Source: Pseudomonadota bacterium
GTDB lineage: Bacteria > Campylobacterota > Campylobacteria > Campylobacterales > Sulfurospirillaceae
NCBI GenBank assembly: GCA_017860615.1
Contig: JAGDMU010000004.1
Span: 62,001 to 126,000 of the forward strand
Length of the DNA: 64,000 nt
Reading direction: 5' to 3'
Under the pieces are notes generated by a model. It was not told the DNA's origin, did not search any database, and saw only the letters and a list, made by a program, of their open reading frames with translations. The first letter of the stretch is position 1, and each line of letters opens with the position of its first letter. A program made the position numbers and the translations under genes. Positions 1-64,000 of this stretch are shown in pieces.

Positions 1-616
1 TGCTTCGATCGTATGCAGCTGGGAGTGGATAGTGCATGAGCATCAAATTTATCTTATTTCTATCAATCTGCGTATCAGTCTCAACCATAAAATTCACCGC
101 TGGTGCAAGGTCTATCATCCAGTCAAAGTCCTCGCCGCTGTGATCCGCCCAATAGTTCCATACACGTTGATCGGCGCGGTATCCCATCTGTTTTAAATGC
201 TCGTTTATGGCTTCATGCTTATCATATGTTATACCAAACTGTCTTTGAAATTTATTTCCAAGAGTGCCGTACTGACCGCTTCTAACCTGAAATCGACCAG
301 CTTTTTCTATCACGATGACTCTTGCACCTTTTTCACTAGCAGCGCGCGCAGCATGGAGCCCAGAGGCGCCAGCACCGATGATAAGCACATCAGTATCAAG
401 TGTCTCTTTGATCTCTTTTTCTGAAATTTGTGGCTCAGTACCGAGCCACTTTGGCACCTCAGGTCCTTTTGAGACCTCCTTTTTTGGAGGGATAAGGTGG
501 TTGTTTGGGTTTTCACAGCCTGTTAGCAGTGCCGATCCGGCTGCAACCGAACCAAGTGTGAGCACACCACTACGCTTTAAAAATGTGCGGCGTGATAATT
601 CATTTTCTTCTATCAT
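1..616 (-). CDS. Tat-exported FAD-dependent fumarate-reductase-like flavoprotein (N-terminal part)
   Basis: The reading frame is open from ATG at 616 to the window edge (205 codons), so the C-terminus is missing and the ORF track omits it. The N-terminus has a twin-arginine motif (LSRRTFLKR), a hydrophobic stretch and a lipobox-like LLTGC near residue 32, suggesting a Tat-exported, possibly lipid-anchored protein. At about residue 77 comes DVLIIGAGASG, the dinucleotide-binding start of an FAD domain, followed by an acidic strand end (VIVIEK). This is the layout of periplasmic fumarate, urocanate or methacrylate reductase flavoproteins. The substrate cannot be told because the catalytic half lies outside the window. 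It is followed upstream by a porin on the same strand, which may supply the substrate. Confidence 0.8.
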   Translation of the reverse strand, partial: MIEENELSRRTFLKRSGVLTLGSVAAGSALLTGCENPNNHLIPPKKEVSKGPEVPKWLGTEPQISEKEIKETLDTDVLIIGAGASGLHAARAASEKGARVIVIEKAGRFQVRSGQYGTLGNKFQRQFGITYDKHEAINEHLKQMGYRADQRVWNYWADHSGEDFDWMIDLAPAVNFMVETDTQIDRNKINLMLMHYPLPAAYDRS

Positions 617-638
617 TTTATACTCCTTTCTTAAAATT

Positions 639-2069
639 TTATTTTAATATGTCAAAGTCATAAGATACTCTTAGCCAAAGCTCCTCGTCTGTCGTTTTGC
701 CATCAGAGCCACCGCTAGTGTATTTTAGTTTTCTATCCAAAGTTTCATAAATAGCAGATACCTTTAAGCCTTTGACCGCAGGGACTTTGTAGGTAACTTG
801 TGTATCCCATCCCTCTACATCTATCCTTGTGCCAGGTGCTTGACCATGCAAACCGCCTGAGCGGACGTTGCTGCCGTTATGTTGCTCGCCATACCAGTAG
901 TCAGCATCTAGCCTAAGCCCCTTCACGCCTACATTGCTAAGATCGTAGCCTGCGCTAAGCTTATGTAACTCCATACCCGCAAAGGACATAAACAAAAATG
1001 GACCATAAATCGGAGTGGCTGTAAATGCCCCACAATCGTTGCCTATGCCTTGAAGTGCGGTTTGATTTTTGCTAACAGTTGAGTATGCGTATCCAAAATC
1101 AAAGCCATAAGCGTTATAAAGTCCCACCATGCCTGTGTAGAAGTCGCCATTAAAGTCATAATTCTCTTTTAAAGTGTCGGTTGTTCTTGAACCTTTATAC
1201 ATAGCGTTTATGCCAACCACTGCATTTTCAAAAAGCGCAGGCGTTTTGTAGCCAGCTGCTGCAAAGTAAAAGTTTATATCACCCTTTGAATTAGCGTCAT
1301 ATTCGAGACCCGATATATTTGCGTAAGCAGCCGTGAGCGAGACGCTTGGAACTCCATTATATGTTACAAATGAGTTAAAGATGTTATCAAATTTATAAGC
1401 ATAAGGTCCAAAGCCACCGATGATAACTTTATCTTTAAATTCTGGTGCACCATCATCGCTGGATACGCCTGTTACAGCATTTGATCTACCGGCAAATTTC
1501 CAAAAGTCAGCCAAACCAATAACAGTATCCATACTATCAAGCTTTATCCGAGTGCTCACGCCCTCAAATGCCTCTTTGTAGCCTACATCTGTGTTTGTAG
1601 CAACAAGTGGTGGTACGAGTCCAGTGTATTTTGAGTTGTAGTACTGACGACCGATTTTAAGGTCAATGAAGTCACGTTTGTATTCTAGATAAGCTTCTGA
1701 TAATGCTGCACCTTCGCTATTCCAGTCGTATGCGAAATAATCTTTTGCATCACTTGATGGAGCAAAATTTGCTAAGCCCTGAGCTGTAAGACCTATCCTA
1801 AAATCATTGTAAAAACCAGTCAAAAATCTGAGTTCACCGCCAATGCCACTGATATGTTGGCGATTTCTATTTGTTGCGCTAGCTGGTGGAAAGTACTCAG
1901 TTGAGTCCATATCATAGTATGTAAATACAGTTCCACTCATCTTACTTGCTTGCAGGGCCTCTGCAAGGCTATCGCTAGCATTTACGCTACAGAATCCAGT
2001 AGCCATAAGTGTAGCTAAACTAAGAGCAAGCTTACCCTTGCCTTTTGTCAAAAAACATGTTAACATCAT
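639..2069 (-). CDS. Outer-membrane porin of the Opr/OprD type
   Basis: A 476-residue protein with an N-terminal signal peptide ending near LMATGFCSVNAS, followed by many alternating aromatic and polar beta-strand segments and a C-terminal strand ending YDFDILK. This is the style of Campylobacterota Opr-family porins, which pass small organic acids and peptides across the outer membrane. Two ATG codons lie in tandem at 2069 and 2066 and either could be used. It lies 22 bp upstream of the flavoprotein gene on the same strand, so the two are probably co-transcribed, and it is divergent from a two-component system that may control it. Family assignment rests on overall pattern, not on a single motif. 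Confidence 0.75.
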   Translation of the reverse strand: MMLTCFLTKGKGKLALSLATLMATGFCSVNASDSLAEALQASKMSGTVFTYYDMDSTEYFPPASATNRNRQHISGIGGELRFLTGFYNDFRIGLTAQGLANFAPSSDAKDYFAYDWNSEGAALSEAYLEYKRDFIDLKIGRQYYNSKYTGLVPPLVATNTDVGYKEAFEGVSTRIKLDSMDTVIGLADFWKFAGRSNAVTGVSSDDGAPEFKDKVIIGGFGPYAYKFDNIFNSFVTYNGVPSVSLTAAYANISGLEYDANSKGDINFYFAAAGYKTPALFENAVVGINAMYKGSRTTDTLKENYDFNGDFYTGMVGLYNAYGFDFGYAYSTVSKNQTALQGIGNDCGAFTATPIYGPFLFMSFAGMELHKLSAGYDLSNVGVKGLRLDADYWYGEQHNGSNVRSGGLHGQAPGTRIDVEGWDTQVTYKVPAVKGLKVSAIYETLDRKLKYTSGGSDGKTTDEELWLRVSYDFDILK

Positions 2070-2294
2070 AAACCTTTTTAATTTTTTTTGGGCACATTTT
2101 GCAAGAGAGCCGTAAGCTCAGTTTGTTTAATAATGCCACTTGTTTTGAAGCCCGGTGCAACGGGCTATCATTATGAGCGCCAAAGATCAATACCGCGTTA
2201 CGAAAAATTTTACCCCCTTAACTTTTGATATCCTCCTTAGATTTATTAACAAGACTTAGAATTTTAACGCGTAGGTTTATTAAAAACGGCAAGA

Positions 2295-2430
2295 TTTTGG
2301 TAACATTTCTAAAAATATTTTTTTAGCTTTAAATTTTTAGAATTTGATAAGTTTTGGTAACATTTTGGTAACATTTTGGTAACATTTCTAAAAATATTTT
2401 TTTAGTTTTAAATTTTTATAATTTGATAAG
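2295..2430. repeat. 57-bp direct repeat (two copies, 79 bp apart)
   Basis: Copies at 2295-2351 and 2374-2430 each begin TTTTGGTAACATTTCTAAAA and end AATTTGATAAG, with only two differences seen by eye (C/T and G/T). The 79-bp offset means the promoter-proximal region was tandemly duplicated recently. The same locus carries a coding duplication just downstream. Confidence 0.85.
2352..2384. promoter_or_regulatory. Three perfect tandem 11-bp repeats, probable regulator-binding sites
   Basis: TTTTGGTAACA occurs at 2352-2362, 2363-2373 and 2374-2384 without gaps, with a further copy at 2295-2305 and a degenerate one (TTTTGGTATAA) at 2432-2442 overlapping the -10 box. An 11-bp period places each site on the same helix face, as is common for OmpR-family regulators. 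The neighbouring OmpR-type regulator is the obvious candidate to bind here; this is inference. Confidence 0.6.
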
Positions 2431-2437
2431 ATTTTGG

Positions 2438-2443
2438 TATAAT
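2438..2443 (+). promoter_or_regulatory. -10 box of the response-regulator gene
   Basis: TATAAT sits only 8 bp before the ATG at 2452, so transcription would begin almost at the start codon. Together with the absence of a Shine-Dalgarno sequence this predicts a leaderless or near-leaderless mRNA. Confidence 0.5.
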
Positions 2444-2451
2444 TACTACGT

Positions 2452-2745
2452 ATGATAGAAATTTTACGTATAGAAGACGATCTTGATTTGGCTGAGCTTT
2501 TAAAATATGCTTTGGCAAAAAGTGAGATTGGCGTAACGATAGCCACAAATCCACTTGAAGGACTTAAAATTTTAAACGAAAAAAATACCTTCGATACTAT
2601 GATAGAAATTTTACTTATAGAAGACGATCTTGATCTGGCTGAGCTTTTAAAATATGCTTTGGCAAAAAGTGAGATTGGCGTAACGATAGCCACAAATCCG
2701 CTTGAAGGACTTAACATTTTAAACGAAAAAAGTACCTTCGATGCA
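2452..2745 (+). repeat. 147-bp in-frame tandem duplication inside the regulator gene
   Basis: Units 2452-2598 and 2599-2745 code for near-identical 49-residue segments and differ at only about seven bases by eye. The unit length is a multiple of three, so the frame is kept. Confidence 0.9.
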
Positions 2746-3270
2746 TTGGTGCTTGATCTGGGCTTGCCCGATATGGACGGTCTTGAAGTATGCAAAAATG
2801 TTAGGCGGACCTATCCGTCGCTACCTATAATTATATCATCGGCTCGCACTGAGACACTAGATAAGATAAAAGGGTTTGAGCTTGGGGCAGATGATTATGT
2901 GACAAAGCCGTATGAGCCCATAGAACTTGCTTTTAGGCTAAGGTCCATATTACGCCGAGGGATACTGGTTAGCAATGACTCCAAAACTTTTTTAGTCGAT
3001 AAACAAAGACGTATCATTATAAAGAATAAAGAGGAAATAGAACCAACAAAATTGGAATTTGATATTTTTATCTACCTTTATGAAAAAGAGGGAATAGTTA
3101 TACCAAGAGAAGATATTTTGATACATTTGGGTCAGTCAAAATTTCAAAGCGGACTAAAAAGTATTGATGTAGCTATAGGGCGCCTACGCCAAAAAATTGG
3201 AGATGATCCTCAAAATCCACGCTTTATTCACTCTGTGCGCGGTATAGGGTATAAATTTATCAATGCGTAG
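2452..3270 (+). CDS. OmpR-family response regulator with duplicated receiver N-terminus
   Basis: The 272-residue protein begins with a 49-residue segment (MIEILRIEDDLDLAELL...) repeated almost exactly at residues 50-98. The second copy continues into a complete receiver domain with the acidic pair (EDD), the phospho-acceptor in LVLDLGLPDMDG and the lysine in VTKPYEP. A winged-helix DNA-binding domain follows (about 180-272, ending RGIGYKF). The first copy stops before the phospho-acceptor and cannot be a working receiver alone. No ribosome-binding site precedes either ATG (2452 or 2599), so the start is uncertain; 2599 would give a normal 223-residue regulator. It overlaps the sensor kinase gene by 8 bp. 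Confidence 0.85.
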   Translation: MIEILRIEDDLDLAELLKYALAKSEIGVTIATNPLEGLKILNEKNTFDTMIEILLIEDDLDLAELLKYALAKSEIGVTIATNPLEGLNILNEKSTFDALVLDLGLPDMDGLEVCKNVRRTYPSLPIIISSARTETLDKIKGFELGADDYVTKPYEPIELAFRLRSILRRGILVSNDSKTFLVDKQRRIIIKNKEEIEPTKLEFDIFIYLYEKEGIVIPREDILIHLGQSKFQSGLKSIDVAIGRLRQKIGDDPQNPRFIHSVRGIGYKFINA

Positions 3271-4534
3271 TATATCTATAGTCAAATTAATATCATTTTT
3301 CTTTTTTGCAGCTCTAATTATAGTAAATTCGGCATTTTTTATCGAATCCGATAGACAAATAAGAGATGCGGAGTACTTTACTTACCAGCGCTTTATGTTA
3401 GGTATGCGCATACGCGGACAAGAAGACGGCAATATAACTCAACAGCTAGAGCAAATCGGACTTAAAGACAGCAGCCTTAACCCTAGTGAGATTAGGCAAA
3501 ACGGTGAGAAAATTTTTAGCGATTCATATGCTGATATGATAAGATACAATAAAAAGTTTTATTTTGTGCCTAGATTTTTTTCTGTAGATCCTGAAATGCT
3601 ATCTCAAATTATGGCTGCGGCAGGGCTTGCCCCATCAAGAAGTAGTATCATTAGGAACGGGGTGCCTTTAGAAAATTTAAAAGAACTCTCTTCACATAGA
3701 ATTTGGATACTTTGGTTTGTCGTAAATATCGTAATGACGGCTTTTTTTATAGCCGTTTTAAGAAAGCTGCTAAAACTTAGAAATTTAAAAAATTTGATAA
3801 GAGAAGCAGGAGAACAAGATAAACTTAAACCGATAAAAATAGAAGCAACTGATGAAATAGGCCAAATCGCCAGCGAATTTAATGCGACAATGCAAAAAAT
3901 AAATACAATAAAGGAAGCCAGAGCAGTATTTTTACGCAATATTTTGCACGAATTTCGCAACCCGATAATGAAGGGGCGGATTATGGCGGACATGATAGCT
4001 GAGCTCTTACAAGATGATAAATTTAAAAATATATTAAAACAAATTTTTATACGACTTGAAATAATATTGGGCGAAGTCGTCAAGGTAGAAAAACTTGTAT
4101 CCAATGAATGGGGACTTGAAAAAAATAAACACCGAGTCATAGATATCATTGATCACTCAATAGATCTACTTTTATTAAAAGATACGAGTCGCATAGAAGT
4201 GCGAGCGGACAACGAAATAAGTGCGGTAGAGGTTGATTTTGAACTTTACACAACTGGCGTTAAAAATTTAATTGACAATGCTTTAAAATACTCTAGTGGC
4301 AAAGTTCTTGTAAGCATAGATAAAAATACGGTCTGCATAAGTAGCATAGGAGATAAGCTTGAGGCAGAAAGACTTGATTTTGAAAGGGCTTTTAACAGAA
4401 AGGTAGAGGCGTCAAATTCAGGGCTGGGTCTTGGACTTTATATAGCAAATCAAATTTTTAAAAAACATGGTCATACCTTAAAATACAAGTACGAAGATGG
4501 TAAAAATAATTTTCTGATTTATTCCATAAATTAA
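3263..4534 (+). CDS. Membrane sensor histidine kinase (ArsS-like)
   Basis: A 423-residue kinase partnering the regulator just upstream. It has a transmembrane segment at residues 5-25, a periplasmic sensing region, a second membrane helix (ILWFVVNIVMTAFFIAVL, about 149-167), a HAMP-like linker, an H-box FLRNILHEFRNPIMKG with the phosphorylated His, an N-box (NLIDNALKYSSG) and a G2 box (GLGLGLYIA). The H-box wording resembles the ArsS-type kinases common in Campylobacterota. The canonical G1 DxGxG is not obvious (SSIGDKL). Codons are rich in ATA and AAA, unlike genes after 4.8 kb. The signal is unknown; control of the porin and flavoprotein genes is likely from position. Confidence 0.8.
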   Translation: MRSISIVKLISFFFFAALIIVNSAFFIESDRQIRDAEYFTYQRFMLGMRIRGQEDGNITQQLEQIGLKDSSLNPSEIRQNGEKIFSDSYADMIRYNKKFYFVPRFFSVDPEMLSQIMAAAGLAPSRSSIIRNGVPLENLKELSSHRIWILWFVVNIVMTAFFIAVLRKLLKLRNLKNLIREAGEQDKLKPIKIEATDEIGQIASEFNATMQKINTIKEARAVFLRNILHEFRNPIMKGRIMADMIAELLQDDKFKNILKQIFIRLEIILGEVVKVEKLVSNEWGLEKNKHRVIDIIDHSIDLLLLKDTSRIEVRADNEISAVEVDFELYTTGVKNLIDNALKYSSGKVLVSIDKNTVCISSIGDKLEAERLDFERAFNRKVEASNSGLGLGLYIANQIFKKHGHTLKYKYEDGKNNFLIYSIN

Positions 4535-4854
4535 TTTTAAAAAAGGATTGTTTTTATTACAGCAGCTTTGGGCGATACAGCTAAAATTAATAACTATATA
4601 ATGCGAGCCGAAATTCCAAAAAACTGATTTAAGACATTGTAAGCAAAAAGGCTCAAGCTAAACTTTTAACCTTACCCACTCCGCCCTTTTCTCTTTCTTA
4701 TTCTCCTTGAAAGCATACCAACTTTTACATGTAAAACGCTCGTAAACAATAATGTCAATTTTGTCGGTGAAATTTTGCAGAAAAGAAAGGCTACGCTTTG
4801 GAGAATGTTTTACATGTAAAAGCACGCTCTTGCACCGTAGCCTTTTTGAAGAAT
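4535..4854. other. Gene-free interval with palindromes and a long inverted repeat
   Basis: 320 bp without a credible ORF. It contains two copies of the 14-bp palindrome TTTTACATGTAAAA (4733-4746 and 4808-4821) and an inverted repeat AAAGGCTACG (about 4786-4795) / CGTAGCCTTT (about 4836-4845) enclosing the second palindrome. On the minus strand the distal arm is followed by CTTTTC, so it could end transcription of the leftward metal operon. It also marks a change in codon and base usage between flanking genes. Confidence 0.55.
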
Positions 4855-5319
4855 TTAGAAACGAAGTGAAACGGCTTTTTTTCTCCTTTTATAGCCATAG
4901 ATGCGGTATCCGCTGATGGTGAGAAAGAGGGTTATAAAGCCAAGGCAGAGTGTGCCCATGGTGCGAAAGGCGCGCTCTTTTTGTGAGGTGACTATTTTTT
5001 TAAAGCCCTCTTTAGGGGCAGGCCCCTCTTCCACGACGTCTTGATCCCCCACATACAGATAGACCCAATACGACTCTTGTGGAATTTTAAGCTGTAAAGG
5101 TTTGCCTCCTTCCAAGAAAGCTTCTTCAAGTATGCGTTTGTCGATCATCGAGATAAGTGCGATTTTATTGCCTTCTAATTTTTTGCCTGAACCTTTCATC
5201 TTCCCTTCGATGCTTATCGTGTCGCTTTCAATGGGCGTTATAATGAGGTTTAAGCCTTCTATCTTATGCGCAAAGAGCTGTGTAGAGAGCAGGAAAATAA
5301 ACCAAAATTTAATAACCAT
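4855..5319 (-). CDS. Periplasmic-domain protein with C-terminal membrane anchor, metal-uptake locus
   Basis: I do not recognise a named family. The ATG at 5319 is preferred over the track start (5340) because AAAGGAG lies 6 bp before it; the resulting protein has about 154 residues. It starts with a signal peptide (FWFIFLLSTQLFAH), has a beta-rich domain of about 100 residues, and ends with a membrane helix (GTLCLGFITLFLTISGY) and a basic tail. It overlaps the end of the PepSY gene by 11 bp and is the last gene of the receptor-PepSY operon, so a role in iron or other metal uptake is likely by context only. Confidence 0.7.
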   Translation of the reverse strand: MVIKFWFIFLLSTQLFAHKIEGLNLIITPIESDTISIEGKMKGSGKKLEGNKIALISMIDKRILEEAFLEGGKPLQLKIPQESYWVYLYVGDQDVVEEGPAPKEGFKKIVTSQKERAFRTMGTLCLGFITLFLTISGYRIYGYKRRKKAVSLRF

Positions 5320-6868
5320 CAAAAACTCCTTTGCGCTCATACCGATAAAAGAGCTCTTTTTTCTCTACCCACTTTGCCATATAAAACAACACCATGCTGC
5401 TTAGTATCAATGCAAGATCCATGTAAAAAAGTATCCATGCTTTTTGATGAAAACTTTGCCAAAAGAAGAACCCACTTTTTAAACCATGAAAGAGCACGCA
5501 AAGGAGTAAAAGCCACGCAGCACTCTTTAGCATACGGGAGATAATCATGACAATGGAGCGTTCAAACACCGTATAAAAAAGCCAAAAAGACCAAAAGGCA
5601 TAAAATGTGCCTCTTATCCATATCTCTTTATCGAACAGTTCGTATGCCAAAACCCAATGCAAAAAAGGCACAAGCGCACTTGAGGGAATGATGCCAATGA
5701 GGATGGCAATGCTCACACGATTGGTTAGATCAGCCAAAAAGCCTTGTTGGTGTAGTTTTTTCTCCGCCCACAACAGATAACCACTCGCCAAAGAGATGGC
5801 CAAAATAGCCCCAAAAAGGGCAAGAACAACACGAAGTCCTAGTGTCTCATCGGGCACAAAATGCAAGAAATAAAATGTTGAAAGTGTTCTGCTGATGCCA
5901 TGTGTTTTATCTAATGTTTTGTGTTCTACCACAGCACCACTGCTTGCATCCAGCGTAATGCTCGGACGGTTCACACGCCCACTTTGGGCGACATTTTCCT
6001 TATCATACCCTCTAAAACGAACTTTTGCGCCCTCTTTACCGTAATGATACAGCGTAGCGTTGGTAATGGAGAGTTGTGGATAATGCTCTTGCGCTAAGGC
6101 TTGCAAGGTTGAGAAAGGAAGCATTTGCTTGGTGGTTTCGCCTCCTTTATACTTTGGCTGAGCAAAGAGAATGGGTGCTACAAGGGTGCGCATATTGCTC
6201 ACCGTGCCATGCGTCATACTCCACGCAAAGGGTTGCGATGAAGAGAGCATTAAGCCTAAAAAAGCTCCTGTAAGTGCGAAAACAAGAGCGTAAGGAATGA
6301 TGGCAAGCCCTGTGATTTTATGCCATGAAAGCCATGTCGCTCTCCAACTCGCTTTTGATGAAGTGCGATGGCTTCGTTTTTGTAAATAGAGCCAAAACCC
6401 TCCAAATGTGAGAAACAAAATGCCTACGCTCATCATACCCATCAGCGGCATCCCAACAAGGGGTATCACGATGCCCGTATGCAGTTCGTTAAAAAATGTT
6501 GAGATGAGATTTTCCTCTTTGGCGACTTTGAGAACCTCGTTGGTTACGGGGTTGATGTAGAGGCTGTTTTGCGCTTCGGAAGAGATTTTAAGCAAGGGAT
6601 CACGAAAGCTTGGAAGCGTAATTTCCACTGGTTTATCGCCTAAAAAATGGTGCTTTTCAAGCACCTCATCCAAAAGAGCATCGATGTTAAACGCATGGTT
6701 GTGTTGTGGCGCAAAATGGCGTGATGGCGACTCCCACACTTTGAGGTAAGGCATAAAAAAGGTCAAAGTCCCAAAATAGGTGCTCATGTAAAAGAGAAAC
6801 AGAACAAGTAAACCGATGATGGTGTGCGAGCGATAAAGGTATTTGAAGATAAGTGATTTCTCAAGCAT
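5309..6868 (-). CDS. PepSY-associated transmembrane protein (FoxB/PiuB-like)
   Basis: About 519 residues counted from ATG 6868, which follows TAGGAG; the track start at 6874 is a GTG. It has an N-terminal helix (IIGLLVLFLFYMSTYFGTL), conserved histidines near membrane helices (RSHTIIG, NELHTG, LSWHKITG), a large periplasmic part with a PepSY-like segment, and further C-terminal helices. Proteins of this kind sit beside TonB receptors and are thought to handle siderophores or reduce ferric iron at the inner membrane. The gene lies directly downstream of a receptor and a small membrane protein on the same strand. Confidence 0.8.
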   Translation of the reverse strand: MLEKSLIFKYLYRSHTIIGLLVLFLFYMSTYFGTLTFFMPYLKVWESPSRHFAPQHNHAFNIDALLDEVLEKHHFLGDKPVEITLPSFRDPLLKISSEAQNSLYINPVTNEVLKVAKEENLISTFFNELHTGIVIPLVGMPLMGMMSVGILFLTFGGFWLYLQKRSHRTSSKASWRATWLSWHKITGLAIIPYALVFALTGAFLGLMLSSSQPFAWSMTHGTVSNMRTLVAPILFAQPKYKGGETTKQMLPFSTLQALAQEHYPQLSITNATLYHYGKEGAKVRFRGYDKENVAQSGRVNRPSITLDASSGAVVEHKTLDKTHGISRTLSTFYFLHFVPDETLGLRVVLALFGAILAISLASGYLLWAEKKLHQQGFLADLTNRVSIAILIGIIPSSALVPFLHWVLAYELFDKEIWIRGTFYAFWSFWLFYTVFERSIVMIISRMLKSAAWLLLLCVLFHGLKSGFFFWQSFHQKAWILFYMDLALILSSMVLFYMAKWVEKKELFYRYERKGVFDGY

Positions 6869-6876
6869 ACACACTC

Positions 6877-7161
6877 CTAGAAAAATGCGATAATACAGGC
6901 ATTGATAAATGCCAGCAATGCAATTTTAACTATGACATCTAAAAGCGTTTTAGAAAACAAGAGCCAAAAGCCAAAACAACACACCAGTAGCGGTGTGAGC
7001 AACATGGAAGGAAGAAGACGCATGGCAGCGTCTCCTTTGAACACTAAGCTTAGACTCATCCCACTTAGGTAAGCCAGTCCATACGCTCCTAAAAGCGTTA
7101 CGACCCCGTGCACCCAACCGATGGTCGTTTTAAGCGCACAAAGGTATGTCCATAAACGCAT
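6877..7161 (-). CDS. Small membrane protein, DUF3649-like
   Basis: 94 residues with about three hydrophobic segments (GVVTLLGAYGLAYLSG, LLTPLLVCCFGFWLLF, VKIALLAFINACIIAFF). Its size and position between a TonB receptor and a PepSY membrane protein match the small DUF3649-type proteins found in siderophore loci; I cannot confirm this by alignment. It starts 2 bp after the receptor stop, so translation is probably coupled. Confidence 0.55.
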   Translation of the reverse strand: MRLWTYLCALKTTIGWVHGVVTLLGAYGLAYLSGMSLSLVFKGDAAMRLLPSMLLTPLLVCCFGFWLLFSKTLLDVIVKIALLAFINACIIAFF

Positions 7162-7163
7162 CG

Positions 7164-9179
7164 TTAAAACTCATATGAAAAAGAGAGCTTCACATTGCGA
7201 CCTGGCTCGTAGTCAGAGAGTGAAACACCGCTTAAGAGTCTGTTTTCAGACGCATGAGAGACATACGTTTCATCAAAGATATTATCAACACCTGCAATCA
7301 ACGTTAAGCCCTTCACAGCGCTTGGTTTCCATTTGACCGCGATATCGTGCACATCGTACGCCTCTTTGGTTTGTTGCGCTGCGATGTATTTACGCTCCTC
7401 TTTCATCACAAACAAAGAGTCCCATGAGAGTGAGAGGTTTTTCATAAACGCATAATCAAGGTTAATGCTTAAGCTATCGCCTGGTTCTCGTTGCGTTGAA
7501 AGCCCTGTTTCTCTAAATTTAGAGTTAGAGTGTGAATAGGTTACTAAAGAGCTAAGTGCGCCGATGTCATAGACAAAACTTGCCTCAAAGCCTTGAATAT
7601 CGAGTGTACCGCCATTGCTGATTTCGGCACTGGTACTCGTTGGCCATGTGGTCACGATGTAGTCATCAATGCGTGTATCAAAGACTTTAAAACTAAAGCC
7701 AATGTTGTTTGCACCCAGTCTGTTTTTGTTATGGTATTTAAACCCAACCTCTTTGTTGATGCCCGTTTCGGCTTTAAGATCGGTGTTGTCATTGACATAC
7801 ATACGGTTGCTTGCCAAAACGTCTACCATCTCAACCCCTTTGTACAGCGTTGTCGCACTCGCAAGTAAGCTAAACGTCTCTGTTAGAGGATACTCCGCCG
7901 CTAAGCCGTAGGTAAATTTACTGTCCGAAATTTCTCCATACACACCATCATACTTATAGTTGTTGTAACGAACGCCTGGTGTTAGGATTAAGCCATTGCT
8001 AAAGGTGATGGCATCTTCCACAAAGAGTGCGCCTGTTTTGGCTTTCTCATTTTCGCCGTATTGTTGCCCGCTCCATGTGACTTTACTGCTTTGCGTATCA
8101 TACAAACCTCCGTAGGTAAAAGTGTTGTTCACCCCAGCCATCGCGACATTGGATTGGGCTTTGGTGCTGATACCGTAGTTTTTAACCACACCATCCAAAA
8201 GCCCTTCATACGGGTTCATACCAGTAGGGACGGCTCTAACGCGTTGGGTGACACCATCGCGTTTTTCATAACGCTCTAGCTCGTTTTCATTGCTGTAAAG
8301 AGAGGTTTGCAAAAAGAGGTTATCGCCTAAATCCACTTGATGTTTCAGGGTAATCGTCTCTCTGGTGTACTCAGTAGGGTAGAGGTAATTTCCTGTGGCA
8401 AAGAGGTTATACGCTTTTCCAAAATCAGGACGTGGCGCATAATCGCCCTCATCTTTGAGTTTATCGTAAGAGAGCGTGATGCGTTGAACATCGCTGATGT
8501 CATAGCCTACTTTGATCAGAGTATTGCCAACATCGCCCGCGGTTCCAAAACTCTCTTCACCCCTGCCATCTTCCCATTCGTTTTTGTCCACATAATGATG
8601 ATAGAGTAAAAGATCAACTTTATCGCTCACTTTTCCATACGCGGCAACCGATCCACCAAGGCTATCATTGGAGTTGTAATTGCCTTGAATGCGCGCACCA
8701 TACTCTTTGCCATCTTGCAATAGGTCTTTACCATCTTTGGTCTCAAATGCAACCGAACCACCTAGTCCTCCGTTTACAACCGAGTTATTGCCCACTTGCA
8801 CATCTGCTTTTTTCAAGATGTCAGGATTGACCAGTAAATTACCGATGTGATGGAACATATTGACATTGGACACTTTTGCGCCATCGATGCTGATATCGAG
8901 GTTTTCATCTTCAAGTCCACGAATGGCGATACGGTTATTGATAGAACTTGTCCCTCCCACATCCACACCTGGTAGATCTCGGAGTAAATCACTCAGATGG
9001 TCAGCCTGTTTGGTCTCGATGGAGCTACTGCCAAGGTTGAGTGATGAACTGGTAACTTGGGTTTCCCATACCTCAACCGTTTCAAGTTTTTGCTCATCGG
9101 CAATCGCCACACTGCATAAAAGAGCGGTTGCGACCCATGATAACCCTAAACTCTTTTTGATTCCTTTTTGAAAAGCCAT
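7164..9179 (-). CDS. TonB-dependent outer-membrane receptor (metal/siderophore/haem type)
   Basis: About 671 residues from ATG 9179, preceded by AAGGAA; the track start is a TTG. It has a signal peptide ending LLCSVAIA, a TonB-box-like stretch (LETVEVWET), a plug domain (LLRDLPGVDVGG, IRGLEDENLDISIDG) and a beta-barrel ending in an aromatic residue (LSFSYEF). The plug wording resembles haem or ferric-ligand receptors, but the ligand cannot be fixed. It heads an operon with a small membrane protein, a PepSY protein and an anchored periplasmic protein. A Fur-like palindrome lies 28 bp before its start, and a two-component system diverges from it. Confidence 0.85.
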   Translation of the reverse strand: MAFQKGIKKSLGLSWVATALLCSVAIADEQKLETVEVWETQVTSSSLNLGSSSIETKQADHLSDLLRDLPGVDVGGTSSINNRIAIRGLEDENLDISIDGAKVSNVNMFHHIGNLLVNPDILKKADVQVGNNSVVNGGLGGSVAFETKDGKDLLQDGKEYGARIQGNYNSNDSLGGSVAAYGKVSDKVDLLLYHHYVDKNEWEDGRGEESFGTAGDVGNTLIKVGYDISDVQRITLSYDKLKDEGDYAPRPDFGKAYNLFATGNYLYPTEYTRETITLKHQVDLGDNLFLQTSLYSNENELERYEKRDGVTQRVRAVPTGMNPYEGLLDGVVKNYGISTKAQSNVAMAGVNNTFTYGGLYDTQSSKVTWSGQQYGENEKAKTGALFVEDAITFSNGLILTPGVRYNNYKYDGVYGEISDSKFTYGLAAEYPLTETFSLLASATTLYKGVEMVDVLASNRMYVNDNTDLKAETGINKEVGFKYHNKNRLGANNIGFSFKVFDTRIDDYIVTTWPTSTSAEISNGGTLDIQGFEASFVYDIGALSSLVTYSHSNSKFRETGLSTQREPGDSLSINLDYAFMKNLSLSWDSLFVMKEERKYIAAQQTKEAYDVHDIAVKWKPSAVKGLTLIAGVDNIFDETYVSHASENRLLSGVSLSDYEPGRNVKLSFSYEF

Positions 9180-9206
9180 TTTCAATTCCTTTATACTCTT
9201 TTTAAA

Positions 9207-9221
9207 TGATATCTGTTATCA
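9207..9221. promoter_or_regulatory. Fur-box-like site upstream of the TonB receptor
   Basis: TGATATCTGTTATCA fits the 7-1-7 pattern TGATAAT-n-ATTATCA with 11 of 14 matches and lies in the 92-bp gap between the receptor and the divergent regulator. Iron repression by Fur is inferred. Confidence 0.55.
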
Positions 9222-9271
9222 TAGTCAAAAGAAATCATATCAAAATCACAATGTGAGGAAACTAAAGCGAA

Positions 9272-9979
9272 ATGCGCAAAAAAAATGAAGAAATTAAAAT
9301 TTTAGTAGTAGAAGATGAAACCATTTTAGCCTTGCAACTCAAAATGAACCTGCAAAAATTTGGCTATAGCATCAGCGGTGTTGAAGCAAGTGCCGATGAT
9401 GCCATACGCCATGTCGATACTCATCTGCCCGATATGGTGCTTCTTGATATCCATCTTAAAGGCGAAAAAAGTGGAACCGATGCGGGGCGTTACATCTGGC
9501 AGAACCACCATATTCCCATCGTCTATCTGACATCGTATTGCGATAACACCACCCTTAAAATGGCGATGGAATCAGAACCCTATGGCTATCTTTCAAAACC
9601 CTTTCGACCCAATGATCTTAAAGCAACACTCCAAGCAGCATGGTACAAACACTCCTACTTTCACCCTACTTTAGAGCTTGCACGTACCGCAAACCCAAAA
9701 ATTCAACTACCATGTGGCTATGTTTTTGACCGCGTGAGTGGAGTGCTTACGTGCCATGATGAGAGTGTGAAGCTGACAGGAAACGAGATTAAACTCTTTC
9801 AAATTTTAAGTGAGTCAGCTGGCAATACCGTGAGTTTTGAGCATATCAGTACGTATATTTATCGAGAAGAGTCTAACGACCTCTCAAAACTTCGCAATCT
9901 TGTTTATAGGCTTCGCCAAAAGATAGATGCGCATTTGTTGGAAAATATTTTTGAAGCTGGGTATCGTCTCAATGTTTAA
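9272..9979 (+). CDS. Response regulator, receiver plus winged helix
   Basis: 235 residues: a receiver domain (ILVVEDE, phospho-acceptor in MVLLDIHLKG, lysine in YLSKPFRP) of the type usually paired with HisKA_2 kinases, then a C-terminal winged-helix domain (LTGNEIKLFQILSE ... YRLNV). It is followed with an 8-bp overlap by a HisKA_2 kinase, and diverges from a TonB receptor operon, so it likely controls that operon or senses its ligand. No direct evidence for the target. Confidence 0.82.
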   Translation: MRKKNEEIKILVVEDETILALQLKMNLQKFGYSISGVEASADDAIRHVDTHLPDMVLLDIHLKGEKSGTDAGRYIWQNHHIPIVYLTSYCDNTTLKMAMESEPYGYLSKPFRPNDLKATLQAAWYKHSYFHPTLELARTANPKIQLPCGYVFDRVSGVLTCHDESVKLTGNEIKLFQILSESAGNTVSFEHISTYIYREESNDLSKLRNLVYRLRQKIDAHLLENIFEAGYRLNV

Positions 9980-11876
9980 CACGTTTCGCCCCCTCTCACT
10001 CTCCGCCAAGTTCGCCCTCTCTTTGTGTGCTATTGTGCTGTGTATCCTTGGGGTGATGATGGCTATTGTCATTCCCACATGGCAAGATGAACGCTTGCAG
10101 AGCGAAACCGACACCATTGATCGTCTCTTGTCTAACATGGAAAATCAAGTACTCCTTACCATTCACGTCAATTCCCTCTACAGTGCTTCGTATTGGGAAA
10201 AGATGAATTTGGAGATGCAAAACAGACTGCACGAACTTTTTGATGCTTACAGAGAAGCACCTCAGAAAGAGAAACAAACGATTATTTCACTTCTCGATAA
10301 ACACTTCTCAAATTTTGCATGTAATGCGTTGTTAACACAAAACAATCAGCTCATCTATGGTACAAAAGGACTTTTAGATAGCAAAATACCCTTTTTTTCA
10401 ACCTTTATCCCTCAGTATGATCAGTGGAATGTGCACGATAAAACCAAACGCATTAACATCTGCCCTGCAAGCGATAAAGAGTACCTCTACGTAAAAGCCC
10501 TGCCGCAAACTCCCTATAACATCGCCCTCTTCTGCCAGAGTAAAGAGTTTCTCAAAAGCCGCAGTGAATTTGAAGCGACCATCGGCTCTATGCTCAAACA
10601 GAGTTTTCAAACCATTAAAAGTGAAAGCACGGGGTTTGCGTATATGATGTGGATCGATGGGAGCGAGCGTCAATGTGACCACAATGCTACCTTTCGCAAA
10701 AGCCACGATGAACGTGCCAAAATGTTCAATACCGCCTGCTGTGTCAGTGAATCTTCCCCCACCGACCAACCCCTTACGGGAAACCTCAAAACATCTGATT
10801 ACATTCACGCTGCCAAAGAAGGAAAGCCCATTCACCATCTCTTAACCAAAGTGGATGACCCTAGTGGCAAGCGCTACCCAGCATTGACATGGGTGCGCTA
10901 TTTTAAGGGAAGTAGAGAGTACCCCTTTATCTTTGCGGCAAGCCTCTATGAAGAGGAGATTTACCGCGATCTTGATCCTATCATTATGAAGTTTTTACCT
11001 GCCATTCTTATCGCCATTTTTTCGGCATTTGGATTGGGATGGCTTCTTTTTAGGGGATTTACCTCTAAGATAGACCGTCTTTTAAGCGTTGTTAAAACCA
11101 TCAAAAATGGAAATTTGAAAGAGCGAAGCCACCTCGCGGGGGAGGATGACATCAGCCTGCTTGCACACACGTTTGACACCATGTTAGACTCGCTGCAAGA
11201 GAACATTCAAACCCTCGATACCAAAGTTGCGAAGCGCACCCTAGAGTTGGAACAACTGCTCAGTGAAAAAGAGGTGCTTTTAAAAGAGATTCACCACCGT
11301 GTCAAAAACAACCTTTCCATCATCATCGCACTCATGCAGCTCAAAGAGCATCAAGCCAAAAGTGAAGAGTCTCAAGCGCTGTTACTCGAACTTCAAGAGC
11401 GCATCTATGCGATTGAACTCCTGCACCGTCAGCTCTATCAGTCCACAAGCCTTACCCACATCGATTTTGATGTGTATGTCAAAGGCCTTGTTGACAATAT
11501 GCGCCACACATACGCAACCGATGATGCCAATATTTCGCTCAATGTGACGATAGAGCCTGTGACACTGAGCATTGAACAAGCCCTCTCTTGCGGTCTTTTG
11601 ATGAATGAGTGCGTGACCAATGCCATCAAACATGCTTTTGATGCACATGGAGGAGCTATTCACATCCTCTTTAGCTGTAAACAAGAAGCGTGCATTTTAG
11701 AAATCCACGACACAGGTAAAGGCCTAGGCGAAACATTTTTGCTCAAAACGTATACCACACTGGGAATGCAGCTCATAGAAGGCATCGTTACCAACCAGTT
11801 GCAAGGTGAAATCGCTTATGAAAACAAAGAAGGGGCGCACTTTTACTTTCGGTTTTGCAGAGAAGTTACAGCGTAA
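9972..11876 (+). CDS. Membrane sensor kinase of the HisKA_2 class
   Basis: About 634 residues from ATG 9972, which overlaps the regulator stop; the track start (9927) would overlap by more than 50 bp. Membrane helices at about 14-36 (CAIVLCILGVMMAIVIP) and about 340-360 (LPAILIAIFSAFGLGWLLF) bracket a periplasmic sensor region of roughly 300 residues. A HAMP linker follows, then the HisKA_2 H-box LLKEIHHRVKNNLSIIIALM and an ATPase domain (NECVTNAIKHAF, HDTGKGLG). It pairs with the upstream regulator. The gene ends convergently with the next gene, overlapping it by 11 bp. Confidence 0.82.
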   Translation: MFNTFRPLSLSAKFALSLCAIVLCILGVMMAIVIPTWQDERLQSETDTIDRLLSNMENQVLLTIHVNSLYSASYWEKMNLEMQNRLHELFDAYREAPQKEKQTIISLLDKHFSNFACNALLTQNNQLIYGTKGLLDSKIPFFSTFIPQYDQWNVHDKTKRINICPASDKEYLYVKALPQTPYNIALFCQSKEFLKSRSEFEATIGSMLKQSFQTIKSESTGFAYMMWIDGSERQCDHNATFRKSHDERAKMFNTACCVSESSPTDQPLTGNLKTSDYIHAAKEGKPIHHLLTKVDDPSGKRYPALTWVRYFKGSREYPFIFAASLYEEEIYRDLDPIIMKFLPAILIAIFSAFGLGWLLFRGFTSKIDRLLSVVKTIKNGNLKERSHLAGEDDISLLAHTFDTMLDSLQENIQTLDTKVAKRTLELEQLLSEKEVLLKEIHHRVKNNLSIIIALMQLKEHQAKSEESQALLLELQERIYAIELLHRQLYQSTSLTHIDFDVYVKGLVDNMRHTYATDDANISLNVTIEPVTLSIEQALSCGLLMNECVTNAIKHAFDAHGGAIHILFSCKQEACILEIHDTGKGLGETFLLKTYTTLGMQLIEGIVTNQLQGEIAYENKEGAHFYFRFCREVTA

Positions 11877-12285
11877 ACATCACTTGGGAGAGAATGACGA
11901 TGGCAACCATCAATGCAAACATAGTGTGATGGTATATCGTTTTTATTTTTTGCTTTTTCGCTCCCATAAAACGATGCATAATGAGAGGTGCGCCAAAGAA
12001 CATCGCGATAACAACAAGCCCTAATGTCATTTTGATATGTAAAAACACGTTGCTTGGCTCAAAGTATGTGTGTGCTAAAAAAAGACCACTAAGCAGTAAA
12101 AGCGTATTGTTCACTTTACCAATCAAACGTGTGCGAGGAGAGAGTGCACTCTCCATCGCCTCAAACTGAGCGCTATCAAGCGCAAAACGTGCACGAGGTA
12201 AGATAAGGGTGCGAAAATAGACACACCCGATAAACAGTATGGCAGAGGCGATGTGTATTAGTTTTGCCACAATCAGAAACGTCAT
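11866..12285 (-). CDS. Four-helix membrane protein, CopD-like
   Basis: 139 residues from ATG 12285, which has CTTCAAGGAAG just upstream; the longer track ORF would run into the previous gene. Hydrophobic segments include LIHIASAILFIGCVYFRTLIL, TLLLLSGLFLAHTYF, MTLGLVVIAMFFGAPLIM and MFALMVAIVILSQVMF, with several histidines (LIHIAS, FLHIKM, YHHTMF) that could bind metal or haem, as in CopD-type membrane proteins. It is the last gene of the FecIR/receptor/PepSY run and ends convergently into the HisKA_2 kinase. The function is unknown; the context suggests metal uptake. Confidence 0.6.
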   Translation of the reverse strand: MTFLIVAKLIHIASAILFIGCVYFRTLILPRARFALDSAQFEAMESALSPRTRLIGKVNNTLLLLSGLFLAHTYFEPSNVFLHIKMTLGLVVIAMFFGAPLIMHRFMGAKKQKIKTIYHHTMFALMVAIVILSQVMFTL

Positions 12286-12352
12286 GGTACTTCCTTGAAG
12301 ACTATTTGATGGAGTATAGTCTATTTTGCTCTTTTTTAAAGCTGTTTTTTGC

Positions 12353-13525
12353 CTATTTTTTCGCCAAAGAAAGCTTATGTTTTCGCTTCCACCATAAGTA
12401 AAATCCACTCAGCACAAAAAGTGTTGTCACCACTCCTAAGATGGAGAGGATGATGCGATGTGGCAATCCCCAGATACTTCCTTTATGAAGCCCTTCCAGC
12501 CACTGCTTCAGTGTATCGCCACTGGCTTTTTTAGTAGGGATAAAAGAGGCTTTGTATGCTGCTGAATTGCCATCAAAATAGACTGTTGTTCCACCATGAT
12601 CGATCTGGATATCGCGTGAACTTCGCACACTATACGAATAAACACCCCTAAGGGCATCATACATGATGGAAGATTCTTCGTAAATTTCAAACCCCTCTTT
12701 GATGGAGAGCTCTTGCATCAAACTTCGCCCAATATCACGGGCTTCTAGCCAGCCAAGCGTTGGTTTTAAACGAGGTCGTTTAAGCTCTTTGATTTTGTCG
12801 CTTTCGGTTTGAAAGTGCATCACGGAGCCAAGTAAGCGCTCGTGTAAATCATGCAAATTCAAGGCAAATGAAGACCACGCGATCAGAAGGAGAAGTGGTA
12901 AAAACCACAGCCCTGCGGTTTTATGCAACAGATAGTTTTTTGATCTCAAATCGCCTTTAAAACGCCATTTCCAGCTCTTTCTCCATTGACTCACAAAAGA
13001 GCTATTCCACTTAGGAAAGGTCATCCAAACCCCACATACGAGAACTACCAGCCACAACAATGCGGCTAATCCCATTACCAAAACACCGATACTACCTAAT
13101 GAGAGCGAATAGTGCAATTTGTAGATAAATGGAAGCAGATTTTTCCACCCTTGCATGATATCTCCCCATGAACGCATCCCTTTGATGTCGCTACTGTAAG
13201 GATCCACATAAACTTCATTGTTTGCAATGGGTTTTGCCATACTCAGCGGTGCTAAAAAATAGTGCCAACTGCTTTCATGGCTTAAAGAAAGGCTCATCCA
13301 AACGACTTTTCCACCTGCCACACTCTGCTCAACTTTGGCTATGTGAGAAAGAGGGTCACTCGCACCTTGTCCTTGGTTTGGAGAGCTGATTTGCCATGGG
13401 TTCATCTTGGCATCTAAGCTATGGTAAAACGCTATCACCGAACCGCTAAGCGCTGCGATAAGGATAAAAACCCCTATCGCAACGCCTAAAATACTATGCC
13501 ATTTGAAACTAAAGCGTTCTTTCAT
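12353..13525 (-). CDS. PepSY-associated transmembrane protein (FoxB-like)
   Basis: 390 residues with four membrane helices, each near a histidine: FKWHSILGVAIGVF, KLHYSLSLGSIGVL, LLHKTAGLWFLPLLLL and LPHRIILSILGVV. It ends with a basic tail. This is the typical PepSY_TM architecture of proteins encoded next to siderophore receptors, proposed to reduce or release iron from the imported chelate. It starts 12 bp after the receptor stop, so it is almost surely co-transcribed. It is only a distant relative of the other PepSY protein in the window. Confidence 0.82.
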   Translation of the reverse strand: MKERFSFKWHSILGVAIGVFILIAALSGSVIAFYHSLDAKMNPWQISSPNQGQGASDPLSHIAKVEQSVAGGKVVWMSLSLSHESSWHYFLAPLSMAKPIANNEVYVDPYSSDIKGMRSWGDIMQGWKNLLPFIYKLHYSLSLGSIGVLVMGLAALLWLVVLVCGVWMTFPKWNSSFVSQWRKSWKWRFKGDLRSKNYLLHKTAGLWFLPLLLLIAWSSFALNLHDLHERLLGSVMHFQTESDKIKELKRPRLKPTLGWLEARDIGRSLMQELSIKEGFEIYEESSIMYDALRGVYSYSVRSSRDIQIDHGGTTVYFDGNSAAYKASFIPTKKASGDTLKQWLEGLHKGSIWGLPHRIILSILGVVTTLFVLSGFYLWWKRKHKLSLAKK

Positions 13526-13537
13526 TTCCTAAACTTC

Positions 13538-15883
13538 TTAAAACGAGTATTTCACACTAAACATCGCGTTCAGTGGTGCACCATAAACCATGCCATCAGA
13601 GCCTATGCCTTCATAGTACTTTTTATCAAAAATGTTATTGACATTAAACTGGAGTTTGGTGTGTTTATCCATCGCATACGAGATCATAGCATTGGTGAGC
13701 ACATACGCATCTTGTGTGATTTCAGTCGCACCACTTCCTGTATAAATTTTGCTTCGATAATTAAACCCTAATCCAAAACCAAATTTTTCAAGGGTGTACT
13801 TGGTAAAGAGGTTTGCCATGGTTCGTGAAGATTTGGTTTCGACTTTGTTGCCATTGGCATCTTCCGCTTCAAAATTGGCAATGCCAAAGCCCACGTTCCA
13901 GTTATCGGTAATTTCACCGTTGATATCAAGTTCAAACCCTTTGCTCACAACACCTGCAACGGCTCTGTACGCTGAATCCGTAGAACCTGGGACAAAGACG
14001 CCAGCGATTTCTTCTGCAACATTTTCTTGTTCAATTCTAAAGACAGAAAGTGAGGCATTGAGATGTTTGTCAAAATACTCTCCCTTAATACCTGTTTCAT
14101 AATTGTCCCCTGTAATAGGATCTAAAAAACTCCCACTGGCATCTTGTTTATCTTGCGGTTTAAAGATGCTGGTATAGCTCACATACACCGAATGGTTGTC
14201 ATTGAGGTTGTAGACCAATCCCGCGTACGGTGTAAGTTCATTTTTGAACGAGCGATTTCCTGTGCCTGTGTCGCTGGTGTATTTCCAATCCGATACCCTA
14301 AGCCCAGAAATAAGTTTGAGCGAATCACTTAAAGAGAATTTACCTGCCACGTACGTTCCAGTTTGTGTGGTTTCATGCGGTGTAGTCGCACTGCTTAATG
14401 CAAGGTTTGGATTGGCGATGTTGATGTTATTGAAATTAATCACAGGAGTTGCAAGGCTAGAGATGGGAAAGTCCATACCCCAATTGTCATACTTCATGTC
14501 ACTTGTGTTCCGCATCACACCAAACACCATTTCATGCTCTAAACCTCCCAATTTAAACGGTGCAGAAATATAAAGATCGATATTTTGCTCATTGGTCAGC
14601 GCATCATTGGCATAACGATACACATACCCTTCACCGACCCCACTCGCCGCATCAACCGTTCCTCCAAAATAGAGCAAGGATGTTTCACTGTAAAGTTTAC
14701 GGTACGAATAGGCAAGATTTAAAGAGACATCGTTATAGACATACTGCTTGAAATCTAAATAAGCCGCTTTCGTTTCACTGTTCCAATACGTCCAGTCTTC
14801 GCTCACCGTTTGCGATCTGCTAAAGTTAGTGCGTGTTCCATCGCTGTAAAACGCAGGCAAACCACCCCACCTAATGCCACTACGATCCAGTTTTTGATAC
14901 TCAGCCGCCAAAGAGAGGTAGGTGGTTTCGGTGATGTCCATATCGACAACACCGTAAAAAACATCGTTTGTTTTCTCATAACCGTTCATATAGGAGTTTT
15001 TATCTTCATGTTTCGCGACCATTCTGCCACGAACCGTTCCCTCTTCATTGAGTGGTGATGAGACATCCATGGAAGAGCTGTACGCATCCCAAGAACCAGC
15101 AGCTACTTCAACATTGCCTTTGACCTCTTTGGAGGTTGCGTGTTTTCGCACAAAATTAAGCCCCACTGCAGGGTTTCCAGCCCCCGTCATCAAACCATTC
15201 GCACCCTTAACCACTTCCACACGATCGTAAATCGAGAGGTCAATGTCATTCGCAGCACTGTCTGAGATAGCATAAGTCGGCATACCATCCAAGAGGTAAT
15301 AATCCACATCAAAACCGCGTGCTGTAGGGTAAATTCTCTCATCCCAACGGTTTAACGAAACACCTGTGACGTTATTGAGCATCTCTTGATACGACGTTAC
15401 ACCTAAATCTTCAAGCTTTTGGCTCGTAAGGACGGTGACAGACTGGGGTGTTTCTCTACTGGAAAGATTGAGTTTTGTAGCCGTACTCATACTCTTACTG
15501 GTGTATGAGCCTGTACCTTCGGTTCTGCCAGATTGCTCTTCGGCTTGAATCGTAATGACACCCAGTGCCACTTCAGACTCACTCTGTGGTTTGATAACTA
15601 TCATATCGCCCTCGATGGAAGCCTCTAAACCAGTTCCTTTGAGCAATTTTGCAAGGGCTTCTTTTAAGCTCATAGCTCCTTTAAGGGCAGGTGCTTTTCT
15701 ACCTTCCAACAGTTTTGAGTCAGCAACCAGTTGTAATTTAGACTGTTTGGCAAATTCGCCAAGGGCTGAGCTGAGATTTTGGGAAGCAATGTTGAGTTGC
15801 AAAGGTTGTGTACTCTCCGCCAAGAGAGGGGATGTGAATGCTAAAGCTGACGCTAATGCAATGGAAAGGTGACGAAATTTCAT
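13538..15883 (-). CDS. TonB-dependent siderophore receptor with signalling (STN) domain
   Basis: About 781 residues from ATG 15883, preceded by TAGGAG; the track start at 15919 would place a Fur-like site inside the gene. It has a signal peptide (ALASALAFTSPLLAES), an STN domain (QNLSSALGEFAKQSKLQLV ... GTGLEASIEGDMIVI), a plug (TPQSVTVLTSQKLEDLG, MPTYAISD) and a barrel ending MFSVKYSF. The STN domain marks a transducer receptor, as in FpvA, FoxA or FecA, that signals ligand binding to a FecR-type anti-sigma factor. The fecR- and fecI-like genes lie just upstream on the same strand, completing the cell-surface signalling system. Confidence 0.9.
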   Translation of the reverse strand: MKFRHLSIALASALAFTSPLLAESTQPLQLNIASQNLSSALGEFAKQSKLQLVADSKLLEGRKAPALKGAMSLKEALAKLLKGTGLEASIEGDMIVIKPQSESEVALGVITIQAEEQSGRTEGTGSYTSKSMSTATKLNLSSRETPQSVTVLTSQKLEDLGVTSYQEMLNNVTGVSLNRWDERIYPTARGFDVDYYLLDGMPTYAISDSAANDIDLSIYDRVEVVKGANGLMTGAGNPAVGLNFVRKHATSKEVKGNVEVAAGSWDAYSSSMDVSSPLNEEGTVRGRMVAKHEDKNSYMNGYEKTNDVFYGVVDMDITETTYLSLAAEYQKLDRSGIRWGGLPAFYSDGTRTNFSRSQTVSEDWTYWNSETKAAYLDFKQYVYNDVSLNLAYSYRKLYSETSLLYFGGTVDAASGVGEGYVYRYANDALTNEQNIDLYISAPFKLGGLEHEMVFGVMRNTSDMKYDNWGMDFPISSLATPVINFNNINIANPNLALSSATTPHETTQTGTYVAGKFSLSDSLKLISGLRVSDWKYTSDTGTGNRSFKNELTPYAGLVYNLNDNHSVYVSYTSIFKPQDKQDASGSFLDPITGDNYETGIKGEYFDKHLNASLSVFRIEQENVAEEIAGVFVPGSTDSAYRAVAGVVSKGFELDINGEITDNWNVGFGIANFEAEDANGNKVETKSSRTMANLFTKYTLEKFGFGLGFNYRSKIYTGSGATEITQDAYVLTNAMISYAMDKHTKLQFNVNNIFDKKYYEGIGSDGMVYGAPLNAMFSVKYSF

Positions 15884-15903
15884 AAGGGGTCTTTCTCCTA
15901 ATT

Positions 15904-15918
15904 TGATAATTGTTTTCA
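15904..15918. promoter_or_regulatory. Fur-box-like site upstream of the transducer receptor
   Basis: TGATAATTGTTTTCA matches the 7-1-7 Fur pattern at 12 of 14 positions and lies 21 bp before the receptor ATG within the 101-bp gap to the fecR-like gene, suggesting an internal iron-regulated promoter. Confidence 0.5.
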
Positions 15919-15984
15919 TATAAGAGAAGACGTAAAAAAAACTATAAACCTGACATCGGTTATCAAAAAAAGAGATTTTTTCGA

Positions 15985-16923
15985 TTATTTTCGCTCAATG
16001 ACAACCGCATGAGTCTCTTGAGTCACTTTTACAGGCAACGCTTTGGGCAAAAGTTCTAAAAAACTTCCGAAACGTTCAATTTCAAAACTACCCGAAAGAG
16101 GCATGGAAGCAAGCTCTGCTGAGGCAATCAGCGCTGGCTTGGCACCATAACGCTCAAACTCAAACAACGCATCTTCTAAGGATGTTTTATCGAACACCAA
16201 CCGACCACCACGCCAAGGAGCAACGGAGTCATTTTGCATCTTTGTAGAAGAGAGCACAAAACCTCTCTCATCTAAGGTGATCTGATCTTTTGCACGCAAA
16301 GAAGCAAGTTTGATGAGATCCCCATCAAAAGGGCGTTTGTAAGAAACATCCACACTGCCCTCTTCAACGCTGATGCGCACGTCATCTTCCACATGACGCA
16401 CTTCAAAAATGGTTCCTGTGACACGCACTTGAACATTTTTAGCATCCACAAAAAAAGGACGTGCAGCATCTTTACTGACATACAATGCAATTTGCCCTTG
16501 ATGCAGTTTGATGAGACGTTTATGTACGTAGTACTCAATGGTAGCATTGCTATCGGTGTCTAAAAAGAGCTTTGTACCATCGCTAAGTGTATATTCGCGC
16601 ATAGCGCCAATGGGTGTCGTAACATTTTGTGCTAATTCAAGACGTGTTGAAAAGGTATTCCATTGGAAAATACCCACTGCTATGCACACCAGTGCGGCAA
16701 CACAGGCATAGCCCCACCAAGGCTTTTTAGCTGCCTTATTACAGGTTTTTGGAGCAAGCCCATCGAGTTCTGTCCATAACACTTCAAAGGCTTGGTATGC
16801 TTTTTGATGGGCTGGATTCACGCGCAACCATCTCTCAAACGCATTTTTTTCAGACACACTCATGCCTTCTTGCGCTTTAACAAACCACGAAGCCGCCATT
16901 TCATCGATCCACGCTTGGCTCAT
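15985..16923 (-). CDS. FecR-family anti-sigma factor / signal transducer
   Basis: 312 residues from ATG 16923, which has AGGAGG upstream and overlaps the sigma gene stop (ATGA). The cytoplasmic N-terminus (MSQAWIDEMAASWFVKAQEGMS) is the sigma-binding region (DUF4880-like). One membrane helix follows (WWGYACVAALVCIAVGIF), then the periplasmic FecR domain (TTPIGAMREYTLSDGTKLFLD) and an STN-like C-terminus (DKTSLEDALFEFERYGAKP). It relays receptor occupancy to the ECF sigma factor. The order sigma, FecR, receptor is the classic one. Confidence 0.9.
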   Translation of the reverse strand: MSQAWIDEMAASWFVKAQEGMSVSEKNAFERWLRVNPAHQKAYQAFEVLWTELDGLAPKTCNKAAKKPWWGYACVAALVCIAVGIFQWNTFSTRLELAQNVTTPIGAMREYTLSDGTKLFLDTDSNATIEYYVHKRLIKLHQGQIALYVSKDAARPFFVDAKNVQVRVTGTIFEVRHVEDDVRISVEEGSVDVSYKRPFDGDLIKLASLRAKDQITLDERGFVLSSTKMQNDSVAPWRGGRLVFDKTSLEDALFEFERYGAKPALIASAELASMPLSGSFEIERFGSFLELLPKALPVKVTQETHAVVIERK

Positions 16924-17408
16924 AACTCCTCCTTTTGCATGGCATCCACGCTCTGTTTGCATGCCAAAAGCGCTCTAATGATGTGCTTTTCAACCGCATT
17001 TTTACTAATGCCCATCATTTCGGCAATCTCTTTGTGTGAATACCCATCAAATTTATGGAGTTTAAATGCCTCTTGAGCGCGAGGAGGTAAAGCGTTAATG
17101 GTTTGATGCAAGGTTTTCATGCGGTTAGAAGAGAGCAGATGCTCTAAAGGCTCTTCGTGTTCATGACTCACGTGTTCTGCTTCATGCAGTGCGACAGAGG
17201 TAAAATGTTTGTTTTTACGCCACTCATCAATAATGATACGCTTAGCCGTCTGGTACAAGAAAGCACGCGGCTCTAACACTGCGTCTGCTCTCTCGCCCAT
17301 AGCGCTAATGCGAAGATAGGTCTCTTGCACCACATCTTTAGCAGCTTCCGTGTCACCCAGAGTTTTGCTAAAGTAGCCTACCAACTCTTTGTAGTAGCGT
17401 TCAAACAT
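16920..17408 (-). CDS. FecI-like ECF sigma factor
   Basis: About 162 residues from ATG 17408; the track start is an adjacent GTG. Sigma region 2 is seen in DVVQETYLRISA and RAFLYQTAKRIIIDEWRK, and region 4 in LPPRAQEAFKLHKFDGYSHKEIAEMMGISKNAVEKH, a helix-turn-helix. It lies between tonB (5 bp) and the fecR-like gene. By family it directs RNA polymerase to the receptor promoter once FecR signals. ECF factors are, to my knowledge, uncommon in Campylobacterota, which makes this gene notable. Confidence 0.9.
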   Translation of the reverse strand: MFERYYKELVGYFSKTLGDTEAAKDVVQETYLRISAMGERADAVLEPRAFLYQTAKRIIIDEWRKNKHFTSVALHEAEHVSHEHEEPLEHLLSSNRMKTLHQTINALPPRAQEAFKLHKFDGYSHKEIAEMMGISKNAVEKHIIRALLACKQSVDAMQKEEL

Positions 17409-17413
17409 CACAA

Positions 17414-18103
17414 TTATCTAAGTTTAAAAGCAATAGGCAAAATAACCGTACTCAAACTTTTAGGTTTCGGCAACTGGTCACCTTTGAGCTTTAACGCTGC
17501 CTCTAATGCTGCATCATCGAGCATCCCTCGTCCTGAACTTTCATGAATGGTTGCACTCACTAACCTTCCATTGGTATCAATCACCAAGGCTACCTGAACC
17601 ACACCATTCCAGCCCATACGGCGTGCCGTGCTTGGGTATATCAAACGTGAGAGGACTTTATCGCGGATAATCTCAAAGTCGGTTCGCTCATACGGCTCAG
17701 CACTGGTCGAAGTTGGTGTTACAGGTGCTGCTTCTTGTACCACGCTAGGCTGTGCTGCTTGCACAGGTATGGGAGGTGTGAGTACCTCTTCATGAACCTT
17801 CTCAGGATTTACCACCTCTTTTTTGACGATGGGTTTTGGAAGCGGTTTTACTTTTTCAATGGGCTTTACAGGTTCAACCTTTTTCACCTCTTGCACAGGT
17901 GCAGGAGGAGTTGGTTCAATAGGCTTTGGTGCGACACGTTCGATGTTTGAAATTTCTAATACAACGGTTTTGCTTTGTATGATTTCAAATGGCTTTTGGT
18001 GTAAAAAGAGAAGGTAAAAGCCAATGACACTGACATGTAAAAGGATCGAAAAAATTAATGAGCGACCTTCGTAGGTTTTTACCTTGCTGTACTTGTTACT
18101 CAT
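17414..18103 (-). CDS. tonB: TonB energy-transducing protein
   Basis: 229 residues: an N-terminal membrane helix (FSILLHVSVIGFYLLFLH), a long Pro/Lys/Glu-rich spacer (PKPIEPTPPAPVQEVKK) that crosses the periplasm, and a C-terminal TonB domain (YPSTARRMGWNGVVQVALVIDTNG, with the AALKL segment). It carries inner-membrane energy to the two TonB receptors nearby. It overlaps exbD by 8 bp and lies 5 bp before the sigma gene, so the energising complex and the signalling system form one transcription unit. Confidence 0.92.
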   Translation of the reverse strand: MSNKYSKVKTYEGRSLIFSILLHVSVIGFYLLFLHQKPFEIIQSKTVVLEISNIERVAPKPIEPTPPAPVQEVKKVEPVKPIEKVKPLPKPIVKKEVVNPEKVHEEVLTPPIPVQAAQPSVVQEAAPVTPTSTSAEPYERTDFEIIRDKVLSRLIYPSTARRMGWNGVVQVALVIDTNGRLVSATIHESSGRGMLDDAALEAALKLKGDQLPKPKSLSTVILPIAFKLR

Positions 18104-18479
18104 TTTTATTGACTACCATGCCAATTTTTTCAATTTCTTTTTGTTTCAAAAGATCAATCACATAGATAAAATCTTCGTAAGCCGCCATTTTATCGGCACT
18201 GATAGCAACAGAGTCTTCTTTGGTAAGGCTTTCAAACTTCGCCCCTAAAACATCCCTGCTCGTAAACTCACCGTTGATAAAAAACTGATGATCCGCAGTG
18301 ATGCCAATCTCGTAAAATTTAGGCTCCACTTTGGTGAAGTTGCTCGCTTGCGGAAGGCTAATCTCTATTTTTCCAAGGGCGATGAATGAAGAGACGGTCA
18401 AAACAATGGTGAGAAGTACTAACATAATGTCGATGAGTGGGACGACATTGATCCCCTCAACTCTTTTTAATGCTCTCAT
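18096..18479 (-). CDS. exbD: ExbD-type biopolymer transport protein
   Basis: 127 residues with a single N-terminal membrane helix containing the conserved aspartate (INVVPLIDIMLVLLTIVLTVSS), followed by a periplasmic domain. It forms the proton-driven motor with ExbB and TonB. It overlaps exbB by 23 bp and tonB by 8 bp. Confidence 0.92.
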   Translation of the reverse strand: MRALKRVEGINVVPLIDIMLVLLTIVLTVSSFIALGKIEISLPQASNFTKVEPKFYEIGITADHQFFINGEFTSRDVLGAKFESLTKEDSVAISADKMAAYEDFIYVIDLLKQKEIEKIGMVVNKNE

Positions 18480-18891
18480 CTTCCCACTCGCTCACTGCCA
18501 CATCGACTTTACGTAAAAATGCGCCGTAGATCATCGTCGAAGGAATCGCTACGATAAGTCCTGCCGCCGTTACTTTAAGCGCTAAGGCAAGCCCCACAAT
18601 CACTTTAGATGTATCGAGTGCTCCGCCACTCATACCGATCTCATAAAAGACCACCATGATGCCACCAACAGTTCCCAAAAGCCCTACATAAGGGGCATTT
18701 GAGCCGATCAACGAGATGATCGTCAAGTTCTTTGAAACATCGCGTTCAAGCCTGTTTTTACTCTCATACTGTTTGACCTGCAATGCCCTAAAGAAGGCAA
18801 AGCGTTCTATCGCATACCCCACAACCAAAATGCTCATCAAGAGCAAAATCCCTAATGCACCGTAATCTACGGCAAGTTTGATATTTTCCAT
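18457..18891 (-). CDS. exbB: ExbB-type proton channel protein
   Basis: About 144 residues from ATG 18891, which follows AGAGGAA; the track start gives an unlikely basic extension. Three membrane helices are visible: LGILLLMSILVVGYAIE, NAPYVGLLGTVGGIMVVF, and VIVGLALALKVTAAGLIVAIPSTM. The middle helix has the TolQ/ExbB signature APYVGLLGTVGGI. It is the first gene of the eight-gene leftward run. Confidence 0.92.
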   Translation of the reverse strand: MENIKLAVDYGALGILLLMSILVVGYAIERFAFFRALQVKQYESKNRLERDVSKNLTIISLIGSNAPYVGLLGTVGGIMVVFYEIGMSGGALDTSKVIVGLALALKVTAAGLIVAIPSTMIYGAFLRKVDVAVSEWEDESIKKS

Positions 18892-18952
18892 TTTTCCTCT
18901 ACTTCTTAACAGACGTGTACTCGCTTTGCAACGTTGCACACAGTCAGTTATA

Positions 18953-18967
18953 TAATAACCATTCTCA
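18953..18967. promoter_or_regulatory. Fur-box-like site upstream of exbB
   Basis: TAATAACCATTCTCA matches the 7-1-7 Fur pattern at 11 of 14 positions, 61 bp before the exbB start. It is placed to repress the whole exbBD-tonB-fecIR-receptor operon in iron-replete cells. Confidence 0.45.
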
Positions 18968-19046
18968 GAATGTTAGACTTTTTGAGCTTAATTTCCTATG
19001 AAATTAATAACTCTTATCAAATTATAGTGTTTTATTTTTCGTCATT

Positions 19047-20075
19047 CTAAGAGATACAAACACGGTTTTTACCACTTTTTTTGGCGCGATACATCGCTTC
19101 ATCCGCTCGTTTGATCGCCTCTTCCAAAGCGCTCTTTTCAACCGCACTCACGCCAAAACTGCATGTAATGTTTAATGACTCGATACCAGTGTTTGCGATA
19201 CTTTGACGTATTTTTTCAGCGATATCAGCACTCTTTTCTAGCTCAGCTTCCACCCACATCACAAACTCTTCCCCACCAAAACGTGCTATCACATCACTTC
19301 CTCGCAGATTGGCTTGGATGAGTTTACTCACGCCTTGCAATACTTTATCGCCCTTATCATGACCATAGGTGTCATTAATCGTTTTAAAATTATCGATGTC
19401 TGCAAAAATAATGCAGCCATTTTTACCCTCTTGAAGCCTCTTTTGAAGGGCTTCATCAAAACCATTGCGATTGAACAGTTGCGTTAGGGGGTCTTTTTGC
19501 GCAAGCGCTAAAATGCGCTCTCTCTCACTCTGGCTTTTCTCGATGATGCGTAGATACTCTTTAGCTTCACGTTTCATTTGCACATAACACAGCGTATCAC
19601 CTAGGTCATTTTCAACCCGAAATGCCGAGATAAACACATCTTTATAGCCTTGCTTGGATGTGCTTTTAAAGATGCCCGAAAACTCTTTAATGCGGTCTAA
19701 CTCCTCTTTGAGCCATACCTCTTTGGTATTGATATAAAAAGAAGCTTGCCTGTTTTGAAGCTCTTCTAATTCAAGTCCAAACAAGGCGTGATGGCTTCTA
19801 TTTTGCCAAATGTAATTACCTGCCTCATCCACAATGCTAATAGCATCATTGGAGTGTTCAAAAATGGTTTGAAACAGAATAAATTTCTGCCCAAACGCAT
19901 AAAAAAGCATATAAGCACACAGGCTTAAAAAAAGAATGAGAAGAATGAGCAACACATAAAAAGCACCTCGTTCATCATGGCTTATCATCGGCGTTATTTT
20001 GCTCAGAACTGCGCCTGCAACGCCTAGAGAAAAGAGGCTAAGCCCAATAAAAAGAGGTGTTTTTTTAGTGCGCAC
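19047..20075 (-). CDS. Membrane-bound PAS-GGDEF diguanylate cyclase
   Basis: 342 residues starting at GTG 20075 with AGGA upstream, 2 bp after feoB. Two membrane helices (FIGLSLFSLGVAGAVLS; YVLLILLILFLSLCAYMLFYAF) are followed by a PAS domain (IFEHSNDAISIVDEAGNYIWQN) and a GGDEF domain with an intact GGEEF active site and an upstream RGSD that fits the product-inhibition I-site. It should make cyclic di-GMP. Its position at the end of the feo operon, with an EAL protein at the front, suggests that iron supply and cyclic di-GMP are linked. Confidence 0.88.
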   Translation of the reverse strand: MRTKKTPLFIGLSLFSLGVAGAVLSKITPMISHDERGAFYVLLILLILFLSLCAYMLFYAFGQKFILFQTIFEHSNDAISIVDEAGNYIWQNRSHHALFGLELEELQNRQASFYINTKEVWLKEELDRIKEFSGIFKSTSKQGYKDVFISAFRVENDLGDTLCYVQMKREAKEYLRIIEKSQSERERILALAQKDPLTQLFNRNGFDEALQKRLQEGKNGCIIFADIDNFKTINDTYGHDKGDKVLQGVSKLIQANLRGSDVIARFGGEEFVMWVEAELEKSADIAEKIRQSIANTGIESLNITCSFGVSAVEKSALEEAIKRADEAMYRAKKSGKNRVCIS

Positions 20076-20077
20076 GT

Positions 20078-22102
20078 TTAGTATCCTATAAAGGCAAGCA
20101 GATGAACAACACTATAGGCTAAAACCCATGCCGTTATATTGGGGAAAAGGAGGTACAACAGACGCCATTTTGTCTCTTTAACTTCACTAAAAAAAGCGCC
20201 CATCGCCGCAAAGCACGGTGAATAGACCATCATCAAAATCAAAAAAGCGACACCCGCTTTAAAGTCAATGGACTCTCTTACCACCGCAATTAAGCCTTCA
20301 CTTGGCTCACTCTCTTCCATCTCCACCGAATTTAGCGCAGCCAAAGTGCCTACCGCGACCTCTTTGGCGGCAAGCCCCGTAATAGCGGCAATGCTCATCT
20401 TCCAATCAAACCCTAAAGGCTCAAAAACAGGCTCTATCGCTTTGCCGATGGTTCCGATGTAACTTTGCTCTAACGGCACAGAAACGCCATATTCATCCAG
20501 GGGATAAGTACTTAAAAACCAGATCACCAGTGAAGCACTGCCTATAAAAAGACCTGCGCGCTTTAAAAACAAAATGGAGCGAATCTGAAGCTCTTTGAGA
20601 AGCGCAAACAAAGAAGGCAGGCGGTATTTTGGCATCTCCATGACAAAGGGTTCACTTTGCCCTGAGAAGATCAGCCCTCTTAAGATGCGCGCTGCGACAA
20701 GCCCCAAAATAGCACCAATCACATAGATAGCAAACAGCAAGTTGCCCGCATTTTCAGGCTCAAAAAAAGCACTTACAAACAGCACATACACAGGTAGTCT
20801 TGCGGAGCATGAAAAAAAGCTAATGACCAACATCGTAATGAGTTTATCTTTGGGATTTTTAAGTGTCTTAGTTGCGATGTACGCAGGGATGGAACATCCA
20901 AAGCCTGTTACAAGGGGTATAAAACTCTTCCCATGCAAGCCAAAGCGTTTAAATATCCCATCAAGCAAATACGCCGTTCGTGCCATATAGCCAGTCTGCT
21001 CTAGCAGATTGATACCCAAAAACAAGATGATAATATTGGGCAAAAATCCTATCACCGCCCCAATAGAAGGAATGACCCCTTCGCTGATGGCTTGGTTTAT
21101 CACACCCTCAGGCAGTGCATTTTTCACCACATCCGCAAACGCTCCAACGACTTCCTCGATCCATGCCATAGGGATTTCACCTATCACAAATGTGACTTGA
21201 AACAGAAGCCACATAATGGCAAAAAAGAGTGGCAACCCAAACAGTTTATGAATCAAAAGCGTGTCTATCTTGCGACTCAGTGCATCATAGGATGGTTGTT
21301 TGACAGCGATAGAGCATAAAAACTTGATGATGGAACTTCGTGCCGATGCCATCACAAAAGCATGGTTTTCTTCTGCTTCAAGAATGCCCAGTTTGGCTTG
21401 TTCATGGAGTAGTACTTCGTAAAACTCTAAAAAGATGCGCTTATCGTGAATCAGTCGGTAAATGTCTTTATCATTTTCTAACAAACGAAGCGCGTAAAAA
21501 CGTTTATGGGGCGCTAACGCTTCATCTTTCTCCAAAAGTGCGCATAAGCGCTCTAAAGCCATCTCAATATTGCGGTCATACACAAGATTGTGATTGGCTT
21601 CGCCAAAAGCGTGCATCTCTAAAATCTTCTGCACCAGCACATCAACGCCCCGTGTCTCTTTGGCAGAGACCAACATCACAGGAACACCCAGTGCCTTGGA
21701 AAGCGTCACATTATCAATTGAACCACCACTTTTTTCAACCTCATCGATCATATTAAAACACAAAATGACCTTGGTATCGAGTTCTAAAAGTTGCAGAGTT
21801 AAGTCAAGATTTTTACTCACCGCGTTACTATCGATGACATTGATAATGAGGTCATACGCACCTTGCAATAAAAAACGCTTCGTCACCTCTTCATCGGGAG
21901 CATAAGCGTTAAGCGAGTAAATCCCTGGCAAATCGGTAATGATAACCTCATACCCACCCCTTGTTACATGCACCTCTTTTTTCTCAACCGTCACACCTGC
22001 AAAATTGCCTACTTTAAAACTAGCCCCTGAGATGGCATTAATGAGCTCACTTTTGCCCACATTCGGCTGACCAACGAGCGCCACACGAATCGTCTGGCTC
22101 AT
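20078..22102 (-). CDS. feoB: Ferrous iron transport protein FeoB
   Basis: About 674 residues. ATG 22102 overlaps the feoA stop (ATGA) and is preferred to ATG 22108. The N-terminal GTPase domain shows G1 (ALVGQPNVGKSELIN), G3 (DLPGIYSL) and G4 (CFNMID). The C-terminal part has the paired Gate motifs of FeoB (GFGCSIPAYIATKTLKNP) and many membrane helices. It imports Fe(II) across the inner membrane in anaerobic or microaerobic conditions. Confidence 0.95.
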   Translation of the reverse strand: MSQTIRVALVGQPNVGKSELINAISGASFKVGNFAGVTVEKKEVHVTRGGYEVIITDLPGIYSLNAYAPDEEVTKRFLLQGAYDLIINVIDSNAVSKNLDLTLQLLELDTKVILCFNMIDEVEKSGGSIDNVTLSKALGVPVMLVSAKETRGVDVLVQKILEMHAFGEANHNLVYDRNIEMALERLCALLEKDEALAPHKRFYALRLLENDKDIYRLIHDKRIFLEFYEVLLHEQAKLGILEAEENHAFVMASARSSIIKFLCSIAVKQPSYDALSRKIDTLLIHKLFGLPLFFAIMWLLFQVTFVIGEIPMAWIEEVVGAFADVVKNALPEGVINQAISEGVIPSIGAVIGFLPNIIILFLGINLLEQTGYMARTAYLLDGIFKRFGLHGKSFIPLVTGFGCSIPAYIATKTLKNPKDKLITMLVISFFSCSARLPVYVLFVSAFFEPENAGNLLFAIYVIGAILGLVAARILRGLIFSGQSEPFVMEMPKYRLPSLFALLKELQIRSILFLKRAGLFIGSASLVIWFLSTYPLDEYGVSVPLEQSYIGTIGKAIEPVFEPLGFDWKMSIAAITGLAAKEVAVGTLAALNSVEMEESEPSEGLIAVVRESIDFKAGVAFLILMMVYSPCFAAMGAFFSEVKETKWRLLYLLFPNITAWVLAYSVVHLLAFIGY

Positions 22103-22326
22103 GCGCATTGCTCGATTAAAATGGCTTCAGCCTCTTCTTTACGAAGCGCTACAATGGTACTTTCCACACGCACATCAAACGTTCCTTTGGCAATGGTCAT
22201 TGCTAAAAGCGTGATGGGAGAGCCTAAGGAAAAACCCATGGATAAAAGACGGTAACTCAGAGGCGCTTTAGCTGTAATTTTGGTAATGGTATAGCTCTGA
22301 TTGAGCTTGGCTTCGGAGAGTTTCAT
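22099..22326 (-). CDS. feoA: FeoA protein, SH3-like partner of FeoB
   Basis: 75 residues with the FeoA core (ITAKAPLSYRLLSMGFSLGSPITLLAM ... TIVALRKEEAEAILIE). It is a small cytosolic protein needed for FeoB activity. It overlaps both the upstream EAL gene (ATGA) and feoB, so translation is coupled across three genes. Confidence 0.93.
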   Translation of the reverse strand: MKLSEAKLNQSYTITKITAKAPLSYRLLSMGFSLGSPITLLAMTIAKGTFDVRVESTIVALRKEEAEAILIEQCA

Positions 22327-23075
22327 AGGGCATCTTTTGAGGTAAGATTGAGATGTTTAAAGATGTAGCCTTGCACAAAATCAACGCCTAAAGACTTTGC
22401 AATTCTAAAATCCTCCTCACTCTCAACCCCCTCTAGCACACTTTTTTTGCCTTGTGCTTTGGCAAAGGCTAAAAAGCCTTTGAGAATTTCTTGATAATCC
22501 TCGCATGCTCTAATTTTTGAAAGCCATGTACGATCAAATTTTAAAAACTGAGCCCTTTTAGTTAGGTCAAAGCAAAACGGTTTTTTATCATTGCCAATAT
22601 CGTCTTGTGCGATGGGAATACCGCTTTTTTGAATCTCATCTAAACAGTGTGAAAGCAGTGTGGTTTGCATATCATCCGTATTTTCGGTGACTTCAATGCA
22701 AATATCCTGCACCTCTTCAAACAGATCATGCCAATACGCGATCTTTTCACTATCGCTAAAATTATGTGGATCGATGTTGACGAACAACATACCGCCTTCT
22801 TGGGGGCGATGGGCTAATTGCATGATTTTTAAGGCACGCTCTAGCCTGAAAAAAAGCTCTTTGACTTGGTGCGCTACTTGCAAAATGGGGGTTGGAGGGA
22901 TTTGTTTGCCATTTAAAACAAAACGAGCCAATGCTTCGTAACCGTAAATATCGCCATTTTTCATATCGATGATGGGTTCATACTCAACCCAAAAACTTTG
23001 TGTCTCAATGATATTGCAGATATCATCGTAATTAAGCAGTTGTTCGTATGTAGGAGTTGTAGGGATAGACATCAT
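22323..23075 (-). CDS. EAL-domain cyclic di-GMP phosphodiesterase
   Basis: 250 residues made of one EAL domain, without membrane helices or a sensor domain. Key positions are present: YGYEALARF (EAL), LFVNIDP (Asn), CIEVTEN (Glu), AQDDIG (Asp pair), LKFDRTWL (Lys), LEGVES and VQGYIF. It therefore looks catalytically competent, though DDIG replaces the usual DDFG. It is coupled to feoA by an ATGA overlap and preceded by a DUF2325 gene and a hairpin. Confidence 0.85.
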   Translation of the reverse strand: MMSIPTTPTYEQLLNYDDICNIIETQSFWVEYEPIIDMKNGDIYGYEALARFVLNGKQIPPTPILQVAHQVKELFFRLERALKIMQLAHRPQEGGMLFVNIDPHNFSDSEKIAYWHDLFEEVQDICIEVTENTDDMQTTLLSHCLDEIQKSGIPIAQDDIGNDKKPFCFDLTKRAQFLKFDRTWLSKIRACEDYQEILKGFLAFAKAQGKKSVLEGVESEEDFRIAKSLGVDFVQGYIFKHLNLTSKDAL

Positions 23076-23099
23076 AAAACCTTTGGAAATAGCTAAAAT

Positions 23100-23125
23100 G
23101 AGTCCTAATGCACGTTAGGACTCAC
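23100..23125 (-). terminator. Hairpin between the DUF2325 and EAL genes
   Basis: TGAGTCCTAA / TTAGGACTCA form a perfect 10-bp stem with a 6-nt loop. On the minus strand it is followed by ATTTTAG, a weak U-tract, so it may partly end transcription after the DUF2325 gene and lower expression of the EAL-feoAB-GGDEF part. Confidence 0.55.
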
Positions 23126-23134
23126 TTGAAGCGT

Positions 23135-23446
23135 TTATTTTTCGAGCATACATCCGCCGTTAGGATTGTATTTTTTACAGAGTTCACAAAAGACAGAGCT
23201 TTCGCTTCGTTTCGCGCAGATAAATTCAATCGCTTTACGCTTGGCTTCGTTTTTGAATTTATTCATCGCATTATGGTTCAAGAAATTGGTGAGCATAATC
23301 ACCAACGTCACATCTTGCGGAATCTCTTTTTTTACCACAGAAGGATTTCTCGCATCCCAGTGCGTAACCTTCTCAAAAGAGAAATCCTGTAAAACAGAGG
23401 CTATGGAATCAATTTTATCGCCACCTATGACAAGTACTGCTGACAT
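23135..23446 (-). CDS. DUF2325 family protein
   Basis: 103 residues from ATG 23446 with GGAGA upstream; the track start is a GTG. The fold pattern is a small Rossmann-like domain (AVLVIGGDKIDSIASVLQDF ... VTLVIMLTNFLNHNAMNKFK), typical of DUF2325, followed by a Cys-rich tail (CELCKKYNPNGGCMLEK) not needed for that fold and possibly metal-binding. It is the first gene after a Fur-like box and heads the feo run, which points to iron-related regulation or sensing. The function is unknown. Confidence 0.75.
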   Translation of the reverse strand: MSAVLVIGGDKIDSIASVLQDFSFEKVTHWDARNPSVVKKEIPQDVTLVIMLTNFLNHNAMNKFKNEAKRKAIEFICAKRSESSVFCELCKKYNPNGGCMLEK

Positions 23447-23459
23447 CACTTCTCCTTTT

Positions 23460-23474
23460 TGATAATTATTATTG
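23460..23474. promoter_or_regulatory. Fur-box-like site upstream of the DUF2325-feo run
   Basis: TGATAATTATTATTG has 12 of 14 matches to the 7-1-7 Fur pattern, including a perfect left half, and lies 13 bp before the DUF2325 start. It also sits in the divergent region to the NicO gene and may serve both directions. Confidence 0.55.
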
Positions 23475-23603
23475 AAATAATAAGATAGTTAACCTTAATT
23501 TCTTTTAAATTTGAGAATAGTTATCAGTTAATGCAAAAAAATCCCTTTATCCTTTTTACAATGGGAGTTCGCTAAAATAACGTTTACTTATTTTGGAGCT
23601 ACC

Positions 23604-24353
23604 ATGACACTCTCTTCCATTGCCCTTACATTTGCCGAAGCCAATCGCTATTTTAACACCGAACTCTCTGCACATTTTCGAGCTATTGATGAAGGTAGCC
23701 TTATGCCAATGCTGCTTATTTTTGCACTCTCCTTTGGGTATGGTGTCGTTCATGCCATAGGACCAGGTCATGGCAAAGCTCTTGTAGCGGGTTATCTTTT
23801 AGCCAACCCTACCAAACGCTCTCATATATTTCAAATAGGCTTTATGATCGCCATTGTTCATGCACTCTCTGCGCTTGTCGTAACACTGGCAGCAACGTAT
23901 CTCATCCAAATCAGCGCTATGAAACTTTTTCGCCAAGTCAATCCACCGCTATTTCAAATCTCAGGAGCGCTCATTGTTCTTATGGGTTGTTGGTTACTCT
24001 ATGATGTGTGGCGTTCACGAAGTATCACTAAAGAGAGTATTCGCCCTCAGAAAAGTCGTTTTGGTGTTGTAGTTTTAGCAGGCGTTGTGCCCTGCCCTGG
24101 TGTGATTACCCTCTGCTTTTTTGCCATTACATTAGGGCACATCACCATTGGTATGATCGCAGCTGTCTTTATGAGCCTTGGCATGGGACTCACTATCTCA
24201 CTGGCAGGATTGCTGATAAACACCCTTCAAAAAGCACGTCCTATCGTAACACAACCACGTTGGTTCTGGGCATTGCGTTTTATAGGTGTTTTATGTGTCA
24301 TCGCTTTAGGGATTTGGTTCTTACTCAATCCTATGTCCACACGAGCGTTTTAG
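23604..24353 (+). CDS. NicO/RcnA-family metal transporter
   Basis: 249 residues with six or so membrane helices and the family signatures VVHAIGPGHGKALVAGYLLA and GVVPCPGVITLCFFAITLG. Such proteins move nickel, cobalt or zinc across the inner membrane. It diverges from the feo run, and two further genes of the same theme follow within 4 and 10 bp. The metal cannot be assigned from sequence. Confidence 0.85.
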   Translation: MTLSSIALTFAEANRYFNTELSAHFRAIDEGSLMPMLLIFALSFGYGVVHAIGPGHGKALVAGYLLANPTKRSHIFQIGFMIAIVHALSALVVTLAATYLIQISAMKLFRQVNPPLFQISGALIVLMGCWLLYDVWRSRSITKESIRPQKSRFGVVVLAGVVPCPGVITLCFFAITLGHITIGMIAAVFMSLGMGLTISLAGLLINTLQKARPIVTQPRWFWALRFIGVLCVIALGIWFLLNPMSTRAF

Positions 24354-24356
24354 TTC

Positions 24357-25769
24357 ATGTTGAAAAAATTTCTTTTAGCCTTTCTATTTTTAATGCTACC
24401 CTATCAGCTCTATGCCTGTGCACTCTGTTCGCTGTATACACCCTCTGCAACGGTGAGCATCAACTTAGAAGGCACACCTACTAAGATAGAGACGATAACC
24501 TTTCAATGGACCTTTAGCCAAGATTTCATCAATACCCTTTTAGAGCGTTACGATGAAAACCATAACAAAAAGCTTGATCCTAAAGAGTTGGAGCGCATTA
24601 AAATCATTTTGGAAAATTACATTGCAAAACGTCATTATCTTACCAATATTGAATACGTGAGTAGTGCGAGTGCGCAAGCCGAAGTCAAAAAAATTCCTCT
24701 TAAAATCGTCAGTAAATCGTTTTGGCAAGAAGCGGATACACTGGTTTTTCGTTTCACGACAAAGGTCAACCAAGACCTTACAACAGGCGATGAGCTTTCG
24801 TTTGTCATTGAAGATAAAGAAGAGTATTTTAAATTTTTAGTCCATACCGTGACACATACGATTTCTGAGCCTTTTGCGCTTGAATTTAACCTTTTTAACC
24901 ATATCGCTTTTACCAAAATAACCAATGGACAAACCTTACAACCCAAAGAGCAACACACAGAAGTCACAACGCCACAACCACAAGAGCAACCCAAAGAGCT
25001 ACCACCTTCAATGTCATGGTTGCAATCACGCCTTATGCACATGCAACAAAACATCCAAGAAGCCATCACCACGTTAAAAGAGAAAGGTACATTCACAGCC
25101 TATGCCCTATTCTTGGGCATCTCCTTTTTATACGGTCTGCTTCATGCCGCTGGACCTGGGCACGGTAAAGCGCTTGTCAGCTCTTACCTCTTTGCCTCCA
25201 AACATCGCTACAGCAAAGCGCTCAGCATGGCAGCACTCATTGGCATCGTGCATACCTTTGCAGCTTTTTTGCTCACCCTTGTCATTTACGCCTTGTTCGA
25301 TCTTTTCTTTAATGCCTTTTTTATCAATGTCACCTACTATGCGACCAAACTCTCTGCACTCATCATTATGGGTATTGAGGGTTATTTGGTGTTGGGGAAA
25401 ATCAAAGCAATGCGAAGTACCCCAAAAATTGTCTCGTTTTCAGCACATCCCTTTGCGTGTCGCTGTTCAGCGTGCTCACCAAAATCCCAAAGCAGCGATT
25501 GGGGCGTGGTTCTTAGTGCTGGCATCATTCCCTGCCCTGGGACTATTACGATTTTTATTTTTGCGCTAAATACGGGAGCTTATCTTTTAGGCTTTTTAGC
25601 AGCTCTAAGCATGAGTCTAGGAATGAGCTGTGTCATCGCGCTTACTTCATTAGCCGCAGTCTTTACCAAAAATCGTTTTCAAACCAAAAGCCCTAAAATA
25701 CTTATCTACAGCGAGATGATCAGTCTTGCCATTATGTTAGGTCTTGGCTTCATACTACTCATTGCTTAA
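24357..25769 (+). CDS. Fused DUF1007-like/NicO metal transporter
   Basis: 470 residues. An N-terminal signal peptide (LLAFLFLMLPYQLYA) leads a periplasmic DUF1007-like domain with an EF-hand-like loop (DENHNKKLDPKEL). A Pro/Gln-rich linker follows, then a NicO domain from about residue 245 (LHAAGPGHGKALVSSYLFA, GIIPCPGTITIFIFAL). Between helices is a Cys-rich loop (HPFACRCSACSP) that could bind metal in transit. The arrangement resembles the ZevA/ZevB zinc system joined in one chain. It lies between a stand-alone NicO gene and a stand-alone DUF1007 gene. Confidence 0.82.
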   Translation: MLKKFLLAFLFLMLPYQLYACALCSLYTPSATVSINLEGTPTKIETITFQWTFSQDFINTLLERYDENHNKKLDPKELERIKIILENYIAKRHYLTNIEYVSSASAQAEVKKIPLKIVSKSFWQEADTLVFRFTTKVNQDLTTGDELSFVIEDKEEYFKFLVHTVTHTISEPFALEFNLFNHIAFTKITNGQTLQPKEQHTEVTTPQPQEQPKELPPSMSWLQSRLMHMQQNIQEAITTLKEKGTFTAYALFLGISFLYGLLHAAGPGHGKALVSSYLFASKHRYSKALSMAALIGIVHTFAAFLLTLVIYALFDLFFNAFFINVTYYATKLSALIIMGIEGYLVLGKIKAMRSTPKIVSFSAHPFACRCSACSPKSQSSDWGVVLSAGIIPCPGTITIFIFALNTGAYLLGFLAALSMSLGMSCVIALTSLAAVFTKNRFQTKSPKILIYSEMISLAIMLGLGFILLIA

Positions 25770-25778
25770 GGAGCAGAT

Positions 25779-26294
25779 GTGTTTTTTCGCTTGATTGTTT
25801 TCGCCTGTTGTCTCAGCACCTTTTTAGGGGCGCATCCGCATGTTTTTATCGACACCAAGGTAAATGTATTGCCAGAAAAGATCGTTTTGACATGGAGTTT
25901 TGATGAGATGAGTTCGGCTATGCTTATGGACGATTACGATAAAAACAAAAATAAAAAACTCGATCCTGATGAAGTGGCTTTTATGGAGAAAGATCACTTT
26001 AGAACATTAGAGCCTTACACCTACTTTACTCATATGTCCGATGGTAAAGATGAGTTTGATCTTAAACGCATTATCGAATTTAACGCCTCTTTTGAGAACA
26101 AAAAGCTTATCTATACCTTTGCGATTCCCAAACCAAAATTTAAAAAATATGAACTGCGTTTTTACGATGCGGAGATGTATGTTGCACTCATTGTCAAAAA
26201 AGAGTGGTTGCACTGTTCTGATGGTATTAAATGTAAAGTGGAGAGTTACGACGCGGACTTTTACTACGCGTATAAAGTCGTTGTCCAAGAGTAA
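25779..26294 (+). CDS. DUF1007 family periplasmic protein (ZevA-like)
   Basis: 171 residues starting at GTG 25779 with AAGGAG upstream; an ATG 3 bp earlier runs straight into a stop in its frame. It has a signal peptide (FRLIVFACCLSTFLGA), then the DUF1007 opening HPHVFIDTKVNVL and an EF-hand-like loop (DYDKNKNKKLDPDEV) similar to that in the previous gene. It is probably the periplasmic partner of the two NicO transporters. Confidence 0.85.
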   Translation: MFFRLIVFACCLSTFLGAHPHVFIDTKVNVLPEKIVLTWSFDEMSSAMLMDDYDKNKNKKLDPDEVAFMEKDHFRTLEPYTYFTHMSDGKDEFDLKRIIEFNASFENKKLIYTFAIPKPKFKKYELRFYDAEMYVALIVKKEWLHCSDGIKCKVESYDADFYYAYKVVVQE

Positions 26295-26317
26295 AGAGAA
26301 GGCATTTTGCCTTCTCT
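26295..26317. terminator. Bidirectional terminator
   Basis: AGAGAAGGC / GCCTTCTCT form a 9-bp stem with loop ATTTT between the convergent DUF1007 gene and the small Cys-rich ORF. Confidence 0.65.
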
Positions 26318-26321
26318 TCGT

Positions 26322-26456
26322 TTAGCACGTGCATTTGCAGAAAAGCAGACGCTCTTTTGCACTTTTTTGAGTCGATGCTTCGACCTTTTCACCTTTTTTT
26401 GATTGATCTAAACGCTCATTTTTGGACTGAGCATAAGCCATCTCGCACGCACTCAT
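26322..26456 (-). CDS. 44-residue Cys-rich small protein coupled to flavodoxin
   Basis: Too short for the ORF track. It starts at an ATG that overlaps the flavodoxin stop (ATGA) and runs 44 codons to TAA. The sequence starts MSACEMAYAQSKNERLDQSK and ends LLFCKCTC, giving a CxCxC tail plus one early Cys, with a Lys/Glu-rich middle. No signal peptide is seen. The overlap, the terminator right after it, and the Cys tail support a real gene. I know no family for it; metal or Fe-S binding, or redox partnering with flavodoxin, is a guess. Confidence 0.55.
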   Translation of the reverse strand: MSACEMAYAQSKNERLDQSKKGEKVEASTQKSAKERLLFCKCTC

Positions 26457-26959
26457 GCGCACTCCTTGAGTGAAGTATTTAACTGTTCGCACCATGTTGC
26501 AATGCGACTGTCTGTCAGTTCACTTTGATTGTCCTCATCAAGGGCAAGCCCTACAAATTTACCGTCAATCACCGAAGCTGAGCTGTCATAAGAGTAGCCT
26601 TTGTCTTCCCATGCGCCAATGACTTTGGCCCCTTTTTCGACCACCGTATCGTATATAAGACGCATACCACTTACAAAATCACTTCCATACCCTTCTTGAT
26701 CCCCTAGCCCAAAGAGTGCTACGATTTTACCACTCAGGTCTGCTGATTTGAGATGACTCATAAAGCTATCCCAGTCATCTTGCAAATCACCATCGTACCA
26801 TGTAGATGTGCCTAAAATGAGCATGTCATATTTGGCAAGATCATCACCATTTTTTAACTTACCCACATCGTAAATATCCGTATTTAAATGTTTTTGAATT
26901 TTCAAAGCCGCATCAGCAGTATTACCATTGGTGCTTCCGTAAAAAACAGCTATTTTCAT
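26453..26959 (-). CDS. fldA: Long-chain flavodoxin
   Basis: 168 residues with the FMN phosphate loop AVFYGSTNGNTADAA, the W-containing loop (LILGTSTWYDGDLQDDW) and the second FMN-binding stretch (LFGLGDQEGYGSDF). It is a soluble electron carrier, often made in place of ferredoxin when iron is short. It lies in an apparently iron-regulated operon with an upstream unknown gene and the downstream Cys-rich ORF. Confidence 0.93.
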   Translation of the reverse strand: MKIAVFYGSTNGNTADAALKIQKHLNTDIYDVGKLKNGDDLAKYDMLILGTSTWYDGDLQDDWDSFMSHLKSADLSGKIVALFGLGDQEGYGSDFVSGMRLIYDTVVEKGAKVIGAWEDKGYSYDSSASVIDGKFVGLALDEDNQSELTDSRIATWCEQLNTSLKECA

Positions 26960-26983
26960 AAACTCATTCTCCTTTATTAAGAT

Positions 26984-27430
26984 TTAGTAGATAGTATAAG
27001 GGACTAATTTTAGGGTGTATTCAATGCCTAAAGCATCGAGTTTTGGACTACGAATAGGCACATGTTTTCTGAAATTTTCATTTCTAGGAAAGAGCAGATA
27101 GATGTGCTTACACTCTTGCGATGCGAGCAGATCAATCGCACGGTTTATCTCTTCATGTGCTTCAAGATCAACCCTATGCTCTATGGTTTTCCAGGTTGGA
27201 TATAAGTGTAATGCCTCTGCACACTCCTCACTTTGAATCACAATGCGTGAGCTCTCTTGCGTAATCGCTTTGTCAGGGTTTTGACGCTTTACGCGACTAA
27301 ACACATGGTGTGTAAAAAGCTCATAACTGTTGATGGTAAAACAAAGATTGGGATGCTTTGCAAGCAATGCCAAATCTTCTTTATCAAAACGTTTACTGAT
27401 TTCGTGTAGGGTTGAATGCACTTCGGACAT
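26984..27430 (-). CDS. Conserved-looking soluble protein upstream of flavodoxin
   Basis: 148 residues, no signal peptide or membrane helix, two or three internal Cys, and a mixed alpha/beta pattern (HIYLLFPRNENFRKHVPI near the C-terminus). I do not recognise a domain. A small unknown gene next to the flavodoxin gene in an iron-regulated unit is also known in Campylobacter jejuni, so this may be its counterpart; that is recalled context, not alignment. It is the first gene after a Fur-like box and starts at an ATG with GAGGTG upstream. Confidence 0.65.
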   Translation of the reverse strand: MSEVHSTLHEISKRFDKEDLALLAKHPNLCFTINSYELFTHHVFSRVKRQNPDKAITQESSRIVIQSEECAEALHLYPTWKTIEHRVDLEAHEEINRAIDLLASQECKHIYLLFPRNENFRKHVPIRSPKLDALGIEYTLKLVPYTIY

Positions 27431-27455
27431 CGGTCACCTCTTTTTGTTTTTGAAA

Positions 27456-27470
27456 TGATAACCGTTTTCA
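27456..27470. promoter_or_regulatory. Fur-box-like site upstream of the flavodoxin operon
   Basis: TGATAACCGTTTTCA matches the 7-1-7 Fur pattern at 11 of 14 positions, 25 bp before the first gene of the flavodoxin operon. Confidence 0.5.
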
Positions 27471-27537
27471 AATAAGAAGTCAATATCTTTTTATTCAATT
27501 CGCTGTAAAATATATTTTTTACTTATGAGGAGCCGTT

Positions 27538-28164
27538 ATGCCACTGGATCTTTGGACGTTTTTAATCGCTATTACCGTGCTTACAATGACCCCAGGCGCG
27601 GACACGATGATTGTTATTCGCAACACACTAAGAGGTGGAGTGAAAGATGGATTGGTGTCAAGCTTAGGGATTTGTTCAGGTCTTTTTGTGCACGCGACAC
27701 TTTCAGCAGTGGGTATTTCAGCGATTTTACTCTACTCTGCAACTGCTTTTACTTTTTTAAAAACATTGGGGGCACTCTATTTACTCTGGCTAGGCTTTAG
27801 CTCCTTAAAATCATTTTGGAATGCAAAAAGAGTCCATCAAACACCTGTTGCACAAAAAGTATTTTCTTTTAGAATCTCTTTGCAAGAGGGCTTTTTATCG
27901 AACGTACTTAATCCTAAAGCAGTTATTTTTTACATGGCATTTTTGCCACAGTTTATCTCACATGAACATTCAGCGCTGATGCAGTCACTTTTTTTAGCGC
28001 TCTTACATTTTAGTATCGCAACACTCTGGCAAGCGATATTAATCTATACGATTGTTTCAGCCAATGGTTTTATCACGAAAAAAAACGTACGCCAAAGTCT
28101 CGATGCCATTTCTGGCATCGTTATGATAGGTCTTGGCATCCGACTTTTTTTAGAAAAGCGTTAA
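27538..28164 (+). CDS. LysE/RhtB-family exporter
   Basis: 208 residues with six predicted membrane helices and the family opening TMTPGADTMIVIRNTLRGG; NVLNPKAVIFYMAFLPQFI is the second signature. Members export amino acids or homoserine lactones; the substrate is unknown. GAGGAG precedes the ATG. It ends convergently with the next gene, sharing TTAA so that both TAA stops overlap. Confidence 0.88.
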   Translation: MPLDLWTFLIAITVLTMTPGADTMIVIRNTLRGGVKDGLVSSLGICSGLFVHATLSAVGISAILLYSATAFTFLKTLGALYLLWLGFSSLKSFWNAKRVHQTPVAQKVFSFRISLQEGFLSNVLNPKAVIFYMAFLPQFISHEHSALMQSLFLALLHFSIATLWQAILIYTIVSANGFITKKNVRQSLDAISGIVMIGLGIRLFLEKR

Positions 28165-28979
28165 GCGAGTATCTTTCTCAAAGAGCTCTCTAAATCAGGG
28201 TATCGAAAGACAAACCCTTTTTCTAAAAGCGCCTTCGGATAAGCTTCTTTACTATCAAGTAGCACGGTTGAGCCTTCGCCAAAAAGCATTTTGATGATAA
28301 AAGAAGGGACAGGAATAAACGTTGGTCGATGTAGTACTTTTCCTAAGATTTTGGTAAAGTGAAAATTGGTAAGTGGTTCTGGAGCCGTCGCGTTAAAAAT
28401 GCCCTCACACTTTTGCTCTAACACAAACGCATAGATGGAAACCAAATCATCAAGGTCAATCCAACTGGTCACCATTCTTCCATCACCTATAATGCCTCCA
28501 AGCCCCATCTTAAAGGCTGGAAGCATCTTCTCCAGTGCTCCTCCATCACGCCCTAAAACCACACCAAAACGTAAAATGGTTGTGCGTTTTGTGCATTTCT
28601 GAGCCTCATGCTCCCACGCAAGGGCAAGTTGTCCTAAAAAATCTTCCCCAAATTTTTGGGTACTTTCATCACATGGAATGTTGTTAGGATAAATGCCCAC
28701 CGCAGAAGTAGAGATAAAATGCTCCACATCACTTTGATTGATCGCCTCAACCAATTTTTTGGTTGTATCTATACGGCTTGAGTACAGCACTTTTTTATAC
28801 GCTTCATCCCACTTGGCCACAATCGGAGCACCCGCAAGATTAAACACCGCTTGTACCCCTACAAGCTTTTGACGAATCGCTTCAACATCATCACCACGTT
28901 CAATGACCACAAAATCAGGAAATCTCTGTTTTAACGCATTGGCAACAAATCCACTTGCCCCACTCATCGCTACTTTCAT
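28161..28979 (-). CDS. TIGR01777-type NAD(P)-dependent epimerase/SDR protein (YfcH-like)
   Basis: 272 residues with the nucleotide-binding start AMSGASGFVANALKQRFP, NLAGAPIVAKWDEAYK, the STSAVGIYP segment and a C-terminal domain of the TIGR01777 type (FNATAPEPLTNFHFTKILGKVLHRP). The enzymatic role of this family is not established. It starts 1 bp after the NosL-like gene stop, so it may be the last gene of that operon. Confidence 0.85.
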   Translation of the reverse strand: MKVAMSGASGFVANALKQRFPDFVVIERGDDVEAIRQKLVGVQAVFNLAGAPIVAKWDEAYKKVLYSSRIDTTKKLVEAINQSDVEHFISTSAVGIYPNNIPCDESTQKFGEDFLGQLALAWEHEAQKCTKRTTILRFGVVLGRDGGALEKMLPAFKMGLGGIIGDGRMVTSWIDLDDLVSIYAFVLEQKCEGIFNATAPEPLTNFHFTKILGKVLHRPTFIPVPSFIIKMLFGEGSTVLLDSKEAYPKALLEKGFVFRYPDLESSLRKILA

Positions 28980-28980
28980 C

Positions 28981-29487
28981 TTAGTGTCCTTTTAAATGGT
29001 GTCGAATTTTTGGGTCGCTCATATTTTCACCCCTGAGCATACGAAGGCGCATTTCATTAAAGTCTATCATACCCTCTTTTAAACTTTCATACGCTCCAAA
29101 TCCATAATGCATCGGCGTTTCATCATCACTGTTATAACTTGCTTTTAAAGCATCAATATAACGATTACTATCGTTACTAAACACCCAAAACGTAATGGTG
29201 TGTGGCTCTATCTTTTGCTCTTTTAACCATAAAATGGCACACCCAATATCATCAAAAAAGTGAGTTTTTAAATCGTTTGTTATAATTTGGGCTGTGTTTT
29301 TTTTACCCACAAGGTACATATGACACTGTGGGCATTGCACCGTATTGTCTTTAAAGTCTAGCGGAACCCTCTCTTTATTGGTAATGTCTGTGGGTAGCTG
29401 ATTTTTAAGATGCAGCGTGTAAAAAAGTCCCCCCAGCGCTAAAAGTGGAAACACAATAAGAATGCCAATTAAAATATTTTTTTTCAA
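28981..29487 (-). CDS. NosL-like membrane-anchored protein with CPQCHM motif
   Basis: 168 residues: an N-terminal membrane anchor (ILIGILIVFPLLALGGLFY), then VQCPQCHMYLVGK, a CxxCxM motif as in the copper-binding NosL lipoproteins, and a NosL-like C-terminal half (FFDDIGCAILWL, TPMHYGFGAYESLKEG). NosL delivers Cu(I) during nitrous oxide reductase assembly. No nosZ is in the window, so the client is unknown. It overlaps the upstream membrane gene by 4 bp, an arrangement repeated with a paralogue at 62.8 kb. Confidence 0.75.
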   Translation of the reverse strand: MKKNILIGILIVFPLLALGGLFYTLHLKNQLPTDITNKERVPLDFKDNTVQCPQCHMYLVGKKNTAQIITNDLKTHFFDDIGCAILWLKEQKIEPHTITFWVFSNDSNRYIDALKASYNSDDETPMHYGFGAYESLKEGMIDFNEMRLRMLRGENMSDPKIRHHLKGH

Positions 29488-30443
29488 AGCCAGACTCCAT
29501 TACGTATAAAATAAACAATCGGGTAGAGTGAAATGATGACAACATAGAGCGTATTAAAGCCCACAGAGAGCTTACTAAAACGCATCTTCTCTTTGGAAAT
29601 AAGCGATAACATCGCTCCACCCATCCCATAAAAGGTTCCTAAAAACAGCAATGTGTAAAGCAGATACCCCACATAATAATAGTCCTTTTGCAACAAACAA
29701 AACGGACAGCGGTGTGTAGGAAGTTCATACACATAAGGGCTAAAGAAGACAATCAAAGCGATAATCGCAAAGATAAGAAACATCGCATTGGAGAAGAGGA
29801 TTAACACATTATGTTTCAGCCAAAAAGCCAGTAAACTCATCGCAAAAAAACCATAAAAGAGGCCAACCCACAGCAATTCATCCACCACAAAGAGCAATGA
29901 GATGTACGAACTACTGGCAGCGGAGAAAAGCGTGCCACAACAGCTCACGATTTTACTGATATTAAGACTTACAAAAAAAGCTATTTCAAGCCCAATTTCC
30001 ACAAATAAAGGAAAAGAAAACGCCACAAAAAGGATAAATTTAAGCCGTGTATAGGGTAGCTTTTCACAACGCATATCCGCATAATGAAGCAGTAACCAAA
30101 ACCCAAAGAGATAGAGATTGAAAAGTTTAAAAAGTGTGAGATAAAGCCCAAAATCCACCGAATTGACAACACCACTGGCACACATCGCCCCTGCTATGAT
30201 GTTGGAAAGCTTATCGCAGGTGTAGATAAAAAAGAGGAACAGAGGCAGTTTGAGCATAAAGATGTATTTGATGATGGTCGCAACCAGATAGCTCTGTTTG
30301 GTAAGGCTGTACTGAAGCGGTGTACTTGCGTCATTATTCCAATACAGTGCGAGCCTAAACGAGAGAAAAAAAGCAATCACACCAAAGAAAAGGAAAATGG
30401 TGTCTAGTGTTAAGAGTGCGATAATCTCAGGCGTCAAGCTCAT
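29484..30443 (-). CDS. Polytopic membrane protein with conserved CPFC motif
   Basis: 319 residues with about eight membrane helices. No named family recognised. Three cysteine sites are shared with the paralogue at the right end of the window: GAMCASGVV, a CC pair (IVSCCGTLF) and the loop YELPTHRCPFCLLQKDYYYVGY. The CPxC site next to a helix recalls DsbB-type redox sites or a metal-transfer site; this is inference. It overlaps the ABC ATPase gene by 4 bp and the NosL-like gene by 4 bp. Confidence 0.7.
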   Translation of the reverse strand: MSLTPEIIALLTLDTIFLFFGVIAFFLSFRLALYWNNDASTPLQYSLTKQSYLVATIIKYIFMLKLPLFLFFIYTCDKLSNIIAGAMCASGVVNSVDFGLYLTLFKLFNLYLFGFWLLLHYADMRCEKLPYTRLKFILFVAFSFPLFVEIGLEIAFFVSLNISKIVSCCGTLFSAASSSYISLLFVVDELLWVGLFYGFFAMSLLAFWLKHNVLILFSNAMFLIFAIIALIVFFSPYVYELPTHRCPFCLLQKDYYYVGYLLYTLLFLGTFYGMGGAMLSLISKEKMRFSKLSVGFNTLYVVIISLYPIVYFIRNGVWL

Positions 30444-31108
30444 AAAATCATCTCACCATTTTTAATCTCAATAATGCGATCTACAAACGGCAGTTCAAAA
30501 AAGAGCGGATCATGCGTTGCAATGAGTAAGGTCACGCCACTGTGTTTCAATGCTTCAAGCGAGGCTATGAGTTCACGTGAAAGTGTTTCATCGAGGTTCG
30601 CCGTTGGCTCATCCGCAAGAATGATGGAAGGGTTATTGACCAAAGCCCTTGCAATGGCGACGCGTTGCTGTTCGCCCCCTGAGAGACGGTTAACCCGCAT
30701 TTTGGCTTTATGAGCGATACCGCATTGCTCCATGGCTATTTTGGCTTTTTCTTCTAAAATGCGCACAGGCAAATTTTCAGGAATCAGTGGGGCTATCACA
30801 TTCTCAAGTGCTGAGAGATAAGGGATAAGATGAAATTTTTGGAAAATGAACCCAATTTTTTCACGCCTTAACTGCGCACTAAAGGATTCAGGTAATTTAG
30901 AGATCTCTTTACCCTCCACACTGATTGTTCCACTGCTTGGTTGCATCAGTCCTGCAATGAGGGAGAGCAAGGTACTCTTTCCACTGCCACTTGAGCCTTT
31001 AAGCACCACGCATTCACCCTTTTTAATCTCCAAAGAGACCTTTTTAAGCGCATGGGCTTCTTCATCCCCTTGCATAAACTGTTTGCATACCTCGTGAAGG
31101 ACTATCAT
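30440..31108 (-). CDS. ABC transporter ATPase (MacB/LolD type)
   Basis: 222 residues with Walker A (LKGSSGSGKSTLLSLIAG), Q-loop (GFIFQKFHLIPYLSALENV), signature (NRLSGGEQQRVAIARAL) and Walker B (SIILADEPTANLDE). It belongs to the MacB/LolD/FtsE group, which works with FtsX-type permeases on lipoproteins, peptides or cell-envelope tasks and not on simple solute import. It overlaps its permease gene by 4 bp. Confidence 0.9.
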   Translation of the reverse strand: MIVLHEVCKQFMQGDEEAHALKKVSLEIKKGECVVLKGSSGSGKSTLLSLIAGLMQPSSGTISVEGKEISKLPESFSAQLRREKIGFIFQKFHLIPYLSALENVIAPLIPENLPVRILEEKAKIAMEQCGIAHKAKMRVNRLSGGEQQRVAIARALVNNPSIILADEPTANLDETLSRELIASLEALKHSGVTLLIATHDPLFFELPFVDRIIEIKNGEMIL

Positions 31109-32292
31109 CGCATCACCTCGTCAGCATCAAGTGTTGAAGCTCTCCACGCAGGAATGAGTGTGGCTGCAATGTAGATGGGCACACTGAGCAAAAAGAGTAA
31201 AATCAGCATCGAAACATCCACACTAAAGGGAAGCGCAAAAGAGGGTTTTAATGCAGAATAGCCCATAAAAAGGTTACGTAAAAACGATGCTTGCAGAGCA
31301 TACACATAAAAAAGTGAACAGGTAATGCCCACAAAGAATGCACTCAAAGAGAGGGTAAAGCTCTCATAGAACTTCTCTTTTAAAATGTCATCACTGCTCC
31401 AACCAATGGCTTTTAAAATACCAATCTCCTTCTTCTCTTCAGAACTTAACCCACTGGTTTTATCGTAAATGATGATAAAAAAGGCAAACGCACAGATGCT
31501 AAAGAGCGCTAAAAAGAAGCCACTTTTATAATCAAAAATATTCTGGTAACTCACCCTGATGTCATCTTGGGTAATGGCTCGCATATCAGGATAGCGTTCA
31601 TTGATTTTTTGCACGATGGTAGGGATTTCTTTGACATTGGCAACTTTAACGATGATATCGGTGGCTTTGCTTTTATCCATTCCAAAAATAGCGTAGGCAA
31701 GCTTTTTAGGAAGGATGATAAGATCATTGGATTCTAACGCCAAATCAGAGTGAAAGACACCCGCGATATGAACTCTTTGCCATTTACCTTCACTGGTGAT
31801 AAAGTTAAAAAACTCGGTGTAGTAATTCTCACTCAAAATCTTTTGAACACCCTCACCAATGATCATGCCATTCTCTTTTTCAAGCAGTTTGATGTCAAAA
31901 CGCTGTGTGAGTGTAGAGAGTGTTGCGGAGTACTGCTCTTCATACGCATCAATGCCGACAATGGAGAAGTTAACGCCTGCGGGTTTAAAGTAGTAGTAAC
32001 CCCATACACGAGGCGTCACGGCTGAAATACCCTCAATATCTAAGAGTGCTTCTACTCGTTCTAAAGGTACATCGCTCTGTTTGCCAGCGATAAAACGCTG
32101 CAAAGTAATTTGGGGTAAGGTTTTAAGGGTGGTGTTTAGCTCCAGTTTAATCGCATCCGCAATCATCAAAACCGAAGCGAGGACGAAAATAAGCAGGCTT
32201 AAGATAAAGAAGATGAAAAAGCTTTTGCCAAAGCGGCGCATTAAAGAGCGGATGGCGTAATCAAGCAGGAGAAAGTTAGGTTTAAAAAACAC
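31105..32292 (-). CDS. FtsX/MacB-type ABC permease
   Basis: 395 residues: one N-terminal helix (FIFFILSLLIFVLASVLMIADA), a periplasmic MacB-like domain of about 200 residues, and three C-terminal helices (LALFSICAFAFFIIIYD, LSLSAFFVGITCSLFYVY, MLILLFLLSVPIYIAATLIPAW). The motif EEKKEIGILKAIGWSSDDI is typical of FtsX permeases. With the ATPase it forms the transporter of this cluster. The substrate is unknown. Confidence 0.85.
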   Translation of the reverse strand: MFFKPNFLLLDYAIRSLMRRFGKSFFIFFILSLLIFVLASVLMIADAIKLELNTTLKTLPQITLQRFIAGKQSDVPLERVEALLDIEGISAVTPRVWGYYYFKPAGVNFSIVGIDAYEEQYSATLSTLTQRFDIKLLEKENGMIIGEGVQKILSENYYTEFFNFITSEGKWQRVHIAGVFHSDLALESNDLIILPKKLAYAIFGMDKSKATDIIVKVANVKEIPTIVQKINERYPDMRAITQDDIRVSYQNIFDYKSGFFLALFSICAFAFFIIIYDKTSGLSSEEKKEIGILKAIGWSSDDILKEKFYESFTLSLSAFFVGITCSLFYVYALQASFLRNLFMGYSALKPSFALPFSVDVSMLILLFLLSVPIYIAATLIPAWRASTLDADEVMR

Positions 32293-32593
32293 GTTCTATC
32301 CTTGAAGGATGCATATAAGGCGCATAACGATAGACAAAGGTAGAGGGAAAATACTCTAACAGTTCAGGCGATTCGTTAAAGTAGGCAAACACTCCACTTA
32401 GGCTTCGATGACGCACATAGTGTGCTTCATTCACAAGGGCTAAATCGGGTAAGCCTACAAGTCCACTTAAGGTCTCTTTTTGTGTTATTTTTTCTGGGCT
32501 TAATGCGTGTGCGGAAGAAAAGTAAAATACCTGTGCCATTAATGTGACACCAAGCATGAATAACAGTGCAAAAAACGTGTATCTAGCGTGCAT
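32282..32593 (-). CDS. Small exported or membrane-anchored protein of the ABC cluster
   Basis: 103 residues: an N-terminal helix (FFALLFMLGVTLMAQVFYF) acting as a signal or anchor, then about 75 residues outside (LSGLVGLPDLALVNEAHYVRHRSLSGVFAYF). No family recognised and no Cys. It is the first gene of the leftward run, overlaps the permease gene by 11 bp and has AAGGAGAAGT before its ATG. It may be the substrate-contacting or accessory part of the transporter. Confidence 0.65.
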   Translation of the reverse strand: MHARYTFFALLFMLGVTLMAQVFYFSSAHALSPEKITQKETLSGLVGLPDLALVNEAHYVRHRSLSGVFAYFNESPELLEYFPSTFVYRYAPYMHPSRIERVF

Positions 32594-32705
32594 TACTTCT
32601 CCTTAACCTAAGAGAAGATTGTACCACAGCAGGGCACTTTTATCAATACCCTCTAAGGCGTATTGGAATACAATAAACAGACAAAACGTGTTTTAAAGGA
32701 TAGGT

Positions 32706-33329
32706 ATGGAACTTGATATTTGGTTAACGATGCTTGTCGCATCTATCTTGATTAGCGTCTCCCCAGGAGCGGGTGCGGTGGTTTCGATGAACTATGGACT
32801 TAAATACGGACTGAAACGCTCTTATGCTGCTATTATGGGGCTTCAAGTAGGTCTTTTTGTGCAAACGTTTGTCGTAGTCATCGGACTTGGTTCACTCATT
32901 ATGAGCTCATTGCTTCTTTTTAACATTATCAAATGGATTGGTGTTGTTTATTTGGTCTTCTTAGGCGTGATGAAGTTTATCGAAAAGCCACACTTGCCTG
33001 ATGATACGGCTAATATCAAGGCGTTTTCCGCCTCAAAAGCGTTTATTCAAGCCACACTGATTAACCTCACCAACATCAAAGCAACGGTTTTTTTGGTGGC
33101 ATTCATTCCCCAATTTTTAAATCCAAATGAGCCTCTTTTAGGGCAGTTTGTCATCATCTGTGCCACATTGATTGGCGTTGACATCATCGTGATGACAGGC
33201 TATAGCTCTTTGGCTTCAAAGCTCAAACATGTCATCAAATCCATTCGTGCGATTCAGATTCAAAACAGACTTACAGGTGCTTTTTTACTCTTGGCAGCCT
33301 TTTTTATCTCGACTGCCAAACGCGCTTAA
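32706..33329 (+). CDS. LysE/RhtB-family exporter
   Basis: 207 residues with about six helices and the opening SVSPGAGAVVSMNYGLKYG; NLTNIKATVFLVAFIPQFL is the second signature. It is only moderately similar to the exporter at 27.5 kb and so not a recent duplicate. It diverges from the ABC cluster and ends convergently with the next gene by sharing TTAA. Confidence 0.88.
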   Translation: MELDIWLTMLVASILISVSPGAGAVVSMNYGLKYGLKRSYAAIMGLQVGLFVQTFVVVIGLGSLIMSSLLLFNIIKWIGVVYLVFLGVMKFIEKPHLPDDTANIKAFSASKAFIQATLINLTNIKATVFLVAFIPQFLNPNEPLLGQFVIICATLIGVDIIVMTGYSSLASKLKHVIKSIRAIQIQNRLTGAFLLLAAFFISTAKRA

Positions 33330-33667
33330 CTAAATTTTTTGGTGTAAACTTCTTCATCAAACCCGACTAAAAGCGCTCCATCTTCACACTCAACGATGGG
33401 GCGTTTAAACAGCAACTGCTCTCTTAAAAGCCAGCTTCTTTTTTCAACATCACTGATCTCTTTGGTTAATCCCAAGGTTTTAAACTTCGTTCCTTTGGTA
33501 TTGAAAAGAATAGACATAGGCTGAGAACTAAGCCACTCTGTAAGTTTTGCTTCGCTGATTTGTGTGCTTTTAAGATCAACAAACGTATAAGGAACCACCT
33601 TCGCTTTAAAAAATGCTATCGCTTTTTTTACACTGCCACACGTCGTAATACCATACACTTTAATCAT
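33326..33667 (-). CDS. ArsC/Spx-family thioredoxin-fold protein (YffB-like)
   Basis: 113 residues with a single redox Cys in ITTCGSVKKAIAFFK and the downstream RPIVE motif (LFKRPIVECEDG) typical of ArsC/Spx/YffB proteins. The second Cys of a CxxC is absent, as expected for this family. True arsenate reduction is not implied. It stands alone 9 bp after the cyclase gene on the same strand. Confidence 0.85.
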   Translation of the reverse strand: MIKVYGITTCGSVKKAIAFFKAKVVPYTFVDLKSTQISEAKLTEWLSSQPMSILFNTKGTKFKTLGLTKEISDVEKRSWLLREQLLFKRPIVECEDGALLVGFDEEVYTKKFS

Positions 33668-33676
33668 ACACTCTCC

Positions 33677-35797
33677 TTATGAATTGATCACACTGTTTAT
33701 TTCAATGCGATTTCGTCCTTTTTGTTTGGCACAATACATCGCCTTATCGGCTTCACTAAAGATGTGCTCTTTGTGCTGTTTATCATACCCAAAAAGTGCT
33801 ACACCAATACTGGCAGTACACTCATGGGTTATTACTTTTTCATTCTCTTCTTCATCCAATAAAAGAACATAAGGAGCTCTCACATGAAAGAGTATTTTAG
33901 AAGCTACCTTCATCGCTTCAGCTTTAGCACTCTCTTCGTCTTTGCTTAAATCACCAAGTGCGACAATAAACTCATCGCCACCAAAACGCGCCACAATATC
34001 ACTTTGGCGCACACACGCATTCAATCGCGCGGCGACATCTGTAAGCAATAAATCGCCTGCTTTGTGCCCAAAAGCATCATTGAGTGGCTTAAAATTATCC
34101 AGATCAATGACTAAAAGTGCACCCCAATGATGATGACGTTTTGCTTGCGCCAAGAAAAAAGTAAACTGTTCATCAAACATTCTTCGATTGGGCAGTCTTG
34201 TTAATGGGTCATGAAACGCTAATTCTTTGATGAGCTCTTCTGTTTTTTTACGTTCCGTAATATCCGTAGAGATACCACATAACGCATAGATACTTCCATC
34301 TTCATTCATTAAAGGCATTTTCGTTGAAAGGTAGGTTGTTGAAATACCTGTCTGTTTATCGGTATTGGTCTCTTCAAGTGCCACTTTACGCCCGTATTCG
34401 ATGACTTCATTATCAACTTTACGGATATTTTTAGCGGTTTTTTCATCAAAAAATTCAGGATCTTCATGCCCTATAAGCTCATCGAGCGTTACACCGAAAA
34501 GATCGCATGTTTTTTTATTGGCGTAAAGATAACGATACTGGGCATCTTTGATATAGATATATGCTTCAACACTGTCTAAAATGGTATTGAGTTTAGCTTC
34601 ACTTTGTAAAAGCCCTTTGGTACGCTCTTGCACTATCTCTTCGAGTGCAATCTTATTGGAACGGACATACTCTATCATCGAGATGAACTGTTTAGAGAGA
34701 TCTTCAATTTCAGCTGTGCCAATGGGTCTTAGATCAATTTCATATTGTCCATGCTCAATTTTTTGCATCAACCTTTTGAGCTTACTAAGAGGATTGAGAA
34801 TGAGCGTATGCAGTTCTATACTCACTGCAAAGAGTGCCACTAAAAAAAGAATGCTCAGCATAGGAAGTATCGAAAAATCTTTAATAATCTCAAGCTCTTT
34901 CTCATCAATCAGCGTTAAACTAAACCAATCCACTTCTTGAAGGTAACTCATGCCAAGCAGTTGTTTTCTGCCATCATACTCTACCCAAAATGTACGAATT
35001 TCATGAGGGTGTTCACTCAAATATTTGATGGTTTCACTAATGGCATCACGATCTTTTTGGTGCAAAAATAACGCATTAATTTTTTTATGGCTTCCATCCG
35101 CTTTTTGAAGATTTTCATAAGTGTTGAGTTGTATGTCACGCTCAAGCTGAATGTCTAAATGGCGGTTAATAAAAAAATTTCTCACCCCTTCTTGCTCAAT
35201 ACCCACAGACTCTCGCACAAAGCGTGTAAAATCCATTCCTGTACCCACGATACCCACAATCTGGTCATTAACCTTTATATCGTAGTTAAGCCATACATAC
35301 GTATTGCCCAAAAATTCATCGGTGTCAACATTGATCTGATACGCTTTGTTATCAGAAAGAACCGCATAAAACCAAGAGTCATTGCTTCTTGAAGCAGAGA
35401 GTTTGTACTGCAGTTCTTTACCTGCATAACTGTTTTTCGCATCGTTAAAATAGTAATTCTCGCTCTTCACAAATGCGGCAAAGTAACTTTTACTCTGGAA
35501 CTTTTGTCGATACGACTCTAAAACAGCTAGCCCTTTTTGACGGTTTACTTCATTGGTGTCATCCAGTGCCATAGCCAGCAAAGCAGGCTCTTTAATCATC
35601 TCTTGAATAATTTCAACTTCATGAAGCAACGGAAGCAGTGTTCGATTTTTATCGAAAATGATCTGCTTTTTGATAAATCGCTCTGCCCATTTTTCATTGA
35701 TTTTAGAAAATAAAATCTCTGAATAAGACCAAACACACAAAGAGAAAAAGATAAAAAGTGCAAACATAAAGGTAAACAGTTTCCCTTTGAGACGCAT
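33677..35797 (-). CDS. Periplasmic-sensor PAS-GGDEF diguanylate cyclase
   Basis: 706 residues: membrane helix at about 8-27, a periplasmic sensor of about 290 residues (CACHE-like, e.g. GIVGTGMDFTRFVRES), a second helix (LPMLSILFLVALFAVSIEL), HAMP, PAS (ILDSVEAYIYIKDAQYRYLYAN) and a GGDEF domain with intact ARFGGDEF and an upstream RQSD I-site. It should make cyclic di-GMP in response to an external small ligand. Confidence 0.88.
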   Translation of the reverse strand: MRLKGKLFTFMFALFIFFSLCVWSYSEILFSKINEKWAERFIKKQIIFDKNRTLLPLLHEVEIIQEMIKEPALLAMALDDTNEVNRQKGLAVLESYRQKFQSKSYFAAFVKSENYYFNDAKNSYAGKELQYKLSASRSNDSWFYAVLSDNKAYQINVDTDEFLGNTYVWLNYDIKVNDQIVGIVGTGMDFTRFVRESVGIEQEGVRNFFINRHLDIQLERDIQLNTYENLQKADGSHKKINALFLHQKDRDAISETIKYLSEHPHEIRTFWVEYDGRKQLLGMSYLQEVDWFSLTLIDEKELEIIKDFSILPMLSILFLVALFAVSIELHTLILNPLSKLKRLMQKIEHGQYEIDLRPIGTAEIEDLSKQFISMIEYVRSNKIALEEIVQERTKGLLQSEAKLNTILDSVEAYIYIKDAQYRYLYANKKTCDLFGVTLDELIGHEDPEFFDEKTAKNIRKVDNEVIEYGRKVALEETNTDKQTGISTTYLSTKMPLMNEDGSIYALCGISTDITERKKTEELIKELAFHDPLTRLPNRRMFDEQFTFFLAQAKRHHHWGALLVIDLDNFKPLNDAFGHKAGDLLLTDVAARLNACVRQSDIVARFGGDEFIVALGDLSKDEESAKAEAMKVASKILFHVRAPYVLLLDEEENEKVITHECTASIGVALFGYDKQHKEHIFSEADKAMYCAKQKGRNRIEINSVINS

Positions 35798-35899
35798 TCG
35801 GACTTCCTTATATTCCTTATTTTTTAGATTATAACAATTTTTGGTAACAAATAAAAATGAATTGATGGTTTTAATTTAATCATGTAAGTATCATTGCTC

Positions 35900-35905
35900 T
35901 ATAAT
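35900..35905 (+). promoter_or_regulatory. -10 box before rarD
   Basis: TATAAT in the sequence CTCTATAATAACAC, 28 bp before the ATG at 35934. Confidence 0.45.
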
Positions 35906-35933
35906 AACACCACTCTTTTACAAGTTGGAATCT

Positions 35934-36830
35934 ATGAACAATCTCTCACAAGAAGCACAAGGCTACATTTACGCTGTTTTAGCGTTTGTTTTTTGGGGCT
36001 TAGTGCCAATTTATTTTAAACTGATCTCCACTGTTTCAGCCACAGAGATTCTAGCACACCGCATCATCTGGTCGGTGGTATTACTCTTTGGTATGATGTT
36101 TTTGAGTCGCCAATTTGGAGCTTTTAGACTACTAATCAAAGATATTCACAAAATCAAATACCTTGTTCTCTCTGCCTTTTTAGTCTCACTCAACTGGCTT
36201 GTTTTCATCTGGGCAGTGGGTCACAATATGATTGCAGAATCAAGCCTAGGCTACTACATCAACCCACTTGTTAATTTTGCATTAGGCATCCTCTTTTTTA
36301 AAGACCGCCCCTCTTTTTGGCAAAAAATTGCTATTGCTTTAGCGTTTATCGCTATTTTTTATCAAGTCATTACACTAGGCTCTGTGCCCATTGTTTCACT
36401 ACTTTTAGCCTTTAGTTTTGCCTTTTACGGACTGATTCGCAAGCAGATCAATCTGCCTTCTATGACAGGACTTTACATCGAAACACTCATACTCTTTCCT
36501 GTGGCACTGCTCTATTTTGGCTACCTTGTGAGCACCAACCATAACGCCTTTGTCTTTCCACCCAATGCTATCTCATGGCTTTTAATTTTAGCGGGTGTGA
36601 TTACCGTTATACCACTGCTCTGGTTTAATGCCGCAGCGACACGGATTTCACTTGTACATTTGGGCTTTTTTCAATACATCGGTCCAACGGTTTCCTTTTT
36701 GTTAGCTATTTTTGTTTATGATGAAGTTTTAGTTCCAGAAAAACTGACCAGTTTTGTGTTGATTTGGATTGCGCTTGCCATTTTTAGCATTGATGGGTAC
36801 TTTAAAAAAAGAGCTTCAAAAGAGGGTTAA
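35934..36830 (+). CDS. rarD: RarD/EamA-family transporter
   Basis: 298 residues from ATG 35934; the track start is a TTG. Ten predicted helices in two EamA halves, with RarD-like features (YAVLAFVFWGLVPIYFKLIS, ESSLGYYINPLVNFALGILFF, VHLGFFQYIGPTVSFLLAIFVY). It is a drug/metabolite transporter; RarD itself was named for chloramphenicol sensitivity, and the substrate is unsettled. It directly precedes a response regulator gene (ATG follows the stop without a gap). Confidence 0.85.
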   Translation: MNNLSQEAQGYIYAVLAFVFWGLVPIYFKLISTVSATEILAHRIIWSVVLLFGMMFLSRQFGAFRLLIKDIHKIKYLVLSAFLVSLNWLVFIWAVGHNMIAESSLGYYINPLVNFALGILFFKDRPSFWQKIAIALAFIAIFYQVITLGSVPIVSLLLAFSFAFYGLIRKQINLPSMTGLYIETLILFPVALLYFGYLVSTNHNAFVFPPNAISWLLILAGVITVIPLLWFNAAATRISLVHLGFFQYIGPTVSFLLAIFVYDEVLVPEKLTSFVLIWIALAIFSIDGYFKKRASKEG

Positions 36831-37505
36831 ATGAAAATTTTAGTCGTTGAAGATGATGTTAAAATCGCCTCGTTTCTCAAAAAGGGACTGGAAGAGGAGT
36901 ATTTTTGTGTCGATATCTGCGACAATGGTGAAGATGCGCTCTACCTAGCAGAAGTGAACGCTTATGACATCATCATCTTAGATATTATGCTTAAAGGCGC
37001 TCATGGCGATCATGTTTGTGAGAAACTTCGTGAAAAAAAACTGGCTACTCCCATCATTATGCTCAGTGCCAAAAGTACCATCAGCGACAAAGTAAGCCTG
37101 CTCAACCTCGGAGCCGATGACTACCTTACCAAACCCTTTAGTTTTGATGAACTCCTTGCGCGCATTCATGTGCAACTGCGCAAAAGCAATGCTAAAGAGT
37201 CTCTATTAAAAGTAGCTGACTTGGAGCTAAACCCTCTTACCAAAAGTGTCAGTCGAGCAGGTGAGTTGATAGTGCTTACCGCTAAAGAGTATGTGCTCTT
37301 AGAGTACCTGATGCGCCATAAAGGAGCTATCATCGAAGAGAGAACCTTGGAAGAACAGCTTTTTAGCAGCGAGCAAAACATCAACAGCAATATTGTCAAT
37401 GTTTATATGTACCGTTTACGCAGCAAAATCGATAAAAATTTCGAGTTAAAACTCATCAAAACACACCGCAATTTAGGATATGCTATCAATGAAAACGTTC
37501 TTTAA
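36831..37505 (+). CDS. OmpR-family response regulator (PmrA-like context)
   Basis: 224 residues: receiver with EDDVKIASFL, phospho-acceptor in IIILDIMLKGAHG and lysine in DDYLTKPFSFDE; winged helix with TAKEYVLLEYLMRH and NVYMYRLRSKID. It overlaps the kinase gene by 17 bp. The pair is followed by a phosphoethanolamine transferase, suggesting control of lipid A modification as in PmrAB systems; that role is inference from order. Confidence 0.88.
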   Translation: MKILVVEDDVKIASFLKKGLEEEYFCVDICDNGEDALYLAEVNAYDIIILDIMLKGAHGDHVCEKLREKKLATPIIMLSAKSTISDKVSLLNLGADDYLTKPFSFDELLARIHVQLRKSNAKESLLKVADLELNPLTKSVSRAGELIVLTAKEYVLLEYLMRHKGAIIEERTLEEQLFSSEQNINSNIVNVYMYRLRSKIDKNFELKLIKTHRNLGYAINENVL

Positions 37506-38886
37506 AAGCCTTAGATTTCGCCTCTTAACAGCCCTTGGTCTCATTTTGTTTGCCCTTTTTTACAGCTTTGGTTATATTGTGATTCATACCTTGCAAAACT
37601 CCTACAAAGAGAGTCTTGAAGCCTCGTTATTTACCGTTTTAAAAGACATCAAACACGATTTTTCAGAAGACCCCGAAAAAGAGTTATCGCTCAATGAGAC
37701 GAAAGAGGAGTTTGAAATCCCTCTTCTTTTGACACAAGTTGTTGCATACGATAGCATGTCCAATACACCGCATATCCTTACGCGATCTAATGATCTTAAA
37801 GAGCAGAGCCTTAACATTGAGCCTACTATCATCCAGAAAATCTTTGAGCATCCCAATGACATCGTCTTTTCAATAGCACAAGACCCCAATAATCCCAAGC
37901 GTAAAATCTATATGGGTACGATGTTCTTAGCGCAAAAAGAATACCAAATGCTCTTTTTGCAATGTGCTATACCCTACGATAAACATACCCCTCAGGTTCA
38001 AGATATGAGCGAGATACTTTGGATAGGACTTTTCATTTTACTCTTTATCGTTCTTGGCTTAGCCTATGTACTTATCGCTCAATCGCTCTCCAACGTCCAA
38101 CATATCACCAATATAGCGAAGGCTATGCGTGGAGAGACGGAGTATTCACGTATTCCAAAATCACATATCGCTTATGAAATTGATGATCTCATCGAAACGT
38201 TCAATACCCTTTTACGTGAGCTTCAACACGCTTACGCACAAGTGAAACAGTTTGGGCAAAATGCTTCGCATGAACTCAAAACACCCCTTACTATCATCAA
38301 AGGGGAAGTGGAAGTAGGACTACGCAAAGAGCGTACTCCCAAAGAGTACGAGCAAATTTTGGAAAAAGTTGGCAGAGAAGTTGGCACCTTGCATGAAGTC
38401 ATCGAGAAGATTCTCTTTTTATCCAGTAGTACCAAAAATGATCTGAAAAAACATTTTCATGAACTCTATTTGGACGAAGTCCTTTTGGAGGCTATCGAAG
38501 AAAAACGCTCTTTTGCAGAGCAAAAAAGTATTAAACTCACAATTGAAACCCTAGAGGCACAAAATCTTAGAGGAAATGCCACCCTCTTAAAAATAGCCAT
38601 AGCTAACCTCATCGACAATGCCATCAAGTATTCACCCGCTGCTTCAACCATTCATATAGTGCTTAGGTCGCATGAACTTTCCATTCGTGATGAAGGTATG
38701 GGCATGAGTGCAGAAGAGATGGAGCATATTTTTGAGCAATTTTACCGAAGTTCACGAAGCAAAGAGAGCACAAAAGGCAGTGGTTTGGGACTTGCTATTG
38801 TAAAAAATATTCTTGATTTGCATGATCTCACCATTGAGGTGCAAAGTACTGAGGGAAAAGGAACACGCGTTAGCATCGCCTTTTAA
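37489..38886 (+). CDS. Membrane sensor histidine kinase (PmrB-like context)
   Basis: 465 residues from ATG 37489. Two membrane helices (LLTALGLILFALFYSFGYIVI; ILWIGLFILLFIVLGLAYVL) bracket a periplasmic domain of about 130 residues. HAMP follows, then H-box (FGQNASHELKTPLTIIKGEVE), N-box (ANLIDNAIKYSP), G1 (IRDEGMGMS) and G2 (GSGLGLAIVKN). It is a standard HisKA kinase paired with the regulator just upstream. Confidence 0.9.
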   Translation: MKTFFKSLRFRLLTALGLILFALFYSFGYIVIHTLQNSYKESLEASLFTVLKDIKHDFSEDPEKELSLNETKEEFEIPLLLTQVVAYDSMSNTPHILTRSNDLKEQSLNIEPTIIQKIFEHPNDIVFSIAQDPNNPKRKIYMGTMFLAQKEYQMLFLQCAIPYDKHTPQVQDMSEILWIGLFILLFIVLGLAYVLIAQSLSNVQHITNIAKAMRGETEYSRIPKSHIAYEIDDLIETFNTLLRELQHAYAQVKQFGQNASHELKTPLTIIKGEVEVGLRKERTPKEYEQILEKVGREVGTLHEVIEKILFLSSSTKNDLKKHFHELYLDEVLLEAIEEKRSFAEQKSIKLTIETLEAQNLRGNATLLKIAIANLIDNAIKYSPAASTIHIVLRSHELSIRDEGMGMSAEEMEHIFEQFYRSSRSKESTKGSGLGLAIVKNILDLHDLTIEVQSTEGKGTRVSIAF

Positions 38887-38918
38887 TTCATCTTCCATTC
38901 ATTCTCATTCTCTAAAAT

Positions 38919-38943
38919 CTCCTTATCTTTTTTAGATAAGGAG
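38919..38943 (+). promoter_or_regulatory. Hairpin hiding the ribosome-binding site of the phosphoethanolamine transferase gene
   Basis: CTCCTTATCT (38919-38928) and AGATAAGGAG (38934-38943) form a perfect 10-bp stem with a T5 loop. The second arm contains the AAGGAG Shine-Dalgarno that lies 6 bp before the ATG at 38950, so translation should be low unless the stem opens. Confidence 0.6.
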
Positions 38944-38949
38944 AGCCAT

Positions 38950-40512
38950 ATGCTCTTATCTCTTTTTTCATTTCAAAGCCAAAGAGCCATTTTCATGGTC
39001 GCTCTAGGAATTGCAACCTTATGCAACATCACGTTTTTCTCAAAACTGTTTCATTATGCTTTTAATGAACAGAACTATTTTTTAGCGTTTAGTGCGCCAT
39101 TGATCCTTACACTTATCTTGATTGCTCTTTTAAATATTCTCTTACTCTTCACCCATAAAACCCTTTTCAAATGGACTATTATTGTTTTGATTTTTACAGG
39201 AGCACTGAGCAGTTATTTTATGGACACATTTGGCACCATTATTGATGCCAATATGTACACCAATGCCATGCAAACCGACAGTGCTGAAGTGCTTGACCTC
39301 TTAACGCCTAAGCTTTTCCTCTATCTTGGCTGTGCAGCACTTATCGCTTTTTGGGTCTTGTTCAAGTCACCTATCTCTTTTTCAAGCTATACCAAAGAAT
39401 TCGCTCAAAAAGCTTTCGTTGCCATCGTCTCACTCATGCTTATTTCTGGGCTTTACATGAGCCTTAGCAAATCCTATAGCGCTTTTTTTAGGAACCATCA
39501 TGAGCTTAAGATGTACCTCAACCCAAGTTATCCTATCGCCTCTTTTGTGAAATTTATGTACACCAAGATTCAGCCAAAGCCTGAATTTAGAGCTATTGCT
39601 ATGGATGCTACGCGAGTGAGCAGTGAAAAGAAAAAATTGGTCGTGTTTATCTTGGGTGAGACAGCAAGAGCGCAAAATTTCTCCCTCTCGGGCTATGATG
39701 TGCCCACAAACCCGCTTTTATCAAAGCGCAACGACATCGTTTTTCTTAACAACTTCGCCTCATGCGGCACTGCAACGGCGATCTCAGTTCCTTGTATGTT
39801 TTCTAAATTTGGAAGAAATGACTGGTCGGAGGAGAAAGAGTCGTATGAAAATGTGGTTGATGTTTTAGCCAAAACAGGAGTGCGCATCATTTGGAGAGAC
39901 AACAACTCAGGTGGCGATAAAGCGCTTGCCAAGCGCATCAGCGATGTTGTGAAATACGGAGGAAAAGCATTTGATGATGTTCTCTTAAACGATTTTCAAG
40001 CCAACCTTGATAAAGCCTATGAAGACACCTTTGTGGTTTTACACCAAGAAGGAAGCCACGGACCGACCTACTTTAAGCGCTATCCTGACGCCTTTAAAAA
40101 ATTTGCTCCAACGTGCGACACCCAAGAGTTAGATAAATGCAGTCATGAGCAGATCGTCAACACCTATAACAACACCATTCTCTATACCGACTACATCATC
40201 AATGAGACCATCAACCTGCTCAAAGCCAATGAAGACAACTATGAGACAACCCTCATTTACATCTCTGACCATGGGGAGTCGCTGGGTGAAAACGGTGTGT
40301 ATCTGCATGGGCTTCCTTATATGATAGCCCCTGAGGCACAAAAACACGTCCCTGCTCTCTTCTACTTTAGCGATAAACAAAAGGCAACGCGTGAGCATTT
40401 AGCATTGAGAGCCAGTGAGCGTTTTTCACACGACAATCTCTTTCATACCCTCTTGGGGCGCTTCGCCATCACAACAGCAGAATACAAGCCAAACCTCGAC
40501 ATCCTGCGCTAA
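38950..40512 (+). CDS. eptA: Phosphoethanolamine transferase, EptA/PmrC type
   Basis: 520 residues: five N-terminal helices, then a periplasmic sulfatase-fold domain with the nucleophile motif FILGETARAQNFSLSGYD (Thr of ETAR), HQEGSHGPTYFKRYP and the metal-binding YISDHGESLGENGVYLHG. It transfers phosphoethanolamine to lipid A or other envelope targets, which lowers sensitivity to cationic peptides. It follows a two-component pair and its ribosome-binding site is in a hairpin. Confidence 0.9.
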   Translation: MLLSLFSFQSQRAIFMVALGIATLCNITFFSKLFHYAFNEQNYFLAFSAPLILTLILIALLNILLLFTHKTLFKWTIIVLIFTGALSSYFMDTFGTIIDANMYTNAMQTDSAEVLDLLTPKLFLYLGCAALIAFWVLFKSPISFSSYTKEFAQKAFVAIVSLMLISGLYMSLSKSYSAFFRNHHELKMYLNPSYPIASFVKFMYTKIQPKPEFRAIAMDATRVSSEKKKLVVFILGETARAQNFSLSGYDVPTNPLLSKRNDIVFLNNFASCGTATAISVPCMFSKFGRNDWSEEKESYENVVDVLAKTGVRIIWRDNNSGGDKALAKRISDVVKYGGKAFDDVLLNDFQANLDKAYEDTFVVLHQEGSHGPTYFKRYPDAFKKFAPTCDTQELDKCSHEQIVNTYNNTILYTDYIINETINLLKANEDNYETTLIYISDHGESLGENGVYLHGLPYMIAPEAQKHVPALFYFSDKQKATREHLALRASERFSHDNLFHTLLGRFAITTAEYKPNLDILR

Positions 40513-40519
40513 GGTTTGC

Positions 40520-40525
40520 TATACT
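40520..40525 (+). promoter_or_regulatory. Extended -10 box before the DNA glycosylase gene
   Basis: TATACT preceded by TGC (TTTGCTATACTAGG), 29 bp before the ATG at 40555, in the 42-bp gap after eptA. Confidence 0.4.
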
Positions 40526-40554
40526 AGGTTATCTTAAAAGCAAAGTGACACGTT

Positions 40555-41028
40555 ATGCTACACCCTTTTGAACCCGTCTATGATGCTAACTCAAACGTGC
40601 TTATTTTAGGCACGTTTCCCTCTGTCAAATCACGCGAGCAGAGCTTTTACTATGGGCATCCACAAAACCGTTTTTGGAAAGTCATCGCCGCACTCACCAA
40701 GAGCGAACTCCCCACAACCCTTGAAGCCAAAAAAGCGCTTCTTTTAACACATGGTATTGCGATTTGGGATGTCATTCACAGCTGTGATATCACAGGTTCA
40801 AGCGATAGCAGTATTAAAAATGTTGTGCCAATGGACTTTTCAACCATCTTAGCGCAAAGCCAAATTAAGCGCATCTTTGCCAATGGCGCAACAGCGGCAA
40901 AGCTCTATCAAACGTATTGTGAACACACTACAGGCATACCCATCATCAAACTTCCCTCCACGAGCCCCGCTAATGCAGCTTTTTCACTCGAAAAGCTCCT
41001 TACAACATGGAGCATTTTAAACCTCTAA
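40555..41028 (+). CDS. DNA-deoxyinosine glycosylase of the uracil-DNA glycosylase superfamily
   Basis: 157 residues with VLILGTFPSVKSREQSFYYG near the N-terminus, QNRFWKVIAAL, GIAIWDVIHSCDITGSSDSS, and a C-terminal LPSTSPANAAFS. These fit the family that removes hypoxanthine or xanthine from DNA. It acts in base-excision repair of deaminated adenine. It stands alone between eptA and an EAL gene. Confidence 0.85.
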   Translation: MLHPFEPVYDANSNVLILGTFPSVKSREQSFYYGHPQNRFWKVIAALTKSELPTTLEAKKALLLTHGIAIWDVIHSCDITGSSDSSIKNVVPMDFSTILAQSQIKRIFANGATAAKLYQTYCEHTTGIPIIKLPSTSPANAAFSLEKLLTTWSILNL

Positions 41029-41091
41029 AAAGCATTTTTTTAAAGAAAATCATTGCCTTTTTTTTAATCAACGGTAAAAATGTGTGCATGT

Positions 41092-41097
41092 TATAAT
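41092..41097 (+). promoter_or_regulatory. -10 box before the EAL gene
   Basis: TATAAT in GTTATAATAACTTT, 26 bp before the GTG start at 41124. Confidence 0.45.
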
Positions 41098-41123
41098 AAC
41101 TTTACACCAACTAAGGGAAAACT

Positions 41124-42311
41124 GTGGTTTCAAAACTTATCCAAGATAACAGCATCTGCATCTATTTTCAACCGATTGTCTCTATTCGCAGTGCCAAAGT
41201 CATTGGACTTGAAGCTTTGATGCGTGCCCATGATGAAAACCGTGAACCTCTTTCTCCCATCTTTGTTTTCGACCAAGCTAAAAAAGAGAATCTTTCGTTT
41301 GAGTTAGATAAATATGTCCGAACCAAAGCGCTAGAGAGTTTTAAACCGCTTCTTGAAGCCAACAAAGAGCTTCTGCTCTTCCTCAACTTTGAATCACACT
41401 TGCTCGATAGCAAGATCAGCTTTCATGACTTCGCTTTTGGGGCTCTTGCAAATGACCTAGGGATTCCTCCTTCACGCATTGTCATAGAGATCAAAGAGTA
41501 TCAGATCGAAGACAGTGATCGCCTCAAACAGTTTTGTGACTTTTACAAAGAACGTGGTTTTTTGATCGCTTTAGATGATTTCGGAGCTGGCAATGCCAAT
41601 TTTGACCGCATCTCCACCGTTCGTCCACACATCGTGAAAGTGGATCGCTCCATCGTATTTAATGTGCATCAAAACTTCATTCACAAAGAGATTTTAAAGT
41701 CCATTGCCAATATGTGCTTTAACATCGGCGCACTCGTTCTTGCCGAAGGTGTGGAAGAAGAAGAGGAAATACTTCGCTCTTTAAAACTCGACATTGACCT
41801 TTTTCAGGGATTTTGGTTTGCAAGACCCAGTGGAACCGTTTATGACAAAACCCTTTTAGATGACAAGATTGCCTATATTGGGGCAAAGCACACTCAAAAT
41901 GTCAAAGCCTCCATGCAACATAAAGAGCTTCTCATTGAAAGTGCAAAAGCCTATACGCACACGATTATTGAAGCCATTAAAACAACCCAAAAAACCGATC
42001 TGTTTGATTTTCTAAAAGAGTTTGACATCATCGAAGCCATCTACTGCATCGACGCCAACACAGGCATCCAAGAAGGAGATACCTTCATCAGCGCCGATAC
42101 CAACGAGTTTTTTCAACCTGCCCGCCATGGCGATAATCACGCGCTGAAAGAGTACTTTTACATCACCAAAGAGTCCAAACGTGGCAATTACCTCAGTCAA
42201 AAATACATCTCACGTGCCTCAGGGCGTATGTGTCGAACCTTTGCCCAAAAATTCGCTCTAGCAGGGCATGAAAAAATTTTGTGTCTGGATCTCAAAGTCC
42301 AAACACTTTAA
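41124..42311 (+). CDS. EAL-domain phosphodiesterase with C-terminal sensor-like domain
   Basis: 395 residues starting at GTG 41124 with AGGGA upstream. The EAL domain (about 1-245) has IGLEALMRAH, LFLNFES, VIEIKEY, ALDDFGAG, VKVDRSI, LAEGVEE and FQGFWFA, so it looks active. The remaining 150 residues form a second domain (KELLIESAKAYTHTIIEAI ... GDTFISADTNEFF) resembling the PAS/CACHE-like tail of YkuI-type proteins; I cannot assign it firmly. No membrane helix. It ends convergently with a kinase gene by sharing TTAA. Confidence 0.82.
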   Translation: MVSKLIQDNSICIYFQPIVSIRSAKVIGLEALMRAHDENREPLSPIFVFDQAKKENLSFELDKYVRTKALESFKPLLEANKELLLFLNFESHLLDSKISFHDFAFGALANDLGIPPSRIVIEIKEYQIEDSDRLKQFCDFYKERGFLIALDDFGAGNANFDRISTVRPHIVKVDRSIVFNVHQNFIHKEILKSIANMCFNIGALVLAEGVEEEEEILRSLKLDIDLFQGFWFARPSGTVYDKTLLDDKIAYIGAKHTQNVKASMQHKELLIESAKAYTHTIIEAIKTTQKTDLFDFLKEFDIIEAIYCIDANTGIQEGDTFISADTNEFFQPARHGDNHALKEYFYITKESKRGNYLSQKYISRASGRMCRTFAQKFALAGHEKILCLDLKVQTL

Positions 42312-43837
42312 GCGTGTGGAAACGCAAGTATAAACCTTGCCCCAATGGCAGCGTCTTCATGGGTTATATTTTCTACTTTGATGCTGCCACCAAAACTCTC
42401 TCTCATAATCATCGAGCAGATGTAAAGCCCTATGCCACTGCCTTGCATCTTTCCTTTGGTAGTAAAATAGGGCTCAAAAATGCGTTCCAACAATCCCTCA
42501 TCAATTCCACCAGCATTGTCTTCCACACCAAGGAAAAGCCCTTCTTCACTCTTCCATGCTACCAGACAAATTTGCTTAGGCTCAATCGGTTTATTGACAA
42601 AGGCGTCTTTGGCATTACCTAGAAGATTGAGAATGACTTGTTGCAACTCGTTTGCTAAACCGTGGACTTTTAAGCTTGGATCGATATTTAACGAAAGTGA
42701 AATACCAACATTTTGTAACTGAACATTGACTATCTGGGTGGCGTACAACACCGTTTCATACAAGCAAAAATCTTTTTTATCTTTGTTCGGCTTATAAAAA
42801 TTCATAAAATCATTGATAGTATTGCTCATCTGATCACTCAAAGACTCGATGACTTCCAAAGCACTTTTCAGTTTTTCATCGCTGAGCGAGCCTAGTTCTT
42901 GTTTAAATTTCAGATCAAGCGTGGTCATATTCATGACATTGAGCGGTTGACGCCATTGGTGTGCTATATGACCTATCATCTCACCCATTGCTGCAAGTTT
43001 GTTTTGCTGAACGAGCATGACTTCTTGCTCTTTTTGCACACGTCTTGCTTCAACCATCAACGTGATATCAAAAACGGTCATTATCTTATAAGGACCTCCG
43101 ATGATCTGTTCCAAAAGCCCCTCTGTAGCATACACATAAATGCGTTTGCCCCCTTTGCATAAAGACTCCATCTCTCCATTATACGCAATCGCTTCATGCC
43201 TCAAAAAGGTCTCATGATGTGCTTGGGTTATCTCATGCAACACTTCAGGAACAAGCAGGTTAAAATGTTTTCCAATGAGTTCTGCCTCAGAATAGCCGTA
43301 AATCTTGCTATAAGCAGGATTGAGCGCTACAAAACGTCCCTCTTTATCCAAAAGAGCGATGCCCAGATTGGCAGTTTCAAAAATCTGCTCGTAAAAAGCC
43401 TCACTCTCCTCTAATTCACTCTCTTCATAAAAAAAATGATTTTTTGCCGTTTCCGTTGTCTCATTTTTTTCGAGATAAGATGTTTTATCTATTTCCCAAA
43501 AAATAACCACATAACCTTGCTTAACCTCATTGTCAAAAATGGGATTGGCTCGGACACAAACATCGATCCATTTTCCCTCTTTGGTTAAAAAAGTCTCTTC
43601 ACTCTCATAGGGTTTGCCTTGTAAAAACGCTTTATAGAGTGAACATTGAAGCAGTCCTTGATTGCCGTGATGTGCATGAAAAACAAAGTGACCGATTTTA
43701 CCCAGAAGCTCTTCTTCATCGTAGCCTAAAAGCTTTTGAGCAGAGGGATTAAAATGGGTAATCTTTCCATCATCATCAAAGGCATAGAGTCCTTCTCGCA
43801 TCGAATTGTAAAAACTTTTTAGAAAATCATAAGGCAT
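42308..43837 (-). CDS. Cytoplasmic PAS-PAS histidine kinase (HQW type)
   Basis: 509 residues from ATG 43837, which has AAAGGAG 7 bp upstream; the track start adds an unlikely extension into the previous gene. Two PAS domains (SMREGLYAFDDDGKITHFN; IFETANLGIALLDKEGRFVA), H-box (AAMGEMIGHIAHQWRQPLNVM), N-box (LLGNAKDAF), G1 (VEDNAGGID) and G2 (GSGIGLYICSM). No membrane helix. It overlaps the upstream kinase gene by 11 bp. It is the last gene of an operon with a chemoreceptor and a CheY-like regulator. Confidence 0.85.
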   Translation of the reverse strand: MPYDFLKSFYNSMREGLYAFDDDGKITHFNPSAQKLLGYDEEELLGKIGHFVFHAHHGNQGLLQCSLYKAFLQGKPYESEETFLTKEGKWIDVCVRANPIFDNEVKQGYVVIFWEIDKTSYLEKNETTETAKNHFFYEESELEESEAFYEQIFETANLGIALLDKEGRFVALNPAYSKIYGYSEAELIGKHFNLLVPEVLHEITQAHHETFLRHEAIAYNGEMESLCKGGKRIYVYATEGLLEQIIGGPYKIMTVFDITLMVEARRVQKEQEVMLVQQNKLAAMGEMIGHIAHQWRQPLNVMNMTTLDLKFKQELGSLSDEKLKSALEVIESLSDQMSNTINDFMNFYKPNKDKKDFCLYETVLYATQIVNVQLQNVGISLSLNIDPSLKVHGLANELQQVILNLLGNAKDAFVNKPIEPKQICLVAWKSEEGLFLGVEDNAGGIDEGLLERIFEPYFTTKGKMQGSGIGLYICSMIMRESFGGSIKVENITHEDAAIGARFILAFPHA

Positions 43838-45518
43838 AACATGGCTCCTTTGCCAAAGGAAGTCGTACTTCAAATACTGCACCATCATGCTCATTGTATG
43901 CGCTGATTTCACCGCTGTTTTGTGTCACAATCTGTTGAGCAATATTGAGTCCAATGCCAATGCCTGAACTCTCTTTTGTACTCTCAAATGGCTCAAAAAT
44001 GCGTGGCAAAATCTTCTCATCGATGCCCCCTGCATTATCTTTAAACTGCACAACGACGGTATCGTTCTCTTTAAAAATCTTGACGATCAACGAGCGTTTT
44101 TCAAAAGACTCAAGCTTTATAAGCTCATCCAATGCGTTATTTAAAATGATGACCCATACTTGCTCAATGCGCTGTTTTTGGACACAACACATAAACGTAT
44201 ATTCTTGTTTCGAAAGGCTTAGGTCAAACGTTTTATCGTTAATATGAATAGCGACGATCTGCTTAGAGCGATTATAAGAGAGTGCTAAAGAGGAGAGAAG
44301 CAGTTCATAAAGATTGACATACTCTTTTTGTTCACGGCTCTTTTGCGATGCTTCGCGCATCGTCTCAATAATACTCTCAATACGTTCAATGCCATCTTGA
44401 ATGGACTTGCTATCTTTGAGCATCAAATTTTTACGCGCTGAATCAGGCAGGACTGCAATGATGTCTTCAACCAGCATTTCAAAATTGCCCTTAACATACG
44501 TCAATGGCGTGTTGATCTCATGCGTAATGCCTGCTGCCATTTGACCAATCGCACTAAATTTAGCATTACGAACCATCTCTTCTTGGTAGATTTCTTGGAT
44601 TTTGAGGTTTTTATCGAGCTCTTCGCGAATACGACTTTGCAGATAATTTTCCTGTTTTTCTGCTTCCGTCATATCGATAAAGACACCCACAAAGCCATCA
44701 AAAACACCATTACGCATCATGCGTTTTTTTTGGATTTCCAGCGTAATTTCCTGCTGATTACGATGCTTATCGATCGTAATTTTATAGATTTGAAAGCTAC
44801 TTTCGTGCATCTCTAGATCTTTGGCATGATAGATATTGGCAAGTTCTAAAGGGAAAAGATCAAATGCGGTTTTGCCTAAAATCTGCTCTTTCGTCAAATT
44901 AAGAAAATTACAAAAAGCACGACTGCATCCAATGTAACGGAAATAGCGATCTTTAATGAAAACAGGAACAGGAATGATGTCTAAAATCGCTTCAATGTCG
45001 CGAAGTTGTTTTTGATATTTTAGATTGAGTTTAGCAATAGTGTTGCGTGATTTAACGCGAAGTGAAATGTCGCGAACACTCCAGATACTAAAACTACCCT
45101 CATCATCTTCAAATTTTTTTCCAAACAGCTCCGCCCAAAAAGTATGACGGCTTTTTTTACGAAGACGGTACTCTAAGTTACTGACATGCTCAAATGCGCC
45201 ATCGCTCAAATGCTCTTTCCACCATTTTTCATAACGCCTAGACGTTGTAAAAAGCTTACTGACATGCAACCCTACGATCTCTTCGCTGCTGTAGCCAAAA
45301 AGGGATGAAAACGTCTCATTAACATCCACGATATGCTGATGAGTATCTAAGACAACATACGCTAAATCAGAGTTATTAAAGTAAAGTTTAGCTTTTTTGG
45401 CAAGCTGTTCTAACTCTTTTTTTTCAGCAATGGCACACTCTAAAATGCGCCTATTTTGACTTTTAAGAACATCGATTTCTTGCTCAAGATCTTTGATCTT
45501 TGCCAGTAAATCTTTCAT
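43827..45518 (-). CDS. Cytoplasmic PAS-PAS histidine kinase
   Basis: 563 residues from ATG 45518 (track start is a TTG). An N-terminal coiled-coil (LLAKIKDLEQEIDVLKSQ) is followed by PAS domains (YFNNSDLAYVVLDTHQH; IIPVPVFIKDRYFRYIG), H-box (AIGQMAAGITHEINTPLTYV), N-box (ILNNALDELIKL), G1 (FKDNAGGID) and G2 (SSGIGIGLNIAQQ). Like its neighbour it lacks membrane helices and should sense an internal signal. It sits 8 bp after the CheY-like gene. Confidence 0.85.
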   Translation of the reverse strand: MKDLLAKIKDLEQEIDVLKSQNRRILECAIAEKKELEQLAKKAKLYFNNSDLAYVVLDTHQHIVDVNETFSSLFGYSSEEIVGLHVSKLFTTSRRYEKWWKEHLSDGAFEHVSNLEYRLRKKSRHTFWAELFGKKFEDDEGSFSIWSVRDISLRVKSRNTIAKLNLKYQKQLRDIEAILDIIPVPVFIKDRYFRYIGCSRAFCNFLNLTKEQILGKTAFDLFPLELANIYHAKDLEMHESSFQIYKITIDKHRNQQEITLEIQKKRMMRNGVFDGFVGVFIDMTEAEKQENYLQSRIREELDKNLKIQEIYQEEMVRNAKFSAIGQMAAGITHEINTPLTYVKGNFEMLVEDIIAVLPDSARKNLMLKDSKSIQDGIERIESIIETMREASQKSREQKEYVNLYELLLSSLALSYNRSKQIVAIHINDKTFDLSLSKQEYTFMCCVQKQRIEQVWVIILNNALDELIKLESFEKRSLIVKIFKENDTVVVQFKDNAGGIDEKILPRIFEPFESTKESSGIGIGLNIAQQIVTQNSGEISAYNEHDGAVFEVRLPLAKEPCYAL

Positions 45519-45526
45519 CAATGACG

Positions 45527-45898
45527 CTACTTAACCAATTCGTAAATCTTCTCTTCTAACGCCTTCATCGAAGAAAAGGGCTTCATAATGTAGTGCGTTG
45601 CCCCTTCGCGGTGCGATTTAAGCACTTTATCGAGAGTGGAGTAGGCTGTCATCATAATGATTTTAAGTTCTGGCGCTTTTTCATGCAAGGTTTTAAGCAC
45701 ATCAAGACCATTCATTTGTGGCATCATAATGTCTAAAAGAACGACATCATAACTTTTATCAATGCGTGAAATGGCATTGTGTGGGTTTGAAAAGGTGGTG
45801 ACTTCAAAGCCTGAAGTACGACTGAGATACTTTTCGATCATATCTAAGATCTCTTGCTCATCATCAATCACAGCAACTTTAATCATCTTTTTCATCAT
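45527..45898 (-). CDS. Single-domain (CheY-like) response regulator
   Basis: 123 residues, receiver only: acidic pair in AVIDDEQEIL, phospho-acceptor in VVLLDIMMPQMNG, lysine in YIMKPFSS. With no output domain it must act by protein contact or in a phosphorelay, probably with the two kinases downstream. It begins 1 bp after the chemoreceptor stop. Confidence 0.9.
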   Translation of the reverse strand: MMKKMIKVAVIDDEQEILDMIEKYLSRTSGFEVTTFSNPHNAISRIDKSYDVVLLDIMMPQMNGLDVLKTLHEKAPELKIIMMTAYSTLDKVLKSHREGATHYIMKPFSSMKALEEKIYELVK

Positions 45899-45899
45899 C

Positions 45900-47222
45900 T
45901 TATACCCTCACTTGTTTATCAAAAAGATGCTCTTTGGCTTCAAGCATCAATAGTTTTGTTTTTTCATCCACCATCGCATCGAGTGTTTCAAAGACACCTG
46001 CACTGGCATTTTCGATCTCTCTTACCATCGCTTCAATTTCGGCCTTAGAACAGATGGCTTTTTCATCGCCACACTCTTTGGCTAAACGGTTGGCAATCTC
46101 ATGGACTTTGGCATGTGGCGATTCAAGCTTACCATACGAAGTCGTTTTACTAAACTCCTCTTTACCGATGCCTCTTTCATACCAGTTACCCAAACGGCAT
46201 TCGTGATGTGTGGTCGCTTTGAACTCATTGTGTTCACCAAACAAGAGCGCATAGACATTGTTTTTATAAATCACATGGTCAATTTTGGCTAAAGATGCGA
46301 AGATTTTATCACTCAAATGGCTTACTTCAAACATCGATCTGGTCGCATTTTTTTCAAAAGAGACAATCTTAACTTTGAGATCATCCGTCTGATCTTTGGT
46401 GGTTCGTGCGATCTCACTCACCTCTTCGGTGCTTCGTTCGGTTTGGGAGGATTCTTGCTGCATCGTCTGAACCACCATCGCGATCTCTTTGGTCGCTTTT
46501 TGAGTACGTTCTGCTAAGTTTCGTACCTCATCTGCCACAACAGCAAAACCACGTCCATGCTCCCCTGCTCGTGCCGCTTCGATGGCAGCATTAAGGGCTA
46601 GTAAATTGGTCTGATCGGCAATATCTTCGATGAGTTGCACCACACTTGAGATCTCTTGGCTTCTTCTTAAAAGTGACTTTGCATTGCTCACAACATCGCT
46701 CATTAAAAGACTGAGCTTATCCATTGCAACAGAAGAGCTGCTGGCAAGACTAAGCCCTTCGCGAGACTCTTGAGAGATTTGCAAAGACTCTTCTTTCATA
46801 ATTTTAAGATCATCTAAAATTTGTGTAAACGTTAACTGGGAGTTTTTAAGCGCTCCTGTAATGGAGTTTTGATGCAAGCTTAAGATGTTACTGTCTTTGG
46901 CATTGCGGATATCGGTTTTGATGATGCTGTACGCTACAAGCTCATTGTTTAACCGTTTAGAGTATACAGAGCCTTGGCATCCGTCCATACTAATGCTCTC
47001 CATAGATTCATTCAGTGCTGAGGCAAGCCTTTGAGGCTCTTTAATGATCATTTTCGCCTTATCATTTTGCATCACAATATTTTTAGAACGATCCACGACG
47101 ATAATAATCTCTTCTTGAGAAAACTGAGAGAGCACTAAAAGCTGTTCATTTTCTGCTTTGAGTCTCTCAACTTCGCTTCGTAAGGCACTAAGCTCTTCAG
47201 GCTCTTTTTTCGTAAAAAACAT
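45900..47222 (-). CDS. Cytoplasmic chemoreceptor with C-terminal zinc-binding (CZB) domain
   Basis: 440 residues without membrane helices. An N-terminal coiled-coil ([18 protein letters not shown]) and PAS-like segment ([19 protein letters not shown]) are followed by the signalling hairpin tip [24 protein letters not shown] domain follows ([12 protein letters not shown] ... [18 protein letters not shown]), with the His/Cys zinc ligands. Similar soluble receptors (TlpD in Helicobacter) sense zinc or oxidants such as HOCl. It is the first gene of a four-gene operon with a CheY-like regulator and two kinases but no CheA in view. Confidence 0.88.
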
Positions 47223-47250
47223 TGTGTGACTCCGCTTGGAAAGTTATGCC

Positions 47251-47256
47251 ATTATA
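47251..47256 (-). promoter_or_regulatory. -10 box of the chemoreceptor operon
   Basis: On the minus strand the sequence reads TATAATGGC, 28 bp before the ATG at 47222. The rest of the 242-bp gap to uppP holds an imperfect GAGG/CCTC hairpin near 47392-47420 and nothing else notable. Confidence 0.45.
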
Positions 47257-47464
47257 GAGTGTTACTATAACATGAATATTACGTTAGAAGAAAAGAGAAC
47301 TGCTCAATTTTAAGGCTTTTACGTATAGTTTGTTACCGATTTACTTTTTCCAATGTTTTCCAATGAAAGAGCATTCACTCTTTAACATTTAAGAGGCAAA
47401 AATAGAGCTACTTTTACCTCATATGCTTTAAATTAAAAGTCTAATAGAAGTTATAAACATGATT

Positions 47465-48229
47465 TCAATAATATGCTAAAAGTGCTACACCAAAGATGAT
47501 GCGGTAAATTCCAAAGCTGACAAATGTAAAATTTTCCAAAAAACGTAAAAAGAGTTTGATCGTAAAATACGCCGTAATAAAAGCAACCACAAAACCAACA
47601 CCCAGAATAAGAAGATTGTCTGCATTAAATTCATGATAGTTCTTAACAATGCTATAGCCTGTTGCCGCAGTCATAACAGGGAATGCAAGTAAAAATGAAA
47701 ACTCTGCACTGGCTTTTCGGGTTAAGCCTACAAACATAGCGCCTAAAATAGTCGAACCAGCCCTACTTGTACCTGGTATTAAACCTGCTAATTGGGCTAA
47801 GCCAATTAAAAATGCTTGTTTATAACTCACTTTTTCCACATCGTTGACAAAATGTTCTTTAGGTTTATAGTACTTCTCCGCAACCAAAAAAATGACACCA
47901 CCAATAATAAACATCGTTGCAACAACATCAACGCTAAAGAGCGCTTTGATCTGCTTAGAAAATAAAAATGCAACCATACCAATCGGTAAAAAGGCAACAA
48001 TGATTTTCTTCCAAAGCTCAATTTTTCTAAACGTAAATTTCTCTTTGTATGCCAAAACAACCGCTAAAATCGCCGCAAATTGAATGATAATCTCATATGC
48101 CTTAGTCACACTGTCTTGTTTTATGCCTAAAAAATCTGCCATAACAATCATATGCCCCGTTGATGAAACAGGCAAAAATTCGGTAAAGCCCTCTACAATT
48201 CCCATGATAATTGATTGAAAAATATCCAC
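47465..48229 (-). CDS. uppP: Undecaprenyl-diphosphatase
   Basis: 254 residues from GTG 48229, preceded by TAGGA; the family normally begins MDIFQ, matching VDIFQSIIMGIVEG here, so the track start (48268) is too long. Signature motifs are present: EGFTEFLPVSSTGHMIV and PGTSRAGSTILGAMFVGLTRKASAEFSFLLAFP. The membrane enzyme recycles the undecaprenyl carrier for peptidoglycan and surface glycans. It stands alone. Confidence 0.93.
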   Translation of the reverse strand: MDIFQSIIMGIVEGFTEFLPVSSTGHMIVMADFLGIKQDSVTKAYEIIIQFAAILAVVLAYKEKFTFRKIELWKKIIVAFLPIGMVAFLFSKQIKALFSVDVVATMFIIGGVIFLVAEKYYKPKEHFVNDVEKVSYKQAFLIGLAQLAGLIPGTSRAGSTILGAMFVGLTRKASAEFSFLLAFPVMTAATGYSIVKNYHEFNADNLLILGVGFVVAFITAYFTIKLFLRFLENFTFVSFGIYRIIFGVALLAYY

Positions 48230-48332
48230 AAAAAGTCCTACATGTAAAATAAAAAATGATTGTAACATAAGCCATATTATATTTTGAGAAAACTCTCAAT
48301 ACGTAACACTAAACGGAGAAATTATCTCTTAA

Positions 48333-48356
48333 TTTGGTAAAGTAAAATTTACCAAA
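48333..48356. promoter_or_regulatory. 9-bp inverted repeat upstream of the double-cubane gene
   Basis: TTTGGTAAA / TTTACCAAA separated by 6 bp in the 268-bp gap between uppP and the double-cubane gene. It may be an operator or a hairpin. A 12-bp palindrome TTTACATGTAAA lies 91 bp downstream at 48448-48459, closer to the gene. Confidence 0.5.
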
Positions 48357-48447
48357 CTTTAATCTTGAGTGCTATACAATACATTAAATGCTGTTAGTCT
48401 AAGGCTTAGACATACATGAAGTAGCACTCTTTTTTTCTGCTAACCAC

Positions 48448-48459
48448 TTTACATGTAAA
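48448..48459. promoter_or_regulatory. 12-bp palindrome TTTACATGTAAA
   Basis: A perfect palindrome 38 bp before the start of the double-cubane gene. The same core occurs twice, extended to 14 bp, in the gap at 4.7-4.8 kb. It could be a regulator site; no regulator is identified. Confidence 0.4.
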
Positions 48460-48497
48460 CCCCACAGCACTACACTTTTTCACATTAAGGAAAAACA

Positions 48498-49817
48498 ATG
48501 GGTGTTGAACTCCACAAAGATTTATTAAGTAGTGTTGGTGTTGACGTTGAACGTCATGCAAAGATGATGGGTATGGGACTTGCAGGCTATCAAGCAGGTT
48601 TTATAAGCCAACCGAACCGTCCAAAAGCAATGGCCTATTTTGACTGGTTTATGAGCGAAATCCAAGCAGAGCGTATTGCTGAGATTAACGCGCTTAAAGC
48701 GCAAAAGAAACCTGCGGTGGGAACCTTTTGTATCTTCGTTCCTGAAGAAATTGTTGTAGGCGCTGGAGGGGCGTGTTTTGGACTGTGTGGTGGAGCCAAT
48801 CCTCCTATCGCAGACGCCGAAACCGAACTGCCTCGCAATATCTGCCCCCTCATCAAATCTGCTTACGGTTTTAAACTCCAACACACCTGTGCCTATACAC
48901 AATCGGCTGATTTTATCTACGGTGAGACCACCTGTGAAGCAAAGAAAAAAACATGGGAACTTTTGGGCAAACACCACCCTGTGCATGTCATGAACATTCC
49001 GCACATGAAGCGTGAGAAAGATCTTAAAATGTGGCAAGAGGAGATCAAAGAGTTTAAAGAGCACATTGAAGAGGTCAGTGAGCGAAAACTCAGCCTTGCA
49101 GAGATGCTTGAAGGTGTTAAAGTCATCAATGCCAAACGTGACGCGATGAAACGCCTTGACACGCTTCGTGGTATGCACCCAGACATCATGCCTATCAGCG
49201 GTAAAGACGCGCTTTTCATCAGCCAAATGAGCTTTTTAGATGACCCAAAACGCTTTACGCAAAAAGTGAATGAACTCTGCGATGAACTGGATGTTCGCAT
49301 CAAAGAAAAAGTGAGTGTTTTCCCTAAAAATACGCCTCGTATCATGGTTTTAGGCACACCAATTGCTCCACCAAACTGGAAACTTCACACGGCAGTTGAG
49401 GGTTCTGGTGCGTGCATCATCAACGAAGAAGGGTGCATCGGACATCGTTATTTTAAAGACAATGTGGACATCGAAGGCGTTCAAGATGAAGATGAACTTT
49501 ACGCGCGTTTGATGCAACGCTACTCCAAAATCGACTGCGCCTGTTTCACTCCAAACACAGGTAGAACTGACAAAATCGTTCAAATGTACAAAGACCGCAA
49601 AGCCGATGGTGTTATCTACTACACACTCTCATTTTGCCACACGTACAATGTTGAGTCGCACCTTGTGACCGAAGCACTCGCCAAAGAAGGCATCCCATGC
49701 CTCGTCATTGAGTCGGATTACTCCCCTGAAGATGCAGGACAGATCAAAACTCGTGTTGAAGCCTTTTTGGAGAGCATCACGTTTAAACAAAAAGCCGAAG
49801 CGTTCGCAAACAAATAA
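48498..49817 (+). CDS. Double-cubane-cluster protein, 2-hydroxyacyl-CoA dehydratase/BcrB superfamily
   Basis: 439 residues with many Cys: C78 (GTFCIFVPEE), C93 and C97 (GGACFGLCGGANPP), C116 (RNICPLIKS), C131, C146, and a second set in EGSGACIINEEGCIGH and IDCACFTPNTGR. It is a single-chain member of the dehydratase superfamily, next to its own activator but without a CoA-transferase or second subunit. That gene pair is the hallmark of double-cubane proteins (DCCP), which carry an [8Fe-9S] cluster and, in Carboxydothermus, reduce small molecules such as acetylene with ATP. The physiological substrate is unknown. Confidence 0.8.
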   Translation: MGVELHKDLLSSVGVDVERHAKMMGMGLAGYQAGFISQPNRPKAMAYFDWFMSEIQAERIAEINALKAQKKPAVGTFCIFVPEEIVVGAGGACFGLCGGANPPIADAETELPRNICPLIKSAYGFKLQHTCAYTQSADFIYGETTCEAKKKTWELLGKHHPVHVMNIPHMKREKDLKMWQEEIKEFKEHIEEVSERKLSLAEMLEGVKVINAKRDAMKRLDTLRGMHPDIMPISGKDALFISQMSFLDDPKRFTQKVNELCDELDVRIKEKVSVFPKNTPRIMVLGTPIAPPNWKLHTAVEGSGACIINEEGCIGHRYFKDNVDIEGVQDEDELYARLMQRYSKIDCACFTPNTGRTDKIVQMYKDRKADGVIYYTLSFCHTYNVESHLVTEALAKEGIPCLVIESDYSPEDAGQIKTRVEAFLESITFKQKAEAFANK

Positions 49818-50578
49818 TGTTTTGGGGCGTAGATATAGGCTCAACCTATACAAAAATCATCGGTATCGGACGCGAAAAAGAGATCACCCATCATGTGGTG
49901 ATCCCAACCATTTTTAACCAAGACGTCATCGTGGGCGAGTATTTGGCAGACAAAGAGGTCAAAATGCTCGTTGCCACAGGCTATGGACGACATATGTTAG
50001 GAGACTCGCACGGAGCGCCCGTCATCTCCGAGATCAAAGCCCATGCCAAAGGAGCGTATTTTTTCCACAACGAAGTCAAAACCGTCATTGACCTAGGCGG
50101 ACAAGACAGCAAAGTCATCAAAATGGGTGAGCTTGGCGGATTTACCGACTTTCGCATGAACGACAAGTGCGCGGCTGGAACGGGGAAATTTCTCGAAATC
50201 GCCGCCAATCGTTTGGGGCTTGATATGGAAACCTTCGCCAACGCGGGCTTTGATGCAGACAAAGAGCTGACCATCTCCAGCATGTGCGCCGTTTTTGCCG
50301 AATCAGAGGTCATCTCCCTCATCGCTAAAAAAGAGAGTTTAGCCAACATCTGCTACGGTGTCCACGAATCTATTGCCTCACGTTTGGCTTCGATGGCTCG
50401 AAAATTTGTCATCAAAGAGAATAAAACCATCGTTTTTACGGGCGGTGGCGCTCTCAATCCTTTTTTGCACCATATGTTAGAGCGTAAATTAGAACGCTCC
50501 ATCATCATTCCTCAACACCCCCAACTCATGGGCGCTGTGGGTGCTGCACTTTCGGGGCTTGAAACACTAAATGAATAA
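49817..50578 (+). CDS. ATP-dependent activator (reductase) of the double-cubane protein, ASKHA family
   Basis: 253 residues with the ASKHA nucleotide-binding start WGVDIGSTYTKIIGIG, a second phosphate motif (TVIDLGGQDSKVIK) and FTGGGALNPFLHHML. The two Cys expected to share one [4Fe-4S] cluster between two subunits are in MNDKCAAGTGKFLE and SSMCAVFAESEVI. It drives low-potential electrons into the partner with ATP. Its ATG overlaps the partner's stop (TAATG), so the two are made together. Confidence 0.9.
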   Translation: MFWGVDIGSTYTKIIGIGREKEITHHVVIPTIFNQDVIVGEYLADKEVKMLVATGYGRHMLGDSHGAPVISEIKAHAKGAYFFHNEVKTVIDLGGQDSKVIKMGELGGFTDFRMNDKCAAGTGKFLEIAANRLGLDMETFANAGFDADKELTISSMCAVFAESEVISLIAKKESLANICYGVHESIASRLASMARKFVIKENKTIVFTGGGALNPFLHHMLERKLERSIIIPQHPQLMGAVGAALSGLETLNE

Positions 50579-50669
50579 AACAACAAGAACGATTTAGGGA
50601 TTTCTACTCATTCTTCCAAAAAGCTAAAAAGTAATCTTTTCCTCTAAAGATTTTGCAGTCGCTAAGTGC

Positions 50670-50675
50670 TATAAT
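50670..50675 (+). promoter_or_regulatory. -10 box before the first aspartase gene
   Basis: TATAAT in GTGCTATAATTGCCC with a TG-like extension, 37 bp before the GTG start. Confidence 0.5.
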
Positions 50676-50712
50676 TGCCCATAAAATGAGACTTTCCTAA
50701 AGGAGCTAAAGC

Positions 50713-52143
50713 GTGTCAACCAGAATCGAACATGATCTAATCGGCGATAAAGAAATTTCAAACGAGTGTTATTATGGTGTTCAAACGGCGCGTGCTGTCG
50801 AGAATTTTCACATTACAGGTGTAACGCTTGGAAGTTTTCCTACCTTTCTTGAATCCATTGCTAAAGTCAAAAAGGCCGCTGCATTAGCCAATTTTGAGTT
50901 AGAACTTTTAGCGGAGAATAAGAAAAATGCCATTGTTGAGGCGTGCGATGCCATCATTGCGGGCAAATTCCACGACCAGTTTGTCGTTGACATGATTCAA
51001 GGAGGAGCTGGAACTTCGACCAACATGAACGCCAATGAGGTCATCGCCAACATTGGCTTAGAAATTCTAGGGCATAAAAAAGGTGAATACAAATACCTCC
51101 ACCCTAACAACGATGTCAACCTTTCTCAATCTACCAATGACGCCTACCCAACCGCTCTTCGTGTAGCACTCTATGAAAAACTGGGAGAGCTGGGCGAGTC
51201 GATGGCAATCATTAAAAACTCCTTTGCCAAAAAATCTGCGGAATTCAAAGATGTCATCAAGATGGGGAGAACCCAACTCCAAGATGCCGTGCCGATGACC
51301 TTGGAGCAAGAGTTTCGAACCTACGCTGTTATGATTGGAGAGGACATTCAAAGAGTGCATGAAGCAAGACAGTTAGTGCGTGAAATCAATATGGGAGCAA
51401 CGGCGATTGGTACGGGTATCAACGCGCATCCTGATTATGCCAAAACAGTAGAAGCCAAACTCCAAGAGGTGACAGGGCGTCCTTTCATTACCGCGGGTGA
51501 TCTCATCGAAGCGACACAAGACACAGGCGCTTATGTGCAAATCTCGGGTGTTCTTAAACGCGTTGCCACCAAAATGTCTAAAATCTGCAACGACCTTAGA
51601 CTTCTAAGCTCAGGTCCAAGAACAGGTTTTGGCGAGATCAATCTGCCTGCGATGCAACCAGGAAGCTCCATTATGCCAGGCAAAGTGAACCCCGTCATCC
51701 CTGAAGTGGTCAATCAAGTCTGTTTTCAAGTTATTGGTACGGATATTGCGGTTACTATGGCATGTGAGGCAGGACAGCTGCAACTCAACGTCTTTGAACC
51801 GCTCATCGCTTACAATCTTTTCAACTCTATCAATATGATGAAAAATGCATTTGAGACCTTAGCCTATACTTGCGTGGATGGCATTACCGCCAATCCTGAA
51901 AGATGCAAGTCTTTGGTACTGAACAGCATTGGACTGGTAACGGCACTCAATCCTTACTTAGGTTACGAAAATTCCACCATGGTTGCCAAAGAAGCCCTAG
52001 AAACAGGTGGATCAGTCTATGACATCGTTTTAGCCAAAGGCCTGCTTGAAAAAGAGCAACTCGATGAGATTATCAAGCCAGAGAACATGATCCAACCCCA
52101 TAATTTCGGACTTTCTGAAAAAAGTAAGTTTGTAAAACTTTAA
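50713..52143 (+). CDS. aspA: Aspartate ammonia-lyase (intact copy)
   Basis: 476 residues starting at GTG 50713 with AGGAG upstream. It has the N-terminal superfamily motif NECYYGVQTARAVENF, the STNDAYPTALR and GMGRTQLQD-like (KMGRTQLQDAVPMT) stretches and the signature SSIMPGKVNP. It splits aspartate to fumarate and ammonia. A paralogue follows 180 bp downstream. Codon choice here is ordinary (mixed Leu and Arg codons), unlike that of the second copy. Confidence 0.92.
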   Translation: MSTRIEHDLIGDKEISNECYYGVQTARAVENFHITGVTLGSFPTFLESIAKVKKAAALANFELELLAENKKNAIVEACDAIIAGKFHDQFVVDMIQGGAGTSTNMNANEVIANIGLEILGHKKGEYKYLHPNNDVNLSQSTNDAYPTALRVALYEKLGELGESMAIIKNSFAKKSAEFKDVIKMGRTQLQDAVPMTLEQEFRTYAVMIGEDIQRVHEARQLVREINMGATAIGTGINAHPDYAKTVEAKLQEVTGRPFITAGDLIEATQDTGAYVQISGVLKRVATKMSKICNDLRLLSSGPRTGFGEINLPAMQPGSSIMPGKVNPVIPEVVNQVCFQVIGTDIAVTMACEAGQLQLNVFEPLIAYNLFNSINMMKNAFETLAYTCVDGITANPERCKSLVLNSIGLVTALNPYLGYENSTMVAKEALETGGSVYDIVLAKGLLEKEQLDEIIKPENMIQPHNFGLSEKSKFVKL

Positions 52144-52149
52144 GAAAAC

Positions 52150-52169
52150 AGGGGTGAAAGCCCCTATTT
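52150..52169 (+). terminator. Weak terminator after the first aspartase gene
   Basis: AGGGG / CCCCT 5-bp stem with a 6-nt loop followed by ATTTT, 6 bp after the stop codon. Confidence 0.4.
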
Positions 52170-52323
52170 TCCCCTTATATGTAACCTCTCGTATCACTTA
52201 ATTTTTATATCTTCAAATTAATTCCATTCTTTCAATCTTTTTTTAAAATCTTTTCCAAAAAGTCATTTTCAAGTCTCTTTAGAGGTTTAAACTTCCATCA
52301 CCTTTAAATCTTAAGGAGACAAA

Positions 52324-53679
52324 ATGTCAACTAGAATGGAACACGATCTAATCGGGGCTGAAAACTTCCACATTACTGGAATTACACTTGCAAAATTCCC
52401 AACGTTTATTACTTCCCTAGCAAAAGTTAAAAAAGCGGCTGCTTTAGCAAACTATGAACTTGGCCTTTTAGCTGAAAACAAAAAAAATGTTATCTGTGAA
52501 GCATGTGACGAGATCATCGGCGGTCAATACCATGATCAATTTGTTGTGGACATGTTCCAAGGTGGAGCAGGTACTTCAACCAACATGAATGCAAACGAAG
52601 TTATCGCAAACATTGGACTTGAGAAAATGGGTCACAAAAAAGGTGAATACAAATTCCTTCACCCAAATAACGATGTTAACCTTTCTCAATCAACAAACGA
52701 TGCTTACCCAACAGCACTTCGCGTAGCGCTTTTTGAAAAACTAGGCGAGCTTACGGTTTCTATGAGTATTATCAAAAATTCATTTGCTAAAAAAGCACTT
52801 GAGTTTAAAGATATTATCAAAATGGGTCGTACTCAACTTCAAGATGCTGTACCTATGACACTTGAGCAAGAATTCAGAACGTATGCCGTTATGATCGGTG
52901 AAGACATTCAACGTGTTATCGAAGCTCAACAATTGATGCGTGAGATGAACCTTGGTGCAACAGCGATTGGTACAGGTATCAACGCTCACCCTGACTATGC
53001 AAAAACAGTCGAAGCAAAACTTCAAGAAGTAACAGGACGTCCATTTGTAACGGCTGGTGATCTTGTTGAAGCAACCCAAGATACAGGTGCATATGTGCAA
53101 ATCTCTGGTGTTCTTAAACGTGTAGCTACCAAAATGTCAAAAATTTGTAATGACCTTCGTTTGTTAAGCTCAGGACCAAGAACAGGTTTTGGCGAAATCA
53201 ATCTTCCAGCAATGCAACCAGGTAGTTCAATTATGCCAGGTAAAGTCAATCCTGTTATGCCTGAAGTTGTTAACCAAGTATGTTTCCAAGTTATCGGTAC
53301 AGACGTTGCGGTTACGATGGCATGTGAAGGTGGTCAACTTCAACTTAACGTATTTGAGCCTGTTATTGCTTTCAACCTTTTCAACTCTGTTAACATGATG
53401 AAAAACGCATTTGAAGCATTGGCAACAACATGTGTTGATGGCATTACTGCAAATCCTGAGAGATGTAAAGCACTTGTACTTAACAGTATCGGACTTGTTA
53501 CAGCTCTTAATCCATTTATCGGCTATGAAAACTCAACTTCAGTTGCTAAAGAAGCTTTAGAGACAGGCGGTTCAGTCTATGACATCGTTCTTGCTCGTGG
53601 TCTTTTAGCGAAAGCGGAACTTGATGACATCATCAAACCAGAAAACATGATTAAGCCTCGTACATACGATAAAAAATAA
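52324..53679 (+). CDS. Aspartate ammonia-lyase paralogue lacking an N-terminal 17-residue segment
   Basis: 451 residues, very similar to the copy upstream, with TTAAGGAGAC before the ATG. The frame is open and SSIMPGKVNP is intact. However, MSTRMEHDLIGA runs directly into ENFHITG: 17 residues including the conserved YYGVQTARA are missing. In E. coli aspartase this stretch contains Arg29, implicated in substrate binding. The C-terminus is also 8 residues shorter. Codon use (CTT, GTT, CGT, GCA) looks tuned for high expression, like the dcu and asparaginase genes after it, so this seems the more expressed copy. Activity is doubtful unless the deletion is a strain-level or assembly event. Confidence 0.85.
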   Translation: MSTRMEHDLIGAENFHITGITLAKFPTFITSLAKVKKAAALANYELGLLAENKKNVICEACDEIIGGQYHDQFVVDMFQGGAGTSTNMNANEVIANIGLEKMGHKKGEYKFLHPNNDVNLSQSTNDAYPTALRVALFEKLGELTVSMSIIKNSFAKKALEFKDIIKMGRTQLQDAVPMTLEQEFRTYAVMIGEDIQRVIEAQQLMREMNLGATAIGTGINAHPDYAKTVEAKLQEVTGRPFVTAGDLVEATQDTGAYVQISGVLKRVATKMSKICNDLRLLSSGPRTGFGEINLPAMQPGSSIMPGKVNPVMPEVVNQVCFQVIGTDVAVTMACEGGQLQLNVFEPVIAFNLFNSVNMMKNAFEALATTCVDGITANPERCKALVLNSIGLVTALNPFIGYENSTSVAKEALETGGSVYDIVLARGLLAKAELDDIIKPENMIKPRTYDKK

Positions 53680-53691
53680 GTTTTCCATTTG

Positions 53692-53720
53692 CTAGGGTTT
53701 TTCGCACTGAAAAGCCCTAG
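53692..53720 (+). terminator. Terminator-like hairpin after the second aspartase gene
   Basis: CTAGGGTTTTTC / GAAAAGCCCTAG form a 12-bp stem with one wobble pair and a 5-nt loop. No strong T-run follows, so read-through into the transporter gene is possible. The rest of the 240-bp gap has a second AACGTA/TACGTT inverted repeat near 53724-53756. Confidence 0.5.
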
Positions 53721-53919
53721 TGTTAACGTAGTTTTTAAAGTTTTGAAAATTACGTTAAGGGTTCTTAGTGAACTCTAAGTTGATTGTGTAGTTTGTGCCA
53801 TAAGAGAGAGATACAACTTCCTTCCTCTCCCACATTCTCTCTTGTGGTACCTGATTGCTTTGAGGGCTTTGATAAAAAGCCTTCAGAGAAGTTTATGAAA
53901 CTTAGATAAAGGAGTTACC

Positions 53920-55221
53920 ATGTTATGGTTAGAAGTTATCGTTGTTCTTGCCGCCATCTTTTTTGGTGCAAGACTAGGTAGTATTGGTATCGGGTACGCT
54001 GGCGGCGTAGGCGTTTTAGTTTTAACGCTGGGAATGGGTTTAAAATTAGGCGCTATGCCTATTGATGTTATCTTGATCATCATGTCTGTTATTGCGGCTA
54101 TTGGTGCAATGCAAGTGGCTGGCGGACTTGATTATATGGTCAGTATTGCTGAAAAGATTTTACGTAAAAATCCTAAACAAATCACGTTTCTAGCACCTGT
54201 TGTAACTTACATTATGACGTTTTTTGCAGGAACAGGACATACAGCATTTGCAACACTTCCTGTTATTGCAGAAGTTGCTAAAGAGCAAGGCATTCGCCCA
54301 TCTCGCCCTTTAAGTATTGCGGTTGTTGCTTCTCAAATTGCTATTACAGCTTCTCCAATTTCAGCTGCGGTTGTTTTTGTCAGTGGTGCACTTGAAAAAC
54401 AAGGCATTGGTTACTTAGAGCTTCTAGCGGTTTGTATCCCTTCTTCGTTTCTCGCTTGTATGTGTGCAGCGGTTGTTGCTAACTTCTTAGGTAAAGATCT
54501 TAAAGATGATGAAGTGTATCAAGATAGACTTGCTAAAGGTCTTGTTAAAACAAGAGGTACTACAAAAGTAGAAATTAAACCAGGTGCAAAACTTTCAGTT
54601 GTGATCTTCCTTGTTGCCATTTTGTGTGTTATCACCTATGCAACGCTTATCAGCGGTAAAGTGGGTCTTATTAAAAACCCAGTCCTTGGTCGTGATGCAG
54701 CGATTATGCTTTTCATGTTTGCAGCAGCTACATTTATCTCTGCCTTTACACGTATCGATACGGCACAAGTTTTGAACTCTTCTACCTTTAAATCAGGTAT
54801 GAGTGCATGTATTTGTGTTCTTGGTGTTGCGTGGCTCGGTGATACTTTTGTTGCAAATCACATCAACGAAATCAAAGCATTTGCAGGCGATCTACTCAAT
54901 ATTTATCCATGGATGCTTGCTGTGGTTCTTTTCTTTGCTAGTACACTGCTTTATTCACAAGCGGCAACTGCTAAAGCACTCATTCCAAGCGCATTGCTTC
55001 TTGGCGTTTCACCTCTTACCGTTGTTGCTTCTTTTGCAGCGGTTAGTGCGCTTTTCGTACTTCCTACGTATCCAACACTGATTGCAGCGGTTGAGATGGA
55101 TGATACAGGTTCAACGCGTATTGGTAAATTCGTATTCAATCACCCATTCATTATCCCTGGTGTTTTGGCTATCGCCCTTTCTGTTGCTTTTGCCTTTGTT
55201 ATCGGTGGAATGATCCTATAA
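53920..55221 (+). CDS. dcuA: Anaerobic C4-dicarboxylate transporter, Dcu family
   Basis: 433 residues with about ten helices and the Dcu family pattern (GSIGIGYAGGVGVLVLTLG, GAMQVAGGLDYMVSIAEKILR, FFAGTGHTAFATLPVIAEVAKE, ASQIAITASPISAAVVF). It exchanges aspartate, fumarate, malate and succinate across the inner membrane. DcuA versus DcuB cannot be decided with certainty; the place next to aspartase favours DcuA. AAAGGAG precedes the ATG and codon use looks tuned for strong expression. Confidence 0.85.
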   Translation: MLWLEVIVVLAAIFFGARLGSIGIGYAGGVGVLVLTLGMGLKLGAMPIDVILIIMSVIAAIGAMQVAGGLDYMVSIAEKILRKNPKQITFLAPVVTYIMTFFAGTGHTAFATLPVIAEVAKEQGIRPSRPLSIAVVASQIAITASPISAAVVFVSGALEKQGIGYLELLAVCIPSSFLACMCAAVVANFLGKDLKDDEVYQDRLAKGLVKTRGTTKVEIKPGAKLSVVIFLVAILCVITYATLISGKVGLIKNPVLGRDAAIMLFMFAAATFISAFTRIDTAQVLNSSTFKSGMSACICVLGVAWLGDTFVANHINEIKAFAGDLLNIYPWMLAVVLFFASTLLYSQAATAKALIPSALLLGVSPLTVVASFAAVSALFVLPTYPTLIAAVEMDDTGSTRIGKFVFNHPFIIPGVLAIALSVAFAFVIGGMIL

Positions 55222-55243
55222 AAAAGACCTTGTAGGTCTTTTT
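55221..55243 (+). terminator. Terminator after the Dcu gene
   Basis: AAAAAGACCT / AGGTCTTTTT with loop TGT, directly after the stop codon and ending in a T-run. Confidence 0.75.
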
Positions 55244-55258
55244 TGATAACGGCTTTGG

Positions 55259-55323
55259 GGCAAAGCTCCAAAGCCTACGTTAGCCACTATGGCACTAAAG
55301 CTTGCCTCTTCGAGGCAGAGTTA
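55259..55323 (-). repeat. 65-bp repeat, left copy (inverted relative to the copy at 56.5 kb)
   Basis: The reverse complement of this segment matches 56516-56581 at roughly 57 of 66 positions with one gap. It contains a GCCTC/GAGGC mini-hairpin and a TAG...CTA inverted repeat. It lies in the leader region of the asparaginase gene. Confidence 0.75.
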
Positions 55324-55324
55324 A

Positions 55325-56455
<1,131 letters not shown>

Positions 56456-56507
56456 AAAAGTATTCCATCTCTCTTGGCGGGGAGATGGAGCCTCCTAACT
56501 TGTATGC

Positions 56508-56513
56508 TATAAT
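56508..56513 (+). promoter_or_regulatory. Extended -10 box before the sensor kinase gene
   Basis: TATAAT preceded by TGC (TATGCTATAATGC). The transcript would begin just before the right copy of the repeat, giving a leader of about 110 bases. Confidence 0.5.
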
Positions 56514-56515
56514 GC

Positions 56516-56581
56516 TAATTCTGCCTCGCAAGAGGCAAGCTTTAGCGCCACAGCGGCTAGCGTAGTCTTTTGGGCTTTGCC
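56516..56581 (+). repeat. 66-bp repeat, right copy
   Basis: Inverted partner of 55259-55323. It starts TAATTCTGCCTCGCAAGAGG and lies in the predicted 5' leader of the sensor kinase gene. The two copies bracket the asparaginase gene. Confidence 0.75.
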
Positions 56582-56628
56582 TAAAAGGCGTAATATAAAG
56601 AACTCAAATAAAAAAAGAGAACACTGCG

Positions 56629-58479
56629 ATGAAAAAATTAGCGCTGCTTTTGATGGTTTTTGTTTTCTTTTACTCCCCCTCTCTCTTTGCACACGATAAA
56701 AAAATCCTTATTATCAACTCCTACCACCGAGGCTTTCAATGGAGCGATGATGTACTCTCAGGTATGGAAGAGATTTTTTACAATCATCCTGAAATTACCA
56801 CGAATATTTTATACATGGATTCTAAGCGCATTAGCTCGGAAGAGTACTATGCAAAGCTTCGCGAACTCTATAAAATGCAGCTCCAAAATCATAAATACGA
56901 TCTCATTGTGGCAGTCGATAAATTTGCCTATGATTTTATTGTCAAGTATTACCATGAACTTTTTACCAATGAACCTGTTTTGTTCACAGGATTAGAGCAA
57001 TTCAATCCTGAAGATGTCCAAAAACAAGGCTTAGAGGATCGTTTTTATGGTATTTTAGAAAAACGCGCCATTCCTGAGACCATCCCTATGATCGCTAAAA
57101 TGATGCCTAGCCTTAAAAAACTCTACATCGTCAATGATGCCAGCGCCAATGGTGATGACTCTGAGCCATTTATTCGCCAAGCGATGGAAGAACATAACGA
57201 TAAATTTAAAATTGAATACATCCGCTCCTCAACTCTCGAAGAGCTTGAAGAACGCTTTTCTAAACCGAACAAAGAAGAAGCAGTCTTTTTTATCCGTTTT
57301 TACAACGACAAATACGGCAACCTCTATAAAAACAGTCAAATCGCTTCCATGATCAACAAAAGCGCTTTGCCTGTTTTTATCACCGATACGCTCTTTATTG
57401 AAAAAGGAGCGTTTGGCGGTAAACTTGTTCCTGTTAAAAACGTAGGACTCACAACAGGTGCAATGGTCATCGAGGTACTCGATAAAAAGCTAGAGCCTTT
57501 GCACGTAAAAACATTGGTCGAGTACAAATACCAATTCGATGTGCAAAAAATTAAGCAGTTTGAGATCTACCCCAATGCCAGTGTCAAAGAGTTTGATCTG
57601 GTCAACGCTCCTCTCACCTTTTTTGATAAGCACCGAAAATTTATTGATGCTGTTTTCCTTATTTCACCCTTTTTACTCTTTCTGATTGTGGGGCTTATTC
57701 ACAATATTTATATGCGTATTCGCAGTGAAAAAGAGCTCAAAGCAATTGAGCTTCAAAAAAACAAACACCAACAGTTCATCATTCAGCAGTCCAAACTCGC
57801 CGAAATTGGTGAGATCTTCTCTTCCATCGCACATCAATGGAAAAACCCCCTCGTAGAGATAGCAACCATTACACAAGAGCATTTTTATAGCTCTGAAGAT
57901 GGCGGAAATGAGCAAAGTAATCAGTATGTGCATGACATTATGGTGCAAGTACGTTACATGACCGACACCATTAACGATTTTCAAAAATTCATTATGCCCT
58001 CTACCCAAAAAACGGTTTTTGATGTGAGTGAAGCCATAGAAACCATGATGAAAATCATCAGCCATAACATCAAATACAACTACATTGACGTGAGCATCGA
58101 CAAACAAGGGGCACGCAATTTGATGGTAAGTGGTTACAAAAATGAGTTTATGCAGACCCTTCTCAATGTCGTCAACAACGCAAAAGAGCAGATCAAAGAA
58201 GCACGTGATGCCAAATCAATTAAACGAGGAAACATTACCATTAAGATTTACAACCACACTAAAAAAGTCATCATCGAAATCTGTGATAACGGCGGAGGTA
58301 TTCCTATAGAAAAGATACCGAACATCTTTGATGCATACTATACGACCAAAGAGCAAGGGCACGGTATCGGTCTTTACATGTCAAAGCTCATTATTGAAGA
58401 TAAAATGGGCGGAAAAATCAGAGCGCACAATACACAGGAAGGTGCTTGCTTTACTATTACACTAGGAAATGTATCATGA
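56629..58479 (+). CDS. Sensor kinase with periplasmic ABC-substrate-binding-like domain
   Basis: 616 residues: signal sequence (LLLMVFVFFYSPSLFA), a periplasmic domain of about 300 residues of the ABC_sub_bind type (KILIINSYHRGFQWSDDVLSG, YDLIVAVDKFAYDFI, EPVLFTGLEQFNPED), one membrane helix (FLISPFLLFLIVGLIHNIYM), then H-box (LAEIGEIFSSIAHQWKNPLVE), N-box (VVNNAKEQI), G1 (ICDNGGGIP) and G2 (GHGIGLYMSK). It probably senses a small periplasmic ligand. Its place after aspartase, Dcu and asparaginase makes aspartate, asparagine or a C4-dicarboxylate a reasonable guess. Confidence 0.85.
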   Translation: MKKLALLLMVFVFFYSPSLFAHDKKILIINSYHRGFQWSDDVLSGMEEIFYNHPEITTNILYMDSKRISSEEYYAKLRELYKMQLQNHKYDLIVAVDKFAYDFIVKYYHELFTNEPVLFTGLEQFNPEDVQKQGLEDRFYGILEKRAIPETIPMIAKMMPSLKKLYIVNDASANGDDSEPFIRQAMEEHNDKFKIEYIRSSTLEELEERFSKPNKEEAVFFIRFYNDKYGNLYKNSQIASMINKSALPVFITDTLFIEKGAFGGKLVPVKNVGLTTGAMVIEVLDKKLEPLHVKTLVEYKYQFDVQKIKQFEIYPNASVKEFDLVNAPLTFFDKHRKFIDAVFLISPFLLFLIVGLIHNIYMRIRSEKELKAIELQKNKHQQFIIQQSKLAEIGEIFSSIAHQWKNPLVEIATITQEHFYSSEDGGNEQSNQYVHDIMVQVRYMTDTINDFQKFIMPSTQKTVFDVSEAIETMMKIISHNIKYNYIDVSIDKQGARNLMVSGYKNEFMQTLLNVVNNAKEQIKEARDAKSIKRGNITIKIYNHTKKVIIEICDNGGGIPIEKIPNIFDAYYTTKEQGHGIGLYMSKLIIEDKMGGKIRAHNTQEGACFTITLGNVS

Positions 58480-59123
58480 AAATCTTGGTTTTAGAAGACA
58501 ACGAACGTTTAGCCAATGTCATCAAAAGTGTCCTCATCAAAGAGGGTTATCACGTTGATCTGTTTATGGATGGCGAAAAAGCACTGGATGCGCTGAACCA
58601 CGGCTACCACTGCTTTATCTTAGACATTAACGTTCCTTCCATTGATGGGCTTTCTATCTTGGAGACGATTCGCATTTACCATAAAGAGATTCCTGCCATC
58701 ATCATCAGTTCCAACCATGACTTAGAAAAAATTCAAGCCTCTTATGAGATCGGCTGCGATGACTATCTCAAAAAACCTTTTTTCATTTATGAGTTGGTGC
58801 AAAAAGTGAAGAAGCTGTGTCACAAACCTTCTTCTACGATCGCTTTATGGATTGGCTATAGCTATGACTATGTCAATCACCGCTTGTTTGACCCCAATAA
58901 TGAAGAGATCAAACTGGCTAAAAAAGAGGGGATGTTTTTAGACCTTTTTATCAAGGATCGTCATCGTGTCATCACTTTTAGTGAACTCGAAGAGTATGTG
59001 TGGGAAGGCGAAGAGACGAGTGTTTTAAATATGCGAGCCTTGATTAAGCGTTTGCGCAAAAAGCTTCCTGATGGTGCTATAGAGATGATTAAAGAGGTAG
59101 GCTACCGTTTGGGCGAGCTATGA
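58476..59123 (+). CDS. OmpR-family response regulator
   Basis: 215 residues from ATG 58476, which overlaps the kinase stop (ATGA); the track start is too long. Receiver with LVLEDNERLA, phospho-acceptor in CFILDINVPSIDG and lysine in DDYLKKPFFIYE, then a winged helix (FSELEEYVWEGEE, ALIKRLRKKLPDG, EVGYRLGEL). It is the partner of the kinase just upstream. It ends convergently with the transglycosylase gene, overlapping 6 bp. Confidence 0.9.
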   Translation: MKILVLEDNERLANVIKSVLIKEGYHVDLFMDGEKALDALNHGYHCFILDINVPSIDGLSILETIRIYHKEIPAIIISSNHDLEKIQASYEIGCDDYLKKPFFIYELVQKVKKLCHKPSSTIALWIGYSYDYVNHRLFDPNNEEIKLAKKEGMFLDLFIKDRHRVITFSELEEYVWEGEETSVLNMRALIKRLRKKLPDGAIEMIKEVGYRLGEL

Positions 59124-59774
59124 TGGATCGCGGTAATAGAGCTTTGTTTTGTCTTTTTGGTACGAGCTGTAAAGTTTTTGGAACTCTTTAAAAACTTTTG
59201 CTGAATAAGGATTGTCATTGATCTTACCATTGTAAGCGTTGATGGCATCTTTGTTATTTTTGTGTCTCGCAAAACAGGTCGCTAAGATGTAGGCTCCGAC
59301 TTGAATGTTGATCTTTGGCTCAAAAAGGTCGTACAATGAGATATTGGCTTTATCCAAAAGTGGCTTGTGAATGGAGTTGATCTGCATGATGCCCATGTCA
59401 AAACGCGGGTAGTTGTTGGTATAGAGAAAATGCACCACATGGCTGGCTTCATACTTGTTTTTACTCTTAATCGCAATCACCTTTGTATGCTGCTTACTCT
59501 CAATCCCTTTTTGCCTTAAAAATGTACTTAACTTCTGGGCTTGTTCTGGTGTCATCCTATCGGCGCTAAACGCCACGACATAACGGTCAAGATCACTCTC
59601 AACTTTAGCAATGGAGTACAAAAGACGTGGCTCAATGCCATAAATCTGCCCTACTTTGACCCAAATATTTTCGCCCTGATTTGGTTGTGCTGCCCAGATA
59701 AAAAAAGGCAAACAGACGAGTGCAATAAAACGAAACACTTTGTAGTACCTCCTTGAATATGAACGGTTTCTCAT
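59118..59774 (-). CDS. Lytic transglycosylase (SLT family)
   Basis: 218 residues with an N-terminal signal (FIALVCLPFFIWAAQ) after a basic start, then an SLT domain: catalytic Glu in YSIAKVESDLDRYVVA, RFDMGIMQINSIHKPLL and NAYNGKIN. It cleaves peptidoglycan in the periplasm. A stretch of about 50 residues between the first two motifs (MTPEQAQKLSTFLRQKG) is an insertion compared with minimal SLT domains. Confidence 0.85.
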   Translation of the reverse strand: MRNRSYSRRYYKVFRFIALVCLPFFIWAAQPNQGENIWVKVGQIYGIEPRLLYSIAKVESDLDRYVVAFSADRMTPEQAQKLSTFLRQKGIESKQHTKVIAIKSKNKYEASHVVHFLYTNNYPRFDMGIMQINSIHKPLLDKANISLYDLFEPKINIQVGAYILATCFARHKNNKDAINAYNGKINDNPYSAKVFKEFQKLYSSYQKDKTKLYYRDPS

Positions 59775-59836
59775 TATAAAGGAAGCAAACTTTATTCTCT
59801 ATAAAGCATATCTTGGTTAGAATATTTTTCCTTTTG

Positions 59837-59936
59837 CGGGGGGTATGTGACTCTGGTGTGCACCACGGCCTTCAAAGCCGATTGGAGGGGCAGTTGACTG
59901 TCTCTTGGTAGGTTCGATTCCTACACCCTCTCGCCG
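59837..59936 (+). tRNA. selC: Selenocysteine tRNA (anticodon UCA)
   Basis: About 100 bases. Anticodon stem/loop CGGC-CTTCAAA-GCCG gives anticodon TCA at 59872-59874. A long variable arm (AGGGGCAG-TTGA-CTGTCTCT, 8 pairs with wobbles) and a T-arm GTAGG-TTCGATT-CCTAC are present. The 3' acceptor strand ACCCTCTC pairs with GGGGGGT on the 5' side, leaving a C-C at the outermost position. Length, anticodon and long arm are those of tRNA-Sec. The 3' end reads GCCG, so CCA is added after transcription. Exact ends are uncertain by a base or two. The rest of 59775-60133 shows no gene. Confidence 0.88.
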
Positions 59937-60133
59937 TACTCTATTCATCAATCATCCCAAAAATCATCTCATGTATAGCTATCTATTTCCATCCATTTCA
60001 GTTTCTTCTTGATTTGTAACGCGTTTGCAACACTCGCTTGTTATTATTTCTATTATCAAAAAAAGAGATCGAGTGATTCTCATTTTTTCACATGATGCTA
60101 TCTTAGAGTTATAGCATTATTGAAGGATTTTCC

Positions 60134-62425
60134 ATGGCGCTTATAAAGAAAAATATTTGGCTTATTTTTTATGTATTCACCCTCTTTTTTCTCATATTAT
60201 TTGCTACATTATCGTATTTGAGCTGGAAAAATATTTACAAAGATTACCAGACAACACAAGAAAATATGGTCAAACTCATAGCTGATTCCACACGCTCTTT
60301 ATTTAAAACACAAGAAACCATTTTAAACATCGTAGGAAACCGTTTTTTAGAAGATGAAAACTATAAAAACAACCCTAGAGCCATGACAACACTCAATGCC
60401 ACACTCATAGACAACCCTTCCATCGATGCTATTGCCCTTGTGAAACCTAATGGCACTATGACGTTCGTAAGTGGTGGGTATGATGTCACAAAATTTCCAA
60501 ATTTGCTAGAACAAAAGGCCAGTCGAGACTCTTTTTTGGCGACCCTTCAAAGCACAAAGATGGTATTTGGTCGAACCTATTATTTTAAACCAATTGAGCA
60601 GTGGATAACCCCTATTCGTAAAGCCATTAGAGATCAAAATGGTCACATTGTAACGATTATTACTGCCGCGCTTAGGGTGAAAGACTCATTTGGAAGCTTC
60701 GGGGTTAATTCGGACAAAGAGTATAAACACAATATCGCTATTCTTCGAGATGAAGATTTTTACTTTCAATATATTTCCAACGATGCCATCGATAATACTG
60801 TAGCATACTCAGCCCCTATGCCACTCAAAGAGCGAGAAGCTATCCAAAATGCCATAATGAAGACGCACCATTTTACAATGGATCAATTTAGAGAACATGA
60901 ATACCTTGTCTCGTTTGTCAACACTGATTTAAGTGGCAAGCAGTTTCTTACCTCACTCCAATATGACAAAACATACAAACTGTGGATAAGTGCGAGTATC
61001 CCTTTAAACATCATCATTAAAGATTTTTTACAGAGATTTAGCATCTATGCTACTATCTTTATGTTTATCAGTGCTATCTTCTTTTTCCTCTTTAGAACCA
61101 TTGCAAAAGCCGATGATAAACGCAACGCTGATCTTATTTTTCAAGCAACCCACGATCAACTGACAAACCTTCCCAATCGAAGTTACCTTCAAAAAAATAT
61201 TAATGATTGGCTCTATAAAGACTTACCTTCTTTTAGCATCCTCTATATCGATTTAGATCATTTTAAAAATATCAATGACAATTTTGGACACCAATATGGC
61301 GATTATCTTTTAGTAGAACTTTCAAAAAGGCTCAAAGCAGTCACCCCACACGATGCAACGATAGTGAGACACGGTGGAGATGAGTTTGTTATTTTCACCT
61401 ACATCACACACGATGAAAACCTTTTAAACCTTGCAAATACCATCATCGAAACAATTTCACAACCCTATTATATCAATCAATTAACGTTGATTATTGGCGC
61501 CAGTATAGGCATTTCAAAATACCCCGATCATGGTGAGTCTATAGACATTCTTTTACGTGCAGCGGACATTGCGATGTATGAATCAAAAAAAGTTCATAAC
61601 CATGCGCACATTTTTCACGACACCCTGCAAGAGAGCTATCTTAAAAATATAAAGATAGAACATGAGCTGAGAAAAGCAATAGAACATGATGAACTCTCCA
61701 TGGTCTACCAACCTCAGATAGATCACACAGGTAACATTTACGGGGTAGAAGCGTTAGTACGGTGGCAAAACAGCACACTTGGCATGGTCCCACCCGATCA
61801 ATTTATATCCGTCGCTGAAACATCAGGGCAAATGGTCAAAATAGGTCATTTTATTATTGCTCGTACACTCAAAGAGATAAAAGAGGTTCAGACAACCTTG
61901 GGAGGCATACACTTTCAAACATCGATCAATATCTCTGTGCGTCAATTTATGGAAGTAGCCTTTTTGGAACAGCTCCTAGAAGCCATCAAAGAAAATAAAA
62001 TGAATCAAATAGCTGTCACCATTGAAATCACCGAAAATCTTTTGATCGAAGATATTGACTATATCATTCCTCTTTTGAATGAGATACGAAAGTGTGGCAT
62101 ACAGATTTCAATGGATGACTTTGGAACAGGCTACTCTTCACTCAATATGTTACGAAAATTGCCTATAGATGAGCTCAAAATCGATAAAAGTTTCATAGAC
62201 ACCATCGTCGAAGATGAAACCGCTCAAACCATGGTTCAAAATATTATCGCGATTGGGAAAAATTTCAACATGCATGTTTTAGCAGAAGGGGTTGAAACTA
62301 AGGAGCAAAGAGCCTTACTCACCTCTTTTAGATGCGACAGATTTCAAGGATACTACTTTGCAAAACCCTTGTGCAAAAACGACCTGATCGCTTTTTTTCA
62401 AAAATATCAGAATGAACGTACATAA
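60134..62425 (+). CDS. Membrane-bound CACHE-GGDEF-EAL protein
   Basis: 763 residues: helix (WLIFYVFTLFFLILFATLSYL), a periplasmic double-CACHE-like sensor of about 280 residues (PSIDAIALVKPNGTMTFVSGG), a second helix (FSIYATIFMFISAIFFFLF), GGDEF (YIDLDHFKNINDNFGH, VRHGGDEFVIF) and EAL (YGVEALVRW, INISVRQF, EITENLL, MDDFGTGYSS, LKIDKSF, LAEGVET, FQGYYFA). All EAL catalytic positions look intact and GGDEF is canonical, though no RxxD inhibition site precedes it. It may act in either direction on cyclic di-GMP. Confidence 0.88.
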   Translation: MALIKKNIWLIFYVFTLFFLILFATLSYLSWKNIYKDYQTTQENMVKLIADSTRSLFKTQETILNIVGNRFLEDENYKNNPRAMTTLNATLIDNPSIDAIALVKPNGTMTFVSGGYDVTKFPNLLEQKASRDSFLATLQSTKMVFGRTYYFKPIEQWITPIRKAIRDQNGHIVTIITAALRVKDSFGSFGVNSDKEYKHNIAILRDEDFYFQYISNDAIDNTVAYSAPMPLKEREAIQNAIMKTHHFTMDQFREHEYLVSFVNTDLSGKQFLTSLQYDKTYKLWISASIPLNIIIKDFLQRFSIYATIFMFISAIFFFLFRTIAKADDKRNADLIFQATHDQLTNLPNRSYLQKNINDWLYKDLPSFSILYIDLDHFKNINDNFGHQYGDYLLVELSKRLKAVTPHDATIVRHGGDEFVIFTYITHDENLLNLANTIIETISQPYYINQLTLIIGASIGISKYPDHGESIDILLRAADIAMYESKKVHNHAHIFHDTLQESYLKNIKIEHELRKAIEHDELSMVYQPQIDHTGNIYGVEALVRWQNSTLGMVPPDQFISVAETSGQMVKIGHFIIARTLKEIKEVQTTLGGIHFQTSINISVRQFMEVAFLEQLLEAIKENKMNQIAVTIEITENLLIEDIDYIIPLLNEIRKCGIQISMDDFGTGYSSLNMLRKLPIDELKIDKSFIDTIVEDETAQTMVQNIIAIGKNFNMHVLAEGVETKEQRALLTSFRCDRFQGYYFAKPLCKNDLIAFFQKYQNERT

Positions 62426-62436
62426 ATGATCTCTCT

Positions 62437-62670
62437 TTAGGAGCGTTTCTGAGCTTGCCGCACCATCCTGCGACCCACTAAGTGAAAAGGAATGCCTAGT
62501 CCAAAAACAGAAACGCTCTGTATGATAATCTGTACCAGTAAAGCAGGATTGGTTATGACGTTCCATAGCCCTATGAAAGAAAAATTGATATGCATACCCA
62601 TCAAAAAAAGTGCCATTGAATAGAAAAAGAAACCTACTGCGATTAAGCAGTATCCGTAAAATGATTTCAT
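62437..62670 (-). CDS. Small two-helix membrane protein
   Basis: 77 residues with helices GYCLIAVGFFFYSMALFLMG and LLVQIIIQSVSVFGLGIPF and a basic tail (GRRMVRQAQKRS). No family recognised. AGGAG lies upstream of the ATG. It stands alone, convergent with the GGDEF-EAL gene. Confidence 0.55.
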   Translation of the reverse strand: MKSFYGYCLIAVGFFFYSMALFLMGMHINFSFIGLWNVITNPALLVQIIIQSVSVFGLGIPFHLVGRRMVRQAQKRS

Positions 62671-62758
62671 TGGCTAAACTCCTGTGTAATAAATCATTAC
62701 AATACCCTATTTATCACGCAATTTAGTTAAAAAAGATGTTAAAGAAAGAGGCTATTTT

Positions 62759-63268
62759 TTAGAGTTTATTGTGTGTTAACAGTGCATTGACCATCGGGTG
62801 CAGTAGGGTTTCGCCACGCAGAGCAAAGCGTTGTACTTCGTTAAAATAATAGTCCGCTGTGCCATAAAGGCGGAATTCATACGCTCCAAAGCCATATCCC
62901 ATGGGAGTGATCTCAACCCGTGAGTACCATGCATCTTTGGCGAGAACGTAACGCTCAGTATCTTGCGCGTAAACCCACACGACGATCTTCTCGGGATCTT
63001 TTTGCCGCCCTAACCATAAAAGTACATTGCCAACATCATTAAAAAAGTAGGTGTCGCCGTTGGGCAAAATGGCTTGAGCGGAGTTGAACAAATCAACGAT
63101 AGGCACACGACTCTCGATGCAGATGTACTTTTCTAAAACAATCTCCAAAGGCTTTTTTTGGGTGTTTCCATAACGTACAAGCACACGGCTTTCACTGATA
63201 TCCATGGTGACAATGAGCAAGGCAAGCACACCTAATAGTAATACAGTGGCAAAGGAGGATTTCATCAT
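62759..63268 (-). CDS. NosL-like paralogue without the CxxC motif
   Basis: 169 residues: N-terminal anchor (FATVLLLGVLALLIVTMD), then a domain parallel to the NosL-like protein at 28.98 kb (TYFFNDVGNVLLWL, VVWVYAQDTERY, ITPMGYGFGAYEF). The CPQCHM motif of the first copy is replaced by KYICIESRV, leaving one Cys, so it cannot bind copper in the same way. It overlaps the upstream membrane gene by 4 bp, exactly like the first pair. Confidence 0.72.
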   Translation of the reverse strand: MMKSSFATVLLLGVLALLIVTMDISESRVLVRYGNTQKKPLEIVLEKYICIESRVPIVDLFNSAQAILPNGDTYFFNDVGNVLLWLGRQKDPEKIVVWVYAQDTERYVLAKDAWYSRVEITPMGYGFGAYEFRLYGTADYYFNEVQRFALRGETLLHPMVNALLTHNKL

Positions 63269-64000
63269 AGAAAAACTCCTGTCATCAGGTAGTAGCGCAC
63301 CACGTAAAAGCTACAGATCAGTGCGGTGATGGTAAGGCAAAAGGAAGAGTATTTGAGCAGATAAACGTATGATTTTTGCGTAATACGCTCAATCAAAAAA
63401 GGCATGATGCCAAAGAAGATGCCTAAAAAGAGAGAGCCCCAAATGAAGTAACCGATGTAATAATACTCCTTTTGAAGCATACAGTACGGGCATTTGTGGT
63501 TGGGCATTTCATAGACGTAAAGCCCAAAAAAATAGGTAATGGCGTAATAAGCGATAAACAAAAAAAGCAGATTACATGTAAAGCTTGCCATCGTCTGTTT
63601 GAGTGTGTTGAAAAGCACAATGACCCCAAAGAGCGTGTAAAAAAAGAGCACCAAAAGTGTTTGGGTGTAGCCAAAAGGAAGCTTGGGCGCTTGAAAAACA
63701 ACACTGCAACAAAAGACCGGAACCGTGAGTGGAATGTTGGAAAAGTAGAGAATTTCGAGTACAAATTCACCTAAAACACCGACAAAGAGGAAGGTAAACA
63801 GAAGGTATTTACGCTTCAAATAGGGAAAGAGGATGGAAGCAAGGTCAAGTTTATTGACAATCAGCCAAAGTCCAAATCCAAAAATCAGCAGTAGTTTTAA
63901 AAGGAGTAGCGCGTTGCCATAATGGTTTGCCCCCACAACACCTGCGGAGCACATGGCTCCAGGGACGATGCCTGAGAGGGCATTGAGTGACTGGATAAAA
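63265..64000 (-). CDS. Polytopic membrane protein with CPYC motif (partial at window edge)
   Basis: The frame stays open to the window end: the track's ATG at 63954 is internal, since upstream codons read FIQSLNALSGIVPGA, matching FIYTCDKLSNIIAGA of the paralogue at 29.5-30.4 kb. Shared landmarks are GAMCSAGVV, the CC pair (PVFCCSVVF) and YEMPNHKCPYCMLQKEYYYIGY. At least 245 codons are present. It is the second copy of the CPxC membrane/NosL-like module; the genes further upstream lie outside the window. Confidence 0.75.
   Translation of the reverse strand, partial: FIQSLNALSGIVPGAMCSAGVVGANHYGNALLLLKLLLIFGFGLWLIVNKLDLASILFPYLKRKYLLFTFLFVGVLGEFVLEILYFSNIPLTVPVFCCSVVFQAPKLPFGYTQTLLVLFFYTLFGVIVLFNTLKQTMASFTCNLLFLFIAYYAITYFFGLYVYEMPNHKCPYCMLQKEYYYIGYFIWGSLFLGIFFGIMPFLIERITQKSYVYLLKYSSFCLTITALICSFYVVRYYLMTGVFL

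Follow-up and report, generated by a model that had tools for sequence, protein, structure and literature searches.

Tandem duplication of a receiver N-terminus in an OmpR-type response regulator, probably translated from a leaderless first start codon

Positions 1-4642 of the window, the whole stretch of 64,000 nucleotides analysed here, belong to a cassette of about 6.6 kb that continues beyond the window edge. It carries genes for a NapC/NirT-like multihaem cytochrome, a Tat-signal FAD flavoprotein of the flavocytochrome c/fumarate reductase type and a porin-like protein, together with a divergent regulator and an ArsS-family kinase. The features of this region are collected in Table 1.

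Table 1. Features of the regulator locus and its surroundings in the window.
Feature	Position	Strand	Basis
Tat-signal FAD flavoprotein, N-terminal part; gene continues beyond the window edge	2..616	-	
Porin-like outer-membrane protein gene, divergent, same cassette	639..2069	-	Weak Opr porin match, below cut-off
79-bp promoter/operator tandem duplication (2288-2355 vs 2367-2434, 93%)	2288..2445	+	One copy in single-unit orthologues
TTTTGGTAACA x3.3, 11-bp period; likely OmpR-type direct-repeat operator (predicted), expanded from orthologue GGTAAGATTTTGGTAACA	2352..2387	+	
TATAAT -10 box (ggTATAAT), 8 nt before the first ATG; leaderless-start signature	2438..2443	+	Criterion of PMC3847290
OmpR/PhoB-type response regulator gene, 272 aa, extra N-terminal unit	2452..3270	+	ORF; Pfam Response_reg (PF00072) 53-160 and Trans_reg_C (PF00486) 194-269
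Unit 1: extra beta1-alpha1-beta2-alpha2, 49 codons, MIEILRIEDD...TFDT, without phospho-acceptor	2452..2598	+	Repeat calls, codon comparison, predicted secondary structure
Unit 2: N-terminal part of the complete receiver; equals the start of single-unit orthologues	2599..2745	+	Orthologue alignments, AlphaFold2
ArsS-family sensor histidine kinase, overlapping the regulator stop	3263..4534	+	NCBIfam NF038389, 355 bits vs cut-off 250

The regulator gene begins with two adjacent copies of the same segment. Tandem Repeats Finder and a further repeat finder both return a 147-bp period in two copies of 96-97% identity, free of indels, at 2451-2742, and a codon-by-codon comparison counts seven differences in 147 bases, five of them in residue-changing codons. 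Each copy opens with an ATG and both lie in the single open frame of the gene; an in-phase 147-bp tandem repeat with 96% identity is far beyond chance. A preliminary description of this DNA had proposed an in-frame duplication of the receiver N-terminus as two 49-codon units that differ at about seven bases and both start from ATG, and the agreement of both repeat finders with the codon comparison bears this out. It had also stated that the first unit lacks the phospho-acceptor, which is correct, since the acceptor, Asp102, comes after unit 2. Acidic residues are present in unit 1, which ends before the strand with the acceptor and has a predicted secondary structure of E3-7 H11-23 E27-31 H34-44. 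The Pfam receiver match starts within unit 2, leaving unit 1 outside, and is followed by the winged-helix output domain; D58, D102 and K152 are invariant in a 43-sequence alignment.

The same duplication is found, with substitutions of its own and 96% DNA identity, in a single-contig genome (G020) from another species of the same, probably Sulfurospirillum-like, genus as the window genome (G000). Exactly two units are present in each of the two species, and both genomes have the same four sites that set one unit apart from the other, at unit positions 102, 134, 145 and 147, the last two of which are part of the duplication junction. These common sites show that the duplication occurred before the two cassette copies diverged and rule out the recent event implied when it was first called fresh; judged from the sequence comparison, the duplication is old and real, with no sequencing error behind it. 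The worry raised at the same time, that the second unit might be an artefact of assembly, could appeal to the draft state of the window genome (31 contigs), but an independent single-contig genome with the same two units and its own substitutions rules this out as far as sequence can, and we regard the chance of an artefact as negligible.

A single unit is present in five orthologues of family f11 (G157, G383, G232, G076 and G084; regulator DNA 83-87% identical), which we infer to be Campylobacter-like, and in these the upstream region runs straight into a start that resembles unit 2. By this comparison one unit is the ancestral state. A 98-aa query covering both units found a full-length match in just two of the 397 genomes sampled from the class, so that a wider family of two-unit regulators is rejected for this sample. 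A scan of the whole collection of named genomes returned only distant single-unit regulators (best 44%), plasmid records gave no match, and the matches listed from a Foldseek search against the PDB were only ordinary OmpR-type regulators and receivers. No described case of a duplicated receiver N-terminus was found in the literature searched, the coverage of which is incomplete.

Between the two genomes the cassette (window 1-4642 and L125:5077-11643) is 96.8% identical, as compared with 82% and 78% in two other chromosomal segments where these could be aligned, and this difference points to horizontal movement. The flanks of the cassette differ between the two genomes, and a resolvase gene adjoins it in G020 (L117:11132-11545). 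Most likely the cassette moved horizontally and the duplication was carried along with it. Just beyond one cassette end in the window, a 101-bp stretch (4720-4820) is 78% like a sequence near the other end in G020 (L117:10992-11078); it is possibly a relic of a moving element.

A second expansion lies upstream of the regulator. The single-unit orthologues contain GGTAAGATTTTGGTAACATT, a pair of half-sites 11 bp apart of which the second lies 61-62 bp before the ATG, and GGTAA repeats with 11-bp spacing are found upstream of the regulator in the window as well as in the orthologues. OmpR/PhoB-type regulators bind direct repeats with a spacing of about 11 bp. An extra 11 bp in the window, AGATTTTGGTA, is operator-derived and sits beside the -10 box. 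Elsewhere in the genome the operator-like pattern was found solely upstream of a 65% paralogue (contig 27), and a reversed control pattern also gave three matches in the genome. The case for the predicted operator, which we consider likely, is made by its position and conservation, as a match count proves nothing by itself.

Leaderless genes of Epsilonproteobacteria have been scored by the pattern gnTAnaAT-N5-9-ATG without a ribosome-binding site (PMC3847290). The first ATG of the regulator (ATG1) has this leaderless pattern, as ggTATAAT-N8-ATG without a Shine-Dalgarno sequence. Among 25 homologue rows counted (G020, aligned at the second ATG, and L004, masked, were left out), 24 carry a -10 box, TATAAT or in one case TATACT, whose end lies 5-7 nt ahead of the ATG; the exception (L020, 46% identity) has its box at 33 nt. 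The spacing of 8 nt in the window compares with 5-7 nt in these homologues and lies within the published range of 5-9 (PMC3847290). Short Shine-Dalgarno-like tetramers are found near the ATG in three homologues (L003, L006 and L127), so that not every homologue lacks them. At the second ATG (ATG2), no -10-like hexamer was found closer than 28 nt and no Shine-Dalgarno sequence in the preceding 18 nt. Because the conserved leaderless-start signal sits at ATG1 only, ATG1 is favoured over ATG2, and translation from ATG1 into the full 272-aa product is likely.

The preliminary description had offered either an extended protein or a start at the second ATG; the former is the one favoured here. A start at ATG2 would yield an ordinary regulator of 223 aa and leave unit 1 as an untranslated or separately initiated leader, a reading that would suit the match of unit 2 onward to all orthologues from the first residue and the faster change of unit 1 than of unit 2 between the two species. 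However, ATG2 has no -10 box within 9 nt, besides having no Shine-Dalgarno sequence, and the frame of unit 1 has stayed open, in phase and indel-free in the two species, in contrast to the several indels of the intergenic region next to it, so that we consider a start at ATG2 unlikely. With a start at ATG1 the gene would resemble the leaderless mRNAs of Epsilonproteobacteria (PMC3847290) in its pattern, in having no Shine-Dalgarno sequence and in the retention of the pattern in nearly all homologues examined; it differs from them in that the first ATG now heads a duplicated coding unit. In a leaderless gene with a 5' duplication, the start signal would stay at the first copy, so that the copy joins the protein and does not become a leader.

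Since the two cassette copies diverged, unit 1 has undergone six changes (four of them amino-acid-changing), unit 2 one, and the remaining 522 bp eleven. The window copy of unit 1 carries Leu6Arg in beta1. The excess of changes in unit 1 is no more than suggestive, since it does not reach significance (Fisher p = 0.12), and unit 1 is too short for dN/dS to decide constraint. For unit 2 plus the rest, dN/dS between the two genomes has stayed at about 0.29 since the duplication (about 0.5 for the porin and the flavoprotein), so that the regulator is still constrained. The kinase has 27 nonsynonymous vs 5 synonymous changes between the same genomes (dN/dS 1.4), compared with a dN/dS of 0.11-0.15 against the Campylobacter-like copies, and the paired kinase looks to be under relaxed constraint.

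In the AlphaFold2 prediction a full receiver is built from unit 2 (pLDDT 93-97) and unit 1 forms a beta-alpha-beta-alpha fold of its own (block pLDDT 71-87), with a pTM of 0.57 overall that makes the relative placement of unit 1 and the receiver uncertain; in the alignment used (43 sequences) the non-query rows are single-unit and aligned to unit 2, which biases the model toward a unit 2 receiver. A functional half-receiver, changing dimerisation, kinase binding, autoinhibition or, jointly with the expanded operator, the promoter response, would be consistent with this predicted folding, with a frame kept in two species with no indels and with the expansion of the same gene's operator in the same lineage. 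The drift of unit 1, including Leu6Arg in the beta1 core, its presence in 2 of 397 sampled class genomes and the apparent relaxed constraint on the system seen in the kinase argue against such a role, which we hold to be quite improbable; it is more likely that unit 1 is tolerated, and drifting, than that it is useful. More speculative by far is a putative fold-exchange or domain-swap switch, in which the beta1-alpha1-beta2-alpha2 copies of this phosphorylation-controlled transcription factor would compete for one receiver position, or exchange in it within and between monomers. The engineered alternate-frame-folding switches (e.g. PMC5844902) are similar in that two copies of a terminal segment could compete for one place in the fold, but the present regulator is natural and not designed, its copies are adjacent at one end, and one static model gives no evidence of two folds.

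Our preferred explanation, to which we assign a probability of roughly two in three (0.68), is a tolerated duplication on a mobile cassette, with a leaderless start at ATG1 and a 272-aa regulator bearing an N-terminal half-receiver appendage. In this account an illegitimate tandem duplication in the past copied 147 bp, beginning about 3 nt ahead of the start codon and reaching codon 48, in a response regulator gene that had a single receiver and lay on a horizontally mobile electron-transport cassette. With the 5' end of the leaderless mRNA at the first ATG, ribosomes would start there and produce the 272-aa protein, of which unit 2 and the rest would fold as an ordinary phosphorylatable OmpR-type regulator, while unit 1 would persist as the tolerated, slowly drifting appendage. 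The locus is an interesting natural variant of modest importance and a natural test, kept in two species, of how far a receiver domain tolerates partial duplication, the extended product being likely from the leaderless start.

Like other OmpR/PhoB-family regulators, the protein has in residues 50-272 a complete receiver (acidic pair, acceptor Asp102, Lys152) and a winged-helix output domain; unlike them, it begins with a further 49 residues in which beta1-alpha1-beta2-alpha2 is repeated. With the ArsRS-type two-component systems of Campylobacterota it shares an overlapping gene pair and a paired kinase above the ArsS family cut-off, but the pair in the window lies on a mobile porin/flavoprotein/cytochrome cassette and its regulator has a duplicated unit in two species. 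Among the single-unit orthologues, the regulator of G383 (L119:8110-8776) is apparently frame-shifted after about codon 120, tblastn giving two pieces in different frames.
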